From positions 1 through 47,168 of the forward strand of contig CALXDL010000051.1 of assembly GCA_944387055.1 (NCBI GenBank): DNA of 47,168 nt, given 5' to 3'. Shown here piece after piece: positions 1-47,168 of this stretch; position 1 is the first letter of the stretch, and each line of letters starts with the position of its first letter. Below the pieces are notes generated by a model, which saw only the letters and a program-made list of their open reading frames with translations, was not told where the DNA came from and searched no databases. The stretch is from an uncultured Oscillospiraceae bacterium. Lineage in GTDB: Bacteria > Bacillota > Clostridia > Oscillospirales > Oscillospiraceae. Both the position numbers and the translations under genes were made by a program.

Positions 1-2
1 GT

Positions 3-197
3 ATCATTGGAGAAAAGGCCTGTTCTTCAGGTGTGTGCCTGTACTTTGGTGTTGCAGTAATTAAATTATTATCATATACATCTCTGCCCTGTTATGAAAT
101 TTTAAAAAATAGCGAGAAATTAAGGCATTTTGAGATGCCTCCAAAAGTCACATTGAAAGCAATGGGAAGAGAAGAGGATCGGAAGAGAGGCAATTGA
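3..197 (+). CDS. C-terminal end of an unrecognised protein (cut by window edge)
   Basis: An open frame runs from the window edge to a TGA at 195-197 and encodes about 64 residues. The next gene starts three bases after the stop, so the two are probably co-transcribed. The visible tail has one hydrophobic stretch rich in V, L and C, then a charged K/R/E-rich end. I see no diagnostic motif and cannot name the family. Base composition is clearly more AT-rich than the genes after position 1000 and matches the acetyltransferase that follows, so both may belong to one acquired or unusual unit. The start lies outside the window. The frame could be fortuitous, but its tight coupling to the next start argues for a real gene. 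Confidence 0.45.
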   Translation: MIGEKACSSGVCLYFGVAVIKLLSYTSLPCYEILKNSEKLRHFEMPPKVTLKAMGREEDRKRGN

Positions 198-200
198 GTA

Positions 201-578
201 ATGGAATACAAAATTGATGATAAAATGCTAAAAGCACCTGAATTTGTTGCGTTTGTAAATAAGGTGTGGCCAGGAAATTATGACATAGATAAAACACGAG
301 GCGCTTTATCTAAAACCTTGAATATAACTGCTTATGATGGGGATGAACTCGTAGGCTGTCTGCGTATCCTGTCAGATGGTTACTTTTTTGGTACAATTAC
401 AGAGCTGCTTGTGCTGCCAGAGTATCAGAAGAAAGGAATTGGGAGCCGACTTCTCCAACTTGCTAGGGAGAGCACCCCGACCAGGCTATATTTTGGCTCA
501 CAGCCAGGGATTGAAGCATTTTATGAAAAGAATGGTTGTCAGAGAAGCCTGCAGTCCTATATCATAGAAAAGAAATAA
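201..578 (+). CDS. GNAT-family N-acetyltransferase
   Basis: This 125-residue protein has the size and layout of a compact single-domain GNAT enzyme, which moves an acetyl group from acetyl-CoA to an amine. The acetyl-CoA pyrophosphate loop is visible at residues 72-84 (LPEYQKKGIGSRL, the Q-x-x-G-x-G type). Before it is the usual beta strand (TITELLVLP), and after it a helix and a C-terminal strand with a Phe-Tyr pair (FYEKNGC). The purine-rich stretch 'gaagagaggcaa' just upstream gives a modest ribosome binding site, and the start lies three bases after the preceding stop, suggesting translational coupling. Composition is AT-rich relative to the rest of the window. The substrate cannot be told from sequence; small GNATs of this type acetylate proteins, polyamines or antibiotics. 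Confidence 0.85.
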   Translation: MEYKIDDKMLKAPEFVAFVNKVWPGNYDIDKTRGALSKTLNITAYDGDELVGCLRILSDGYFFGTITELLVLPEYQKKGIGSRLLQLARESTPTRLYFGSQPGIEAFYEKNGCQRSLQSYIIEKK

Positions 579-947
579 AAAGTGTATATCATCCTTAAAA
601 GACGAAGTGCTGTTGCAGGAGCCCTCATTCCCACAACGGCAGCTTTCATATTCTCTTGCGTCGGAAGCTGACCGGGCTGTTTTTGATGGCTGGTGATCTT
701 GACAGTATCGTTTTTAATATCCTCTGTTCATCAAGAGATCGTTTGTAAGGATCCGTGCAAAGTACGTTGGAAATGACCGCCAGCGTCTTTTCGAGTTGAT
801 CCTCAGAGGACTGTATAGATTTCAGGAATATCGGAACGCCGGAAAAGCAGAGAAGATCAGGTAAACGCACCAAGTTACTACACCATTTGCCCGTAGATCT
901 GCGTAGATTTACGAAGGACAGCGTGGGTTTTGGGCAAAACACAAAAA
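579..947. other. Intergenic region without a supported gene
   Basis: About 370 bases separate the acetyltransferase stop from the next promoter. The minus strand is open through much of it, and its last 50 or so codons (646-810) look faintly protein-like (charged, helix-forming), but there is no start, ribosome binding site or recognisable family. It may be the eroded end of a former gene. No terminator-like hairpin with a T-tract is evident after the acetyltransferase. Confidence 0.4.
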
Positions 948-977
948 TTGAAAAAAGCGCCGGAAAGCCTGTAATAT
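948..977 (+). promoter_or_regulatory. Probable sigma-A promoter of the phosphatase gene
   Basis: TTGAAA at 948-953 and TAATAT at 972-977 with an 18-base spacer lie 36 bases before the phosphatase start. The -35 matches 5 of 6 consensus positions and the -10 matches 4 of 6. An AGGAG sequence follows shortly before the ATG. Confidence 0.5.
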
Positions 978-1012
978 CAAGGTTTGAAGGCTTTTGAAGG
1001 GATATAGGAGAT

Positions 1013-1480
1013 ATGATAAAAATACTATTCATCTGCCACGGCAATATCTGTCGGAGCCCTATGGCGGAATTCGTGATGAGAGACCTGGTAGAGCGGGCAG
1101 GACTAGCTGACCGGTTCCAGATCGCGTCGGCAGCCACCAGCACGGAGGAGATCGGGCGGCCTGTATATCCGCCCGCCCGGCGGGAACTGGCCCGCCACGG
1201 GATCGGATGCGAGGGCAAACGGGCTCGTCAACTGCAGCAGGAGGACTATGAGCGGTGGGACCTGCTCATCGGGATGGATCGAGCGAACCTGCAGGGCATG
1301 CGCCGGATCTGCGGCGGAGACAGACAGGAGAAGCTCCACCTGCTGATGGACTATACCGCCCGCCCGGGCGAAGTGGCGGATCCCTGGTATACTGGGGATT
1401 TCGAGGCCACTTGGAAAGATGTGCGGGAGGGATGCGCGGGACTTTTCCTGGCGCTGACGGGGCAGGATCCTCCACTTTGA
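1013..1480 (+). CDS. Low-molecular-weight protein-tyrosine phosphatase
   Basis: This cytoplasmic 155-residue enzyme hydrolyses phosphotyrosine. The P-loop C-x5-R-S is at residues 8-15 (CHGNICRS), with the nucleophile Cys8 and the phosphate-binding Arg14. The general-acid Asp lies in the C-terminal D-P motif (VADPWY, Asp123). Length matches the family (about 150-160). Bacterial members often control exopolysaccharide synthesis together with a tyrosine kinase, or act on arginine phosphate (YwlE type), but no partner gene is present here. An AGGAG sequence precedes the ATG. The next gene, nrdD, is 200 bases downstream with its own regulatory sites, so this gene is probably monocistronic. Confidence 0.92.
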   Translation: MIKILFICHGNICRSPMAEFVMRDLVERAGLADRFQIASAATSTEEIGRPVYPPARRELARHGIGCEGKRARQLQQEDYERWDLLIGMDRANLQGMRRICGGDRQEKLHLLMDYTARPGEVADPWYTGDFEATWKDVREGCAGLFLALTGQDPPL

Positions 1481-1628
1481 TCGGTCCGGTCCCGCGCACC
1501 GGCCAGGGAGTCCTCGCCGCACAGATGCATCGGCGTTTTGACGGGGGAGCAGCCTTGTGTCTCCCATGAGACGCTCATGCGGCACAAAATGTACAAACTA
1601 TGAAGATCGTTGCTTTTGCCACTTTTAA

Positions 1629-1675
1629 TGACCATATCTTGTGTGGTAAAATAGCTCCAACACAAAATATATAAA
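1629..1675 (+). promoter_or_regulatory. Tandem NrdR-box-like operators upstream of nrdD
   Basis: Two 16-base stretches resemble the NrdR consensus ACACWATATATWGTGT: 1629-1644 (right half ATATCTTGTGT intact, about 12 of 16 matches) and 1660-1675 (left half ACACAAAATATAT intact, about 11 of 16). Their starts are 31 bases apart, about three helical turns, which is the spacing expected for paired NrdR boxes. They sit 24-70 bases before the nrdD start. NrdR represses ribonucleotide reductase operons in response to dATP/ATP; nrdR itself is not in this window. Confidence 0.6.
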
Positions 1676-1698
1676 ATGGAGCGGAGTAGGTGTCCACA

Positions 1699-3897
1699 AT
1701 GAAAGTAATCAAACGGAACGGGACAGAGGTCGTTTTCGATATCACGAAGATCATGGCGGCCATCGCGAAGGCCAATGGCAGTGTGGAGGAGAAGATCCGC
1801 ATGACGCCGATGCAGATCCAGCGGATCGCCGAGTCGGTGGAGCTGAGCTGCCAGAAGATGAACCGCTCTCCATCCGTGGAGGAGATCCAGGACCTGGTGG
1901 AATATCAGATCATGGCCCACGGCGCTTTCGAGGTGGCGAAAAATTACATCACCTACCGCTATACCCGGTCTCTGGTGCGCAAGAGCAACACCACCGATGA
2001 GAAGATCCTCAGCCTCATCGAGTGCTGCAACGAGGAGGCCAAGCAAGAGAACTCCAACAAGAACCCGGTGGTGAACTCCACCCAGCGGGACTATATGGCC
2101 GGCGAGGTCTCCAGAGACCTGAGCGAGCGGCTGTTGCTTCCCGCTGACATCGTGGAGGCCCACCGGGAAGGCATCATCCACTTCCATGACTCGGATTATT
2201 ACGCCCAGCACATGCACAACTGCGATCTGGTGAACCTGGAGGACATGCTGCAAAACGGCACCGTCATCACGGACACTCTGATCGAGCGGCCTCACAGCTT
2301 CTCCACCGCCTGCAACATCGCCACTCAGATCATCGCCCAGGTGGCCTCGAACCAGTATGGCGGCCAGTCCATCTCTCTGGCTCATCTGGCCCCCTTCGTG
2401 GATGTGAGCCGGAAAAAGATCCGCGGCGTCGTCGAGCAGGAGATGGAGAGCCTGGGCATCCAGCCCTCTCGGGAGAAGATCGAGGAGCTGGTGGAGACCC
2501 GCCTGCGGGACGAGGTCCGCCGTGGCGTCCAGACCATCCAGTACCAGGTGCTGACACTGCTGACCACCAACGGCCAGGCTCCCTTCGTCACCGTGTTCAT
2601 GTATCTGGGAGAGGCCAAGAACGAGCAGGAGAAGAAGGATCTGGCCCTCATCATCGAGGAGACGCTGGAACAGCGCTATCAGGGCGTGAAGAACGAGAAG
2701 GGCGTGTGGATCACGCCCGCCTTCCCCAAGCTGATCTATGTGCTGGAGGAGGACAATATCCACGAGGATTCCCCCTACTGGTATCTGACGAAGCTGGCAG
2801 CCAAGTGTACCGCCCGCCGCATGGTGCCTGACTACATCTCCGCCAAGAAGATGCTGGAGCTCAAGGGGGATGTGTATACCTGCATGGGCTGCCGCTCCTT
2901 CCTGACGCCGGACCGCTTCACGGATGCCGGCATCGGCAACATCGCCAATGCCGGGAATTACGAGCCGGGCAAGCACAAGTATTACGGCCGCTTCAACCAG
3001 GGCGTGGTGACCATCAACCTCCCCGACGTGGCCCTCTCTTCCGGCGGCGACCTGGACAAGTTCTGGAAGATATTCGACGAGCGGCTGGAGCTGTGCCACC
3101 GGGCCTTGATGTGCCGCCACGAGCGGCTGAAGGGGACGGTGTCCGACGTGGCCCCCATCCTGTGGCAGTACGGCGCCTGCGCCCGGCTGAAGAAGGGCGA
3201 GACCATCGACAAGCTGCTCTACTACGGCTACTCCACCATCTCCCTGGGGTACGCCGGCCTCTATGAGTGCGTGAAGTACATGACCGGGAAGAGCCACACG
3301 GACCCCTCCGCCACCCCCTTCGCCCTGCAGGTGATGCAGCACATGAACGACGCCTGCAAGAAGTGGAAGGAGGAGAGCGACATCGACTTCTCCCTCTACG
3401 GCACGCCGCTGGAGTCCACCACCTATAAATTCGCCAAGTGTCTCCAGCGCCGGTTCGGCATCATCGAAGGGGTCACCGACAAGAGCTACATCACCAACAG
3501 CTACCATGTCCATGTGACAGAGGACATCAACGCCTTCGAGAAGCTCAAGTTCGAAGCCCAGTTCCAGGCCCTGTCCCCCGGCGGCGCCATCAGTTATGTG
3601 GAAGTGCCGGACATGCAGGACAATCTGGAGGCGGTGCTCCAGGTGATGAAGTTCATCTATGACAACATCATCTACGCGGAGCTCAACACCAAGAGCGATT
3701 ATTGCCAGGTCTGCGGCTGGGATGGTGAGATCCAGATCGTGGAGGAGAACGGGAAGCTCGTCTGGAAGTGTCCCAAGTGCGGAAACACGGACCAGGACAA
3801 GATGAACGTGGCCCGGCGGACCTGCGGCTATATCGGGACCCAGTTCTGGAACCAGGGGCGGACCCAGGAGATCCGAGACCGGGTGCTGCATCTGTAA
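1699..3897 (+). CDS. nrdD: Anaerobic (class III) ribonucleoside-triphosphate reductase
   Basis: This glycyl-radical enzyme reduces ribonucleoside triphosphates to deoxyribonucleotides under anaerobic conditions. The first 90 or so residues form an ATP-cone domain (starting MKVIKRNGTEVVFD) for allosteric control. The catalytic barrel follows, and near the C-terminus are the zinc cysteines (YCQVC and WKCPKCG) and the glycyl-radical loop RRTCGYIG, with the radical Gly near residue 710 of 732. I chose the ATG at 1699 because AGTAGGTG (1685-1692) is a good Shine-Dalgarno six bases upstream; an in-frame GTG at 1690 would add three residues. Its activase gene nrdG follows after an unusual hairpin-rich spacer. 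Paired NrdR-like boxes lie upstream. Confidence 0.97.
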   Translation: MKVIKRNGTEVVFDITKIMAAIAKANGSVEEKIRMTPMQIQRIAESVELSCQKMNRSPSVEEIQDLVEYQIMAHGAFEVAKNYITYRYTRSLVRKSNTTDEKILSLIECCNEEAKQENSNKNPVVNSTQRDYMAGEVSRDLSERLLLPADIVEAHREGIIHFHDSDYYAQHMHNCDLVNLEDMLQNGTVITDTLIERPHSFSTACNIATQIIAQVASNQYGGQSISLAHLAPFVDVSRKKIRGVVEQEMESLGIQPSREKIEELVETRLRDEVRRGVQTIQYQVLTLLTTNGQAPFVTVFMYLGEAKNEQEKKDLALIIEETLEQRYQGVKNEKGVWITPAFPKLIYVLEEDNIHEDSPYWYLTKLAAKCTARRMVPDYISAKKMLELKGDVYTCMGCRSFLTPDRFTDAGIGNIANAGNYEPGKHKYYGRFNQGVVTINLPDVALSSGGDLDKFWKIFDERLELCHRALMCRHERLKGTVSDVAPILWQYGACARLKKGETIDKLLYYGYSTISLGYAGLYECVKYMTGKSHTDPSATPFALQVMQHMNDACKKWKEESDIDFSLYGTPLESTTYKFAKCLQRRFGIIEGVTDKSYITNSYHVHVTEDINAFEKLKFEAQFQALSPGGAISYVEVPDMQDNLEAVLQVMKFIYDNIIYAELNTKSDYCQVCGWDGEIQIVEENGKLVWKCPKCGNTDQDKMNVARRTCGYIGTQFWNQGRTQEIRDRVLHL

Positions 3898-4160
3898 GCA
3901 CTCTAGGGGGGGACTGCGTCCCCCCCCCCTAGATACGCAAGGGCGCGCCGCTGTGCGGCACAGCCCTTGCGATGGCCCCCTCGCCCGCTCGCGGAGCGGG
4001 CGGATCCTCCCCCGAAAGGCAAGCCTTTCGGAGGAAGGGATGCGGCTTGCCGCGCGCACTCGCTGCGCTCGCACATTTGCAAGCCGAGCGGTGTTTTTCC
4101 CGAGGTGCAGGACCCCGGGAAAAACGATTGGATTCTGTTACGTGTCTGTGGACACGTAAT
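3898..4160. repeat. Tract of consecutive perfect inverted repeats between nrdD and nrdG
   Basis: At least six perfect hairpins follow one another: 3903-3912/3923-3932 (CTAGGGGGGG arm), 3937-3944/3963-3970 with an inner 5-bp stem, 3982-3990/3994-4002 (CGCCCGCTC arm), 4012-4020/4023-4031 (CCGAAAGGC arm), 4093-4102/4116-4125 (GTTTTTCCCG arm) and 4138-4146/4151-4159 (TTACGTGTC arm). A smaller GCGGC/GCCGC pair is at 4042-4053. The last hairpin ends two bases before the nrdG ribosome binding site. None has a clean T-tract, so this looks more like a palindromic intergenic repeat than an ordinary terminator. The tract also happens to be open in frame with nrdG. Confidence 0.75.
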
Positions 4161-4173
4161 TGGGAGGACCACC

Positions 4174-4713
4174 ATGTACTACGGCGAGATCAAAGACTGC
4201 GACATCGCCAACGGCGAGGGGGTGCGGGTGAGCTTGTTCGTCTCCGGCTGCACCAACCACTGCAAGGGCTGCTTCCAGCCGCAGACCTGGGCCTTCGACT
4301 ATGGGCAGCCCTTCACGCAGGAGACGGAGCAGCAGCTGCTGACCATGCTGGCCCCTAGTTATATCAATGGACTGACGGTGCTGGGCGGTGAGCCCTTCGA
4401 GCCGGAGAACCAGCGGACGCTGGTCCCGTTCCTGCGGCGGGTGCGGGCGGCTTATCCGGAGAAAGACATCTGGGCGTTCTCCGGCTTCACCTATGAGGAG
4501 CTGACCTGTGACGGCAGCCATCCCCGCTGCGAAGTGACGGATGAGATGCTCTCTTTGCTAAACGTGTTGGTGGACGGACGCTTCGTGGAGGAGCTGAAGG
4601 ACATCTCCCTGCGCTTCCGGGGCAGCGCCAATCAGCGGCTCATCGATCTGGACGCGACGCGCCGGACAGGGGGGCTGTGCCTGCTCCCGGAGAGGGACCG
4701 GGGGAGAGGATGA
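4174..4713 (+). CDS. nrdG: Anaerobic ribonucleotide reductase activating protein (radical SAM)
   Basis: NrdG uses S-adenosylmethionine and a 4Fe-4S cluster to create the glycyl radical on NrdD. The radical-SAM cysteines are in CTNHCKGC (C-x3-C-x2-C, residues 26-33), and the SAM-binding GGEPF motif follows near residue 71. At 179 residues it has typical family length. The start is fixed by GGGAGG at 4162-4167, seven bases before the ATG. Reading further upstream would run into the hairpin tract, which is open in the same frame but does not encode NrdG-like sequence. The C-terminus is followed at once by a 20-bp perfect hairpin. Activator and reductase form one functional pair and probably one operon, though the hairpin tract may lower nrdG expression relative to nrdD. 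Confidence 0.95.
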   Translation: MYYGEIKDCDIANGEGVRVSLFVSGCTNHCKGCFQPQTWAFDYGQPFTQETEQQLLTMLAPSYINGLTVLGGEPFEPENQRTLVPFLRRVRAAYPEKDIWAFSGFTYEELTCDGSHPRCEVTDEMLSLLNVLVDGRFVEELKDISLRFRGSANQRLIDLDATRRTGGLCLLPERDRGRG

Positions 4714-4720
4714 GCAGCAG

Positions 4721-4767
4721 ACAGGGCAGAGGAGCGGCAGCATTTTGCTGCCGCTCCTCTGCCCTGT
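4721..4767 (+). terminator. 20-bp perfect hairpin after nrdG
   Basis: The arms 4721-4740 and 4748-4767 are perfectly complementary around a 7-base loop (CATTTTG), beginning seven bases after the nrdG stop. There is no T-tract after the stem; the only T-run is in the loop. It is likely a terminator or 3'-end-stabilising structure. Confidence 0.6.
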
Positions 4768-5265
4768 CCAGCGCCTTCCTTGCTTACGATCTCCCGCTGG
4801 ACGGGCGATGCGGTGCTGTCATCAGGATAAGAGACATCCGACAGCAGATAGATGGCAGTTCTATATTTTATATAATGTATAATGTAATGTGCCATCGAAC
4901 AGGGACGATCCCTTTGCGATGGGAACATGTCCATGGCGGGAGTCCGTTTTGCCGGAGCGATCCATCAGAGATATCCCGGATTGTCATCCGGGCTCCTGGA
5001 CGGACCTGGAGCGTCCCTCGTGCCGCCTTGCGGCGTATGTTGACGAAGTGGAGGCCGCGAGATATTGGCCATACACAGCAAGCGGCAGCCCTCCAAAGGA
5101 AGGAGGCTGCCGCTTATCAGATACCCAGTGCGCTCATGTCATGCTGCGGTGCATCCCGTGTGACCCTGCGGGAAACGCCGGTCTTGAGGCCGCCCATCAG
5201 CCTTCCTGCTGGATCTGGAGGACGCTCCGGTGTGCGTCCGATGAGCGGAGAGCAGGCGGGCTGCC
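4768..5265. other. Convergent intergenic region with one hairpin
   Basis: About 500 bases lie between nrdG and the end of the liv operon. An AT-rich patch at 4861-4886 contains TATAATG twice in tandem but no fitting -35. A hairpin at 5080-5090/5105-5115 (AAGCGGCAGCC arm, plus a short inner stem) lies about 150 bases beyond the livF stop and may end the minus-strand liv transcript. Open frames here lack ribosome binding sites and protein-like composition. Confidence 0.5.
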
Positions 5266-5976
5266 TCAGCCGCCCAGATAGGCCTTCTTGATATCGGGGG
5301 AGGCCAACAGCTCCGCGCCCGTGCCAGAGGCCACGACGCGCCCGGTCTCCAGCACATAGCCGCGGTCGGCGACGGACAGTGCCGCTTGGGCGTTCTGTTC
5401 CACCAGCAAGATCGTGGTGCCCGACTTGTGGAGAGAGCGGATGATCTGGAATATCTGCTCCACCAGGATGGGGGCAAGGCCCATGGAGGGCTCATCCAGC
5501 ATCAGCAGCTTGGGATGGCTCATGAGGGCCCGGCCCATGGCCAGCATCTGCTGCTCGCCGCCGGAGAGGGTCCCGGCCACCTGCTTGCGCCGCTCCTGGA
5601 GACGGGGGAACTGTTGGTATACGCGGTCCAGGTCTGCTTCCAAACTGGCGCCGGGCTGGGTATAGGCGCCCATCTCCAGGTTTTCCTGGACGGTCATCTG
5701 CAAAAAGACCCGCCGCCCTTCCGGGACCAGGGCCAATCCCTTGGAGACGATCTTATGGGGCGGCACCTTCCCCAGCGGTCCATCCAGGAAGGAGATGGAG
5801 CCGCTCCGGCTGTGGAGCAGGCCCGCGATGGTGTTCAGGGTGGTGGATTTCCCGGCGCCGTTGGCACCGATCAGCGTCACGATCTCCCCCTGCTCCACTT
5901 GGAAAGAGACGCCCTTGACCGCATGGATGCTGCCGTAGAAGACGTTGAGGTCCTCGACTTTCAATATCGTTCCCAT
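5266..5976 (-). CDS. livF: Branched-chain amino acid ABC transporter ATP-binding protein LivF
   Basis: This is the second ATPase of a LivFGHMK-type importer for leucine, isoleucine and valine or related amino acids. It works at the cytoplasmic face of the membrane. Walker A is GANGAGKST (near residue 37), followed by the LivF-typical PEGRRVF segment, the signature LSGGEQQM, and Walker B LLMLDEPSMGL with the catalytic Glu. The switch His of most ABC proteins appears here as Glu-Gln in LLVEQNAQ, as in other LivF proteins. Length is 236 residues, as expected. It is the last gene of the minus-strand operon, three bases after livG. The family imports amino acids, but some members carry amides or urea, so the exact cargo is inferred. 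Confidence 0.93.
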   Translation of the reverse strand: MGTILKVEDLNVFYGSIHAVKGVSFQVEQGEIVTLIGANGAGKSTTLNTIAGLLHSRSGSISFLDGPLGKVPPHKIVSKGLALVPEGRRVFLQMTVQENLEMGAYTQPGASLEADLDRVYQQFPRLQERRKQVAGTLSGGEQQMLAMGRALMSHPKLLMLDEPSMGLAPILVEQIFQIIRSLHKSGTTILLVEQNAQAALSVADRGYVLETGRVVASGTGAELLASPDIKKAYLGG

Positions 5977-5979
5977 GCC

Positions 5980-6813
5980 TTACGCCTCCTTCTGCTTGCC
6001 CAGATATGCCTCGATGACGGCTGGGTCAGATTGGATATCCGCCGGACTGCCCTTTGCGATGATGCGGCCGAAGTTGAGCACACAGATGCCTTCGCAGATG
6101 TTCATCACCAGGTTCATGTCGTGCTCGATGAGCAGCACAGCGATCTGGAACATGTCGCGGATCTTGCGGATGTTCTCCATGAGCTCCGCCGTCTCTGAGG
6201 GGTTCATGCCTGCTGCCGGCTCATCCAGCAGCAGCAGGGAGGGGTTCGTGGCCAAGGCCCGGACGATCTCTAGGCGGCGCTGAGCACCGTAGGGGAGAGA
6301 GCCGGCCTGGACGCCCGCCAGATCCTGCATATCGAAGATGGAGAGCAGCTCCAAGGCCCGCTCGTGGGCGACCTTCTCCTCTTTCCAGAAACCAGGCAGG
6401 CGGAAGATGCCGCTCCACATGCCATAGTGCATCTGAGCGTCCATGCCCACTTTCACATTGTCCTCTACAGAGAGTTTGTCGAACAGGCGGATGTTCTGGA
6501 ACGTCCGGGCGATGCCCGCCCGGTTCACCTGCGCGGTGTTCATGCTGTGGGTGTCCTGGCCGTCCAGCAGGATGGTGCCCTTGGTGGGCTGATAGACTTT
6601 GGTGAGCAGGTTGAACACTGTGGTCTTGCCGGCACCGTTGGGGCCGATGAGGCCGGCAATCTCCGTGCGGCCGATGGTCAGGCGGAAATCCTCCACCGCT
6701 TTCAGTCCGCCGAAGGTGATCCCCAGGTCGATGCACTCCAGGATGGGGGACTTATCGACGTCCCGATCCGGCACCATGGCGCCGGAGGGGACAGGGACGA
6801 GCTTGGAAAACAT
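5980..6813 (-). CDS. livG: Branched-chain amino acid ABC transporter ATP-binding protein LivG
   Basis: This is the first ATPase of the liv importer, 277 residues. Walker A is GPNGAGKTT, the signature region is the LivG-typical YGAQRRLEIVRAL, Walker B is LLLLDEPAAGMN, and the switch region is LLIEHDMNLVM with His. The C-terminus carries the short branched-chain-transporter tail ending in VIEAYLG. The N-terminus has about 25 extra residues before the ABC core (core begins ILECIDLGITFGG), longer than in E. coli LivG. An AGGAGG sequence precedes the ATG at 6813, and the livM stop lies one base upstream. The close spacing to livM and livF indicates one operon. Confidence 0.93.
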   Translation of the reverse strand: MFSKLVPVPSGAMVPDRDVDKSPILECIDLGITFGGLKAVEDFRLTIGRTEIAGLIGPNGAGKTTVFNLLTKVYQPTKGTILLDGQDTHSMNTAQVNRAGIARTFQNIRLFDKLSVEDNVKVGMDAQMHYGMWSGIFRLPGFWKEEKVAHERALELLSIFDMQDLAGVQAGSLPYGAQRRLEIVRALATNPSLLLLDEPAAGMNPSETAELMENIRKIRDMFQIAVLLIEHDMNLVMNICEGICVLNFGRIIAKGSPADIQSDPAVIEAYLGKQKEA

Positions 6814-6814
6814 A

Positions 6815-7894
6815 TCAGAGCGCCTCCTTTCCAGGCCGCTTGCCAGAGAGGGCGGCCAGGATCCTGTCCCGGTATGCCCGCAGGGTGGGGTCGTTGGTGA
6901 GCAGCATCACCAGGATCAGCACGATCGCATACACCAGCATCCGATAGTCCGCGAAGCTCCGCAGGGCCTCAGGGAGGATGGTGAGGGCCGCGGCGGCCAC
7001 GATGGAGCCCAGCATGTTCCCAAGGCCCCCCAGCACCACGAACACCAGGATGAGGATGGACGTGTTGAAATCGAACTTCGTAGCTTGGAGAGAGGAGAAG
7101 TTCAGGCCATACAGAGCGCCTGCGGCACCTGCCAGGGCGGCGGAGGTGACGAAGGCCATCATCTTATAGCGCGTGAGGTCCAATCCCACGCTCTCAGCGG
7201 CGATGGCGTTGTCCCGCAGGGCCATGATCGCCCGGCCGGCCCGGCTGCTGCGCAGGTTCAGGACCACGAACAGCGTGATCATCACCAGGAGGAAGCCTGC
7301 GGTGAAAGTGGCGATGGTGGTGACGCCGGCGCTTCCCTGGGCGCCTTTGATGATGGCGATCCCGTCTGCCTCCAGGCCCAGGTCGGCGATGGTCTTGTTC
7401 CCCGTGAGGTTCAGCGCCAGATGGAGCCCGTGGCTGTCCCAGCCCACCAGCAGGCAGTTCACCAGCTCTTTGATGATCTCACCGAAGGCCAGCGTCACGA
7501 TGGCCAGATAGTCGCCCCGCAGCCTCAGCACCGGTGTGCCGATGAGGACGCCTGCCACGGCCGCGGTCCCGGCGCCTACCAGCATGGCGACGGCCAGCCG
7601 GAGGGGGGCGGCGGGGATGGCGCTCTGGAGGCTCATGGCCGCGATGACGCCGGAAAAAGCGCCAACGCTCATGAAGCCCGCATGGCCCAGAGACAGTTCG
7701 CCCAGGATGCCCACGGTCAGGTTCAGGGACACCGCCATGGACACATAGCAACAGATGGGCACCAGCTGTCCGGTCAGAGAGCGGGAGAGGTGGCCGCCGT
7801 CCCGCAGCACCAGCAGGACCACATAAGCGAGGATGACGGCTCCATAGGTGAGGAGGTCCATACGGGTGGAACATTTCATCGTCAGTTTCTTCAT
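6815..7894 (-). CDS. livM: Branched-chain amino acid ABC transporter permease LivM
   Basis: This is an integral membrane subunit of the liv importer, about 359 residues with some nine or ten hydrophobic segments. The family segment RLRGDYLAIVTLAFGEI is clear and is followed by the LivM pattern in which a Gly-rich region precedes LTRYKMMAFVTSAALAGAAGA. I placed the start at the ATG at 7894 (MKKLTMKCS), because GAGGTGG lies just upstream. A longer frame to 7924 would overlap livH and lacks a ribosome binding site. The livH stop is ten bases upstream. The C-terminal tail is basic, as expected at the cytoplasmic side. It pairs with LivH to form the translocation path. Confidence 0.92.
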   Translation of the reverse strand: MKKLTMKCSTRMDLLTYGAVILAYVVLLVLRDGGHLSRSLTGQLVPICCYVSMAVSLNLTVGILGELSLGHAGFMSVGAFSGVIAAMSLQSAIPAAPLRLAVAMLVGAGTAAVAGVLIGTPVLRLRGDYLAIVTLAFGEIIKELVNCLLVGWDSHGLHLALNLTGNKTIADLGLEADGIAIIKGAQGSAGVTTIATFTAGFLLVMITLFVVLNLRSSRAGRAIMALRDNAIAAESVGLDLTRYKMMAFVTSAALAGAAGALYGLNFSSLQATKFDFNTSILILVFVVLGGLGNMLGSIVAAAALTILPEALRSFADYRMLVYAIVLILVMLLTNDPTLRAYRDRILAALSGKRPGKEAL

Positions 7895-7904
7895 GATGGC
7901 CACC

Positions 7905-8783
7905 TCACACTTTCTCTGGCACATATTTGCCCAGCAGGCCGGCCGGGCGCACCAGCAGGACCACGATCAGCACGGCGAAGACGATGCTGTTCGCCAGGCT
8001 CGTGGAGATATAGGCCTTGGCCAAGGCCTCGATGATGCCCAGCAGCAGTCCGCCCAGGAACGCACCGGGGATAGAGCCGATGCCGCCGAACACTGCGGCG
8101 GTGAACGCCTTGATGCCGGGCATGGAGCCGGTGGTGGGCATCAATGTGGGGTAGGAGGAGCACAGCAGCACGCCTGCCACTGCCGCCAGCGCGGAGCCGA
8201 TGGCGAAGGTCAGGGAGATGGTGGCGTTGACGTTGATGCCCATGAGCTGGGCGGCCCCCTTGTCCTCAGAGCAGGCCCGCATGGCCTTGCCCAGCTTGCT
8301 CCCGCTGATGAAAGCGGAGAGGGCGGCCATGATCACCAGGCAGACGGCGACCGTCAGGATCGAGGCATAGGAGATGCTGAGCTGACCGCCGAAGAGCTGC
8401 AAAGCGCCGCTGACCACCGACGGATAGGACTTCCCGCCGGCGCCCCAGAGCAGCAGGGCAGCATTCTGGAGCAGATAGCTCACGCCGATGGCCGTAATCA
8501 GCACCGCAAGGGAAGGGGCGGAGCGCAGCGGCCGGTAGGCCAGGCCCTCGATGACCACGCCCAGGACCGTACACACCAGCATGGCCAGCAGCACTGCGAC
8601 GATGCTGGGGAGCCCCAGGTAACTTATGGCGCAAAAGGAGATGTAGCCGCCCACCATGATGACGTCGCCGTGGGCGAAGTTGAGCATCTTGGCGATACCG
8701 TAGACCATGGTATAGCCCAGGGCGATGATGGCGTACACGCTGCCCAGGCTGACGCCGCTGATCAGATAGGAGAGGAATTCCAT
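7905..8783 (-). CDS. livH: Branched-chain amino acid ABC transporter permease LivH
   Basis: This is the other membrane subunit of the importer, about 292 residues. It opens with the typical MEFLSYLISGVSLGSVYAI and continues with ALGYTMVYGIAKMLNFAHGD, the LivH hallmark. Later comes VFGGIGSIPGAFLGGLLLG, the loop thought to contact the ATPase. I chose the ATG at 8783, which has AGAGGTG upstream; a frame open to 8846 would add 21 unlikely residues. A strong hairpin lies between this gene and the substrate-binding-protein gene, which may lower permease expression relative to the binding protein. Confidence 0.93.
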   Translation of the reverse strand: MEFLSYLISGVSLGSVYAIIALGYTMVYGIAKMLNFAHGDVIMVGGYISFCAISYLGLPSIVAVLLAMLVCTVLGVVIEGLAYRPLRSAPSLAVLITAIGVSYLLQNAALLLWGAGGKSYPSVVSGALQLFGGQLSISYASILTVAVCLVIMAALSAFISGSKLGKAMRACSEDKGAAQLMGINVNATISLTFAIGSALAAVAGVLLCSSYPTLMPTTGSMPGIKAFTAAVFGGIGSIPGAFLGGLLLGIIEALAKAYISTSLANSIVFAVLIVVLLVRPAGLLGKYVPEKV

Positions 8784-8897
8784 AAGATCACACCTCTTTA
8801 CACAGATTGGATAGCCGGATCTATGGCAGAAATGTGGACGGCGCATGGGCGCGCCGTCTGCATTTCCGCCATAGAGGAGGCGGAAAGCGGCAGGGGA

Positions 8898-8929
8898 GCC
8901 GGCCGGGAGATGGAGGCCTCCCGGCCGGC
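8898..8929 (-). terminator. 12-bp hairpin between the binding-protein and permease genes
   Basis: The arms 8898-8909 (GCCGGCCGGGAG) and 8918-8929 are perfectly complementary around an 8-base loop, 29 bases after the binding-protein stop on the minus strand. No T-tract follows, so it is more likely a 3'-end-protecting or partially terminating element. Such structures commonly let the binding protein be made in excess over the membrane subunits. Confidence 0.5.
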
Positions 8930-8957
8930 CATATGGCCCTGTGGGGATCCGCTAGGA

Positions 8958-10142
8958 TCAGGGGAGCACATAGACGCCGTTCTCGATGACCACGGCCATG
9001 GGAGCCTTGGACACGGCACCGGAAGCGTCCCAAGTCATCCCGCTGCCGGTGAGGCCGTCCACCGAGAGCGTAGGCATGACTTCCACCAGCTTCTCACAGA
9101 TCTCGGCGGCAGACATGTCGGCTGTGCAGCCGGAGGCTTCCAGAGCGGCTTTCAGGATGTACACAGCGTCATAGGCGTCGGCGGCGAACTGGTTGGGGAT
9201 CTCGCCGAACTGGTCCTGATACGTCTGGACGAAGGTCTGGGTGCGCTCATCCTCGGCATCCGCGGAGAAGGGGGTCAGCAGCATGACGCCCTCGGCCAGA
9301 GACGTGTCGAATCCCTCCATGGTCAGGATGCCGTCCATACCGTCCACGCCGAAGAAGGTGGGCGCGTAACCCATGGCATCCGCCTGATTGAGGACCAGAG
9401 AGGCCTCCTGATAGTAGAAGGGCAGGAACAGCGTATCCGCGCCTGCGGCCTGGGCAGCGGTCAGCTGCACGGAGAAGTCAGTGGCAGTATCCTTGGTGAA
9501 GGTGCCCTCCCAGACGACCTCCAGGCCCTGGACGCCCGCTTCCGCCACGAACGTGTCCCGGATGCCCTGCGAATAGGCGCTGTCGTTCTGATAGATCACG
9601 GCCACTTTCGCGCCCGCCATGTTCTCCGCCATATAGTCAGCGGCGGCGGTGCCTTGGTTGGGATCGGTGAAGCAGACCTGGAAGACATTGTCCTTCCCGT
9701 CGATGACATCAGTGGAAGAGGCGGAGGGCGTCAGCATGAAGGTCCGGTCCGTATAAGCCACGGCGGAGACCGCCTGCGCGGGGCCGGTGGTCGTGGGCCC
9801 GACCAGCATCTGCATGCCGTCATCCATCAGCGTATTGTAAGCGTTGACAGAGGCCTCCGGATCGTTCGTGTCATCCTCGCTCTGGATCTCGAACTGGATA
9901 TCGCCGCCGGCGGCGTTGATCTCATCCACCGCGATCTTGGCACCGTTGGCGACGGCCTGCCCATAGATGGCGGTGCCGCCAGTGAGGGGCCCAAGGGTGC
10001 CGATCTTGAAAGCTGTGACGGTGGAGGACTCGTCAGAGGTGCCGCCCTCATCGGCGGCAGGCGTGTCAGAACTGCCGCATGCGGCGAGGCCCAGGACCAT
10101 GGCCATGGCTGTCACCAGTGCAAAAAATTTCTTCTTTTTCAT
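8958..10142 (-). CDS. livK: Branched-chain amino acid ABC transporter substrate-binding lipoprotein
   Basis: This extracytoplasmic receptor of the liv importer is 394 residues long. A lipoprotein signal peptide (MKKKKFFALVTAMAMVLG) ends in the lipobox LAAC, followed by an acidic, Ser/Thr-rich linker. The mature part is a type I periplasmic-binding fold, starting FKIGTLGPLTGG and containing NDPEASVNAYNTL and VAVIYQNDSAYSQG, all typical of LivJ/LivK/BraC proteins. I took the ATG at 10142, which has AGGAG upstream; the frame is open to 10220 but that part is the upstream hairpin. It is the first gene of the liv operon. The ligand is predicted from family only. Confidence 0.93.
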   Translation of the reverse strand: MKKKKFFALVTAMAMVLGLAACGSSDTPAADEGGTSDESSTVTAFKIGTLGPLTGGTAIYGQAVANGAKIAVDEINAAGGDIQFEIQSEDDTNDPEASVNAYNTLMDDGMQMLVGPTTTGPAQAVSAVAYTDRTFMLTPSASSTDVIDGKDNVFQVCFTDPNQGTAAADYMAENMAGAKVAVIYQNDSAYSQGIRDTFVAEAGVQGLEVVWEGTFTKDTATDFSVQLTAAQAAGADTLFLPFYYQEASLVLNQADAMGYAPTFFGVDGMDGILTMEGFDTSLAEGVMLLTPFSADAEDERTQTFVQTYQDQFGEIPNQFAADAYDAVYILKAALEASGCTADMSAAEICEKLVEVMPTLSVDGLTGSGMTWDASGAVSKAPMAVVIENGVYVLP

Positions 10143-10170
10143 CGCTTTTACTCCTTTTTTCTGAAAGATC

Positions 10171-10208
10171 ATACAAAAAAGCGGCCCCGCCATCGAGCGG
10201 GGCCGCTT
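10171..10208 (-). terminator. Intrinsic terminator after the small membrane protein gene
   Basis: On the minus strand the arms 10208-10197 and 10190-10179 form a 12-bp GC-rich stem with a 6-base loop, followed by a run of T residues. It lies 17 bases after the stop of the small membrane gene and only about 35 bases before the livK start, so it is also the leader of the liv operon. Confidence 0.8.
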
Positions 10209-10224
10209 CACTGTATCCAAACAG

Positions 10225-10503
10225 TCATAAGCGCCTTCGCATCTTTGGCGTATAAGAGGGCTCCGCGATCAGCAGGACGGCCAACAGTACCAGTACCACT
10301 ACCAGCAGGGAAACTGCCAGGAGGGACAGGAGGATGCTGCAAATAATAATGGCGCAAATAATAATGGACGCCATCAAGATGGCGTCCATGGACAGGGAGA
10401 CGGCAGTATGGGCGGTGCAGCGCGCGCAGGAGGAAGCCTCTGCACGAGCGGCAGACGCAGCATGAGACATCATCCGATCGGTGTAAGCGGTGGCAGTCAT
10501 CAT
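10225..10503 (-). CDS. Small membrane protein of unknown function
   Basis: This 92-residue protein is not one I recognise. The N-terminal 40 residues are Ala/Ser-rich with two cysteines in a C-x2-C pattern (SSCARCTAH). Residues 40-80 are an uninterrupted run of I, L, V and C, long enough for one long or two short membrane helices, and the end is basic (KMRRRL). The gene is supported by signals rather than homology: a near-consensus sigma-A promoter at 10552-10580, AAAGGAG nine bases before the ATG, and an intrinsic terminator just after the stop, so it is a complete one-gene unit. Two ATG codons lie in tandem at 10503 and 10500. Confidence 0.65.
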   Translation of the reverse strand: MMTATAYTDRMMSHAASAARAEASSCARCTAHTAVSLSMDAILMASIIICAIIICSILLSLLAVSLLVVVLVLLAVLLIAEPSYTPKMRRRL

Positions 10504-10551
10504 GTTGCTCAGCTCCTTTCTGCGGGATGCCCCGTCTGGAAGTTGTGTTCC

Positions 10552-10580
10552 ATTTTAGCGGACTGGCGGACGAATGTCAA
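10552..10580 (-). promoter_or_regulatory. Sigma-A promoter of the small membrane protein gene
   Basis: On the minus strand TTGACA (10580-10575) and TAAAAT (10557-10552) are separated by exactly 17 bases. The -35 is perfect and the -10 matches 5 of 6. Confidence 0.8.
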
Positions 10581-10826
10581 TCCGGGATATGACGGGAGAT
10601 CGCACGGAAAATACAGGAAAGATGTGGACCTGGTCTGGATGATCTTCACAAAAATGCGCGGATCCAGCAGGGGGCTGATCGTACCCAGCCAGCCTGGGGA
10701 ACGGAGATAAGCGCATATAACGCACGGACGCTATCAAAAAACGGACGAGACAGATGGGCGCTCCGGCGTGAGCGCGGTGCGCTGCGGGACATACTAGGGA
10801 CAGCCACATCCACCGGGGAGGACGCC
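10581..10826. other. Intergenic region upstream of the potassium transporter
   Basis: The region between the divergent small membrane gene and trkH carries the promoter of the former and the GGGGAGGA ribosome binding site of the latter (10815-10822). TATAAC at 10716-10721 could be a -10 for trkH, but no fitting -35 is visible. No gene is supported here. Confidence 0.4.
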
Positions 10827-12155
10827 ATGGACCGACAAAGACGAAAGCTGGATACTGTCCAGGTCCTGGCTCTGAGCTTCGCCGGAGCGATCGTGGCCGG
10901 AGCGGTGCTGCTGGCACTGCCTGTGGCCTCGCGAGACGGCCGCGGCCTGCCGTTCCTGGACGCGTTGTTCACATCTGCCTCCGCCTCTTGCGTGACGGGA
11001 CTCTCTCTGTACGATACCGCCACGCAGTTCTCGTCCTTCGGCCAGGCGGTCCTGCTGGTCCTGATCCAGGCGGGGGGATCAGGCGCTGTCACGCTCTCCG
11101 CCCAAGTAGCCGTCCTCTTGGACCGCCGCATCGGCCTGCGGCAGCGCACTCTGCTGACCGACAGCGTGGGCGCGCTGCAACTGGGCGGCGTGGTGCGCCT
11201 GGCCCTCCGCGTCCTGCGTATCACCCTGATATGGGAGGCGGCGGGCACTGCGGCACTGGCGGTCTGGACGGTCCCGCGGTACGGGTTGGGGCAGGGGATT
11301 TGGATGGCGGTGTTCCACGCGGTCTCCGCCTTCTGCAACGCGGGCTTCGATCTGCTGGGGACGGGCCGTTCCCTGGCCTCTATCGCCGGTGAGCCGCTGC
11401 CGGTCCTCGTGACGATGCTGCTCGTCATCGCGGGGGGCCTGGGGTTCCTCGTGTGGGAAGACCTGCTGACCCATGGCCGCCACATCCATCGCTGGCGGCT
11501 CCACAGCAAGCTGGTGGTGACAGCCACGGCGATCCTGCTGGCAGGCGGGACGATCGGTCTCTTCCTGCTGGAACGCCGCCAGGCGTTCGCAGGAGCGCCG
11601 CTGGGACAGCAGCTCCTCATGAGCGCCTTCCAGGCGGTGACCACTCGGACCGCGGGCTTCAGCACCGTGGACCAAGCCGCCCTCAGCAGCGGCGGGACCC
11701 TGCTGACGATGGCGCTCATGTTCGTTGGCGCGGGCTCCGGCTCCACCGGCGGGGGCATCAAGGTGAACACGCTGGCCGCCCTGGCCCTGGCAGCTGTGGC
11801 CCATGTCCGGCGCCAGCGGGACGTGGAGGCCTTCGGCCGCCGTTTGGACGAGGCGTCCCTCCGCCGGGCCCACGCAGCCGTGTTCCTCTATGCCGCGGCC
11901 GCCGGCGCCGGGAGCATGGCGCTGTGTGTCCAAGGCATCCCGCTCTCTGCCGCCCTATTCGAAGCCGTCTCTGCCATCGGGACCGTGGGCCTGACACAGG
12001 GCGTCACACCGCTGCTGTCCCCTGCGGGGAAGTGGACGGTGATCGGGCTGATGTTCGCCGGGCGGGTGGGCAGTATGTCGGTGGTGATGGCGCTGACGCC
12101 GGATCGCCCGCCATCCAAGCTCCGGAACGTCCCGGAGAAGATATTGATCGGATGA
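10827..12155 (+). CDS. TrkH/KtrB-family potassium channel subunit
   Basis: This membrane subunit of a Ktr/Trk potassium uptake system is 442 residues long with four M1-P-M2 repeats. The four selectivity-filter loops are visible: SASCVTGLSL in the first pore loop, SAFCNAGFDLLG in the second, TTRTAGFSTVD in the third and AIGTVGLTQG in the fourth. The length of about 440 and the short N-terminus fit KtrB better than the larger proteobacterial TrkH. GGGGAGGA lies just before the ATG. The cytoplasmic regulatory subunit gene follows after 14 bases, so the two form an operon. The function, K+ import for turgor and pH control, is family knowledge. Confidence 0.92.
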   Translation: MDRQRRKLDTVQVLALSFAGAIVAGAVLLALPVASRDGRGLPFLDALFTSASASCVTGLSLYDTATQFSSFGQAVLLVLIQAGGSGAVTLSAQVAVLLDRRIGLRQRTLLTDSVGALQLGGVVRLALRVLRITLIWEAAGTAALAVWTVPRYGLGQGIWMAVFHAVSAFCNAGFDLLGTGRSLASIAGEPLPVLVTMLLVIAGGLGFLVWEDLLTHGRHIHRWRLHSKLVVTATAILLAGGTIGLFLLERRQAFAGAPLGQQLLMSAFQAVTTRTAGFSTVDQAALSSGGTLLTMALMFVGAGSGSTGGGIKVNTLAALALAAVAHVRRQRDVEAFGRRLDEASLRRAHAAVFLYAAAAGAGSMALCVQGIPLSAALFEAVSAIGTVGLTQGVTPLLSPAGKWTVIGLMFAGRVGSMSVVMALTPDRPPSKLRNVPEKILIG

Positions 12156-12169
12156 AAGGAGGAGAGGAT

Positions 12170-12820
12170 ATGCGCTCGTTCCTCGTGATCGGCTTGGGGC
12201 GCTTTGGCCGCCATTTGGCTCTCCGGCTCATGGAATTGGGCGGAGAGGTGATGATCATGGATCAGGACGAAGAGCGGGTGGCACAGCTGGCAGGCGCGGT
12301 GACGGCTGCGGGCGTGGGGGACTGCCGGGACGAGCAGACCCTTGCGGCCCTGGGCGTGCGGAATTTCGACGTCTGCTTCGTCTGTGTGAGCGATGATCTC
12401 CAGACCTCGCTGGAGGCGACTGCGGCCCTGAAAGACTTGGGGGCCCGGTATGTCGTGGCGCGAGCGGACCGGGAGAAACAGATCCGGTTCCTCCAGCAGA
12501 TCGGGGCGGACCACGTCATCCACACGGAGATGGACATGGCCTGGCGGACGGCTATGCGGTTCTCCGCCCGCAATGTGTTCGATTACTTCGAGCTGACTCC
12601 GCGGTACGCCGTGTTCGAGATCGAGACGCCGGAGGAGTGGGTAGGCCGGACGGTGGAGCAGGTGGATGTCCGCCGCCGGTACGGAGTGACCGTCCTGGGC
12701 CTCAAACACGGAGAAGAGCTGGATCCCGTGCTGGACCCTGCGTACCGCTTCCAGGCAGATACCCATCTGTTCGTGGCCGGTGACAAAGCGGCCGGCGTGC
12801 GGCTGATGCGGAAAGGATGA
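12170..12820 (+). CDS. TrkA/KtrA-family potassium uptake regulatory protein
   Basis: This cytoplasmic RCK subunit gates the adjacent membrane channel. The N-terminal Rossmann fold has the nucleotide-binding G-x-G-x2-G (IGLGRFGRHLA), an acidic residue at the end of strand two (IMDQDEERV), and ends near residue 135. The RCK_C (TrkA-C) domain follows, with EWVGRTVEQVDVRRRYGV typical of the ligand-binding half. The 216-residue length matches KtrA rather than the duplicated 458-residue TrkA of E. coli. AAGGAGGAG sits just before the ATG at 12170. An ATG at 12152 overlapping the trkH stop is possible but would put this Shine-Dalgarno inside the gene. Confidence 0.92.
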   Translation: MRSFLVIGLGRFGRHLALRLMELGGEVMIMDQDEERVAQLAGAVTAAGVGDCRDEQTLAALGVRNFDVCFVCVSDDLQTSLEATAALKDLGARYVVARADREKQIRFLQQIGADHVIHTEMDMAWRTAMRFSARNVFDYFELTPRYAVFEIETPEEWVGRTVEQVDVRRRYGVTVLGLKHGEELDPVLDPAYRFQADTHLFVAGDKAAGVRLMRKG

Positions 12821-12888
12821 GCCGGGGCGGGATGCACGCTTGTATGGTCCGGCCGTTTCCGACACAAACTGAGCCGGGAGGTGATATC

Positions 12889-13071
12889 ATGCCGGAACGG
12901 AAAGACGCGCCTCATGCCCCTCCGGACCGGACGCCGCCTTTGCGTCTGGAGCCGGAGAAGCGGATGTGTCCGCTGTTCGACCCGGCGTCGATCGCGGAGT
13001 TCCCTGTGGCAGCGCCAGGCGAGATGGGATACCGGGTCGTAGATAATTTCTGTGAAGAGCACATCCAATGA
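12889..13071 (+). CDS. Small hypothetical protein, 60 residues
   Basis: I do not recognise this protein. It is preceded by an excellent ribosome binding site (GGGAGGTGAT, 12876-12885), which is the main reason to believe it. The N-terminal half is proline-rich and charged (MPERKDAPHAPPDRTPP), and the C-terminal half has two cysteines (MCPLFDP and NFCEEH) and a hydrophobic stretch. No signal peptide or membrane segment is visible. It lies 68 bases after trkA and may be the last gene of that operon, since hairpins follow at 13081-13098 and 13123-13151. Confidence 0.5.
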   Translation: MPERKDAPHAPPDRTPPLRLEPEKRMCPLFDPASIAEFPVAAPGEMGYRVVDNFCEEHIQ

Positions 13072-13122
13072 CCGTTTGCCCCGGTGATGAGACACCGGAG
13101 GGACAGGAGGGGCCGGTCCTCA

Positions 13123-13151
13123 CGAGCGGGAGGGACGGCCCCTCCCGCTCG
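13123..13151 (+). terminator. 12-bp hairpin after the potassium transporter operon
   Basis: The arms 13123-13134 (CGAGCGGGAGGG) and 13140-13151 are perfectly complementary with a 5-base loop. A smaller 6-bp hairpin lies at 13081-13098. No T-tract follows, but the position between the hypothetical gene and the next promoter fits transcription termination. Confidence 0.55.
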
Positions 13152-13169
13152 AGTCAGGAGGATCGGCAT

Positions 13170-13198
13170 TTGCCATACCCGCCGGATCGTGGTACACT
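13170..13198 (+). promoter_or_regulatory. Sigma-A promoter of thiamine pyrophosphokinase gene
   Basis: TTGCCA (13170-13175) and TACACT (13193-13198) are spaced by 17 bases, matching 5 of 6 and 4 of 6 consensus positions. AAGGAGG follows before the ATG at 13232. No TPP riboswitch fits in the roughly 30-base leader. Confidence 0.6.
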
Positions 13199-13231
13199 GT
13201 CAAAAAATGTCTCGACAAGGAGGCGCTCTCC

Positions 13232-13867
13232 ATGGACCGCTGTTTCATCTTCGCCGCCGGTACGTTCTATGGCCTGCGGACCGCTCCCGCGCCCGGCGAC
13301 TTGGTCATCGCCGCAGATGCCGGCTATCATGCCTGCGAGGCTGCCGGCGTAGTCCCGGACCTGCTCTTGGGGGATCTCGACTCCATAGGGGTCCCGCAGG
13401 TCTCCGTCCCGATCGAGCGGCTACCGGTGGAGAAGGACGATACGGATACGTTGGCCGCCGTGAAGCTGGGGATGGCAAGGGGGTACACGTCGTTCCATAT
13501 CTACGGCGGCACGGGCGGCAAGCGGGCAGACCATACCCTGGCCAATCTCCAGACCCTGCTCTATCTCCGCCGCCGGGGCGCTCGGGGCTGGCTCTATGAC
13601 GACGACTTCCTCTGGACCGCCATCGAGGACGAATCGCTCACCGTGCAGCGCACCGTGGAGTGGGGACTGTTCTCGGCCTTCTGCCTGGGAGACCGGGCCG
13701 AGGGCGTGTACGAGACGGGCTTCCAGTATCCCCTGGAGGACGCGGTCCTCACGCCGGACATGCCTCTGGGCGTCAGCAACCATATCCTGGAGCCCTCTGC
13801 CGTGATCTCGGTCCGCCGCGGTGCGCTGGTCGTGGGCTGGCAGCTCCCACCGCTATCCGGGAAATAG
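13232..13867 (+). CDS. thiN: Thiamine pyrophosphokinase
   Basis: This cytoplasmic enzyme transfers pyrophosphate from ATP to thiamine, giving thiamine pyrophosphate. It is 211 residues long, typical of bacterial ThiN. The catalytic-domain motifs occur in order: VIAADAGYHAC, LLLGDLDSIG with the metal-binding Asp residues, EKDDTDT, and GGTGGKRADHTLANLQTL. The C-terminal beta domain ends in a G-x-SN pattern (PLGVSNHI), which forms part of the thiamine site. It has its own promoter 34 bases upstream. In many Firmicutes thiN lies next to rpe and rsgA; here it stands alone between a potassium transporter and a molybdenum hydroxylase. Confidence 0.95.
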   Translation: MDRCFIFAAGTFYGLRTAPAPGDLVIAADAGYHACEAAGVVPDLLLGDLDSIGVPQVSVPIERLPVEKDDTDTLAAVKLGMARGYTSFHIYGGTGGKRADHTLANLQTLLYLRRRGARGWLYDDDFLWTAIEDESLTVQRTVEWGLFSAFCLGDRAEGVYETGFQYPLEDAVLTPDMPLGVSNHILEPSAVISVRRGALVVGWQLPPLSGK

Positions 13868-13891
13868 GATAACGAAACTGCCAAAGTCCCG

Positions 13892-13920
13892 TTGCGCAGA
13901 TGCGGGTTTTATTGTATAAT
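13892..13920 (+). promoter_or_regulatory. Promoter of the fused xanthine dehydrogenase gene
   Basis: A perfect TATAAT at 13915-13920 lies 17 bases after TTGCGC (13892-13897). The -35 is weak (only TTG matches), which would fit a promoter that needs an activator or is tightly controlled. Confidence 0.6.
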
Positions 13921-13931
13921 AAAGCAAACTG

Positions 13932-13947
13932 GAAAGGTCGACCTTTC
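13932..13947 (+). promoter_or_regulatory. 16-bp perfect palindrome, candidate operator
   Basis: GAAAGGTCGACCTTTC is a perfect palindrome starting 11 bases after the -10 box, so it spans or closely follows the expected transcription start. That is a classic repressor position. I did not find another copy in the window and do not recognise the cognate regulator. Confidence 0.5.
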
Positions 13948-14011
13948 TGGAGACACAAGTGACGAGACCGTGGGACCGCGAGCGGGCACGGATGCTGAGG
14001 AGGTCATCATC

Positions 14012-16561
14012 ATGTCGACATTCACCGTGAACGGCCGGTCCGTGACGGTAGACCGCGATCAAAAGCTGCTGCGCGTCTTGCGGGACGAGCTGCACCTCAC
14101 CTCTGTGAAGGACGGCTGCTCTGAGGGGGCCTGCGGCACCTGCACCGTGCTGGTGGACGGCAAGCCCACCCGTGCCTGCGTCCCCCGGACCAGCAAGCTG
14201 GAGGGCAAGGAGATCCTCACAGTGGAAGGGCTGACGGATCTCGAGAAAGCCGTCTATACCTATGCCTTCGGGGCGGCCGGGGCAGTCCAGTGCGGGTTCT
14301 GCATCCCTGGCATGGTGATGTGCGCCAAGGCCCTGCTGGACAAAGATCCCGCGCCTTCGCGGGAGGCGGCGGCCCACGCCATCCGCAACAACATCTGCCG
14401 CTGTACCGGATATGTGAAGATCATCGACGCCATCTTGCTGGCGGCGGAGACGTTCCGGACAGGGAGCATCCCGCCACCGCCGGAGGACTGGTCCCTGGGT
14501 GCGCGCGTGCCTCGGGTGGATGTGGCGGAGAAGGTCTGCGGCACGGGACGCTATCCGGACGATATCTATCTGGATGGGATGCTCTACGGCAGCGCCGTAC
14601 GCAGCGCTTATCCGCGGGCCCGCGTCCTGGCGATCCATACGGAGGAGGCCAAGGCCCTGCCCGGAGTGGCCTGTGTCCTCACGGCGGCGGATATCCCGGG
14701 GGAGAACAAAGTAGGCCATCTGAAAAAGGACTGGGACACGATGATCGCCGTGGGGGACATCACCCACTATCTGGGCGATGCCATCTGCCTGGTGGCGGCG
14801 GAGACGCCGGAGATCTTGGCCAAGGCAAAAGAGCTGGTGCGGGTGGAATACGAAGAGCTCCCCATGGTCCGCAGTCCGCGGGAGGCCATGGCGCCGGACG
14901 CACCTCTGGTCCACCGCTCCGGCAATCTGCTGGCACACAAGCACATCCAGCGGGGCAACCCGGCGGAGGCCATCGCCAAGAGCAAGCATGTGCTGACCCA
15001 GCGGTTCTCCACCCCCTGGACGGAGCACGCTTTCCTGGAACCGGAGTGCGCGGTGGCCTATCCGGACGGAGCGGGCGTGATGGTCCTCTCCACAGACCAG
15101 GGAGCCTATGACACGCAGCATGAGATCATGGGGATGCTGGGCCTGCCGGCGGAACTGGTGAAGGTACGCAACTGCTTGGTGGGTGGCGGCTTCGGTGGGA
15201 AGGAAGATGTGACGGTGCAGCACCACGCGGCCCTCATCGCCTATCTCACCAAACGCCCGGTGAAAGTGAAGCTCACCCGGGCGGAGAGCATCCTGATCCA
15301 TCCCAAGCGCCATCCCATGGAAATGGAGTTCTCCATCGGATGTGACGAAAACGGCATCATCCAGGGCGTGGCCGCCGAGGTCATCGCTGACACGGGGGCC
15401 TATGCCTCTTTGGGCGGCCCGGTACTGGAACGTGCCTGCACCCATGCCGCTGGTCCCTATAACTACCAGAACTTCGAGATCGACGGCTGGGCCTATTATA
15501 CCAACAACCCTCCCGCCGGGGCCTTCCGGGGCTTCGGGGTGACCCAGACATGCTTTTGCATCGAGACGCTCCTCAACCAGATGGCGGACATCGTGGGGAT
15601 CACGCCCTGGGAGATCCGCTGGCGCAACGCCATCCGTCCGGGGCAGGAGCTGCCCAACGGACAGATCGTGGACGGATCCACTGGTCTGGCAGAGACGCTG
15701 GAGGCGGTGCGGCCCTATGTGGAGAAGGAGAAGTACGTGGGCCTGGCCTGCGCCATGAAGAACGCAGGCGTGGGCGTCGGGCTGCCGGATACCGGCCGCT
15801 GCCGCCTGGTGGTGGAGGACGGTGCGCTCCACATCTTCGCCGGTGCCTCCTGCATCGGCCAGGGCCTGGGCACCGTCCTGACCCAGATGGTCTATGACCA
15901 GACTGGCATCCCGCGGGAGAAGATCGTATACGAGCGCTCCAACACCTACTGCGCGCCCGACTCCGGCACCACTTCCGGCTCCCGCCAGACGCTGTTCACC
16001 GGCGAGGCGGTGCGCCGGGCCTGCCAGGACCTGAAGGAGGCCATGGGGGACGGCGGACTGGATGCCTTGGAGGGCCAAGAGTTCTATGGAGAGTATCTGG
16101 GCAAGACAGACCCGCTGGGGGCCCCAGTGCCCAATCCGGTCAGCCACATCGCGTACGGCTATGCCACCCAGGTCTGTATCCTGGGGGAAGACGGCCGCAT
16201 CCGCCAGATCGTGGCGGCCCACGATGTAGGCAAGGCCGTGAACCCCATCTCCATCGAGGGACAGATCGAGGGGGGCGTGGTCATGTCGATGGGCTTCGCC
16301 TTGACAGAACACTACCCGCTGACGGACTGCAGGCCCACGGCCAAGTTCGGGACACTGGGACTGTTCCGGGCCGATCAGATCCCCAAGATCACGCCCATCA
16401 TCGTGGAGAAGCCGGGCCTGGACGTCGCCTGCGGCGCCATCGGCATCGGTGAGATCACCGCCATCCCCACGGCGCCCGCCATCGCAGACGCCTATTACCG
16501 CTATGACGGCCGCCGGCGGACCAGCCTCCCCCTGGAGGGGACGCCCTATAGCCGCACATGA
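14012..16561 (+). CDS. Selenium-dependent-type xanthine dehydrogenase, fused FeS and molybdopterin domains
   Basis: This 849-residue enzyme of the xanthine oxidase family probably hydroxylates a purine. Residues 1-160 form the two 2Fe-2S domains: a plant-type cluster (C36, C41, C44, C56) and a second cluster (CGFC at 94-97 and CRC at 129-131). The remainder is the molybdopterin part, with VGGGFGGKEDV and the catalytic Glu in GAIGIGEIT near the end. There is no FAD domain. This fused layout and length fit the selenium-dependent xanthine dehydrogenase family, whose selenium is a labile ligand and not selenocysteine. TGAGGAGGTC precedes the ATG at 14012. Selenium dependence is inferred from family resemblance. 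Confidence 0.88.
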   Translation: MSTFTVNGRSVTVDRDQKLLRVLRDELHLTSVKDGCSEGACGTCTVLVDGKPTRACVPRTSKLEGKEILTVEGLTDLEKAVYTYAFGAAGAVQCGFCIPGMVMCAKALLDKDPAPSREAAAHAIRNNICRCTGYVKIIDAILLAAETFRTGSIPPPPEDWSLGARVPRVDVAEKVCGTGRYPDDIYLDGMLYGSAVRSAYPRARVLAIHTEEAKALPGVACVLTAADIPGENKVGHLKKDWDTMIAVGDITHYLGDAICLVAAETPEILAKAKELVRVEYEELPMVRSPREAMAPDAPLVHRSGNLLAHKHIQRGNPAEAIAKSKHVLTQRFSTPWTEHAFLEPECAVAYPDGAGVMVLSTDQGAYDTQHEIMGMLGLPAELVKVRNCLVGGGFGGKEDVTVQHHAALIAYLTKRPVKVKLTRAESILIHPKRHPMEMEFSIGCDENGIIQGVAAEVIADTGAYASLGGPVLERACTHAAGPYNYQNFEIDGWAYYTNNPPAGAFRGFGVTQTCFCIETLLNQMADIVGITPWEIRWRNAIRPGQELPNGQIVDGSTGLAETLEAVRPYVEKEKYVGLACAMKNAGVGVGLPDTGRCRLVVEDGALHIFAGASCIGQGLGTVLTQMVYDQTGIPREKIVYERSNTYCAPDSGTTSGSRQTLFTGEAVRRACQDLKEAMGDGGLDALEGQEFYGEYLGKTDPLGAPVPNPVSHIAYGYATQVCILGEDGRIRQIVAAHDVGKAVNPISIEGQIEGGVVMSMGFALTEHYPLTDCRPTAKFGTLGLFRADQIPKITPIIVEKPGLDVACGAIGIGEITAIPTAPAIADAYYRYDGRRRTSLPLEGTPYSRT

Positions 16562-16587
16562 GTTCGGACTGGCCGGCGTGCTGCCGG

Positions 16588-16857
16588 TCATGCCCGTTCC
16601 TGGATCGTCACATGGATGCTGTCTCCGGGGCGTTTGCCGATCTTGACCCGGATATCCTTCCGCACGCCCAAGATGTGCCCGGGCGTCCCCATCCGCACCA
16701 GGCTCCCATCATAGGGGACGCCATCGAAGGTGGCCCGCACCTTCACGCGCCCCCGGCCAAAGACCGCGGGCACGTCGAAGGGGATCTCGATATAGGCCCC
16801 ATCCAGGTCCGGCACCTTGCGCAGGACGGCGTCGAAGGAGAAGATATCCGGCTTCAT
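16588..16857 (-). CDS. DUF1905-family protein
   Basis: This 89-residue protein matches the DUF1905 pattern as I know it: an N-terminal part ending in [13 protein letters not shown], then [22 protein letters not shown], then a lysine/arginine stretch and GDSIHVTIQ at the end. The family is a small beta barrel often found alone or fused to YdeI/OmpD-like domains; its biochemical role is not established. Its ATG overlaps the mocA stop (ATGA), so the two genes are translationally coupled. The pair lies on the minus strand between two molybdenum hydroxylase operons, converging on the fused dehydrogenase gene 26 bases away. A role in enzyme maturation is speculation from context. Confidence 0.8.
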
Positions 16858-17444
16858 CCGCGTGCTCCTTCCAGGGCTGCCAGCGCCTCCGCCGTATCCA
16901 CGTCGTAGAGCTCCGCGGCGTCCGTCTCCAGCAGGATCAAGTCTTCCTCGTGCCGCCGGATGACCGTGTTCCCCCCGTGGTCTTCCCGCAGGGCCATCAG
17001 CTCCGGGAACAGCCGAGCCGGGAACACGCAGGGGTTCCCGCGGACACCGCCGTGGCCAAGGGCCGCGATCCGGTCCGGCTGACGCCGCCAGAGGTCCACG
17101 AGCCCCGCTATGCTCTCGCGGCGCAGCAGCGGCTGATCGGACACCAGGAACATGACGCCGTCACAGTCCCGCAGTGCCGTCAGGCCCAACTGGATGGTGT
17201 AGCTGATCCCATAGTCGGGGTGCGGATCGTACAAGGCCGCGAAGCGGAACTCCCCGGCAAGGTGCATGACCTGCGGATACTGGGTCACCACCACCACGGT
17301 GTGGAAGACCTCTCCCGGGACCGCCTCCAGCGCCCGGCGGATGAGGCTCCGCCCTTCGAGTTGGGCGGCCAATTTGTTGTCTCCGAACCGCCGGGCATTG
17401 CCGGCGGCCATCACCACGCAGCCGAGCTGCAAGGACGTGTCCAT
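16854..17444 (-). CDS. MocA-like molybdenum cofactor cytidylyltransferase
   Basis: This 196-residue nucleotidyltransferase resembles MocA/YgfJ. It has the signature [16 protein letters not shown] (L/M-A-A-G-x-x-x-R-F-G-x-x-K), where the Lys and Arg bind the nucleotide triphosphate. The middle of the protein has ISYTIQLGL and [10 protein letters not shown], the metal-binding Asp region, then GNPCVFP. MocA converts the molybdenum cofactor to the cytosine dinucleotide form. YgfJ-like relatives are found beside xanthine dehydrogenase genes and the selenium-dependent hydroxylases. The ATG at 17444 has GAGAGGAG upstream; a GTG at 17462 is less likely. It is divergent from xdhA, 80 bases away, and coupled to the DUF1905 gene. 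Confidence 0.85.
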
Positions 17445-17524
17445 ACGCGACGCTCCTCTCACCTGTTTTTGATAGTATACCCTGTCCCAGCGAGAAATTC
17501 TACTGCATGAAGGAGGAATGTCCG

Positions 17525-19819
17525 ATGAGCAAGAGCGTTGGCAAGAGCGTCGTCCGCGTGGACGCTTATGAAAAGGCCACCGGGCGTGCCAAGTACACAG
17601 ATGACTTATGCGACCGCAGCGCCCTCATCGTCAAGATCTGCCACTCCACCATCGCCCACGGCTTCGTGCGCTCCATCGATACCACGGCGGCGGAGGCCAT
17701 CCCCGGCGTGGTGCGGGTGCTGACGTGTTTCGACGTGCCCGATATCCCGTTCCCCACGGCAGGCCATCCCTGGTCCACGGATCCAGGCCATCAGGACGTG
17801 GCGGACCGGCTGCTGCTCAACCGTCATGTCCGCTATTATGGAGACGAGGTGGCCGCCGTCATCGCAGAGGACGAGGTGGCCGCGGCCCAGGCCGTCCGAG
17901 CGCTGAAGGTGGAGTATGAGGAGCTGCCGTTCGTCTTGGATGTGCAGGAGGCCATGGCGCCGGGCGCGCCGCAGATCCATGAGGACTGCCCCGGCAATGT
18001 CTTGAAGCACACGGACATCCGCAAGGGCGACTACCAAAAGGCAATCCAGGAGCCAGGCCTCATCAAAGTGGAGGGCTGGTACGATACGCCCACTGTCCAG
18101 CACTGCCACATCGAGAACCACGGATGCTTCGCCTACATGGAGGCGGGCCGGGTGGTGGTGGTCACCTCCACGCAGATCCCCCATATCGTCCGCCGCGTGG
18201 TGGGGCAGGCGCTGGGCCTGCCCTGGGGGAGCGTGCGGATCGTCAAACCGTACATCGGCGGCGGGTTCGGCAATAAGCAGGACGCCCTTTACGAGCCGCT
18301 GTGCGCGTGGTGTTCTACCCAGGTGGGGGGACGGCTGGTGAAGCTGGAGTGCACGCGGGAGGAGACGTTCGTCTCCAACCGGGTGCGCCATGCCATCCGC
18401 ACGCACATTATCTCCTGGGTGCGCCCTGACGGCACGCTGGTGGCCCGGAAGTTCGAGGCGTTCTCCAACCAGGGGGCCTATGCCTCCCACGGGCACAGCA
18501 TCGTGGCCAAGGGCATGGGCGCCTTCCCGCAGCTCTATCCCTGTGACAACTTGGAGTGCGACTGCTGGACCGTGTATACGGACCGTCCGGCGGCCGGCGC
18601 CATGCGGGGCTATGGCATCCCGCAGGCCATGTGGGCCGGGGAGTGCCACATCGATGATATCTGCAAGGCGATCGGGATGGAGCCCATGGCCTTCCGGCGG
18701 AAGGATCTGATGCCCATGGGCTTCACGGACGCCTTTTCCAAGAACGAGCTGTATTCCGACACGTTCGAGCAGTGCATGGACAAAGGCATGGCCCTCATCG
18801 ACTATGAGCGGAAGTATCGGGAGTACCAGCATCAGACTGGTCCCATCCGCCGGGGCGTGGGCCTGGCGGTGTTCTGGTACAACACTGCGGTCTGGCCGAT
18901 CTCTCTGGAGTCCTCTTCCTGCCGGATGGTGGTGAACCAGGACGGCTCTCTCCAGTTCCAGACCGGAGAGACGGAGATCGGACAGGGATGCGACACCGCC
19001 TATTCCCAGATGGTGGCGGACGCTGTGGGCGTGCCTCTGGCGGACGTCCATGTGGTCACTACCCAGGACACGGACGTGACCCCCTACGGGACCGGCGCTT
19101 ATGCCTCCCGGCAGACGTACATCGGCGGATTTTCCATCGTGCAGACCGCCAAGGCCCTGCGGGAACGGATCCTAGCCATCGCCCATGAGCAGACCCGGAT
19201 GCCGGTGGCAAATCTGGATCTGGTGGATGGGAAGATCGTCCGCAGATCCGACGGCCGCGTCCTCAAGACGCTTGGCGACCTGGCCACTGAGAGCCTCTAT
19301 TCCCTGGAACACAGCCAGCACATCACCGCGGAGACGACGGCGCAGATCAAGTCCAACGCCTATTCGTTCGGCTGTTCTTTCGCAGAGGTGGAGGTGGATA
19401 TCCCCATGTGCAAAGTGGAGCTGGTGGATATCGTCAATGTCCATGACTGCGGGACCCTCATCAATCCCGCTCTGGCGGAGGCACAGGTCCACGGCGGCAT
19501 GTCCATGGCCATCGGCTATGGTTTGAGCGAAGAGCTGCGGTTCGATGAGAAGACCGGCAGGCCCCTCAACGGCAATCTGCTGGACTATAAGCTCTCCACG
19601 TTCATGGATCACCCCAGGCTCCAGGCGGCCTTCGTGGAGAACCCGGAACCCACCTCGCCTTATGGGACCAAGGCCCTGGGCGAGCCGCCGGCCTGTTCCG
19701 GCGCTCCCGCGATCCGCAACGCGATCCTCCAAGCGACAGGCGTCGCGTTCGATGCCTGCCCCATCACGCCCCACGTCCTCTATCGGAAGTTCAAAGAGGC
19801 CGGGCTCATCGAAGACTGA
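17525..19819 (+). CDS. xdhA: Xanthine dehydrogenase molybdopterin-binding subunit
   Basis: This is the catalytic subunit of a three-part molybdenum hydroxylase similar to E. coli XdhABC, at 764 residues against about 750 there. The N-terminal a/b hammerhead domain starts VGKSVVRVDAYEKATGRAKY. The molybdopterin part shows YIGGGFGNKQD, RPAAGAMRGYGIPQ and, near the C-terminus, GTKALGEPP with the expected catalytic Glu. The ATG at 17525 has GAAGGAGGAA upstream; an ATG at 17507 would precede it with a poor site. xdhB and xdhC follow with 15-base and overlapping junctions, so the three are one operon. The substrate (hypoxanthine, xanthine or another N-heterocycle) cannot be fixed from sequence. Confidence 0.92.
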   Translation: MSKSVGKSVVRVDAYEKATGRAKYTDDLCDRSALIVKICHSTIAHGFVRSIDTTAAEAIPGVVRVLTCFDVPDIPFPTAGHPWSTDPGHQDVADRLLLNRHVRYYGDEVAAVIAEDEVAAAQAVRALKVEYEELPFVLDVQEAMAPGAPQIHEDCPGNVLKHTDIRKGDYQKAIQEPGLIKVEGWYDTPTVQHCHIENHGCFAYMEAGRVVVVTSTQIPHIVRRVVGQALGLPWGSVRIVKPYIGGGFGNKQDALYEPLCAWCSTQVGGRLVKLECTREETFVSNRVRHAIRTHIISWVRPDGTLVARKFEAFSNQGAYASHGHSIVAKGMGAFPQLYPCDNLECDCWTVYTDRPAAGAMRGYGIPQAMWAGECHIDDICKAIGMEPMAFRRKDLMPMGFTDAFSKNELYSDTFEQCMDKGMALIDYERKYREYQHQTGPIRRGVGLAVFWYNTAVWPISLESSSCRMVVNQDGSLQFQTGETEIGQGCDTAYSQMVADAVGVPLADVHVVTTQDTDVTPYGTGAYASRQTYIGGFSIVQTAKALRERILAIAHEQTRMPVANLDLVDGKIVRRSDGRVLKTLGDLATESLYSLEHSQHITAETTAQIKSNAYSFGCSFAEVEVDIPMCKVELVDIVNVHDCGTLINPALAEAQVHGGMSMAIGYGLSEELRFDEKTGRPLNGNLLDYKLSTFMDHPRLQAAFVENPEPTSPYGTKALGEPPACSGAPAIRNAILQATGVAFDACPITPHVLYRKFKEAGLIED

Positions 19820-19834
19820 GGGAGGGGACTACAG

Positions 19835-20716
19835 ATGTATGATATGAAAGCCCTGTACCAGGCCACGAGCGTCGCAGACGCCGTGGCGCTCCGGGTGGCC
19901 CATCCCGAGGCCCAGATCATCGCCGGCGGCTCTGACGTGTTGGTGCAGATGCGGGAGGGGAAGCGGGCCGGCGTGGAGCTGATTTCTATCTACGGGTTGG
20001 ATGAGCTCCGGGGCGTGTCCCTGGAGGCGGACGGCACGCTGCGCATCGGCAGCCTCACGAGCTTCTCCCACATCACCCGTGACCCGCTGATCCAACAGTA
20101 CATGAACGTTTTGGGAGAGGCGGTGGATCAGGTGGGCGGACCGCAGATCCGCAACATCGGTACGATTGGCGGCAACACCTGCAATGGCGTTACCTCCGCG
20201 GATTCTGCATCCACGCTCTTCGCCTATGACGCACGCATCGAGCTGACGGGCCCAGCAGGCGTGCGGCATGTGCCTATCCAGGCGTTCTATATCCGCTCGG
20301 GCGTGGTGGATGTCCGACCCGGTGAGATCCAAACGGCCATCCTCATCCAGAAAGATGATTATATCGATACTTTTGGTCATTATATCAAATATTCTATGCG
20401 CAATGCCATGGATATCGCCACGCTGGGCACTTCCGTCAACGTCCGCTTGAGCGCGGACAAGCGGCGGGTGGAGCGGGCGCGGGTGGCCTTTGGCGTGGCC
20501 GGGCCTGTGCCGCTGCGGGCCGCACATGCGGAGGCCGCGGCGGCGGGAGAGGTGCTCTCCGCGTCTCTAGCGGATCGATTCGCCCAGGCCGTTAAGGAGG
20601 ACAGCCATCCCCGGGATTCCTGGCGGGCCGCCAAGGATTTCCGGATGCACATCGCGGTGGAGAGCGCCAAACGGGCATTCATCCGGGCGGTAGAGCTGGC
20701 GGGAGGTGAGTTGTGA
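19835..20716 (+). CDS. xdhB: Xanthine dehydrogenase FAD-binding subunit
   Basis: This 293-residue subunit carries FAD and passes electrons from the FeS centres to NAD+ or another acceptor. The FAD-binding segments are IIAGGSDVLVQM near residue 30 and IRNIGTIGGNTCNGVTSAD near residue 110, typical of the CO-dehydrogenase flavoprotein domain. The C-terminal domain ends near residue 290, matching E. coli XdhB (292). GGAGGGGAC precedes the ATG. The stop overlaps the xdhC start (TGATG), showing translational coupling. The N-terminus MYDMKALYQATS closely follows the YgeT/XdhB style. Confidence 0.93.
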   Translation: MYDMKALYQATSVADAVALRVAHPEAQIIAGGSDVLVQMREGKRAGVELISIYGLDELRGVSLEADGTLRIGSLTSFSHITRDPLIQQYMNVLGEAVDQVGGPQIRNIGTIGGNTCNGVTSADSASTLFAYDARIELTGPAGVRHVPIQAFYIRSGVVDVRPGEIQTAILIQKDDYIDTFGHYIKYSMRNAMDIATLGTSVNVRLSADKRRVERARVAFGVAGPVPLRAAHAEAAAAGEVLSASLADRFAQAVKEDSHPRDSWRAAKDFRMHIAVESAKRAFIRAVELAGGEL

Positions 20717-21249
20717 TGGCGGAAAAGCATGTGGTGCAGTATCAGACAGTCCATTTCCAGCTCAACGGGAGAGCCGTGGAGCGCACCGTGGACGTGCGGG
20801 CCAGCCTGACGGACATGTTGCGCAACGACTTCCGGATGACCAGCGTGAAGAAGGGCTGCGAGGTGGGCGAGTGCGGTGCCTGCAACGTCCTCATCGACGG
20901 GGAGGCGTTCAACTCCTGCATCTATCTGGCGGTCTGGGCGGAGGGGAAACAGATCCGTACGCTGGAGGGGCTCCTGGGGCCCAATGGCGAGCTCTCGGAT
21001 ATCCAGCAGGCTTTCGTGGATGAGGCAGCCATCCAGTGCGGCTTCTGCACGCCGGGATTCATCCTGACAGCGGTGGAGATCCTCGAAAGCGGCAAGCTGT
21101 ACACAGATGCCGAATTGCGCAAGCGGCTCTCCGGCCATCTGTGCCGCTGCACGGGATATGAGAACATCCTGCGGGCAGTGAAGAAGACCATGCACCAGCG
21201 GCTGGGCGTGCCTCTGCCGGAGGAGGCTGCAGGCCATCGAGTTCCTTGA
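20716..21249 (+). CDS. xdhC: Xanthine dehydrogenase iron-sulfur subunit
   Basis: This 177-residue subunit carries two 2Fe-2S clusters and links the molybdopterin and FAD subunits. The plant-type cluster uses C48, C53, C56 and C68 (KKGCEVGECGACNV and SC). The second uses CGFC (C108, C111) and CRC (C143, C145) in HLCRCTGYENI. E. coli XdhC has 159 residues; the extra length here is at the C-terminus. The ATG at 20716 overlaps the xdhB stop and is seven bases after GGGAGGTGAG; a GTG at 20713 is also possible. A 11-bp hairpin with a T-rich tail follows the gene. Confidence 0.94.
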   Translation: MAEKHVVQYQTVHFQLNGRAVERTVDVRASLTDMLRNDFRMTSVKKGCEVGECGACNVLIDGEAFNSCIYLAVWAEGKQIRTLEGLLGPNGELSDIQQAFVDEAAIQCGFCTPGFILTAVEILESGKLYTDAELRKRLSGHLCRCTGYENILRAVKKTMHQRLGVPLPEEAAGHRVP

Positions 21250-21273
21250 CGATCTGTGCGGACCAGGCGAGAT

Positions 21274-21312
21274 GCCGGCGGGAGATGTCGCTCCCGCCGG
21301 CTTTCCTGTCTC
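21274..21312 (+). terminator. Intrinsic terminator of the xdhABC operon
   Basis: The arms 21274-21284 (GCCGGCGGGAG) and 21291-21301 are perfect complements around a 6-base loop, followed by TTTCCTGTCT. It lies 25 bases after the xdhC stop and before the promoter of the next gene. Confidence 0.8.
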
Positions 21313-21343
21313 CTGCGTGGAGGGAGCCGGCCTGCAGTTTCGT

Positions 21344-21372
21344 TTGACGATTCCACAAAAAGGGATTATAAT
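21344..21372 (+). promoter_or_regulatory. Near-consensus sigma-A promoter of the cytidylate-kinase-like gene
   Basis: TTGACG (21344-21349) and TATAAT (21367-21372) are separated by 17 bases, matching 5 of 6 and 6 of 6. This shows the following gene is transcribed independently of xdhABC. Confidence 0.85.
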
Positions 21373-21399
21373 GGAAGCAACAAGGAAGGAGGGATATCC

Positions 21400-22056
21400 A
21401 TGAAGACCATCATCACCATCGGCCGGCAGTTCGGCAGCGGTGGAAAGGAAGTCGGCATCCGTGTCGCCAAAGAGCTGGGGATCCCGTTCTATGACAAAGA
21501 ACTGCTGCGGGCTGCGGCGGAGAAGAGCGGCTTATGTGAGAAGATCTTCGAGAATTTTGACGAGCGGCCCAAGAGCCTGCTGTATTCCATCGCCATGGAT
21601 TCCTATATGTTCAGCCTGCCTGGCGCGGGTGCTGGGGATTCGTTGGAGCAGCAGGTGTATCTGGCCACCTTCGACACCATCCGCCACATCGCCTCCCAAG
21701 GCCCCTGCGTGATCATCGGCCGCTGCGCGGACTATGCGCTGGCAGACGATCCGAACCTCCTGAGCCTGTTCATCCATGCACCGATGGACGTGCGCATCCA
21801 GCGGGTCGCGAAACGCCAGTCTCTCTCGCCGGAGAAGGCCAAGGCCTTGATCGTCAAGACTGACAAGCGCCGCGCTTCTTATTACGAGTACTATTCCTCT
21901 CGGAAATGGGGCGCTGTGGACAGCTATGACTTCTGCATGGACTCCAGCTATCTGGGGTTGAGCGGCACTGTGGAACTGATCCGCGCTATGGTAGAGCATA
22001 AGGAACACCCTGTCCCCAGCCCTACCGAGGAAGATCCCACGCAGGCTGGACAGTGA
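21400..22056 (+). CDS. Cytidylate-kinase-like family protein
   Basis: This 218-residue P-loop protein belongs to the cytidylate-kinase-like family common in Clostridia. It opens with MKTIITIGRQFGSGGKEVG, where GRQFGSGGKEVG is the modified Walker A typical of this family, followed by LGIPFYDKELL. PCVIIGRCADYAL and the LID-type segment RVAKRQSLSPEKAKALI follow. Bona fide CMP kinases differ, so the true substrate is uncertain. The end is Pro/Glu-rich. AAGGAGGG precedes the ATG, which sits 28 bases after a near-consensus promoter. A strong bidirectional terminator follows. It is flanked by xdhABC and a ModE-like gene but has its own transcription unit. Confidence 0.85.
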   Translation: MKTIITIGRQFGSGGKEVGIRVAKELGIPFYDKELLRAAAEKSGLCEKIFENFDERPKSLLYSIAMDSYMFSLPGAGAGDSLEQQVYLATFDTIRHIASQGPCVIIGRCADYALADDPNLLSLFIHAPMDVRIQRVAKRQSLSPEKAKALIVKTDKRRASYYEYYSSRKWGAVDSYDFCMDSSYLGLSGTVELIRAMVEHKEHPVPSPTEEDPTQAGQ

Positions 22057-22074
22057 TGGGTACGAGAGCGTATC

Positions 22075-22107
22075 AAAGGAGCGGACCGCTCAGCGGTCCG
22101 CTCCTTT
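22075..22107. terminator. Bidirectional terminator between convergent genes
   Basis: The arms 22075-22090 and 22092-22107 are perfect complements (AAAGGAGCGGACCGCT arm), giving a 16-bp stem less the tight loop. It has A residues on one side and TTTCTG on the other. It overlaps the 3' end of the ModE-like gene on the minus strand. Confidence 0.75.
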
Positions 22108-22470
22108 CTGTCCTGTCCCAAGTCCGGATCCGAAGGCTTCTTCGAACCGGGCACGGCTGTATGCCTGGACATCCGCGCAGTACGCGTCATAAGCCGCCAG
22201 CAGCTGCACGGCCTGGTCCGTCAGCACCGCGCCGCCGCCGCCAGCTCCACCGATGGTAGAGGAGAGCAGCTTGCAGCCGAAGACGGACTCGGCGGTATGC
22301 ACGATCCGCCACGCCTTGGAGTAAGCCATCCCCATGGAAGCTGCCGCCGCCCGCAGGGATCGGTGCGCTTCCACCCGGTGCAAGAGCGTTGCGATACCGG
22401 GACCGAAACAGCGCTGATCGTCGCCAGAGTAGATCCGTATCGTCAGCTTCAGGTGCAGGTCCTGTCCCAT
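22090..22470 (-). CDS. ModE-like winged-helix DNA-binding protein
   Basis: This 126-residue protein matches the N-terminal DNA-binding domain of ModE, the molybdate-responsive regulator. Its core includes IRIYSGDDQRCFGPGIATLLHRVEAHRSLRAAAASMGMAYSKAWRI (in pieces: a GPGI turn, then helix-turn-helix SLRAAAASMGMAYSKAW). After it comes a wing with GGAGGGGAVLT. The molybdate-binding TOBE domains of full ModE are absent. Such stand-alone proteins are common beside molybdenum enzymes. The ATG at 22470 has GAAGGAGGC upstream. It sits just beyond the hydroxylase cluster, so control of that cluster or of molybdate uptake is plausible but not shown. Confidence 0.85.
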   Translation of the reverse strand: MGQDLHLKLTIRIYSGDDQRCFGPGIATLLHRVEAHRSLRAAAASMGMAYSKAWRIVHTAESVFGCKLLSSTIGGAGGGGAVLTDQAVQLLAAYDAYCADVQAYSRARFEEAFGSGLGTGQKGADR

Positions 22471-22483
22471 CCCATCGCCTCCT

Positions 22484-23212
22484 TCACAGGACCGGAGCGA
22501 GACGGCCGTCTCGCATCTCATAGGACTCGACCACCGGTGTCTCACCGCTTCCGCTCCAGTCCATCACGTCCCATCCCTCCAGGACAAGGGCACCAGTCTC
22601 GTCTGGGGCGTAGTGGTCGGGATAGTCCACACCGTTCTCGTACTGGTATGTCGCGATGACCGCCGTCTCGTCCACAGACGCGCCCTGGAGACACAGCGCG
22701 AACGAGAACGCCTCCGCTCCGCTGTCCCACATCCAATGATAATGGGGGACCGTGTTGCTGGCAGGGATCCAGCCGACAAGATCCAGATCCTTGCTCCCGT
22801 CGAAGTTCATGTCCAGGACGGACATGGCCTCTTCTGCAGACCAACAGGCGGTATAGCCGGTGCCGATGCCGTCCATGTCCCCGGCGTCGATGGCCTCCTG
22901 GATCGGGATGGCCTGGAGCAGGACATCCCCTTCAGATATCCGGACTTCCCAGACGCCCCAGAGATCCATATCCGCCTGTTTTTTCCAGACCGTTTCCAGC
23001 GTCAGCGTACGGCCGCCGTCCACAGTGGCCTCCCGCGTGGTGAGCACGTGGTCCTCCGTCTCAGAGACGGCTCCAGCGTCTGCTCCCGGAGCCGGGACTG
23101 CAGGTACTTGCGGGACCTGGACCGCTGGCGCTCCCGGGTGTACAGGAGCAGTCTGGCCGCATCCGGCACATGGCAGCGCCAGCAGGATCAGCGCCGCGGA
23201 CCCCTTTCCCAT
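22484..23212 (-). CDS. Putative secreted lipoprotein with DxNFDG-type repeat
   Basis: This 242-residue protein has a short signal peptide (MGKGSAALILLALPCAGCG) whose last cysteine could be lipidated, although the lipobox is not ideal. A Pro/Ala-rich linker follows. The mature part contains SVLDMNFDGSKDLDLVGW, a Ca-binding-like D-x-N-x-D-G-x-x-D-L stretch of the kind seen in FG-GAP/XAC2610-type domains that occur in many secreted proteins of gut Clostridia. The function is unknown. The ATG at 23212 has GAGGAGG upstream. The gene is 13 bases upstream of the ModE-like gene on the same strand and may be co-transcribed with it. Confidence 0.7.
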   Translation of the reverse strand: MGKGSAALILLALPCAGCGQTAPVHPGAPAVQVPQVPAVPAPGADAGAVSETEDHVLTTREATVDGGRTLTLETVWKKQADMDLWGVWEVRISEGDVLLQAIPIQEAIDAGDMDGIGTGYTACWSAEEAMSVLDMNFDGSKDLDLVGWIPASNTVPHYHWMWDSGAEAFSFALCLQGASVDETAVIATYQYENGVDYPDHYAPDETGALVLEGWDVMDWSGSGETPVVESYEMRDGRLAPVL

Positions 23213-23246
23213 CTCGATGGCCTCCTCGCTATCGTTTGATAGGGAC

Positions 23247-23297
23247 ATCATACCACACCCGGATGGATTTGCAAATGGAGGAAAATGGTGGTATGAT
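23247..23297. promoter_or_regulatory. Back-to-back promoters sharing one palindromic -35
   Basis: TTGCAA at 23269-23274 is its own reverse complement. Rightward it is 17 bases from TATGAT (23292-23297), leading to the aldo/keto reductase. Leftward it is 16 bases from TATGAT on the minus strand (23252-23247), leading to the lipoprotein gene. Both -10 boxes match 5 of 6. Confidence 0.65.
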
Positions 23298-23358
23298 GAT
23301 CCCATCAGGACAGCCGCCGGACGATTTGCGCGGCGAACAGGAGGGATGACATACGGAA

Positions 23359-24381
23359 ATGATCAGATTGGGCAGGACAGAGCTCTTAGTGAGCCATACG
23401 GCCTTCGGCGCCCTGCCGATCCAGCGGATATCCAAGGAGGACGCGGTGAGACTGGTCCGCCGGGCCTATGACGCTGGGATCAACTATTTCGATACCGCCA
23501 ATGCCTACACGGACAGCGAAGAGAAGCTGGGCGCGGCCCTGCACGACGTGCGCCAGAACGTGGTGATCTCCACCAAGAGCGGCGGCAAGGACAAGGCGAG
23601 CGTCCAGGCCCACATCGAAGAGAGCCTGCGCAGGCTCCAGACAGACTACATCGACCTCTTCCAGTTCCACAACCCGGCCGAGCTGCCAGATCCGGAGGAT
23701 CCGGATGGGCCGTTCGCGGCCGCACTGGAAGCGAAGGAGAAGGGATATATCCGGCACATCGGCATCACGAACCACCGCCTGAAGGTGGCCGATGCGGCTA
23801 TCGCCTCCGGACAGTTCGAGACGCTGCAGTTCCCCTTCTGCTATCTGGCCGCACCGCAGGATCTGGAACTGGCGGAACGCTGTAAGGAGGCAGACATGGG
23901 CTTCATCGCCATGAAAGGCCTCTCCGGCGGATTGCTGAACGACGCCGAGGCCTGCTACGCTTTCATGCGGGAGTATCCGCATGTGGTGCCCATCTGGGGC
24001 ATCCAGCGGGAGGAGGAGCTGACGCAGTGGCTGGAACTGACCGAACGCGACCCCCATATGACGCCGGAGATCCAGGCCATCATCGAAAAGGACCGAAAAG
24101 ACCTGGCGGGGAACTTCTGCCGCAGCTGCGGATACTGCCTGCCCTGCACCGCCGGGATCGATATCCCCCAGGCGGCCCGGATGAGCGCGCTGCTGCGCCG
24201 CTCCCCGTACCAGCCGTATATGAGCGACGAGTGGCATGCCAAGATGCACAAGATCGAGGAGTGTGTCCACTGTGATGCCTGCAAGTCCCGCTGTCCCTAC
24301 GGGTTGGACATCCCGGCGCTGCTGCAGGTGATGCTGGAGGACTACGATGCGTTCTATGCCCAGCACCACGGTGAGCGATGA
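23359..24381 (+). CDS. Aldo/keto reductase with C-terminal iron-sulfur domain
   Basis: This 340-residue oxidoreductase reduces a carbonyl compound. The barrel starts MIRLGRTELLVSHTAFGALP, and the catalytic tetrad is visible as D45 and Y50 (FDTANAY), K73 (STKSG) and H104 (QFHN). After about residue 250 there is a ferredoxin-like extension with CRSCGYCLPC and CVHCDACKSRCPYG, which can hold 4Fe-4S clusters. This YhdN/YeaE-unlike fusion is common in anaerobes, where it lets ferredoxin replace NADPH as electron donor. It has its own promoter. The next gene starts nine bases after the stop. Confidence 0.9.
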   Translation: MIRLGRTELLVSHTAFGALPIQRISKEDAVRLVRRAYDAGINYFDTANAYTDSEEKLGAALHDVRQNVVISTKSGGKDKASVQAHIEESLRRLQTDYIDLFQFHNPAELPDPEDPDGPFAAALEAKEKGYIRHIGITNHRLKVADAAIASGQFETLQFPFCYLAAPQDLELAERCKEADMGFIAMKGLSGGLLNDAEACYAFMREYPHVVPIWGIQREEELTQWLELTERDPHMTPEIQAIIEKDRKDLAGNFCRSCGYCLPCTAGIDIPQAARMSALLRRSPYQPYMSDEWHAKMHKIEECVHCDACKSRCPYGLDIPALLQVMLEDYDAFYAQHHGER

Positions 24382-24390
24382 GGAGGGCCC

Positions 24391-24828
24391 ATGCTGTTCC
24401 ATGACCAAGACGCCAGCTTGAAGCTGGACATCGTGAACTATGAATTCCCACCAGACAGCGGTGACCCCACCAGCGACGACCGGAACTGGCTGGTCCTACG
24501 GTGTACCTGGAACGATGGGGACGGGAACGTGACGAAGGACTCCAACAGCTGCCTTCTGACCTATGAGCTCCGAGAGATGACCGCTGGACTGAAAGTCCTG
24601 AACGCAGGCATCCGGGACTCGTATACGAGCGATTTCGTGGAGCCCTTTTTCTCCCTGGCGGTCCGGACGGCAGGGGAGGGGTTCCTGGCAGAGGTATCGT
24701 TTTATCTGCCCAACACGATGGACGGCAACGATACGGCGGAACTGGAGGCTCCCATGACCAGGGAGGAGATGGCCAGTTTGATCGACGAGCTGGATAAGCT
24801 CTGCGCGAAGTTCCCGGACCGGCCATGA
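24391..24828 (+). CDS. WapI-like (possible immunity) protein
   Basis: This 145-residue soluble protein has the pattern I associate with the WapI immunity family: an N-terminal beta strand (LKLDIVNYEFP), a DRNWLVLRCTW segment, SCLLTYELREMTAGL (the conserved LlTwEL-like core) and VEPFFSLAV. WapI proteins neutralise the C-terminal toxin of WapA in Bacillus, but single WapI-like genes without toxins are widespread. No toxin or Rhs gene is near. GAGGAGGGCC precedes the ATG. It follows the aldo/keto reductase after nine bases, so it is probably in the same operon. Family assignment is by eye and moderately sure. Confidence 0.5.
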   Translation: MLFHDQDASLKLDIVNYEFPPDSGDPTSDDRNWLVLRCTWNDGDGNVTKDSNSCLLTYELREMTAGLKVLNAGIRDSYTSDFVEPFFSLAVRTAGEGFLAEVSFYLPNTMDGNDTAELEAPMTREEMASLIDELDKLCAKFPDRP

Positions 24829-24867
24829 GCGTGTGCCGGTGCCTCGGCCGGAAGGAAGGTGAACGGT

Positions 24868-25101
24868 TTGAACTATAAGATGAGCTATTGGCTGATGCGG
24901 ATCTTAGGTGTGGGCGGCATCCTGGTGATGCTGATCGGCGGAGCCACCGGCCGGACTATGCTGGGCGGCATCGGTGTCGTCTGTGTGCTGGCGGGGACCA
25001 TCCAGACCAGCTTCTTCTACCACTGCCCCCACTGCAAGCGAGACCTGCCCAAGCGGTCTCTGCCCTCCAAGTGTCCTTACTGCAAAAAGCCACTGGGCTG
25101 A
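24868..25101 (+). CDS. Small membrane protein with C-terminal zinc ribbon
   Basis: The product is about 77 residues. It has two membrane segments (ILGVGGILVMLIGG and LGGIGVVCVLAGTIQT) followed by a zinc-ribbon with CPHC and CPYC in its last 30 residues. I do not know a function. I chose TTG at 24868 because GGAAGGTGA lies just before it; a GTG at 24859 would overlap that site. The next gene is a paralogue with the same layout, showing a tandem duplication. Confidence 0.65.
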   Translation: MNYKMSYWLMRILGVGGILVMLIGGATGRTMLGGIGVVCVLAGTIQTSFFYHCPHCKRDLPKRSLPSKCPYCKKPLG

Positions 25102-25113
25102 GCGGAGAGCGCT

Positions 25114-25349
25114 ATGGACGAGCAGAAGAGCTATGGACTGATGTGGGTGGGGGCGATCGCTGAGCTCGCCCTGATGCTGGTCGGCGGCTCACTTGCGATC
25201 GAATGGCTGCTTGTACTTGGAGGCATAGTCTTTATAGCGGGGGCCTTCCAGACGCTGCTTTTTTCCGCTGCCCATACTGCAGCGAGTTTTGGGATACCCG
25301 CGGCGGCATCCCACACGATTGCCCCCACTGCGGAGAGCCCATCCGGTGA
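25114..25349 (+). pseudogene. Frameshifted paralogue of the membrane zinc-ribbon protein
   Basis: The N-terminal part has the same layout as the preceding gene: two membrane segments then FQTLLF. In this frame the sequence then changes to an Ala/Thr-rich run. Read one base back after the six-T run at 25259-25264, it instead gives FFRCPYCSEFWDTR and DCPHCGEPIR and stops at 25347-25349, the exact zinc-ribbon end seen in the paralogue. One missing T would restore the frame. It could be an inactivated copy, a sequencing error in a homopolymer, or slippage during transcription or translation. In the uncorrected frame the ORF runs on to 25500. Confidence 0.7.
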
Positions 25350-25365
25350 GCGGAGTGGATACGGG

Positions 25366-25500
25366 ATGGGATGTCCTGCCTGTGGTGCGGAGGTGAGTGG
25401 CGGCCGTCTCTACGCCGGCGGCGGAACGCGTGGTCTGTCGATGGAAAAGGATCGGCTGATTTGGCAGAGCCGGGAGCGAGTGGCAAGAAAGAGCGGCTGA
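25366..25500 (+). CDS. Possible small zinc-ribbon protein
   Basis: A 44-residue frame starts MGCPACGAEVSGGRLY, resembling the start of small zinc-ribbon proteins (C-P-x-C-G-x-E-x-x-x-G). A GGAG lies nine bases upstream. The second Cys pair of such proteins is missing, so this may be a truncated remnant. It is in frame with the uncorrected reading of the upstream paralogue, which weakens the case. Confidence 0.3.
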   Translation: MGCPACGAEVSGGRLYAGGGTRGLSMEKDRLIWQSRERVARKSG

Positions 25501-25617
25501 GATATCTGAAGGGTGTCTCGGCCCCGAGGGCCCTATCACCGCCCGCCTGCCGGTCTGCTACGGCGGAGAGGATCCTTGCGCGCCCGGTCCGGGCGGCGGG
25601 ATGCAGCACAGCAAAAA

Positions 25618-25648
25618 CAGAGCCGCTCCGTGGAATGGAGCGGCTCTG
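25618..25648 (-). terminator. Intrinsic terminator of the minus-strand membrane gene
   Basis: The arms 25618-25629 and 25637-25648 (CAGAGCCGCTCC arm) are perfect complements around a 7-base loop, and on the minus strand are followed by TTTTTGC. It begins two bases after the stop of the membrane protein gene. Confidence 0.8.
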
Positions 25649-25649
25649 C

Positions 25650-26150
25650 TTATACCTTATGAGGAGCTCCCTTCTTTCCTAGGAGCAGATAGCAGTACGG
25701 CGTGAAGATGGAGGGCAGGACCACCGGCACGGAGACCTCGTCAAAGATCCATATCAGAAGCTGTGTGGCCCAGGACATGGCCGTCTGCGTGGCGTAAAAA
25801 CGGTGTACCCACATGGAGTAGCCGCCCATGGCCTGGCTGAGCTGCTCCCAGACCAGCAGGATGCCCAGCCACACCACCATGATGGTGGCGGAGAAGAATA
25901 TCTGCTTCCGGGTCAGCCCCCGGACGAACTTCCAGCCGGCGGCCCAGAAGAGGAGGAAGCAGAGTAGGTCCAGGAACGGGGCCACCGGTCCGACGGAGAG
26001 CGTATATGCCCCGGTGGCCGGGTCCGGCCCCTGGGCGGTCTGCACGCGGGTCCAGATCAGGATGACGATGGACCGCAGTACCCGACAGAGAATGCCGGTG
26101 AGAGCCAGCACCAGCGGCACCCGCAGGATAGGCTTCTTCAGAAGTTCCAT
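25650..26150 (-). CDS. Unknown membrane protein, four helices
   Basis: This 166-residue protein has four hydrophobic segments, near residues 12-34, 56-73, 85-104 and 130-155, joined by short loops with basic residues on the N-terminal side. I do not recognise a family. GAGGGGGAGC precedes the ATG and an intrinsic terminator follows, so it is probably transcribed alone. There is no signal peptide and no catalytic motif. The gene upstream on the same strand is 350 bases away. Confidence 0.65.
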   Translation of the reverse strand: MELLKKPILRVPLVLALTGILCRVLRSIVILIWTRVQTAQGPDPATGAYTLSVGPVAPFLDLLCFLLFWAAGWKFVRGLTRKQIFFSATIMVVWLGILLVWEQLSQAMGGYSMWVHRFYATQTAMSWATQLLIWIFDEVSVPVVLPSIFTPYCYLLLGKKGAPHKV

Positions 26151-26169
26151 GGAGCTCCCCCTCTCCCAA

Positions 26170-26502
26170 GTCCGGTCACTGGTTTCAGCATATCACGCCG
26201 GGGATGGAAAAGCAAGGAAAACGGGCCGGGAGCACCACTCTCGGCTCGTTTTTTGGAAAAGAAGACCACCGGCTATGCCGGTGGTCTTGACCCATGGCAT
26301 GATGGGACGGCGGAGCGGCAAGCTGCCGCTCCTAAAGGGATGGCGCATCCACTCCACTGCAGATGGCTCCGACCAGCCCGCTGCTGGTCCGATGATCCGC
26401 ATCCGGGTGCAGGCCGTCAAGCAGCGGGCCCCCGGACCGGGAGAAACGCGGATAGCGCCCCGCTGATGCCCTTGTCGCTGGTACGATCTCGGGGACGATG
26501 GG
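26170..26502. other. Intergenic region with three hairpins
   Basis: No gene is supported here. Three structures follow one another: 26220-26232/26238-26250 (with two G-U pairs) followed by six T, readable as a plus-strand terminator with a T-rich minus side too; 26262-26273/26277-26288, a perfect 12-bp stem; and 26312-26320/26324-26332, a perfect 9-bp stem. One of them probably ends the minus-strand transcript of the GlcG/HbpS-like gene. Confidence 0.55.
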
Positions 26503-26937
26503 CTATCCCCCGGGACGGCCGCCCGTTTGGCCTGTCAGCTTCTCGAATTCGGAAACGACGTATTCCGCGATCGCACAGTCCTGTTCCTCTGTACCGCCGC
26601 CAACGCCGATCCCTCCGGCGATCTTCCCACCCACGAAAAGCGGGTATCCGCCAGAGACAAGTGTGATCTTCGGGTCGTTCGACTGGATCGCCATGAGCGG
26701 AGCGCCCTCTGCCGCGGCTGCGGCCACATCTTTCGTCTTGCATCGTGTGACAGCAGATGTATACGCTTTCCCCGGTACGAGGGTGACGCTCAGCACCAAT
26801 GCTTCGCCATACCGGCGGTATACGCGCGGAAGTCCGGTTTCGTCGCTGATCGCGAAGCTGATATCGATGCCGATCTCCTTGCTTTTCTCTCTGGCCGCAG
26901 TGCACAGCTCATCGCACAACTCGTCTGTCAAGATCAT
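26503..26937 (-). CDS. GlcG/HbpS-family protein
   Basis: This 144-residue protein belongs to the GlcG/HbpS family (formerly DUF336). It has an N-terminal helix, FAISDETGLPRVYRRYGEAL, then a helix starting AYTSAVTRCKTKDVA, the segment FVGGKIAGGIGVGGGTEEQD that is the family hallmark, and a last helix. HbpS members bind haem or cobalamin, others are of unknown role beside glycolate or diol utilisation genes. AAGGAGG lies before the ATG. It is downstream of a frameshifted AraC-type regulator on the same strand (89 bases), which may have controlled it. Confidence 0.88.
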   Translation of the reverse strand: MILTDELCDELCTAAREKSKEIGIDISFAISDETGLPRVYRRYGEALVLSVTLVPGKAYTSAVTRCKTKDVAAAAAEGAPLMAIQSNDPKITLVSGGYPLFVGGKIAGGIGVGGGTEEQDCAIAEYVVSEFEKLTGQTGGRPGG

Positions 26938-27026
26938 CTGAAGACCTCCTTATCAAAGATCGATGGGAAACGTGCGCTTTTCCTATCGATAGATAGGATA
27001 TCAGAGGATGGATGGGCCCCGCTTGC

Positions 27027-27945
27027 CTATTCCTCTGAAAAATTTGCCGATCCCTTCAGCTGTCTCTTGATCGTGGAGATATCTTCTTTTGGGGCAGCGC
27101 CAAACAGTTTCCGATAATCCCGGATGAATTGCGAAAGGCTTTCGTATCCCACCTCCATGGACGCCTCAGTCACATTTTTGCTTTCATCCAGCATCAGCCG
27201 CCTGGCTTCGGTGAGACGCAGACGCTTCTGACATTGCAGCGGCCCCATCCCAACAGCGCGCTTGAATTTCTGATGGAAGAGAGACGCTCATATTCCTTTG
27301 CTCCGCCAGTTCCTCCACGGTGAAGGGATGACGGAAATTCTCCTTGATCCAACTGTTTGCCTGGTAGATATCATCCGCCTGTCCAACGTCGGCGATGCTT
27401 TGGAGGAGCTGCTTCCCACGAGAGACGCAGAGGACGTAATAGATGACTTCCTGCAGGATGGCCTTCCGCAGAAACTCGGATCGGACCGGCGTTTTCATTG
27501 CGGAAAAAAGCCTGTGGACCGACTGGATGACCGCTTCGTCTGACAAGGCCATATCCTCCATGTCCAAGTGTCCGTTCAGGATCTTTTGGATCAAGTCATC
27601 GTCCAGACCTAAAACAGCTGTTATGATATCGTGGACTGCAAACACAACGGAGAGCGCCAAAAGATCGCGCCGGTCCGAAAAAGCTAGGACCGTCCCTGAC
27701 AGCGGGGTGTCGATCTTAGATATCGCATATTGCCCCTGCATGCAGTCGACGATGCCGGATGGGGTATAGAGCCGGAGCGCGCCATCGAGCACGATATAGA
27801 GATACGGGTCGCCTGTTTGGGGCATTTGGACCCTATCGCCCGTGAAATGCCAGACCGTTACGGAAGGGATCCCGCTCGCACTGCCGCCTTCCGCAAGGGA
27901 GAGCTCCCGTATCGCATCGTTCATATCTTGGATGATCGTATCCAT
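27027..27945 (-). pseudogene. AraC-family transcriptional regulator, frameshifted
   Basis: An AraC_N-type ligand domain (from MDTIIQDMNDAIREL) leads into the first helix-turn-helix (FTVEELAEQRNMSVS). The frame then changes at a CT-repeat at 27277-27284; the correct continuation LFHQKFKRAVGMGPLQCQK and the second helix-turn-helix (VTEASMEVGYESLSQFIRDYRKLFG) are read two bases out of step. Two added bases (one CT unit) restore a normal protein of about 306 residues. The start is uncertain: ATG at 27945 or a little upstream at 27957-27960, with only weak ribosome binding sites. It may be a pseudogene, a phase-variable gene or a sequencing error. Confidence 0.75.
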
Positions 27946-28159
27946 AGATCCCACCATCATACGTCCAAGAACGTTCCTTTCTATCACGGGACAAGACCCA
28001 GCCCTTTTCCACACGATGAGGTCGGAACGCGCCACGAGCATATGCGGCTCGTCAGCGCTCCTTGATCGGCACCCATTGGGGAAAGGCTCGCCTCTGAGCT
28101 GGATCGGCGAGGATGCGGCAAGCGCGCTTGCCTGGATGGCCTGTACAGGCATACGATCG

Positions 28160-28199
28160 ACAGAAAGGACGCTCTATCTTCCAAGAGCGTCCTTTCTGT
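28160..28199 (-). terminator. 16-bp hairpin terminator after pckA
   Basis: The arms 28160-28175 (ACAGAAAGGACGCTCT) and 28184-28199 are perfect complements around an 8-base loop, 12 bases after the pckA stop. On the minus strand the 3' arm ends TCCTTTCTGT, T-rich but without a clean T-tract. Confidence 0.7.
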
Positions 28200-28210
28200 C
28201 TGTATGGAGG

Positions 28211-29899
28211 TCACAGGCTGTTGGCTTCAGCCACCACCTTGCTGATCGCAGCGGCGGCGTCAGCGGGCAGCTTGTTGAAGCCGCCCTCGACGGTATCCAG
28301 CTTCTCTACATAGTCCAGACGGTCCTGCATCCGGGCCTTCAGCTGGGCTACGTAGGCCTTATCCGTCAGGTCGGGCACGAAGCCCGCCCACTCGAAGATC
28401 TCGATGTCCTCGAAGGGGCCCCAGGGCTTGAACTGGGCGCGCCCCTCCACCACAGCCTCCAGGATGCCCAGAGTATCCTCCTTCTGGACCTTCTTGCCCA
28501 TGAAGTCGCCGGTGTTGATGATGTAGCAGGCCACATCCTTCTCTGCCACCAACTTTTTGAACTTCTCATAGTCGTTCACCAGGGGATAGGTGCGGAAGGG
28601 GTTGGCATAGGGCTCCACCACCAGGGCGTTGGGATCCACGCCTGCCTTGAGCCGCTCGGCGGAAGAGCGCTTGGTGGCGAGGGTCGCCCCCATGACAGAG
28701 GCCAGAGACGCGCCCTTGAGCCGCACGATGGGCGGGATGGTGGGATCCTTCATGATCCAGAAGATGGCGTTGACAGGAGAGTCGATCTTATCCACCCGGT
28801 TGGGGGACCACAACTTGGACTTGATGGCCCGGCCGTTGCCGTTGCGGATGTCCTCCGTGACGCAGACGATCTTCCCGTCTTCATCCAGCGTGGCGGAGCA
28901 GTTCTGCACCGTCAGCAGATATTTGTTGTCTGGCGCATCCACAGGATAATCGGAAGTCTTGTCGAAGTAAGTAGGCTCCAGAGCGATGGAAGCGCAGGTA
29001 TCAGAGTTGATGATGAAAGCGTCGTCATGGAGCACTTTGATGGCGGGATACTTACCGCCGTGCTTGGCGTGGGTCAGGGTGGACTTGCCAGAGCCGCTCA
29101 GGCCGAATACCGCCGCCACGTATTTATTGCCGTCTGCCAGAGTGTACTCCTTCTGGCCGCCGTGGCAGGCGGCATAGCCATTCCGGTCAGCGATGGCCCA
29201 GGCCAGGGTCAGCGTGCCCTTCTTGTGTTCGCCGAAGTAGCGCATGCCCAGGATGGCGGCGCAGTTGGTGTCCGTATTGAAATAGCACAGGCACTTGGGG
29301 TCGCACACGTCCTCGTGGCCTGGCGCCCCGGTCCACTGGGGGTCGGAGAAGATGTAGATGTCCGGCTCCTTCCCATCGCCAACGGGCTTGGAGCGTTTGT
29401 ACATCTTCACGTATTCGTCAGACAGGTACTGGAAGTTCAGCATCCAGTTGTAGAGGAGGTTCTCCTCCCCCTCGGGGATCAGCAGGTGGGCCTTGACCAT
29501 GAATTCCTCGTCCAGGCCGATGAAGACCTCAGCATGATACAACGTCTTCCAGCGGGTATCGTATACGGCGTCCATGAGGATCTTGTCCAGCGCTGCGCAG
29601 TCCACGCCTTCCTTCCCGGCGATGCGGCGGGCGGGAGCATAACGGCCGGTGATGGAGCCGTCATTGAACAGGAGCACTTTCGCGTCCGGCTCCAGGCCGA
29701 ACTCCTCTCCCCGGTAGACGGGCATATCGGTGACCACGGTGCCGGGAGAACGTTTCGCCAGGTCATACGCCTCTCGCAGAGAGTTGACTTTCACCACATT
29801 GTTGCCATAGAAGGGCGCCTCGATGATAGAACGGGACTTGGAGAAACCGGCCTTTCCGGGGCCGATCTCCGAGCGGGGGAAATAGGCTTTGGTGGACAT
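28211..29899 (-). CDS. pckA: ATP-dependent phosphoenolpyruvate carboxykinase
   Basis: This cytoplasmic enzyme interconverts oxaloacetate plus ATP with phosphoenolpyruvate, CO2 and ADP. In anaerobes it often runs toward oxaloacetate to fix CO2 and gain ATP. Length is 562 residues, slightly longer than the usual 530-540. The P-loop is FGLSGSGKST near residue 264, followed by the metal-binding HDDAFI. The middle segment YHAEVFIGLDEEFM and the C-terminal half with RGNG-like nucleotide contacts (IRNGNGRAIKS) are clear. AGGAGG precedes the ATG. It has a promoter just upstream (29965-29993) and a hairpin terminator after it, so it is probably monocistronic. Confidence 0.93.
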   Translation of the reverse strand: MSTKAYFPRSEIGPGKAGFSKSRSIIEAPFYGNNVVKVNSLREAYDLAKRSPGTVVTDMPVYRGEEFGLEPDAKVLLFNDGSITGRYAPARRIAGKEGVDCAALDKILMDAVYDTRWKTLYHAEVFIGLDEEFMVKAHLLIPEGEENLLYNWMLNFQYLSDEYVKMYKRSKPVGDGKEPDIYIFSDPQWTGAPGHEDVCDPKCLCYFNTDTNCAAILGMRYFGEHKKGTLTLAWAIADRNGYAACHGGQKEYTLADGNKYVAAVFGLSGSGKSTLTHAKHGGKYPAIKVLHDDAFIINSDTCASIALEPTYFDKTSDYPVDAPDNKYLLTVQNCSATLDEDGKIVCVTEDIRNGNGRAIKSKLWSPNRVDKIDSPVNAIFWIMKDPTIPPIVRLKGASLASVMGATLATKRSSAERLKAGVDPNALVVEPYANPFRTYPLVNDYEKFKKLVAEKDVACYIINTGDFMGKKVQKEDTLGILEAVVEGRAQFKPWGPFEDIEIFEWAGFVPDLTDKAYVAQLKARMQDRLDYVEKLDTVEGGFNKLPADAAAAISKVVAEANSL

Positions 29900-29964
29900 G
29901 ACGTTGTACCTCCTGTCGAACGTGGGGGCAGTTGCCGCCCTCGATCTTGTTCTAAGTGACTATC

Positions 29965-29993
29965 ATGATAGCCGAATCCGGCAGGGAATGCAA
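29965..29993 (-). promoter_or_regulatory. Probable sigma-A promoter of pckA
   Basis: On the minus strand TTGCAT (29993-29988) and TATCAT (29970-29965) are 17 bases apart; the -10 matches 5 of 6 and the -35 only 3 of 6. The -10 overlaps a perfect 12-bp palindrome, CTATCATGATAG (29960-29971), which could be an operator. Confidence 0.5.
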
Positions 29994-30004
29994 GTGGGAA
30001 AATG

Positions 30005-30862
30005 TCATCCCTCGCCTCCCAAGATGTCGCTCAGGCGGGCAAAGTCCTGCAGCGTCAGCCGTTCGCCCCGCACATCAGCAGGGAGACCGCACGCCTCCAG
30101 AGCGGAGAGGACCTGTCCTTTCCCGATGCCGGGCAGCGCAGCGGCCAGGGAATTGGCCAGCGTCTTGCGCCGCAGCAGGAACGCCCCCCGGACCACGCGG
30201 AAGAAGAAGGCTTCGTCCGCAGGACACACGGCGGGTCGGTCCCGCCGGATGCACCGCAGCACGGAGGAGGTCACCTTGGGCGCGGGGAGGAACTTCTCAG
30301 GCGGTACGTCGAAGAGGAGTTCCGCCTCCATATAGTACTGGAGGAAGAGAGAGAAAGAACCGCCCTCTGATGAGCCCTGCGGTGCCGCCAGGCGGCGGGC
30401 CACCTCCCGCTGGATGAGCACAGTCACGCTCTGGAAACAGGAGGCCTCTATCAACTTCGTCAGTACTGGCGTCGTGATATTGTAGGGGAGGTTGGCGCAC
30501 ACGATCGGCCGCAGGCCGGCGAACTTCTCCGCCGCCAAGGCCTGGAGATCCAGCTTCATCACATCTCCCGGCACGATCTCCACGTTGGGATAGGGGGCCA
30601 TCGTCTCCGCCAATACGGGCAGCAGTGACTTATCCAGCTCTACGGACACCACTTTGCCGGCCCGCTGGGCCAGCTCTGCAGTCAGCGGGCCGATGCCCGG
30701 TCCGATCTCCAGGACGCCGCATGCCGCATCCGCTTGAGAAGCCGCCGCGATGTCACGAGGGACTTGCGGGTCGATGAGGAAATTCTGCCCCATGGACTTG
30801 GAGAAACGGAACCCATGCCGTCCCAACAGCTCTCGGATGGTATCATGATTACAAAGATCCAT
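30005..30862 (-). CDS. rsmA: 16S rRNA (adenine-N6,N6)-dimethyltransferase
   Basis: RsmA/KsgA dimethylates two adjacent adenines in the 3'-terminal helix of 16S rRNA during 30S assembly. At 285 residues it is of normal length. Motif X is SMGQNFLID (residues 23-31), the SAM-binding motif I is VLEIGPGIGPLT, and the catalytic motif IV is ANLPYNITTP (NLPYNI at 124-129). The C-terminal domain follows. AGGAGGG precedes the ATG at 30862. A promoter lies about 35 bases upstream. The pckA promoter begins directly after its stop. Confidence 0.95.
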   Translation of the reverse strand: MDLCNHDTIRELLGRHGFRFSKSMGQNFLIDPQVPRDIAAASQADAACGVLEIGPGIGPLTAELAQRAGKVVSVELDKSLLPVLAETMAPYPNVEIVPGDVMKLDLQALAAEKFAGLRPIVCANLPYNITTPVLTKLIEASCFQSVTVLIQREVARRLAAPQGSSEGGSFSLFLQYYMEAELLFDVPPEKFLPAPKVTSSVLRCIRRDRPAVCPADEAFFFRVVRGAFLLRRKTLANSLAAALPGIGKGQVLSALEACGLPADVRGERLTLQDFARLSDILGGEG

Positions 30863-30897
30863 AAGTCCCTCCTGTGATGCGCGATGTCGCCGTCCTC

Positions 30898-30926
30898 ACT
30901 ATAACACATCCGCTCCTCGATGAAAA
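30898..30926 (-). promoter_or_regulatory. Probable sigma-A promoter of rsmA
   Basis: On the minus strand TTTTCA (30926-30921) and TATAGT (30903-30898) are 17 bases apart, matching 4 of 6 and 5 of 6. It lies back to back with the promoter of the HAD gene. Confidence 0.5.
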
Positions 30927-30932
30927 GCCCGC

Positions 30933-30961
30933 TTGCAGGTGCAGAGAGGACGTGTTAAGAT
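30933..30961 (+). promoter_or_regulatory. Possible promoter of the HAD phosphatase gene
   Basis: TTGCAG (30933-30938) and TAAGAT (30956-30961) are 17 bases apart, matching 3 of 6 and 4 of 6. The spacing is ideal but the elements are weak. Confidence 0.35.
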
Positions 30962-30988
30962 GAGAAAAAACGGGAGAGGAGACAGACG

Positions 30989-31675
30989 ATGCTGCGCACC
31001 ATCTTGTTCGACCTGGACGATACCTTACTGGACTTTGCTGCGGCAGAGGCATCGGCCCTCCGCCGCGCCTTGACGGAACTGGGCCTTCCGGCTGGAGATG
31101 CCGTGCTGGAGCGGTACCATATCATCAACCGGCGTCAGTGGGAGCTGCTGGAAGACGGTGTGCTCACACGGGAAGAAGTCCTGGTGGGACGGTTCGAGCG
31201 ACTGTTCCAAGAGCTGGGGATGGATGCCTCTGCGCTGGAGATCTGTACGCGCTACGAGCGATATCTGGCGCAGGGCCACGATCTCGTCCCCGGTGCGCTT
31301 GAGCTGTTGGCGGAGCTGGCGCCTCGATACGACCTGTATCTGGCATCCAACGGCACGGCTTCCGTCCAGCACAGCCGCCTGGCGCTCTCTGGGATCGGAC
31401 GCTGGTTCCGCGGGATCTTCATCTCGGAGGAAGTGGGGTGGGACAAGCCGCGTCCGGAGTTTTTCCAGGCCTGCTTCGATGCCATCCCCGGCTTTTCCCG
31501 GGAAACGGCCCTCATGGTGGGAGACAGTCTCACCTCCGATATCCGGGGCGGTATCCGAGCGGGCATCCGCACCTGTTGGTTCGACCCTGCAGGACGCCCG
31601 TCGGCACCGGACATCCAGCCTGATTATACGATCGGCCGCTTAGCCGATCTCCCGCCCCTGCTGGAGACCCTGTGA
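30989..31675 (+). CDS. HAD-family hydrolase, YjjG-like
   Basis: This 228-residue hydrolase resembles YjjG, a nucleotidase for non-canonical pyrimidine nucleotides. HAD motif I is FDLDDTLLDF with nucleophile and acid Asp residues, motif II is ASNG, motif III is the Lys in GWDKPRPEFF, and motif IV is MVGDSLTSDIRGG. The insertion after motif I is a helical C1 cap, as in YjjG. GGGAGAGGAGAC lies before the ATG. It is convergent with the 3D-domain gene and ends at a strong terminator. The exact substrate is not certain because HAD enzymes are broad. Confidence 0.85.
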   Translation: MLRTILFDLDDTLLDFAAAEASALRRALTELGLPAGDAVLERYHIINRRQWELLEDGVLTREEVLVGRFERLFQELGMDASALEICTRYERYLAQGHDLVPGALELLAELAPRYDLYLASNGTASVQHSRLALSGIGRWFRGIFISEEVGWDKPRPEFFQACFDAIPGFSRETALMVGDSLTSDIRGGIRAGIRTCWFDPAGRPSAPDIQPDYTIGRLADLPPLLETL

Positions 31676-31704
31676 AGCCCTGGCAGGAGGTCTCTCAGCG
31701 TGAA

Positions 31705-31735
31705 AAGAGCGCCCTCCTTTTTGGAGGGCGCTCTT
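31705..31735. terminator. Terminator between convergent genes
   Basis: The arms 31705-31717 (AAGAGCGCCCTCC) and 31723-31735 are perfect complements with a TTTTT loop. It lies 30 bases after the HAD stop and about 95 bases beyond the minus-strand 3D-domain gene. Confidence 0.7.
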
Positions 31736-31827
31736 CGCGTCATCTCGGATATGCATTGGCTGGAGCACCACAGGAAACCAGGCTCACAGTCTGTCTGCCC
31801 GCGCAGCGCCTCCGCCGCACGGGGGCG

Positions 31828-32856
31828 TCACTCCAGGATATAGACTGTGCAGCTGCGTCTGCCGAAGTTGATGCACTGCTCATACGTGTCATAATAAAGG
31901 TCCACTTTGTTCCCGCGCACGCCGGTGTCCTCCGCCACAGCCAGGCCATAGACCACGCTGCCGTCTTTGGAGACGATATACATCCGGGTGCCCAGAGGGA
32001 TCACGTTCTTGTCGACGGCCACGGTGCCCACCTGGACGATGGTCCCGGTAGCGGTGGTGTAGTCCGCGCCGCCATGCCCGGCCGTATAGGCGGTGGCGGT
32101 CATATCCTTGGCCTGAGAGAACGCCAGCGTGGCACCGGACTGGAAGGTGAGCACACCGCTCCCGTCAGCATTCTTGGTGACCTTGGCGATCCGGTCGGTG
32201 TCGGCGACGGATTTGGCGCCGGTGCCATAGACGATGATCTCATCCACAGCGGTGCTGTCCAGTTCCTCCACGAATTGGCGGGACACCTGCTCGCCGCAGG
32301 ACCACACCACCTCGTAGATGGAAGTACGCACACCGTCAGACCCGGCCTGGACCACCTGCTCCGTACCGGCAGGCAGATCGGGATCGGCCACCCGCTGGGT
32401 CTGATAAGAGACAGGTTCTTCCACTTTCTCATAGAAAGTGATCTGGTCGTCCACGGTCAGCGTCACGCCGCCGCCGGACAGGTCCACGGCTACCATCTCC
32501 AGCGGGCCGACGGTCACATCCAGCCGTCCGAGGAGGGAGGTGACCGACTCCTTGCGGGACTGCGCAGTGAGTGTCTGGCCATCATGATAGACAGTCACGG
32601 GCTGTCCGGCCGTCAGCGTCACGTTATACCCCGAGGCGCCGGAGGATACGTCCACCAGCTGCGAAGAGAGATCCTGGACCTGGGCATCTCCCTCCAGCAC
32701 GATGGCGTCTGCATCCTCATCGGTCAGGATATACAAAGCGGCGGCATGGTCCATAGAGATCCAACTCACGCAGACGACGGCCGCCATGACGAACAGCTGC
32801 GGGGCATGGCGACGCAAAGAGCGGCGCAGCGCCGTCCATAGGTGATGACAGTTCAA
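31828..32856 (-). CDS. G5/3D-domain cell-wall protein (YabE-like)
   Basis: This 342-residue secreted protein is related to YabE and to Rpf-like wall enzymes. A basic N-terminus and one membrane or signal segment (LFVMAAVVCVSWISM) are followed by a DUF348-type repeat (TVYHDGQTLTAQSRKESV), a G5 domain around residues 160-240, and a C-terminal 3D domain. The latter has the three conserved Asp-containing segments AVDKNVIPLG, VAEDTG and KVDLYYD. I place the start at a TTG at 32856, because AGGAGGTAACGAT fits exactly before it and no ATG lies nearby. It is expected to trim peptidoglycan, as a lytic transglycosylase-like enzyme. It has a near-consensus promoter. Confidence 0.88.
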   Translation of the reverse strand: MNCHHLWTALRRSLRRHAPQLFVMAAVVCVSWISMDHAAALYILTDEDADAIVLEGDAQVQDLSSQLVDVSSGASGYNVTLTAGQPVTVYHDGQTLTAQSRKESVTSLLGRLDVTVGPLEMVAVDLSGGGVTLTVDDQITFYEKVEEPVSYQTQRVADPDLPAGTEQVVQAGSDGVRTSIYEVVWSCGEQVSRQFVEELDSTAVDEIIVYGTGAKSVADTDRIAKVTKNADGSGVLTFQSGATLAFSQAKDMTATAYTAGHGGADYTTATGTIVQVGTVAVDKNVIPLGTRMYIVSKDGSVVYGLAVAEDTGVRGNKVDLYYDTYEQCINFGRRSCTVYILE

Positions 32857-32967
32857 ATCGTTACCTCCTGCAATACGTCCGATCTCCGCACCGGTGGTAG
32901 CCTCGGAGGAGTCCACAGGCGGCGGAAACAAGTTGTAACTTTTGTTACCAATCAAAAAACTGGGCTT

Positions 32968-32996
32968 AGTATACACCTCGTTCCCACTTTTGTCAA
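32968..32996 (-). promoter_or_regulatory. Near-consensus sigma-A promoter of the 3D-domain gene
   Basis: On the minus strand TTGACA (32996-32991) and TATACT (32973-32968) are spaced by 17 bases. About 100 bases of leader separate it from the TTG start, including a small inverted repeat at 32935-32948 (GTAAC/GTTAC). No known riboswitch is recognisable. Confidence 0.8.
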
Positions 32997-33118
32997 GTTT
33001 TTGGCTGGAAGGAAGCGTTATGTCTCCCACTTTTGACGTGCTGCGGCAGAGGACGCCAGGAAACGACTGTAAAAATGGTATAAAGAAGTAACAAAACGGT
33101 GACACGCCGGAAGAAAAC

Positions 33119-33155
33119 GATACGCCCTGCACCTTTCTCGGGTGCAGGGCGTATC
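33119..33155 (-). terminator. Intrinsic terminator of the copper operon
   Basis: The arms 33119-33133 and 33141-33155 form a perfect 15-bp stem, followed on the minus strand by GTTTTCTTCC. It starts 17 bases after the copZ-like stop. Confidence 0.85.
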
Positions 33156-33171
33156 TGCCGGGGATCGCTGG

Positions 33172-33366
33172 TCACTGGACTTCCGGAGAGAATCCCAGAT
33201 CCTCCAGTTCGCTGACGGCAGTCTTGACGCAGTTGTCACAGCCGTCGATGGTCACGGTCTTGTCCGCCAGGCTCACCTGGAACTTGAGTTCCGCGGCGGT
33301 CAGGGCGTTGGTGATGCGCTTGACACAGTTCTCACACATCATGTCGGGTACGGAGATCGTAGTCAT
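33172..33366 (-). CDS. Heavy-metal-associated domain copper chaperone (CopZ-like)
   Basis: This 64-residue single HMA domain delivers Cu(I) to the CopA pump or takes it from CsoR. The metal site is PDMMCENCVKRI (C-x2-C). Unusually, there is a second C-x2-C in DGCDNCVKTA, in the place where the fold normally has a non-cysteine turn, so it may bind two copper ions or form a disulfide. GGAGGAACC lies about five bases before the ATG. It is the last gene of the copA-csoR-copZ operon, and an intrinsic terminator follows. Confidence 0.9.
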   Translation of the reverse strand: MTTISVPDMMCENCVKRITNALTAAELKFQVSLADKTVTIDGCDNCVKTAVSELEDLGFSPEVQ

Positions 33367-33437
33367 TGGAAGGTTCCTCCTCAAAATATAGAATAGACGA
33401 ATGGCAGATGCTGGGACGAGCGGGAAGGGGGATGGAG

Positions 33438-33785
33438 TCACTTCATCAGCTTCTGGACGGTCTTGAGCAGATCGTCCACCACATCCAGCTTCCCAGCCTG
33501 GATGTCTTCCACCACACAGGTGCGGATATGATCGGCCAGCAGTTCCCGGGAAAAGGCGCTCAGAGCGGACTGGATGGCGGAGACCTGGGTGAGGATATCC
33601 GTGCAGTAACACTCCTTCTCCAGCATGCCGCGCACGCCTCGGACCTGCCCCTCGATGCGGTTCAAGCGCCGCAGCAGGGCGTCATACTCCTGGGGAGGGC
33701 GGTGCTTGTGACGGCAGCAGTCCTCCGCTGGGATGCTGGCGGCAGACGGATGGGACAGCGGTCCCGCGTTTGGATCGCAGTGCAT
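33438..33785 (-). CDS. csoR: CsoR-family copper-sensing repressor
   Basis: This 115-residue regulator represses the copper operon and is released when Cu(I) binds. It has the family core LLRRLNRIEGQVRGVRGML with the DNA-contact residues, then YCTDILTQVSAIQSAL, and DHIRTCV. The Cu(I) ligands are the Cys in YC, the His in DHIRTC and the last Cys, in the C-H-C arrangement of true CsoR. The N-terminal 30 residues carry additional Cys and His (MHCDPN and EDCCRHKHRP), which could be an accessory metal site. AAGGAGGC precedes the ATG. It follows copA by 15 bases. Two CsoR-type operators lie upstream of copA. Confidence 0.92.
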   Translation of the reverse strand: MHCDPNAGPLSHPSAASIPAEDCCRHKHRPPQEYDALLRRLNRIEGQVRGVRGMLEKECYCTDILTQVSAIQSALSAFSRELLADHIRTCVVEDIQAGKLDVVDDLLKTVQKLMK

Positions 33786-33800
33786 GACAGATGCCTCCTT

Positions 33801-36050
33801 TCACAGTTTCGCCCGGCCAAGGCGCAGGGCGTTGCCCACCACGCACACAGAGCTCAGGGACATGGCCGCGCCCGCGAACATGGGGGAGAGCAGGGGACCA
33901 CCGAACAGGTACAGCACGCCGGCCGCGATGGGGATGCCGATGGTGTTGTAGCAGAAGGCCCAGAATAGGTTCTGCTTGATGTCTCGCAAGGTCAGACGGC
34001 TCAGGCGGATGGCCCGGCTCACATCTTCCAGGTCCGAGCGCATCAGCACGATATCAGCGGACTCGATGGCGATATCACTGCCGCTGCCGATGGCACAGCC
34101 CACCTCCGCCTGGGTGAGGGCGGGCGCGTCGTTGATACCGTCACCTACCATCATAACGGTACGGCCCTGCTTTTGCAAGTCCTGGATGACACCGGCTTTC
34201 TCCTCCGGCAGCACTTCCGCGATCACCTGATCCACGCCCACCAGGGCGCCGATGTGGTCCGCAGCGGCCCGGTTGTCACCGGTGAGCAGCACCGTGCGGA
34301 TGCCCTGCGCCTTGAGCTTGCCAATCGCGGCGGCACTGGTCTCTTTCACGGGATCTGCCACGCTGATGAGACCCAGCAGCACGCCATCCCGCGCGAAATA
34401 CATGGGCGTCTGTCCCTGACCGGCAAGACGCGCCGCGTCTGCCTGGAGGGGCGCGGTATCCACGCCCTGCTCCTCCAACAGCCGGCGGTTGCCCGCCAGG
34501 ACCGTCACGCCGTCCAGTGTGGCTTTCAGGCCCCGGCCGGACAGGTTCTCGAAGGCCTCAGGACGCTTGGAGGAGTCGAAGCCCCGCTCTTTGGCGTAAG
34601 CACTGATGGCTGCGGCCAGCGGGTGACCGCTGGCGGCCTCCACTGCGGCGGCCGTGGCCAGGAGGTCGTCTTCGCTGCACTGGTGAGGACGGACTTCGGT
34701 GACGGCGGGCGTCCCCTCGGTGACGGTGCCTGTCTTGTCCAGGACCACCGTATCCACGCTGTGGGTGATCTCCAGGATCTCCCCGGAGCGGATCAGGATC
34801 CCATGCTTGGCGCCTAAGCCAGTGCCCACCATGATAGCAGTGGGAGTGGCCAGACCCAAAGCGCAGGGACAGGCGATCACCAGGACAGAGGTGAACACGC
34901 GCAGCACGAAGGAGAAGGGCTCGCCCGCCACGGCCCACGCCACGGCAGCGAGGAGCGCGATGCCCATGACCACGGGCACGAATACCCCGGCCACCTTGTC
35001 GGCGGTCTTGGAGATCGGGGCCTTGCGGCCCTGGGCATCCTCCACGAAGCGGATGATCCTGGCAAGAGTAGTGTCCTCGCCAGTGCGGGTCACTTGGACA
35101 TAGAGCGCGCCGTTGAGGTTCACGCTGCCGCCGATCACTTCACTGCCGACGGCCTTCTCCACCGGCAGGCTCTCTCCGGTGAGCATGGCCTCGTTGACGC
35201 TGCTCTCGCCCTGGGTGACAGTGCCGTCCGCAGGCACGCGGGCGCCGGGCTTCACCAGTACCACGTCGCCGGGCTTGAGGTCTTTCGTGGGGACCTCACG
35301 GCCGGAATCTGCCAGGATGGCGGTGTCCGGCGCCAGCTGCATGAGGGCGGTGATGGCGCCTTTGGTCTTCTGCATGTTCCGGCTCTCCAGGAACTTGCCC
35401 AGGGAGACCAGCGTCAGCACCACGGCGGCGGATTCATAATAGAGGTTGTGGACATAGGTGTGAGGCGCGTCGGAGATCAGGAACGTCATCACGACGCTGT
35501 ATGCGAAGGAGCAGGCGGAGCCGATGGCCACCAGTGAATCCATGTTGGGATTGCGGTGGAACAGGGCCTTGAAGCCGCTGGTGAAGAAATGCCGTCCGCA
35601 GTAGAGGACGGGGATCGTCAGCAGGAGCTGCAGGATGGCGAAGTTCACCGGATGGGTATGCATGGAAAAGATATCCGGCAGTGGCAGAGCGGGCAGACCA
35701 AAGGGCAGCATCTGGCCCATGGACACGTACAGCAGCACCAGGGAGAACAAAGCTGCCGCGATCAGCTCCTGTTTTTTCCGCCGCAGCTCCGCCGCTTCAG
35801 CGTCCTGCTGGTCTTTGACGGTGGGCGCCTTGTGCTCGGCATGGAGGACCGCGCCGAAGCCGGCTTTCTCCACCTTCGCCACGATCTGCTCCGGCGTCAC
35901 CTGAGCTTCGTCATAGGAGATGGTCATGATACCTGTGGTCAGGTTCACCTCGCTGCGCTCCACGCCGGGGAGCTTGCGGGTGACCCTCTCAACGGATGCG
36001 CTGCATGCGGCGCAGTGCATCCCGGAGATGTCATATCGTTCTTCTCGCAT
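33801..36050 (-). CDS. copA: Copper-exporting P1B-type ATPase
   Basis: This 749-residue membrane pump moves Cu(I) out of the cell using ATP. One N-terminal HMA domain has GMHCAACSASVE (C13, C16). The membrane CPC motif ACPCALGLATP is near residue 393, the phosphorylation site DKTGTVT near 436, the HP motif is ASGHPLAAAI, and GDGINDAPAL is near 635. Length fits a one-HMA CopA with eight membrane helices. The ATG at 36050 has AAGGAAGG upstream; a frame to 36131 is open only because of the promoter region. It is the first gene of the copper operon. Confidence 0.96.
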   Translation of the reverse strand: MREERYDISGMHCAACSASVERVTRKLPGVERSEVNLTTGIMTISYDEAQVTPEQIVAKVEKAGFGAVLHAEHKAPTVKDQQDAEAAELRRKKQELIAAALFSLVLLYVSMGQMLPFGLPALPLPDIFSMHTHPVNFAILQLLLTIPVLYCGRHFFTSGFKALFHRNPNMDSLVAIGSACSFAYSVVMTFLISDAPHTYVHNLYYESAAVVLTLVSLGKFLESRNMQKTKGAITALMQLAPDTAILADSGREVPTKDLKPGDVVLVKPGARVPADGTVTQGESSVNEAMLTGESLPVEKAVGSEVIGGSVNLNGALYVQVTRTGEDTTLARIIRFVEDAQGRKAPISKTADKVAGVFVPVVMGIALLAAVAWAVAGEPFSFVLRVFTSVLVIACPCALGLATPTAIMVGTGLGAKHGILIRSGEILEITHSVDTVVLDKTGTVTEGTPAVTEVRPHQCSEDDLLATAAAVEAASGHPLAAAISAYAKERGFDSSKRPEAFENLSGRGLKATLDGVTVLAGNRRLLEEQGVDTAPLQADAARLAGQGQTPMYFARDGVLLGLISVADPVKETSAAAIGKLKAQGIRTVLLTGDNRAAADHIGALVGVDQVIAEVLPEEKAGVIQDLQKQGRTVMMVGDGINDAPALTQAEVGCAIGSGSDIAIESADIVLMRSDLEDVSRAIRLSRLTLRDIKQNLFWAFCYNTIGIPIAAGVLYLFGGPLLSPMFAGAAMSLSSVCVVGNALRLGRAKL

Positions 36051-36069
36051 CGGGACCTTCCTTTCTGGA

Positions 36070-36131
36070 ATACCCCTGGGGGGTATCTTGGATCGTGAGG
36101 TCAGTATATACCCCTGGGGGGTATTTGTCAA
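36070..36131 (-). promoter_or_regulatory. copA promoter with two identical CsoR-type operators
   Basis: ATACCCCTGGGGGGTAT occurs twice, at 36070-36086 and 36108-36124, 38 bases apart. It matches the G/C-tract CsoR operator type. On the minus strand TTGACA (36131-36126) and TATACT (36108-36103) are 17 bases apart, so one operator fills the spacer of the promoter and the other sits in the early transcribed region. Full copper-controlled repression is expected. Confidence 0.85.
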
Positions 36132-36180
36132 GAGGCTTTTCGTGTGGAAGATGCAGGAAAAAGGAAATTTTGGAAAATGC

Positions 36181-36208
36181 TTGACTTCCTGGCCGGGTAT
36201 GATATGAT
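36181..36208 (+). promoter_or_regulatory. Sigma-A promoter of dpaL
   Basis: TTGACT (36181-36186) is 16 bases from TATGAT (36203-36208), matching 5 of 6 in both. A second TATGAT directly before it is too close to the -35 to be the -10. An AT-rich leader with a 20-base-spaced AGCTA repeat (36218 and 36238) follows. Confidence 0.65.
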
Positions 36209-36268
36209 GACAGTAAGAGCTAATAAAAATTTTTTTAAGCTAAAAATTTTTGCATAAAGGTGATGACG

Positions 36269-37483
36269 ATGAAAGAGACCATCAAATGGACAGCCAACAC
36301 CATGCCCGGGAGCGGCGACAGGGAACTGGCACGGATGTCCCTGGAGAACGTGGCCAGGGCCCGATCCTTCCACCGTAGTTTTCCCCAGTATTCCATCACG
36401 CCCCTGGCCCGTCTGTCCGGCATGGCGGACTATCTGGGCCTGGGAGGGCTCTATGTGAAGGACGAGTCCTATCGCTTCGGCCTCAATGCCTTCAAGGTGC
36501 TGGGCGGGTCCTTCGCCATGGCCCAGTATATCGCGCAGCAGATGGGCCGTGACGTGAGCGAGATGACCTATGATTATCTCACCAGCGAGGCGTTCCGAAA
36601 GGACTTCGGCCAGGCCACCTTCTTCACCGCGACAGACGGCAATCACGGCCGCGGCGTGGCATGGGCGGCCCACAAGCTGGGACAGCGGGCAGTGGTCCAT
36701 ATGCCCAAGGGCAGCAGCCGGGCCCGGTTCGAGAACATCGCGCGGGAAGGTGCGCAGGTCACCATCGAGGACGTCAACTACGACGAGTGCGTCCGCATAG
36801 CTGCCGCGGAGGCCGCTCAGACCGACCATGGCGTCGTGGTCCAGGACACTGCCTGGGAGGGGTATGAAGATATCCCCACCTGGATCATGCAGGGATACGG
36901 CACCATGGCCAACGAAGCCGCGGACCAGCTCCGCCAGCTGGGAGTGGACCGGCCCACCCATGTGTTCGTCCAGGCAGGTGTCGGTTCCCTGGCAGGGGCG
37001 GTCATCGGCTATTTCGCCAACCTCTTCCCGCAGGATCCGCCCAAGTTCGTAGTGGTGGAGGCACAGGCGGCGGATTGCCTGTACCGCGGCGCCCTGGCCA
37101 ATGATGGCAAGCCCAGGATCGTGGACGGCAATCTGCAGACCATCATGGCGGGTCTGGCCTGCGGCGAACCCAACACCATCGCTTGGGACATCCTGCGTGA
37201 CCACACGGACGCCTTCGCCTCCTGCCCGGATTGGGTCACGGCCCGCGGGATGCGGATGCTGGGCGCGCCGGTCAAAGGGGATCCCACCGTGATCTCCGGC
37301 GAGTCCGGCGCGGTGGGCATGGGACTGCTCTCCGCCATCATGGAGATGGACGCGTATGCGGACCTGCGGGAGCATCTGGGCCTCGGCCGCAGCAGTCAGG
37401 TGCTGCTGTTCTCCACTGAGGGCGACACCGACCCCGAGAAGTTCCGCAAGGTCCTCTGGGGCGGAGAGTATCCCACCGTGTGA
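36269..37483 (+). CDS. dpaL: Diaminopropionate ammonia-lyase
   Basis: This PLP enzyme (YgeX type) cleaves 2,3-diaminopropionate to pyruvate and two ammonia. It is 404 residues long, against 398 in E. coli. The PLP Lys is K76 in RFGLNAFKVLGG, the phosphate/cofactor loop is FTATDGNHGRGVAWAA, and the later part shows QAGVGSLAGAVIGY and VISGESGAVGMG. In E. coli, ygeX lies in a purine-related cluster with ygeY, ygeW, hyuA and xanthine dehydrogenase genes; here only the dehydrogenases are in the window, 15 kb away. AAAGGTG precedes the ATG at 36269; in-frame GTG and ATG codons at 36260 and 36263 are less likely. Confidence 0.92.
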   Translation: MKETIKWTANTMPGSGDRELARMSLENVARARSFHRSFPQYSITPLARLSGMADYLGLGGLYVKDESYRFGLNAFKVLGGSFAMAQYIAQQMGRDVSEMTYDYLTSEAFRKDFGQATFFTATDGNHGRGVAWAAHKLGQRAVVHMPKGSSRARFENIAREGAQVTIEDVNYDECVRIAAAEAAQTDHGVVVQDTAWEGYEDIPTWIMQGYGTMANEAADQLRQLGVDRPTHVFVQAGVGSLAGAVIGYFANLFPQDPPKFVVVEAQAADCLYRGALANDGKPRIVDGNLQTIMAGLACGEPNTIAWDILRDHTDAFASCPDWVTARGMRMLGAPVKGDPTVISGESGAVGMGLLSAIMEMDAYADLREHLGLGRSSQVLLFSTEGDTDPEKFRKVLWGGEYPTV

Positions 37484-37575
37484 GCGGACCGCCCCGCACG
37501 GCAGGTTGCCTTGAGGCTGCTCCATCCGGAGGCGGCTGGCGCTGCATCCTGCGCGGCCCTTAGATAAGTGGATCG

Positions 37576-37950
37576 TCAAACGAGGTGCAGCGGGAAAAGA
37601 GTCCGAGGTCTCATGATCTCTGGGCGGAATGGATGGGATCCTAAGATTTTACGAGGCCTGGCGTCCATCGACGCCAGGCCTCGTTTTAGTGTGGCGGGAG
37701 CGACCCCGGATAGATCCATGCCCTTCGGATAGAGCTCCCGGAGCAGGCCGTTCAGATCCTCGTTTGTCCCTTTCTGTCAGGCACAACGGGGGGGGCGGCA
37801 GACATCGTAATGCAAGCCGCTCTTCGCTCTTGCGCCAGTTCGCAGATCCCGCGCCCCGGTGGTCACAAGTGATCCTCTCGACCAACTGAAGGGGGAAGGC
37901 GGCTGTGCCAGTGCAGCCTTGCAGGCCCAGAGCCTAGAACGCCGCCTTGA
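37576..37950 (-). pseudogene. IS30-family transposase C-terminal remnant
   Basis: In pieces, the minus strand encodes the end of an IS30-type DDE transposase: VERITCDHRGAG and NWRKSEERL in one frame, then after a frameshift GLHYDVCRPP, an in-frame TGA where Trp is expected, QKGTNEDLNGLLRELYPKGMDL (the W-x-x-G-T-N-E-N-x-N-G hallmark) and RPRKILG. It stops at 37576-37578. At least one frameshift and one nonsense codon show it is dead. No inverted repeats were found. The upstream limit, about 37950, is approximate. Confidence 0.75.
37651..37689 (+). terminator. 15-bp terminator-like hairpin downstream of dpaL
   Basis: The arms 37651-37665 (ACGAGGCCTGGCGTC) and 37670-37684 are perfect complements around a 4-base loop, followed by TTTAG; with the last arm base this makes a TTTT run. 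It lies within the IS30 remnant, 170 bases after dpaL, and could end its transcript. Confidence 0.6.
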
Positions 37951-38041
37951 AAGTGTGGCACAGATGAGGGCTTGTTTTCCCTATGAGTCAGATCCGCGGC
38001 CATCAAACAGAGCAATGGGACCATTTCCTTGGGTAGAGTTT

Positions 38042-38232
38042 AGCTCTGAACGGGACTCTCCTTATTTGCGCCGCGCCATCTGGCTGGCATCTACAGTCGC
38101 CGTCCAGTACGATCCAATGTTCCGCGCTTACTGTGAAAAGAAAATGTCCGAAGGGACGCATCACATGGATATGATCGGTCATGTCAGCAGGAGAATGACT
38201 GCTGTGATTTTCACTGTTCTCCGGGATGGCGA
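38042..38232 (+). pseudogene. IS110-family transposase C-terminal remnant
   Basis: A stretch of about 63 residues matches the end of IS110-type transposases: DSPYLRRAIWLASTVAVQ (the S-P-Y-L-R-R-A-x-W hallmark), DPMFRAYCEKKMSEGTHH and GHVSRRMTAVIFTVLRD. The catalytic N-terminal DEDD domain is absent and the preceding sequence is unrelated, so this is a fragment. The larger open frame 37859-38365 that contains it is not a real gene. Confidence 0.75.
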
Positions 38233-38486
38233 CCGTGCCGACCTGTGCTGCAGAATGCCGGATGACCCGACCACACATTTCAGATGGACTCCCCAGAGGT
38301 CTGGGCCACTGCGTCCTTTTTTCAGATATACTCTTATCCACGTGAAATACAAATGTATCCCTTGACAAGACCATAGCCGACTGCTTCTTCTTTCGTCCTC
38401 TGCAAATCCCCGAAACGTGGTCCGACCTTGCCTCGAACGGGGAGCCAGGTGCTGGCTGCCTCTCCTGAAAGAGGGCGCGCAGCGGC

Positions 38487-38819
38487 TCACACGGCCAAAC
38501 AGGGGCTGTCCTCTTTGTCAACGCCATCGCAGTTCCATCCGCATGCAGAATGGTTTTCTCTGCCTTTGATAAGGACTCTGGCCCGAGCGTAATTCTCCGC
38601 ATTCCATAAGCTGGCTCCCGTTCTATTTTCATCCGCTACCTGATACATGGAAACTGTTGTGTCGGCAATTCGGTTGCTCTTACAGCTCTCGTAGACGTAT
38701 TCGGATGGATATCCCAGCTCCGGCACTGTAACGTCCGGCAGGTACTCCTGCAGGTCCCGCACATTAGCAAATGTTGACTTGTAGTCCTCAAAATGTACCA
38801 ACATGACATGAATAGCAGA
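38487..38819 (-). pseudogene. C-terminal fragment of an aspartate-semialdehyde-dehydrogenase-like protein
   Basis: About 110 residues resemble the end of the ASADH dimerisation domain: VMLVHFEDYKSTFANVRDLQ, ELGYPSEYVYESC, and MYQVADENRTGASLWNAE, compared with the family's VADN-x4-GAALNA. A TAG at 38820-38822 blocks the frame on the 5' side, and the next gene begins there, so the N-terminal two thirds are missing. The match was made by eye. It could be the scar of an insertion at this border. Confidence 0.45.
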
Positions 38820-38825
38820 CTAAAA

Positions 38826-39602
38826 TTAGCTCTTGTAATCTTTTTTATAGCCTAGCAACTCTGAAATTTGTTCCGCAGTGTATTTAACAGCCCTAATCAG
38901 TTCCTCTCTACGTACATCCACACGACTAGAGGGGCCGCTAACACTAATAGCGGCAACTACATTGTTATTCATGTCATAAATTGGAGCGGCAATACAACTC
39001 AAATCACAAAGAACCTCTCCAATATCCAGCGCATAACCAACACGCCGAACTTCCTGCAAAGCGGTACGCAATTCCTCAGGGGTACGGATCGTATTCGGTG
39101 TAGGAGGTTCCAACGTGCCCATATGTTTACAATATTCTTCAATAAATGTTGGCTCCTGAGCGGCCAGCAAAACTTTTCCGACGCCGGTAGCGTGGGCAGG
39201 AGCTAGCGTATTAAACTTAGTACCGTAGGTCAGGGATTGTGTTGGCTCCACGCGATCCAAGTCGAAAATATTAAAGCGGTTCAACATGCACAGGTTGACA
39301 GTCTCGCCAAGTGACCGTGCTAGAGATTCAAGCAGAGGATGCGCAATACGGCGTAAATCGTATTGCCGAATGACTGCGCTTGAAAGTGATAGTAGTCGCG
39401 GGCCCACCTGATATCTCTTAGTTCTAGTGTCCTGTACTAATACTCCCATTTCTTCCAACGTGGTTATTTGGCGGAACACTGTACTTTTAGGCAGACCTAA
39501 ATGTTCAGAGAGAGAACGTACAGACCAATTCATTTCTTGGTCGATGAAGCATTCTAAAATTTCAAAAGTCTTTACGATACTGGAGATACTCTCTTTTGGC
39601 AT
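38826..39602 (-). CDS. IclR-family transcriptional regulator
   Basis: This 258-residue regulator has an N-terminal winged helix (SVRSLSEHLGLPKSTVFRQITTLEEMG) and a C-terminal effector domain. The effector part shows the IclR pattern HATGVGKVLLAAQ, then GYALDIGEVLCDLSCIAAPI. AGGAGGAATTATTT precedes the ATG. It is divergent from a TRAP transporter and sugar-acid-type catabolic genes, so it most likely controls them in response to the imported acid. The 230-base intergenic region carries repeated CGGGACA motifs. Its AT-rich composition matches the catabolic genes and not the high-GC background. Confidence 0.93.
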   Translation of the reverse strand: MPKESISSIVKTFEILECFIDQEMNWSVRSLSEHLGLPKSTVFRQITTLEEMGVLVQDTRTKRYQVGPRLLSLSSAVIRQYDLRRIAHPLLESLARSLGETVNLCMLNRFNIFDLDRVEPTQSLTYGTKFNTLAPAHATGVGKVLLAAQEPTFIEEYCKHMGTLEPPTPNTIRTPEELRTALQEVRRVGYALDIGEVLCDLSCIAAPIYDMNNNVVAAISVSGPSSRVDVRREELIRAVKYTAEQISELLGYKKDYKS

Positions 39603-39652
39603 AAATAATTCCTCCTAAAATTTTTTAAAAATAAAATAAAAAGACTTGACAA

Positions 39653-39658
39653 ATTATA
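39653..39658 (-). promoter_or_regulatory. Possible -10 box of the iclR-type gene
   Basis: On the minus strand TATAAT lies 51-56 bases before the ATG. No matching -35 at 16-18 bases is clear. On the plus strand TTGACA at 39646-39651 lacks a good -10 at the right distance. Confidence 0.35.
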
Positions 39659-39693
39659 CAAACTGTGTCATTGTCATATTAGAACCCATATTT

Positions 39694-39762
39694 CGGGACA
39701 ACGTCCCGTTATTCGGGACAACAAACAAGACCGTGTCCACCTATACGGGACATTAATAATGT
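39694..39762 (+). promoter_or_regulatory. Candidate IclR-type operator array
   Basis: CGGGACA occurs three times (39694, 39714 and 39746). The first copy forms a palindrome, CGGGACAACGTCCCG (39694-39708). The third runs into another palindrome, ACATTAATAATGT (39750-39762). The cluster lies between the divergent regulator and the dctP-like gene, as expected for operators. Confidence 0.55.
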
Positions 39763-39831
39763 ACCACGTTTCATACAAAAGTCAAGCTAGCAAAAATGCT
39801 CATAAAGAGCAGGAAAGAGGAGGAATACAAT

Positions 39832-40878
39832 ATGAAAGCGATACAGAAATCTTGGATCCTTATCTTCGCACTTTTTATGTTCGTTTGTATCCTAGTTGGT
39901 TGCAGTAGCGACACAAATTCAAAAACGGTTGAAGAAAAAATAGATGGTGCGCAAGAGCCTGTTATTATGAAGTTTGCGACAGAAAGTACTGATGCAGACA
40001 CGCTCTCCCAAGCATTTCGATATTGGGCCGAACTAGTTGAAGAAAAGACAGATGAAGTCGAATTCGAGTTCCATTACAATGGTTCTGTTGGGACCAACAC
40101 TGAACTAATGGATGCCATGCTGATGGGCGAAGATTACATCATTGTTGCCGATCCTAGCTATTTTAAAGATTGGGTACCTGAATGGGACATTTCTTGTGGG
40201 CCTTATTTTTTAGAAGAAGAATCCGATTATTTGTTACTGACTCAGACCGAATGGTGGTTCGATCAGGTACAGCAGTTAGAAGATGCTGGTTTCATATTGA
40301 TGGGCGGCGACTTCTTATACAGCTATCGACAAATTCTCGCCGATAGAGAGATCCGAAATCCAGATGATTTGTCTGGCGTCAAGATGCGTGTACCAACCAC
40401 AGATTTGTCCATTGCTATGGCGGAATGCATGGGTGCTGTCGCTACCCCATTGCCTTTTTCTGAGATGTTTACTGCTCTTTCTTCTAAGACAATTAATGCC
40501 GTAGAAAACCCCATTTCTACGTTGTATAATGCGAAACTCCATGATGCTGCAAAGTATCTAAACCTAACGAATCACCAGGAAATGCTTATTACTTATATCT
40601 GTGGCGCCCAAACTTGGGAAAAGTTGTCCGAGGAATGCCAGAATATTATTTTAGAGTGCGGTAAGGAAGCTGCCGACTATTATAACAATACCTTGCTGAA
40701 ATCCGCTGAGGAAGAGTGTTTGGAGGCCATGATTGAGGAGGGCCTGATTATTGTAGATGATGTAGATATAGACGCATTTAAAGCTTCCTGTGAGACCATT
40801 TATGACGGTAAAACGATTCCTGAGTGGCCCGCTGGACTCCGTGATGAAATCGTGGCCCAAGTGGAAGCACTAAAGTAA
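39832..40878 (+). CDS. dctP: TRAP transporter substrate-binding lipoprotein (DctP type)
   Basis: This 348-residue receptor captures an organic acid for TRAP import. The signal peptide ends in the lipobox LVGC, followed by SSDTN. The fold signatures are MKFATESTDADTLSQ and, most useful, the conserved Arg in the segment DLSGVKMRVP that binds the substrate carboxylate. The next parts, AVATPLPFSEMFTALSSKTINAVENP, fit the family. AGAGGAGG precedes the ATG at 39832. It starts the island operon dctP-dctQ-dctM-uxaA-type-RraA-like. The protein is unusually acidic (many Glu/Asp). The substrate is unknown. Confidence 0.93.
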   Translation: MKAIQKSWILIFALFMFVCILVGCSSDTNSKTVEEKIDGAQEPVIMKFATESTDADTLSQAFRYWAELVEEKTDEVEFEFHYNGSVGTNTELMDAMLMGEDYIIVADPSYFKDWVPEWDISCGPYFLEEESDYLLLTQTEWWFDQVQQLEDAGFILMGGDFLYSYRQILADREIRNPDDLSGVKMRVPTTDLSIAMAECMGAVATPLPFSEMFTALSSKTINAVENPISTLYNAKLHDAAKYLNLTNHQEMLITYICGAQTWEKLSEECQNIILECGKEAADYYNNTLLKSAEEECLEAMIEEGLIIVDDVDIDAFKASCETIYDGKTIPEWPAGLRDEIVAQVEALK

Positions 40879-40957
40879 TTTTCTGGGTTTATAGGTTGGT
40901 TATGAGTAAAATGAAAAATTTTTTGCGCGATTTTGATTCACTGAAGGAGGGATTTTT

Positions 40958-41494
40958 TTGAGTAATGTATCTCAAAAAGTTTGGAAAATTATTTTTAATT
41001 TTCCGGAATATGTCTGCTGGATCGCCTTAGTAGCATTGATTATTCTAAATTTTTCTGGCGTTATTTTTCGGTATTTCTTTAACAGCCCTTTTAAGTTTGG
41101 TGAAGAAACCACCAAATTTCTGTTTGTGTGGCTAGTAATGTTGGGAACCGCGTATGCCGCAAAACGAGATAAACACGTATGCTTTGATTTGTTGGCGAAT
41201 CGGCTGTCTCCAAGTGGTCAAAAAGTTTTGAACATTGCGATTATTTTAGTGCAAATCGTTTTGTATGTAGTCCTAATTTATATTTCAATTCTCTTGTGCA
41301 GCATTACTACCCAACGTACTCCTGTTTTTAAGTTAAACTACCGCTACATCTATTCCAGCGTAGCCGTGTCTGGGGTCTACTTTATTTGGTATATGCTGCT
41401 ACGCTTGAAGCGTGTATTTAAAGGGCAACCACAGGATTTGGACATAATCCCCAACCAGAGTGCATCAAGGGCAGAGAAGGAGTCTTTTGAATGA
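40958..41494 (+). CDS. dctQ: TRAP transporter small permease (DctQ type)
   Basis: This 178-residue protein has four membrane segments (near residues 16-38, 52-68, 90-112 and 130-148), typical of the small TRAP subunit. The conserved EETTKFLFVWLVMLGTAYAAKRDKHVCFDL, in particular the E-x5-F-x-W and the H near RDKH, matches family features. The start codon is a TTG at 40958, because GAAGGAGG is nine bases upstream and no ATG is near. It overlaps the next gene by four bases (ATGA), showing coupling to dctM. Confidence 0.92.
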   Translation: MSNVSQKVWKIIFNFPEYVCWIALVALIILNFSGVIFRYFFNSPFKFGEETTKFLFVWLVMLGTAYAAKRDKHVCFDLLANRLSPSGQKVLNIAIILVQIVLYVVLIYISILLCSITTQRTPVFKLNYRYIYSSVAVSGVYFIWYMLLRLKRVFKGQPQDLDIIPNQSASRAEKESFE

Positions 41495-42777
41495 ATATTG
41501 TAGCAATTTGCTTTATCATGATGCTTTTACTTTTCATGCTAAAGCTACCCATTTATATTGCGATGTTGATTCCCTCTGTATTTTATTTCATCGCAGAAGA
41601 CATCAACATCGCAATCATGGTTCAACGCATGGTTTCCGGCCTAGAATCTACTTCGATCGTCGCAATTCCATTTTTTATGCTCTCTGGTGCCTTAATGAAC
41701 TATACCGGCATCACAAAGCGTATGATTGCTTTTGCAGAGGTAGTTACCGGTCATATGCGCGGCGGCCTAGCGCAGGTCAACGTGTTGTTGAGTACCTTGA
41801 TGGGAGGTCTGTCCGGTTCTAACATTGCGGACTGCGCAATGGAGGCTAAAATTTTGGTTCCCGATATGCTGAGACAAGGTTACAGCAATGGCTTTTCCAC
41901 AGCAGTTACCGCATTTTCCTCGCTGATCACACCTCTTATCCCTCCCGGATTGTGCCTGATTACCTACTCTGTTGTTGCTAATGTTTCTGTTGGTAGGATG
42001 TTCGCTGCGGGTCTACCGATTGGTTTGCTGACCTGTGCCATGGAAATGCTATTCGTTGATCAAATATCTAAGAAAAGAGGATACAAGCCCATTCGTGAGA
42101 AAAAGGCCAGCGGAAAAGAAATCTTGACTGCCTCTAAGACAGCCATCTTCGCACTGATTTTGCCTGTTGTTCTAATAGGCGGGATTCGTGTCGGTATTTT
42201 TACTGCTACCGAAGCTGGCGTTGTGGCAGTCGTATATGCACTGCTGATCGGTGTGGTAGTATACCATGAGTTAAAGTTTACCCATTTTAAAATTGCTCTG
42301 AGCGAAACAGTAGAAACCACTGCAATGGTCATGGCTATTTTTGCTGCGGCCAACTGCTTTACTTACTTTGTCAGTAACGAGGGTGTTGCTGAGATGGTCT
42401 CTACACAGCTCTTTGCCTGGATTACCGAACCTTGGCAGTTTTTCTTGATTCTAAATATTGTTCTGTTGATCGCTGGCATGTTCATGGAAGGTGGTGCACT
42501 GACAATTCTATTGGTCCCGCTGTGCATGGGGGTCGTCGACCGACTGGGCATTGACTTGATTCAATTTGGCTGTGTATTCTGCTTGAATGTTTCAATTGGA
42601 ACGCTGACTCCCCCTGTTGGCACGGTCCTGTATACTACCTGCCAAGTTACAGGTTGCCGAATTGAGGAGTTTTTCAAAGAAGGATGGTCGTTCTACGTAG
42701 CTATGTTGATTTTGCTGGTCCTAGTCTCTGTGTTTCCTGGCATCTCTACTTTTATACCTAATTTGATTTATGGCTGA
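41491..42777 (+). CDS. dctM: TRAP transporter large permease (DctM type)
   Basis: This 428-residue subunit carries out sodium-coupled transport with DctQ and DctP. It contains about twelve membrane segments, and the family sequence VAIPFFMLSGALMNYTGITKRM, later LMGGLSGSNIADCAMEAKILVPDM, and ITPLIPPGLCLITYS. Near the C-terminus is TLTPPVGTVLYTTCQV, the second P-P-x-G-like motif. The start overlaps dctQ. This is a complete TRAP transporter of the DctPQM type in which Q and M are separate genes. Confidence 0.95.
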   Translation: MNIVAICFIMMLLLFMLKLPIYIAMLIPSVFYFIAEDINIAIMVQRMVSGLESTSIVAIPFFMLSGALMNYTGITKRMIAFAEVVTGHMRGGLAQVNVLLSTLMGGLSGSNIADCAMEAKILVPDMLRQGYSNGFSTAVTAFSSLITPLIPPGLCLITYSVVANVSVGRMFAAGLPIGLLTCAMEMLFVDQISKKRGYKPIREKKASGKEILTASKTAIFALILPVVLIGGIRVGIFTATEAGVVAVVYALLIGVVVYHELKFTHFKIALSETVETTAMVMAIFAAANCFTYFVSNEGVAEMVSTQLFAWITEPWQFFLILNIVLLIAGMFMEGGALTILLVPLCMGVVDRLGIDLIQFGCVFCLNVSIGTLTPPVGTVLYTTCQVTGCRIEEFFKEGWSFYVAMLILLVLVSVFPGISTFIPNLIYG

Positions 42778-42792
42778 TCGTGGTGATATAAA

Positions 42793-43140
42793 ATGGATAC
42801 TGTGAATATGCAAGCTGCATATGTTGTCGCCAAGGAAGATAATGTCGCCACAGCACTCGGAGAACTCGTGCCTGGCATAGTAATACTTAGAGGAGCAAGA
42901 AATGACACCGTTTCAGTAGTTGAGCGAATTCCATTTGGGCACAAGTTCGCTTTATGCGAAATTCCTGATAAATCACCGATTATTAAGTATTGCTATCCTA
43001 TAGCCGTTGCTACGCAAATAATCCATACTGGTGAATATATTCATATTCACAACGCAAAAAGTTATTTAGATATTCGTTCCAATAACTATAAGAGTGATGT
43101 GAAACGAGTGAAGGAACGGGAGAGTGGCCATGAGACCTGA
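42793..43140 (+). CDS. UxaA-type dehydratase small subunit (SAF domain)
   Basis: This 115-residue protein is the SAF domain found at the N-terminus of altronate and galactarate dehydratases or as a separate small subunit. It has AKEDNVATALGELVPG, then a beta strand (IVILRG), then IPFGHKFALCEI and YCYPIAVATQIIHTGEYIHIHNA, the recognised core. The same split is known in sulfolactate sulfo-lyase SuyAB. GTGGTGAT precedes the ATG. It overlaps the large subunit gene by 11 bases. Confidence 0.88.
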   Translation: MDTVNMQAAYVVAKEDNVATALGELVPGIVILRGARNDTVSVVERIPFGHKFALCEIPDKSPIIKYCYPIAVATQIIHTGEYIHIHNAKSYLDIRSNNYKSDVKRVKERESGHET

Positions 43141-44344
43141 TTTTTCGATTTGCCATGGATATCTGCGCCAAGACGGGCGAAAGGGCATCCGTAATAAATT
43201 GTTGGTAATTTATACTGTAGACTGTGCAGCATTTGTGGCAGAGGAAATTGCTCGTTTTTTCAAAGTACGGGACCTAGACGTGGACTGGTTGGGTAATCGC
43301 TCATGCTTTGATAATACAGTTATGCAGCGGCGGATACTCAGTTATATTGCGCATCCCAACGTAGGTGCCGTCCTAGTGGTTGGTCATGGTTGTGAGTATA
43401 TGCAAGCAGATGCACTTTGCAACTTTGCTATTACACAAGGTAAACCGGCTGATTATCTGTTACAACAAACCTCTGGTGGTACAGCTAAATCCATTACAAC
43501 TGGTATTTCCAAAGCCTGGACCTTACTTCACAAGTTACAGGCAATGGAACCTATACCATTTTATTGGAAAGATTTAACCGTAGGTAGTCAGTGTGGAGGT
43601 TCAGATTTTACCTCTGGCCTGATTGGAAACCACATCGTAGGTAACTTTTTTGACTATTTGATTGAGGCTGGGGGGAGTTGTGTGTTCCAGGAAATTGCCG
43701 AATCGATTGGTCTTCGAGATTATATGGTCAATAGAGGCGCTACCGAGCAGGCTAAACACGATATCGGTGCTGCCTATGACAAGAGTGAATCCATCTGCAA
43801 ATCTTGTGGGCAGTATTCAATTTCTCCGGGCAACTTTGACGGAGGCTTAACCACTATTGAGGAAAAAAGTATGGGCGCCACTATTAAAAGCGGCTCAAAA
43901 CCCATCCAGGGTGTTTTAAAAATTGGCCAACAGGTTCCTGGACCGGGTCTATGGCAACTAGATTCGATGCAGGACTTGAATTATTCCATTGGTTTTACTA
44001 ATGTGAGCGATGCCTCCGATTTGATGGATACAATATCTACGGGCACGCTTCTGAATCTTCTTGTAACAGGGCGGGGCCACGTCCAGGGGACCCCTATCGC
44101 TCCAACGATCAAGATTACCGGGAACCCCAAAACTTATGAGGCACTACCGGATGATATCGATGTTAACGGTGGAAAGCTTTTATTAGGGGTATGCACCCAA
44201 GAAGAAATAGAAAAGGAATTGCTGGAGTTGGTACAAGCAGTATGTGCTGGAAAAAAGACAAAGGCAGAGCTATTGGGGCATCAGGAATGCGAAATGACTT
44301 TTAATTATCAGATAACTGCCAAAACCGCATGTTATTCTTTGTAA
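43130..44344 (+). CDS. UxaA-type dehydratase large subunit
   Basis: This 404-residue protein is related to the C-terminal catalytic part of altronate dehydratase UxaA, galactarate dehydratase GarD and SuyB. It starts with GYLRQDGRKGIRNKLLVIYTVDCAA, has VGHGCEYMQAD, the characteristic YWKDLTVGSQCGGSDFTSG, and ends with a GRGHVQGTPIAPTIKITGNP segment. Cysteines that may bind Fe2+ or an iron-sulfur cluster are present (CGGSD, SICKSCG). GGAACGGGAGAG lies before the ATG at 43130. With the SAF subunit it should dehydrate an aldaric or related hydroxy acid; sulfolactate is an alternative. Confidence 0.9.
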   Translation: MRPDFSICHGYLRQDGRKGIRNKLLVIYTVDCAAFVAEEIARFFKVRDLDVDWLGNRSCFDNTVMQRRILSYIAHPNVGAVLVVGHGCEYMQADALCNFAITQGKPADYLLQQTSGGTAKSITTGISKAWTLLHKLQAMEPIPFYWKDLTVGSQCGGSDFTSGLIGNHIVGNFFDYLIEAGGSCVFQEIAESIGLRDYMVNRGATEQAKHDIGAAYDKSESICKSCGQYSISPGNFDGGLTTIEEKSMGATIKSGSKPIQGVLKIGQQVPGPGLWQLDSMQDLNYSIGFTNVSDASDLMDTISTGTLLNLLVTGRGHVQGTPIAPTIKITGNPKTYEALPDDIDVNGGKLLLGVCTQEEIEKELLELVQAVCAGKKTKAELLGHQECEMTFNYQITAKTACYSL

Positions 44345-44395
44345 ACACTACATCATTTTGAAAACCCAAAATACTTCTATTAAGGAGGATCAGCT

Positions 44396-45043
44396 ATGAG
44401 TTTGAACTATAACCAGATTCAGAAAGACCTTTTTTCTGCTGTACTGTGCGATATTCTGGATGAGCTAGGCTATCGTTATCAGGCTATGGATGCTGCAATT
44501 CGTCCCCTATCCGAAAGCGATGTTGTTTGTGGTCCTGCATTTACTATCCAAGGTGTAAGTGTAGCTTCCCCCAGTAAAAAGCCTTTCGAGGTTGAATTTG
44601 AGGCCATCGATAATATCGTAAAGGGCAGTGTTCTGGTTATCGATGCCAATGATGCTGTCTGCGGCTTTTGGGGTGAACTGCTGACTGCAACTAGTCACCA
44701 CCACGGTGCAGTTGGCTGCGTTCTGGACGGTCTGACCCGAGACCGCAAAAAAATTCTAGAGACTGGTTTTCCTGTTTTTGCCAAGGGCTACAATCCGCTG
44801 GACTGTTTGGGGCGTGGCGAGATGATCGACTATCAGCGTAAGATCAAATGTTGTGGCGTTGAAGTTAATCCTGGGGACATGATTTTCGGCGATGTTGACG
44901 GCGTTGTGGTCGTTCCTGCAGCTGTGGCGGAGGAGTGCGTTGCCCGCGCTTACAAGAAAATCGAGGATGAAAAGATGGTTAAAAAAGAATTTCTTTCTGG
45001 CCGTTCTGCTTCCGAGGTCTGGAATCAGTACCATATTCTGTAG
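44396..45043 (+). CDS. RraA/HMG-aldolase-like protein
   Basis: This 215-residue protein belongs to the RraA-like family, whose members include 4-hydroxy-4-methyl-2-oxoglutarate aldolases and oxaloacetate decarboxylases. The characteristic block is WGELLTATSHHHGAVGCVLDG followed by TRD (G-E-x-x-x-x-A-x-x-x-G-x-x-G-x-V-x-D-G-x-x-R-D), and the C-terminal GDVDGVVVVP. AAGGAGGATCAGCT precedes the ATG. It closes the island operon. With the upstream dehydratase it most likely cleaves the 2-oxo-4-hydroxy acid formed, giving pyruvate plus another product; its true role is inferred. Confidence 0.9.
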   Translation: MSLNYNQIQKDLFSAVLCDILDELGYRYQAMDAAIRPLSESDVVCGPAFTIQGVSVASPSKKPFEVEFEAIDNIVKGSVLVIDANDAVCGFWGELLTATSHHHGAVGCVLDGLTRDRKKILETGFPVFAKGYNPLDCLGRGEMIDYQRKIKCCGVEVNPGDMIFGDVDGVVVVPAAVAEECVARAYKKIEDEKMVKKEFLSGRSASEVWNQYHIL

Positions 45044-45669
45044 TCTTTTTGGGCTATTATGTAGATAATTCCTATTTCAGTATCTTTTCCTGGGACAAAA
45101 TGACTCTTGGATGTCCCTGCCCTGCTGATGGGTAAGGTTTTCAAAAGCGTTGGACCTACTTTAAAAACTTGCAATTCTGATTCTCTATTGTATTGTGAAG
45201 ACGGACTAGCTACAGTGGATACAAACTTCTATTCACAGCTACATTGCCTGTTCTTGTGGCACACTTAACGTTGTACATCTCCCGCAGAGGAAAGTTTTCC
45301 TTTGAAGAAGCCATTTTCGGTCATAGAAATCGCCAGTAGTAATCTGCTTTATGGCCCCTCGCTTTCATTTCTCTCCCTGCCCCAGAGTTCTGCCCCATAT
45401 TTGTCAAGATCCTTGTGGAGCGGAGAGGGAAATCTCCGGTTTTTGGGGTTCTTAGGCCACAAAAGACCTGGAAAGTGTTGCAGTGTAGCGGATAGAGAAA
45501 CCGGCCGCGGCGCATGGCCCGGAGGTCATTGACTCACGTCTAGGCCTCTGTGACCACTGCCTAACTTTGCAGAAATTAGACAGCTTTTATTTGCTCCTTG
45601 TCGAAGAGTCCGTCCCCAATTTGAGGCGTTTTCAGCCGACTCAGATTTTGGACCATATGGGGGAAATGA

Positions 45670-45713
45670 GGCCGGGACGCGGCGTTTCCGCGTCCCGGCC
45701 TTCTCCTATTTTG
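45670..45713 (+). terminator. Strong hairpin with T-rich tail
   Basis: The arms 45670-45682 and 45688-45700 (GGCCGGGACGCGG arm) are perfect complements with a CGTTT loop, followed by TTCTCCTATTTT. It would terminate plus-strand transcription, possibly of the catabolic island operon or of an unseen RNA. Confidence 0.6.
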
Positions 45714-45727
45714 TGGCGTCAAAGGGC

Positions 45728-45820
45728 CTACACCGGAACGTTTCCCATAGTTTTCGCCGCCTTGTCAGCGACACGCCATACTACGACACCTGCGCGATAG
45801 CCATGGAGTAACGGCTTCAT
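45728..45820 (-). CDS. Possible 30-residue small protein
   Basis: A short minus-strand frame starts MKPLLHGYRAGVVVWRVADK and ends in MGNVPV. Its amino acid mix looks protein-like, with a hydrophobic centre and basic residues, and an AGGGG lies four bases upstream. There is no other support. It could equally be part of a structured RNA or a repeat. Confidence 0.25.
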   Translation of the reverse strand: MKPLLHGYRAGVVVWRVADKAAKTMGNVPV

Positions 45821-46056
45821 TGCCCCTGTTTCGTGTCCGGGACGACGCCTTTTCAAAATCCCGCAACTGCCCGCCGTGTGGGCAGTTGCGACCGCATTTC
45901 GGCCCACAGGCCGTTCAAAGCAGGTGTGGGCGCGTGCCTGTAAAAAGTGTTTGGCTGGCAGTGGAAAGTGGGACGCTCTGCTTGCTATGCTGAAGCGGCA
46001 GGACGTTTCTTTAGAAAGTCCACTTCATGTCCCATAAAATTTCTTTTCATTCCCCC

Positions 46057-46082
46057 GAAACGATGGTACCCTGATCTACGAA
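46057..46082 (+). promoter_or_regulatory. Candidate ECF-sigma promoter
   Basis: GAAAC (46057-46061) and CGAA (46079-46082) are separated by 17 bases, resembling the TGAAAC-N16-CGTA/CGTC promoters of Bacillus ECF factors. It would start transcription near 46088-46090, fitting translation from the GTG at 46108. This suggests autoregulation of the sigma gene. Confidence 0.4.
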
Positions 46083-46107
46083 TATACCTATGGAAGGCGG
46101 TGAGGCA

Positions 46108-46644
46108 GTGGAACGAGAAGCCAAATGGATCCGGGACATCCAGAGGAGGGGATCTCGGGAAGCGGCGGAGCAACTGATCCGGGCCTACTATGACGAGATC
46201 TACCGCTTCGTCTACCGCCAGACTGGAAACAAGGACGACGCCATGGACCTGACCCAGTCCATCTTCATCGCTGTCCTGCGGGCCCTGCCCGGCTACCGGG
46301 CGGAGCGGGCGTCCTTCCGCACCTGGCTGTACCGCATCGCCGCCAACAAGGTCATCGACGCCCGCCGCCGGACCCGGCCCATTCCGGTCCCCATCGAGGA
46401 AACGGAGGTCCCGGCAGCGGAGGACTTCGCCGCTCGGGTCCACGATCGGGCGCTGCTGGAGGCCATCGAATCGTATGTCTCCGGCCTGGACCCCGGCGAG
46501 CAGGCGGTGTTCCGCCTGCGGATCTACGGAGAAAAGACGTTCCCGGAGATCGCCGCCGCCCTGGAGGAACCAGAGGCGGCGGTGAAATCCCGTTACTACC
46601 GCCTGATGGGGCGGCTGCGAAAGGAGTTTGGTGCAGATGGATGA
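46108..46644 (+). CDS. ECF-type RNA polymerase sigma factor
   Basis: This sigma factor of about 178 residues has region 2 (YYDEIYRFVYRQTGNKDDAMDLTQSIFIAVLRAL, with the D-A-x-D-L-x-Q core) and region 4 (LDPGEQAVFRLRIYGEKTFPEIAAAL), ending in a typical SRYYRLMGRLRKEF. I chose the GTG at 46108 because GGAAGG and GGTGAGG are upstream and the ATG at 46090 has no ribosome binding site. Its stop overlaps the next start by eight bases. ECF factors are usually held by a membrane anti-sigma factor encoded next to them; the following gene is a candidate. Confidence 0.9.
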   Translation: MEREAKWIRDIQRRGSREAAEQLIRAYYDEIYRFVYRQTGNKDDAMDLTQSIFIAVLRALPGYRAERASFRTWLYRIAANKVIDARRRTRPIPVPIEETEVPAAEDFAARVHDRALLEAIESYVSGLDPGEQAVFRLRIYGEKTFPEIAAALEEPEAAVKSRYYRLMGRLRKEFGADG

Positions 46645-47168
46645 CCGGTATATCCCTATGCCAACGGAGGAGGAAAAACAGCGGTCCATTGCTCACATCT
46701 TGGACAAGGGCCTGTCCCGCCAGTCGAGCCTGGGACAGGAGTTGCTGGAGACCCTGCGAATCGTGGACGCGTCGGCGCTGTTCTTCGGCACGTGGGACTG
46801 CATCGCTCTGTCCCTGCTGATCTGGACGCTATGCCTGCTGCCAGCGCTTTTTGTGGCCAGCTCTACCGGCTCCCTGGCGCCGGCGCTGTTCCTGTTCTCT
46901 CCTCTGCTCTATGCCGCCCTCTCCCTGCTGACCGGTTGGAAGGACCTCCAGACTGGACTCTGGGAGTGGACCTGGACTTTCCGGGTCTCCGCCCGGATGG
47001 TGGCGGCCCTGCGGATGCTGTGCTTCGGTGGCATGTCCGTGCTGATGTGTGTCCCGGCAAATATGTTGCTGTGGGTCCTCACCGGACGGGAGATGCCCCT
47101 GGGCTGGATGCTGGCATTATCCTTGTCCAGCCTGTTTCTGTACGGTGCGCTCTCCCTGCTGTGCCAGC
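46637..47168 (+). CDS. Membrane protein downstream of the sigma factor (cut by window edge)
   Basis: The first 177 residues are visible. A soluble N-terminus of about 50 residues (MDDRYIPMPTEEEKQRSIAH) is followed by four hydrophobic segments: ALSLLIWTLCLLPALF, LFLFSPLLYAALSLL, LRMLCFGGMSVLMCVPANML and GWMLALSLSSLFLYGALSLL. The overlap with the sigma gene indicates a partnership, and anti-sigma factors often have a short cytoplasmic N-terminus and then membrane helices. No zinc-binding ZAS motif (H-x3-C-x2-C) is visible, so the anti-sigma role is uncertain. Confidence 0.65.
   Translation, partial: MDDRYIPMPTEEEKQRSIAHILDKGLSRQSSLGQELLETLRIVDASALFFGTWDCIALSLLIWTLCLLPALFVASSTGSLAPALFLFSPLLYAALSLLTGWKDLQTGLWEWTWTFRVSARMVAALRMLCFGGMSVLMCVPANMLLWVLTGREMPLGWMLALSLSSLFLYGALSLLCQ

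Follow-up and report, generated by a model that had tools for sequence, protein, structure and literature searches.

A seven-gene island of low GC content, occupying positions 38,826–45,043 of the 47,168-nucleotide stretch of Oscillospiraceae DNA analysed here (the window), probably takes up a sugar acid, dehydrates it and cleaves it to pyruvate and a small aldehyde. The seven open genes encode an IclR-family regulator, the three components of a TRAP transporter, the two subunits of a split UxaA/GarD-type dehydratase and an RraA/HMG-aldolase-like protein, in an operon-like layout (Table 1). The individual parts belong to known families; it is the combination of enzymes that is unusual. We lean towards a reading in which the island is controlled by IclR and an aldonate of the L-fuconate/L-galactonate type is imported, dehydrated and cleaved by an RraA aldolase. 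DctPQM would import the aldonic acid, the SAF subunit and the UxaA/GarD-type large subunit, probably iron-dependent, would remove water across C2–C3 to give a 2-keto-3-deoxy acid, and RraA, a pyruvate aldolase of the divalent-metal type (class II) in this reading, would split this acid into pyruvate and an aldehyde, which would be L-lactaldehyde if L-fuconate is the substrate and L-glyceraldehyde if it is L-galactonate. Since the acid itself would be imported, oxidation, lactonase, isomerase and kinase steps would be unneeded.

Table 1. Features of the island and its flanks (positions in the window).
Feature	Positions	Strand	Basis
Left-flank stretch, same-genus repeat	38465–38508		93% over 44 bases, G456:C24:34502-34545
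iclR, IclR-family regulator, 258 aa	38826–39602	-	PF01614 E 3.7e-44; PF09339 E 1.4e-13
Three 18-nt direct repeats, core CGGGACA	39683–39752		Repeat search; iclR–dctP intergenic
dctP, TRAP solute-binding protein	39796–40878	+	PF03480 E 2.7e-54
dctQ, TRAP small permease	40958–41494	+	PF04290 E 5.5e-26
dctM, TRAP large permease	41491–42777	+	PF06808 E 3.7e-107; TIGR00786 above cut-off
saf, small subunit of split UxaA/GarD-type dehydratase	42793–43140	+	Weak model matches; position before uxaL
uxaL, large catalytic subunit, 406 aa	43124–44344	+	PF20629 E 2.2e-65; PF04295 E 8.6e-27
rraA, RraA/HMG-aldolase-like, 215 aa	44396–45043	+	PF03737 E 2.2e-34
Right-flank stretches, same-genus repeats	45377–46003		45898–46003 match 20 bases from the left match, G456

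The open frames listed in the initial annotation agree with our ORF check, and Pfam and NCBIfam identify the families that it had named: IclR, DctP, DctQ, DctM, the second and C-terminal GD_AH domains and the RraA-like protein. At the level of sequence, the enzyme families are well supported. The AT-richness that it had described is equally clear, with a GC content of 0.432 (43.2%) for the island against 0.576–0.659 (57.6–65.9%) for the rest of the contig (n = 167 stretches of 6218 bases each, with 38,401–46,000 left out), and its AT-ending codons are reflected in a GC3 of 0.34–0.48 over the seven genes. As also claimed, the ORF list and family searches detect neither a kinase nor a reductase among the seven genes; a gene for the aldehyde product is likewise absent from the island.

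The IclR protein matches 11 NCBIfam models, all 11 below cut-off. The direct repeats between iclR and dctP are, by their position, a possible IclR operator. All three TRAP components score above the Pfam cut-off (PF03480, PF04290 and PF06808). The first ATG of dctP is probably too early and the true start likely lies at 39,832, where a lipoprotein-like N-terminus is preceded by a purine-rich site (read by eye). The solved structures nearest to DctP in sequence, 4ovt (30% identity) and 4o8m (27%), are also the best Foldseek matches of its model (pLDDT 89.0), at identities that cannot fix the ligand. We take the ligands of these two proteins to be L-fuconate and L-galactonate. A Chromohalobacter TRAP system with dual L-fuconate/L-galactonate specificity is mentioned in PMC5507952 (citing Vetting 2015). 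Among 40 other DctP ORFs, a collection biased by the entry of about half of them via uxaL, the best bit scores to the island protein belong to L148, L103, L079, L096, L149, L093 and L085, five of which are housed in uxaL clusters; L149 lies in a cluster of tagaturonate reductase, fused UxaA, KDG kinase, KDPG aldolase and Zn-ADH. Locus L181, with a TRAP-fed route for L-galactonate of the E. coli type, resembles the island in its DctP (29% identity), DctM (47%) and IclR gene, but this route proceeds through Zn-ADH, tagaturonate reductase, a fused UxaA-type enzyme, KDG kinase and KDPG aldolase, whereas the island dehydratase is split, belongs to another clade and is accompanied by RraA.

Of the split dehydratase proposed previously, the large subunit is firmly identified by its GD_AH domains, both above the Pfam cut-off (PF20629, 220.8 bits; PF04295, 94.3 bits), and the small subunit is matched weakly (SAF model, E 0.0017, 19.3 bits with a Pfam cut-off of 21; N-terminus of the NCBIfam GarD model, E 2.5e-6). 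A saf match lies upstream of uxaL in 73 of 80 related loci. Cys34, Cys61, Cys90 and Cys157 of UxaL are common to LgnE and to E. coli UxaA and GarD, and these columns hold cysteine in 121, 120, 120 and 119 of 121 aligned sequences, respectively. They may correspond to the four iron-site cysteines named in PMC6336799.

In the tree, uxaL falls within a 49-row clade (support 100/100) that also holds split L-fuconate-dehydratase-type clusters. One half of the clade is of this FucC type and the other consists of rraA-saf-uxaL operons (clade B); uxaL belongs to the latter, sister half, on a long branch (0.89). Its identity to any relative found is at most 51% (best segment), and a single-sequence scan of genome contigs gave no confirmed relative. 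To our knowledge, no member of its six-row subclade has been characterised as an enzyme. E. coli UxaA and GarD, LgnE and the SuyB-like L211 all lie outside the 49-row clade, the SuyB and GarD rows being long, so the tight clustering with UxaA, GarD or SuyB that the initial annotation had named as evidence against itself was not found. A UxaA identity is rejected on the tree, and a GarD identity on the tree and the score to the GarD equivalog TIGR03248 (135.6 bits, cut-off 730.85); as the cut-off was set for a fused protein and would be nearly out of range for a split subunit, the tree outweighs this score. The nearest context-assigned group is the FucC-type half, with FAH, SDR, mutarotase or FucP genes as neighbours; a heteromeric L-fuconate dehydratase has been assigned from gene context (PMC6336799). 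The FucC-type enzymes of non-phosphorylating L-fucose pathways likewise consist of SAF and large subunits, and three plasmid members are 38–41% identical to UxaL. Genes for a mutarotase, an SDR and an FAH hydrolase are found in many of their clusters (FAH in 13 of 35), in place of which the island has RraA and a TRAP transporter.

The 80 related loci comprise 45 of clade B and 35 on the FucC side. An rraA gene no more than 3 kb from uxaL is present in 31 of the former and eight of the latter, and RraA is found beside none of a control set of 29 further UxaA-family loci from relatives (L004–L032; flanks of up to 1.5 kb). The neighbourhood of a UxaA-type pair and an RraA-like gene is thus recurrent, and the earlier argument that an RraA partner signals a different substrate is weakened, the pairing not being singular. 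Among the literature matches listed, in which subscription journals are thinly covered, no paper describes RraA beside UxaA-type enzymes. No RraA is seen at 11 of the 45 clade-B loci, three of which are truncated where the contig stops, L053 on the upstream side and L070 and L075 on the downstream side. A DHDPS-family gene directly follows uxaL in L049, L051 and L053, the three closest named relatives, and RraA is not detected in them; the two genes occur together in none of the 45 loci. The presence of a DHDPS-family gene at this place supports an aldol step. Two copies in genome G143, within the six-row subclade, have neither an RraA nor a DHDPS match within 19.9 kb. Some DHDPS-family enzymes are dehydratases as well.

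The RraA-bearing clade-B loci often include a gene for glucuronate isomerase, and their TRAP transporter is often of another type. Operons such as L056, L057 and L063 share RraA, SAF, the large subunit and often a TRAP transporter with the island, but rraA is usually upstream of saf, UxaC, SDR and enolase-type genes are present and the DctP type differs. What sets the island apart is rather that uronate-isomerase and SDR genes are missing, the TRAP type is another and rraA follows uxaL. A UxaC-like isomerase occurs in 18 of the 45 clade-B loci (two below 30% identity) and SDR genes are common around them, which would suit the island encoding the last steps of a longer route for hexuronates or aldonates, with isomerase and reductase encoded elsewhere in the genome and a uronate or a different aldonate imported. 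We regard this as unlikely, though the least so of the alternatives: neither enzyme lies within the island, and wherever UxaC and DctP occur together in clade B (14 loci), the DctP is of the L063 type, unlike that of the island.

The RraA protein belongs to the RraA-like fold family (PF03737, 119.3 bits) and falls below NCBIfam equivalog cut-offs (TIGR02798, 78.8 against 304.5 bits; NF006731, 83.5 against 179 bits). Its Arg115-Asp116 coincide in the alignment with the Arg-Asp motif found in the HMG/CHA aldolase 3noj, a class II pyruvate aldolase in which Arg123/Asp124 form the metal/enolate motif (PMC5065237), and we propose from this alignment that it is a class II aldolase. The two proteins are distant (phmmer E 2.1e-12), and 3noj serves aromatic degradation. 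RraA-like proteins are widespread and many are without an assigned function (see also PMC5065237). The island RraA is 29–39% identical to those of the conserved operons and in the tree lies outside 44 of them (94/80); gene order differs too. Its independent recruitment is not upheld, since grouping with the operon RraAs is unrejected (p-AU 0.397).

Within the family, FlDet is a dehydratase/decarboxylase rather than an aldolase and turns 2-keto-3-deoxy-glucarate into alpha-ketoglutaric semialdehyde (PMC8563752), and HMG/CHA aldolase also decarboxylates oxaloacetate (PMC5065237). With the same import and dehydration, RraA could accordingly be a decarboxylase or dehydratase/decarboxylase, either leading from tartrate through oxaloacetate to pyruvate and CO2, in two steps only, or from an aldarate through a 2-keto-3-deoxy-aldarate to the semialdehyde. 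This also seems unlikely, given that the DHDPS-family gene at the same operon place fits an aldol step, that the tree places the dehydratase with sugar-acid enzymes and not GarD and that the island DctP is nearest to 4ovt and 4o8m.

The gene set and composition described in the initial annotation thus hold, unlike its transposase fragments: none was recognised in the two left-flank ORFs scanned (38,003–38,632 and 38,487–38,804), neither of which has a Pfam or NCBIfam match at E 0.001, the second having no match even at E up to 1. A composition foreign to the contig still speaks for a transfer origin. An indirect mobile-element signal is provided by the repeats matching short stretches of the flanks, which in same-genus genomes adjoin phage-integrase ORFs and the ORF of an IS110 transposase, and from these repeats and the composition we infer transfer of the island by a mobile element. 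The left and right flanks lie approximately 0.73 Mb apart on the single contig of G448, and in G456 they are on separate contigs, so neither genome offers a clean empty site. By eye, the relatives' repeats that match the right flank resemble tRNAs. Insertion linked to a tRNA was rejected: the window contains no tRNA, and ARAGORN finds none at these repeats. The sharp GC change and the separation of the flanks in G448 could also reflect a chimeric assembly, with a contig from another organism joined into the draft genome; we consider this improbable, as both flanks carry same-genus repeat matches, of which two are separated by 20 bases in G456, and the GC content changes on either side by way of kilobases with intermediate values (0.501 and 0.507). 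A sulfolactate sulfo-lyase operon, although SuyAB is likewise split and an IclR regulator stands next to the SuyAB-like genes of L211, has a negligible chance and is rejected on the tree and the cysteines, as L211 (identified by its neighbours) forms a long branch that does not belong to the 49-row clade and has I, R, P and C at the four cysteine columns where uxaL has four C, a loss in agreement with PMC6336799, and as a sulfite exporter and sulfolactate dehydrogenase are both absent from the island.

Import, dehydration and carbon–carbon cleavage therefore remain the best reading of the island, as originally interpreted; the singularity of RraA has not survived, and mobile-element transfer stays at the strength given above. 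If this reading is true, some bacteria would convert uronates and aldonates to pyruvate free of a kinase, with a class II aldolase replacing KdgA or GarL. More tentatively, and with rather less confidence, the island may be a minimal transferable form of a widespread, as yet unassigned non-phosphorylating hexuronate/aldonate route. Such a route would combine a split dehydratase of the UxaA type with an RraA class II aldolase and would span the phyla of the RraA-bearing loci (Bacillota, Spirochaetota, Synergistota, Planctomycetota, Verrucomicrobiota, Actinomycetota and Pseudomonadota); in the island, RraA would stand in place of the class I DHDPS-type aldolase of the closest relatives, and the change of TRAP type would make isomerase and reductase unnecessary. 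The aldolase swap within one dehydratase clade is a prediction checkable with a few purified enzymes, and the recurrent operon of RraA and a sugar-acid dehydratase would give a handle on the function of one RraA branch.

Open reading frame calling recovered the same seven genes at the coordinates claimed in the initial annotation (iclR on the minus strand; dctP, dctQ, dctM, saf, uxaL and rraA on the plus strand), and Pfam cut-offs were exceeded for IclR, DctP, DctQ, DctM, two UxaA/GarD domains and an RraA-like domain. The small subunit encoded by saf matched weakly (N-terminus of the GarD model, E = 2.5e-6; SAF, E = 0.0017, below the cut-off). The AT-rich composition claimed for the island is confirmed, its GC content being 0.432 versus 0.576–0.659 in all 167 other 6218-base stretches of the contig (steps of 200 bases, 38401–46000 left out), with a GC3 of 0.34–0.48 across the seven genes. 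A second AT-rich stretch is the contig's first kilobase (GC 0.418). The window spans one entire contig, C51, of a draft genome (2.12 Mb, 106 contigs, 85% complete) that is probably metagenome-assembled.

Features discussed in the text, with positions in the window unless a locus or genome is named
Feature	Location	Strand	Basis
AT-rich start of contig	1–1000		GC content
Left-flank match to G456	38465–38508		
Repeats, putative IclR site	39683–39752		repeat search
Right-flank match to G456	45898–46003		
First tandem large-subunit gene, G143	L044:8683–9915		
Second tandem large-subunit gene, G143	L044:10074–11318		
rraA-saf-uxaL operon, G162	L043:11–8513		
Three tandem RraA-like genes, window's genome (G000:C77)	L189:7338–9270		
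Possible island-hotspot regions	L205–L208 (G456:C24, G448:C1:2130000–2169800)		operons read by eye

A UxaA-family match occurs in 25 of 60 genomes (top identity outside the window 40%), and one at E 1e-60 in six of 391 genomes of the class (best two others 48–49% identical), the window's own being counted in both. A profile scan of named genomes gave at least 589 relatives, and among the best 80 of these, which were kept, the top uxaL identity is 51%. FastTree (121 sequences) and a maximum-likelihood tree (65 sequences: 63 hand-chosen from the 121 and two references) agree on the placement of the window dehydratase, which groups with the two copies found in genome G143 and with L049 and L051 (Blautia) and L053 (Pelethocola) with support 100/100. 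This subclade belongs to a 34-row group (100/98); a 15-row group on the FucC side (split L-fuconate-dehydratase type) is the sister of that group, with joint support 100/100. The proposed phylogenetic comparison with UxaA, GarD and SuyB placed none of E. coli UxaA, E. coli GarD, P. denitrificans LgnE (recognised from its operon and the accessible parts of PMC6336799 and PMC12632266) or a SuyB-like protein (identified by neighbouring genes) inside the combined 34+15-row clade. Four cysteines are kept in 119–121 of the 121 aligned sequences; the window shares all four with UxaA, GarD and LgnE, and the SuyB-like protein retains one. The tandem copies of G143, listed with 8% contamination, each lack a different part of this set (C61 and C90 replaced by S and D in the first; C157 by S in the second, where CGGSD reads SGAMD) and may form a complementary heteromer or both be decayed.

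The best 80 loci, divided by FastTree into 45 of clade B (the window's half) and 35 of the FucC half, were scanned by tblastn at E 1e-10, counting matches that covered 45% of the query or more and lay no farther than 8.5 kb from uxaL. The suggested search for a conserved dehydratase–RraA neighbourhood showed that the pairing recurs: RraA lies at 34 of the 45 clade B loci, within 3 kb at 31 and with a gap under 0.8 kb at 28; it was undetected at 11, three of them truncated by contig ends. In the FucC half it lies at 10 of 35 (eight within 3 kb), and, in a control set, at 0 of 29 other UxaA-family loci of relatives (flanks up to 1.5 kb; mostly one genus and not independent). Clade B further carries UxaC-like genes at 18 loci (two under 30% identity), DctP at 17 (15 nearer the type of L063, a UxaC-bearing cluster, and two nearer that of L079), Zn-ADH at five, DHDPS at three and FAH at none; the FucC half carries FAH at 13, Zn-ADH at seven, DctP at four, and UxaC and DHDPS at none. 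RraA and DHDPS matches were found together at 0 of 45 clade B loci. Among the best 80 of at least 589 relatives, the named ones closest to the window are the three DHDPS loci, L049, L051 and L053, and there the DHDPS gene occupies the position held by rraA in the window (the L053 contig begins 134 bases before the uxaL match, its upstream side being unseen). The G143 locus, in the same subclade, gave neither an RraA nor a DHDPS match. On the FucC side, the dehydratases at L099, L109, L112 and L113 have RraA genes of another branch within 1.2 kb, a further pairing of both families. Next to the G162 operon lie genes for a rhamnogalacturonan lyase of family 11 and a GH35 protein, a hint that the substrate there derives from pectin.

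The window RraA shares 29–39% identity with the operon RraAs. Across 291 genomes of the class, the relatives that score best show 35–39% identity, and weaker, shorter matches up to 42%. RraA trees place it outside the operon RraAs, a separation that is not significant. Its Arg115-Asp116 align with Arg123-Asp124 of HMG/CHA aldolase, of which, in the accessible part of PMC5065237, Arg123 is required for catalysis and Asp124 is a metal ligand; most homologues bear such a motif and are there considered likely class II pyruvate aldolases. A simple aldolase reading is opposed by FlDet, a member of this family described in the available portion of PMC8563752 as a dehydratase/decarboxylase. The window's genome also has three RraA-like genes in tandem at L189, which belong to a different branch from the island's RraA.

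For DctP, phmmer ranked 4ovt first (E = 1.6e-45) and 4o8m next (1.1e-42), and Foldseek with an AlphaFold2 model (built on 20 sequences; pLDDT 89.0, pTM 0.80) returned the same top two, which we take to be structures solved with L-fuconate and L-galactonate. They also lead for the L079 DctP; 4x8r and 4n8y, presumably uronate receptors, lead for that of L063. The window DctP scores 171 bits against L079 versus 77 against L063, and is therefore of the transporter type of clusters without UxaC. The L181 cluster, whose TRAP system is related, has genes for tagaturonate reductase, a UxaA-type enzyme in fused form, a protein resembling KDG kinase, KDPG aldolase and a Zn-dependent dehydrogenase, and so resembles the TRAP-fed L-galactonate route in the accessible part of PMC5507952.

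The composition of the island makes its acquisition by transfer likely. Right-flank stretches match same-genus repeats, with any match in eight of 61 genomes (the window's own counted), and the left flank matches in seven of 61. In G456, of the same genus, 20 bases separate the left match from the right one, next to an IS110 ORF, as if the island were seated within a copy of this repeat, the matches being short; in G448, also congeneric, about 0.73 Mb lies between the flank genes. L205–L208, regions of congeneric genomes, contain phage-integrase ORFs, repeats and, as judged by eye, transporter/catabolic-looking operons, and are possibly an island hotspot.

According to the available text of PMC6336799, a D-arabinonate dehydratase of the UxaA/GarD superfamily also acts, more slowly, on D-altronate, L-fuconate and L-galactonate, acids with a shared C2–C4 geometry; the exact substrate is thus not readable from sequence. 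In the proposed pathway, an acid resembling L-fuconate or L-galactonate would be imported and dehydrated to a 2-keto-3-deoxy acid, aldol cleavage of which would yield pyruvate together with either L-lactaldehyde or L-glyceraldehyde; IclR may control the pathway through the repeats listed in the table.
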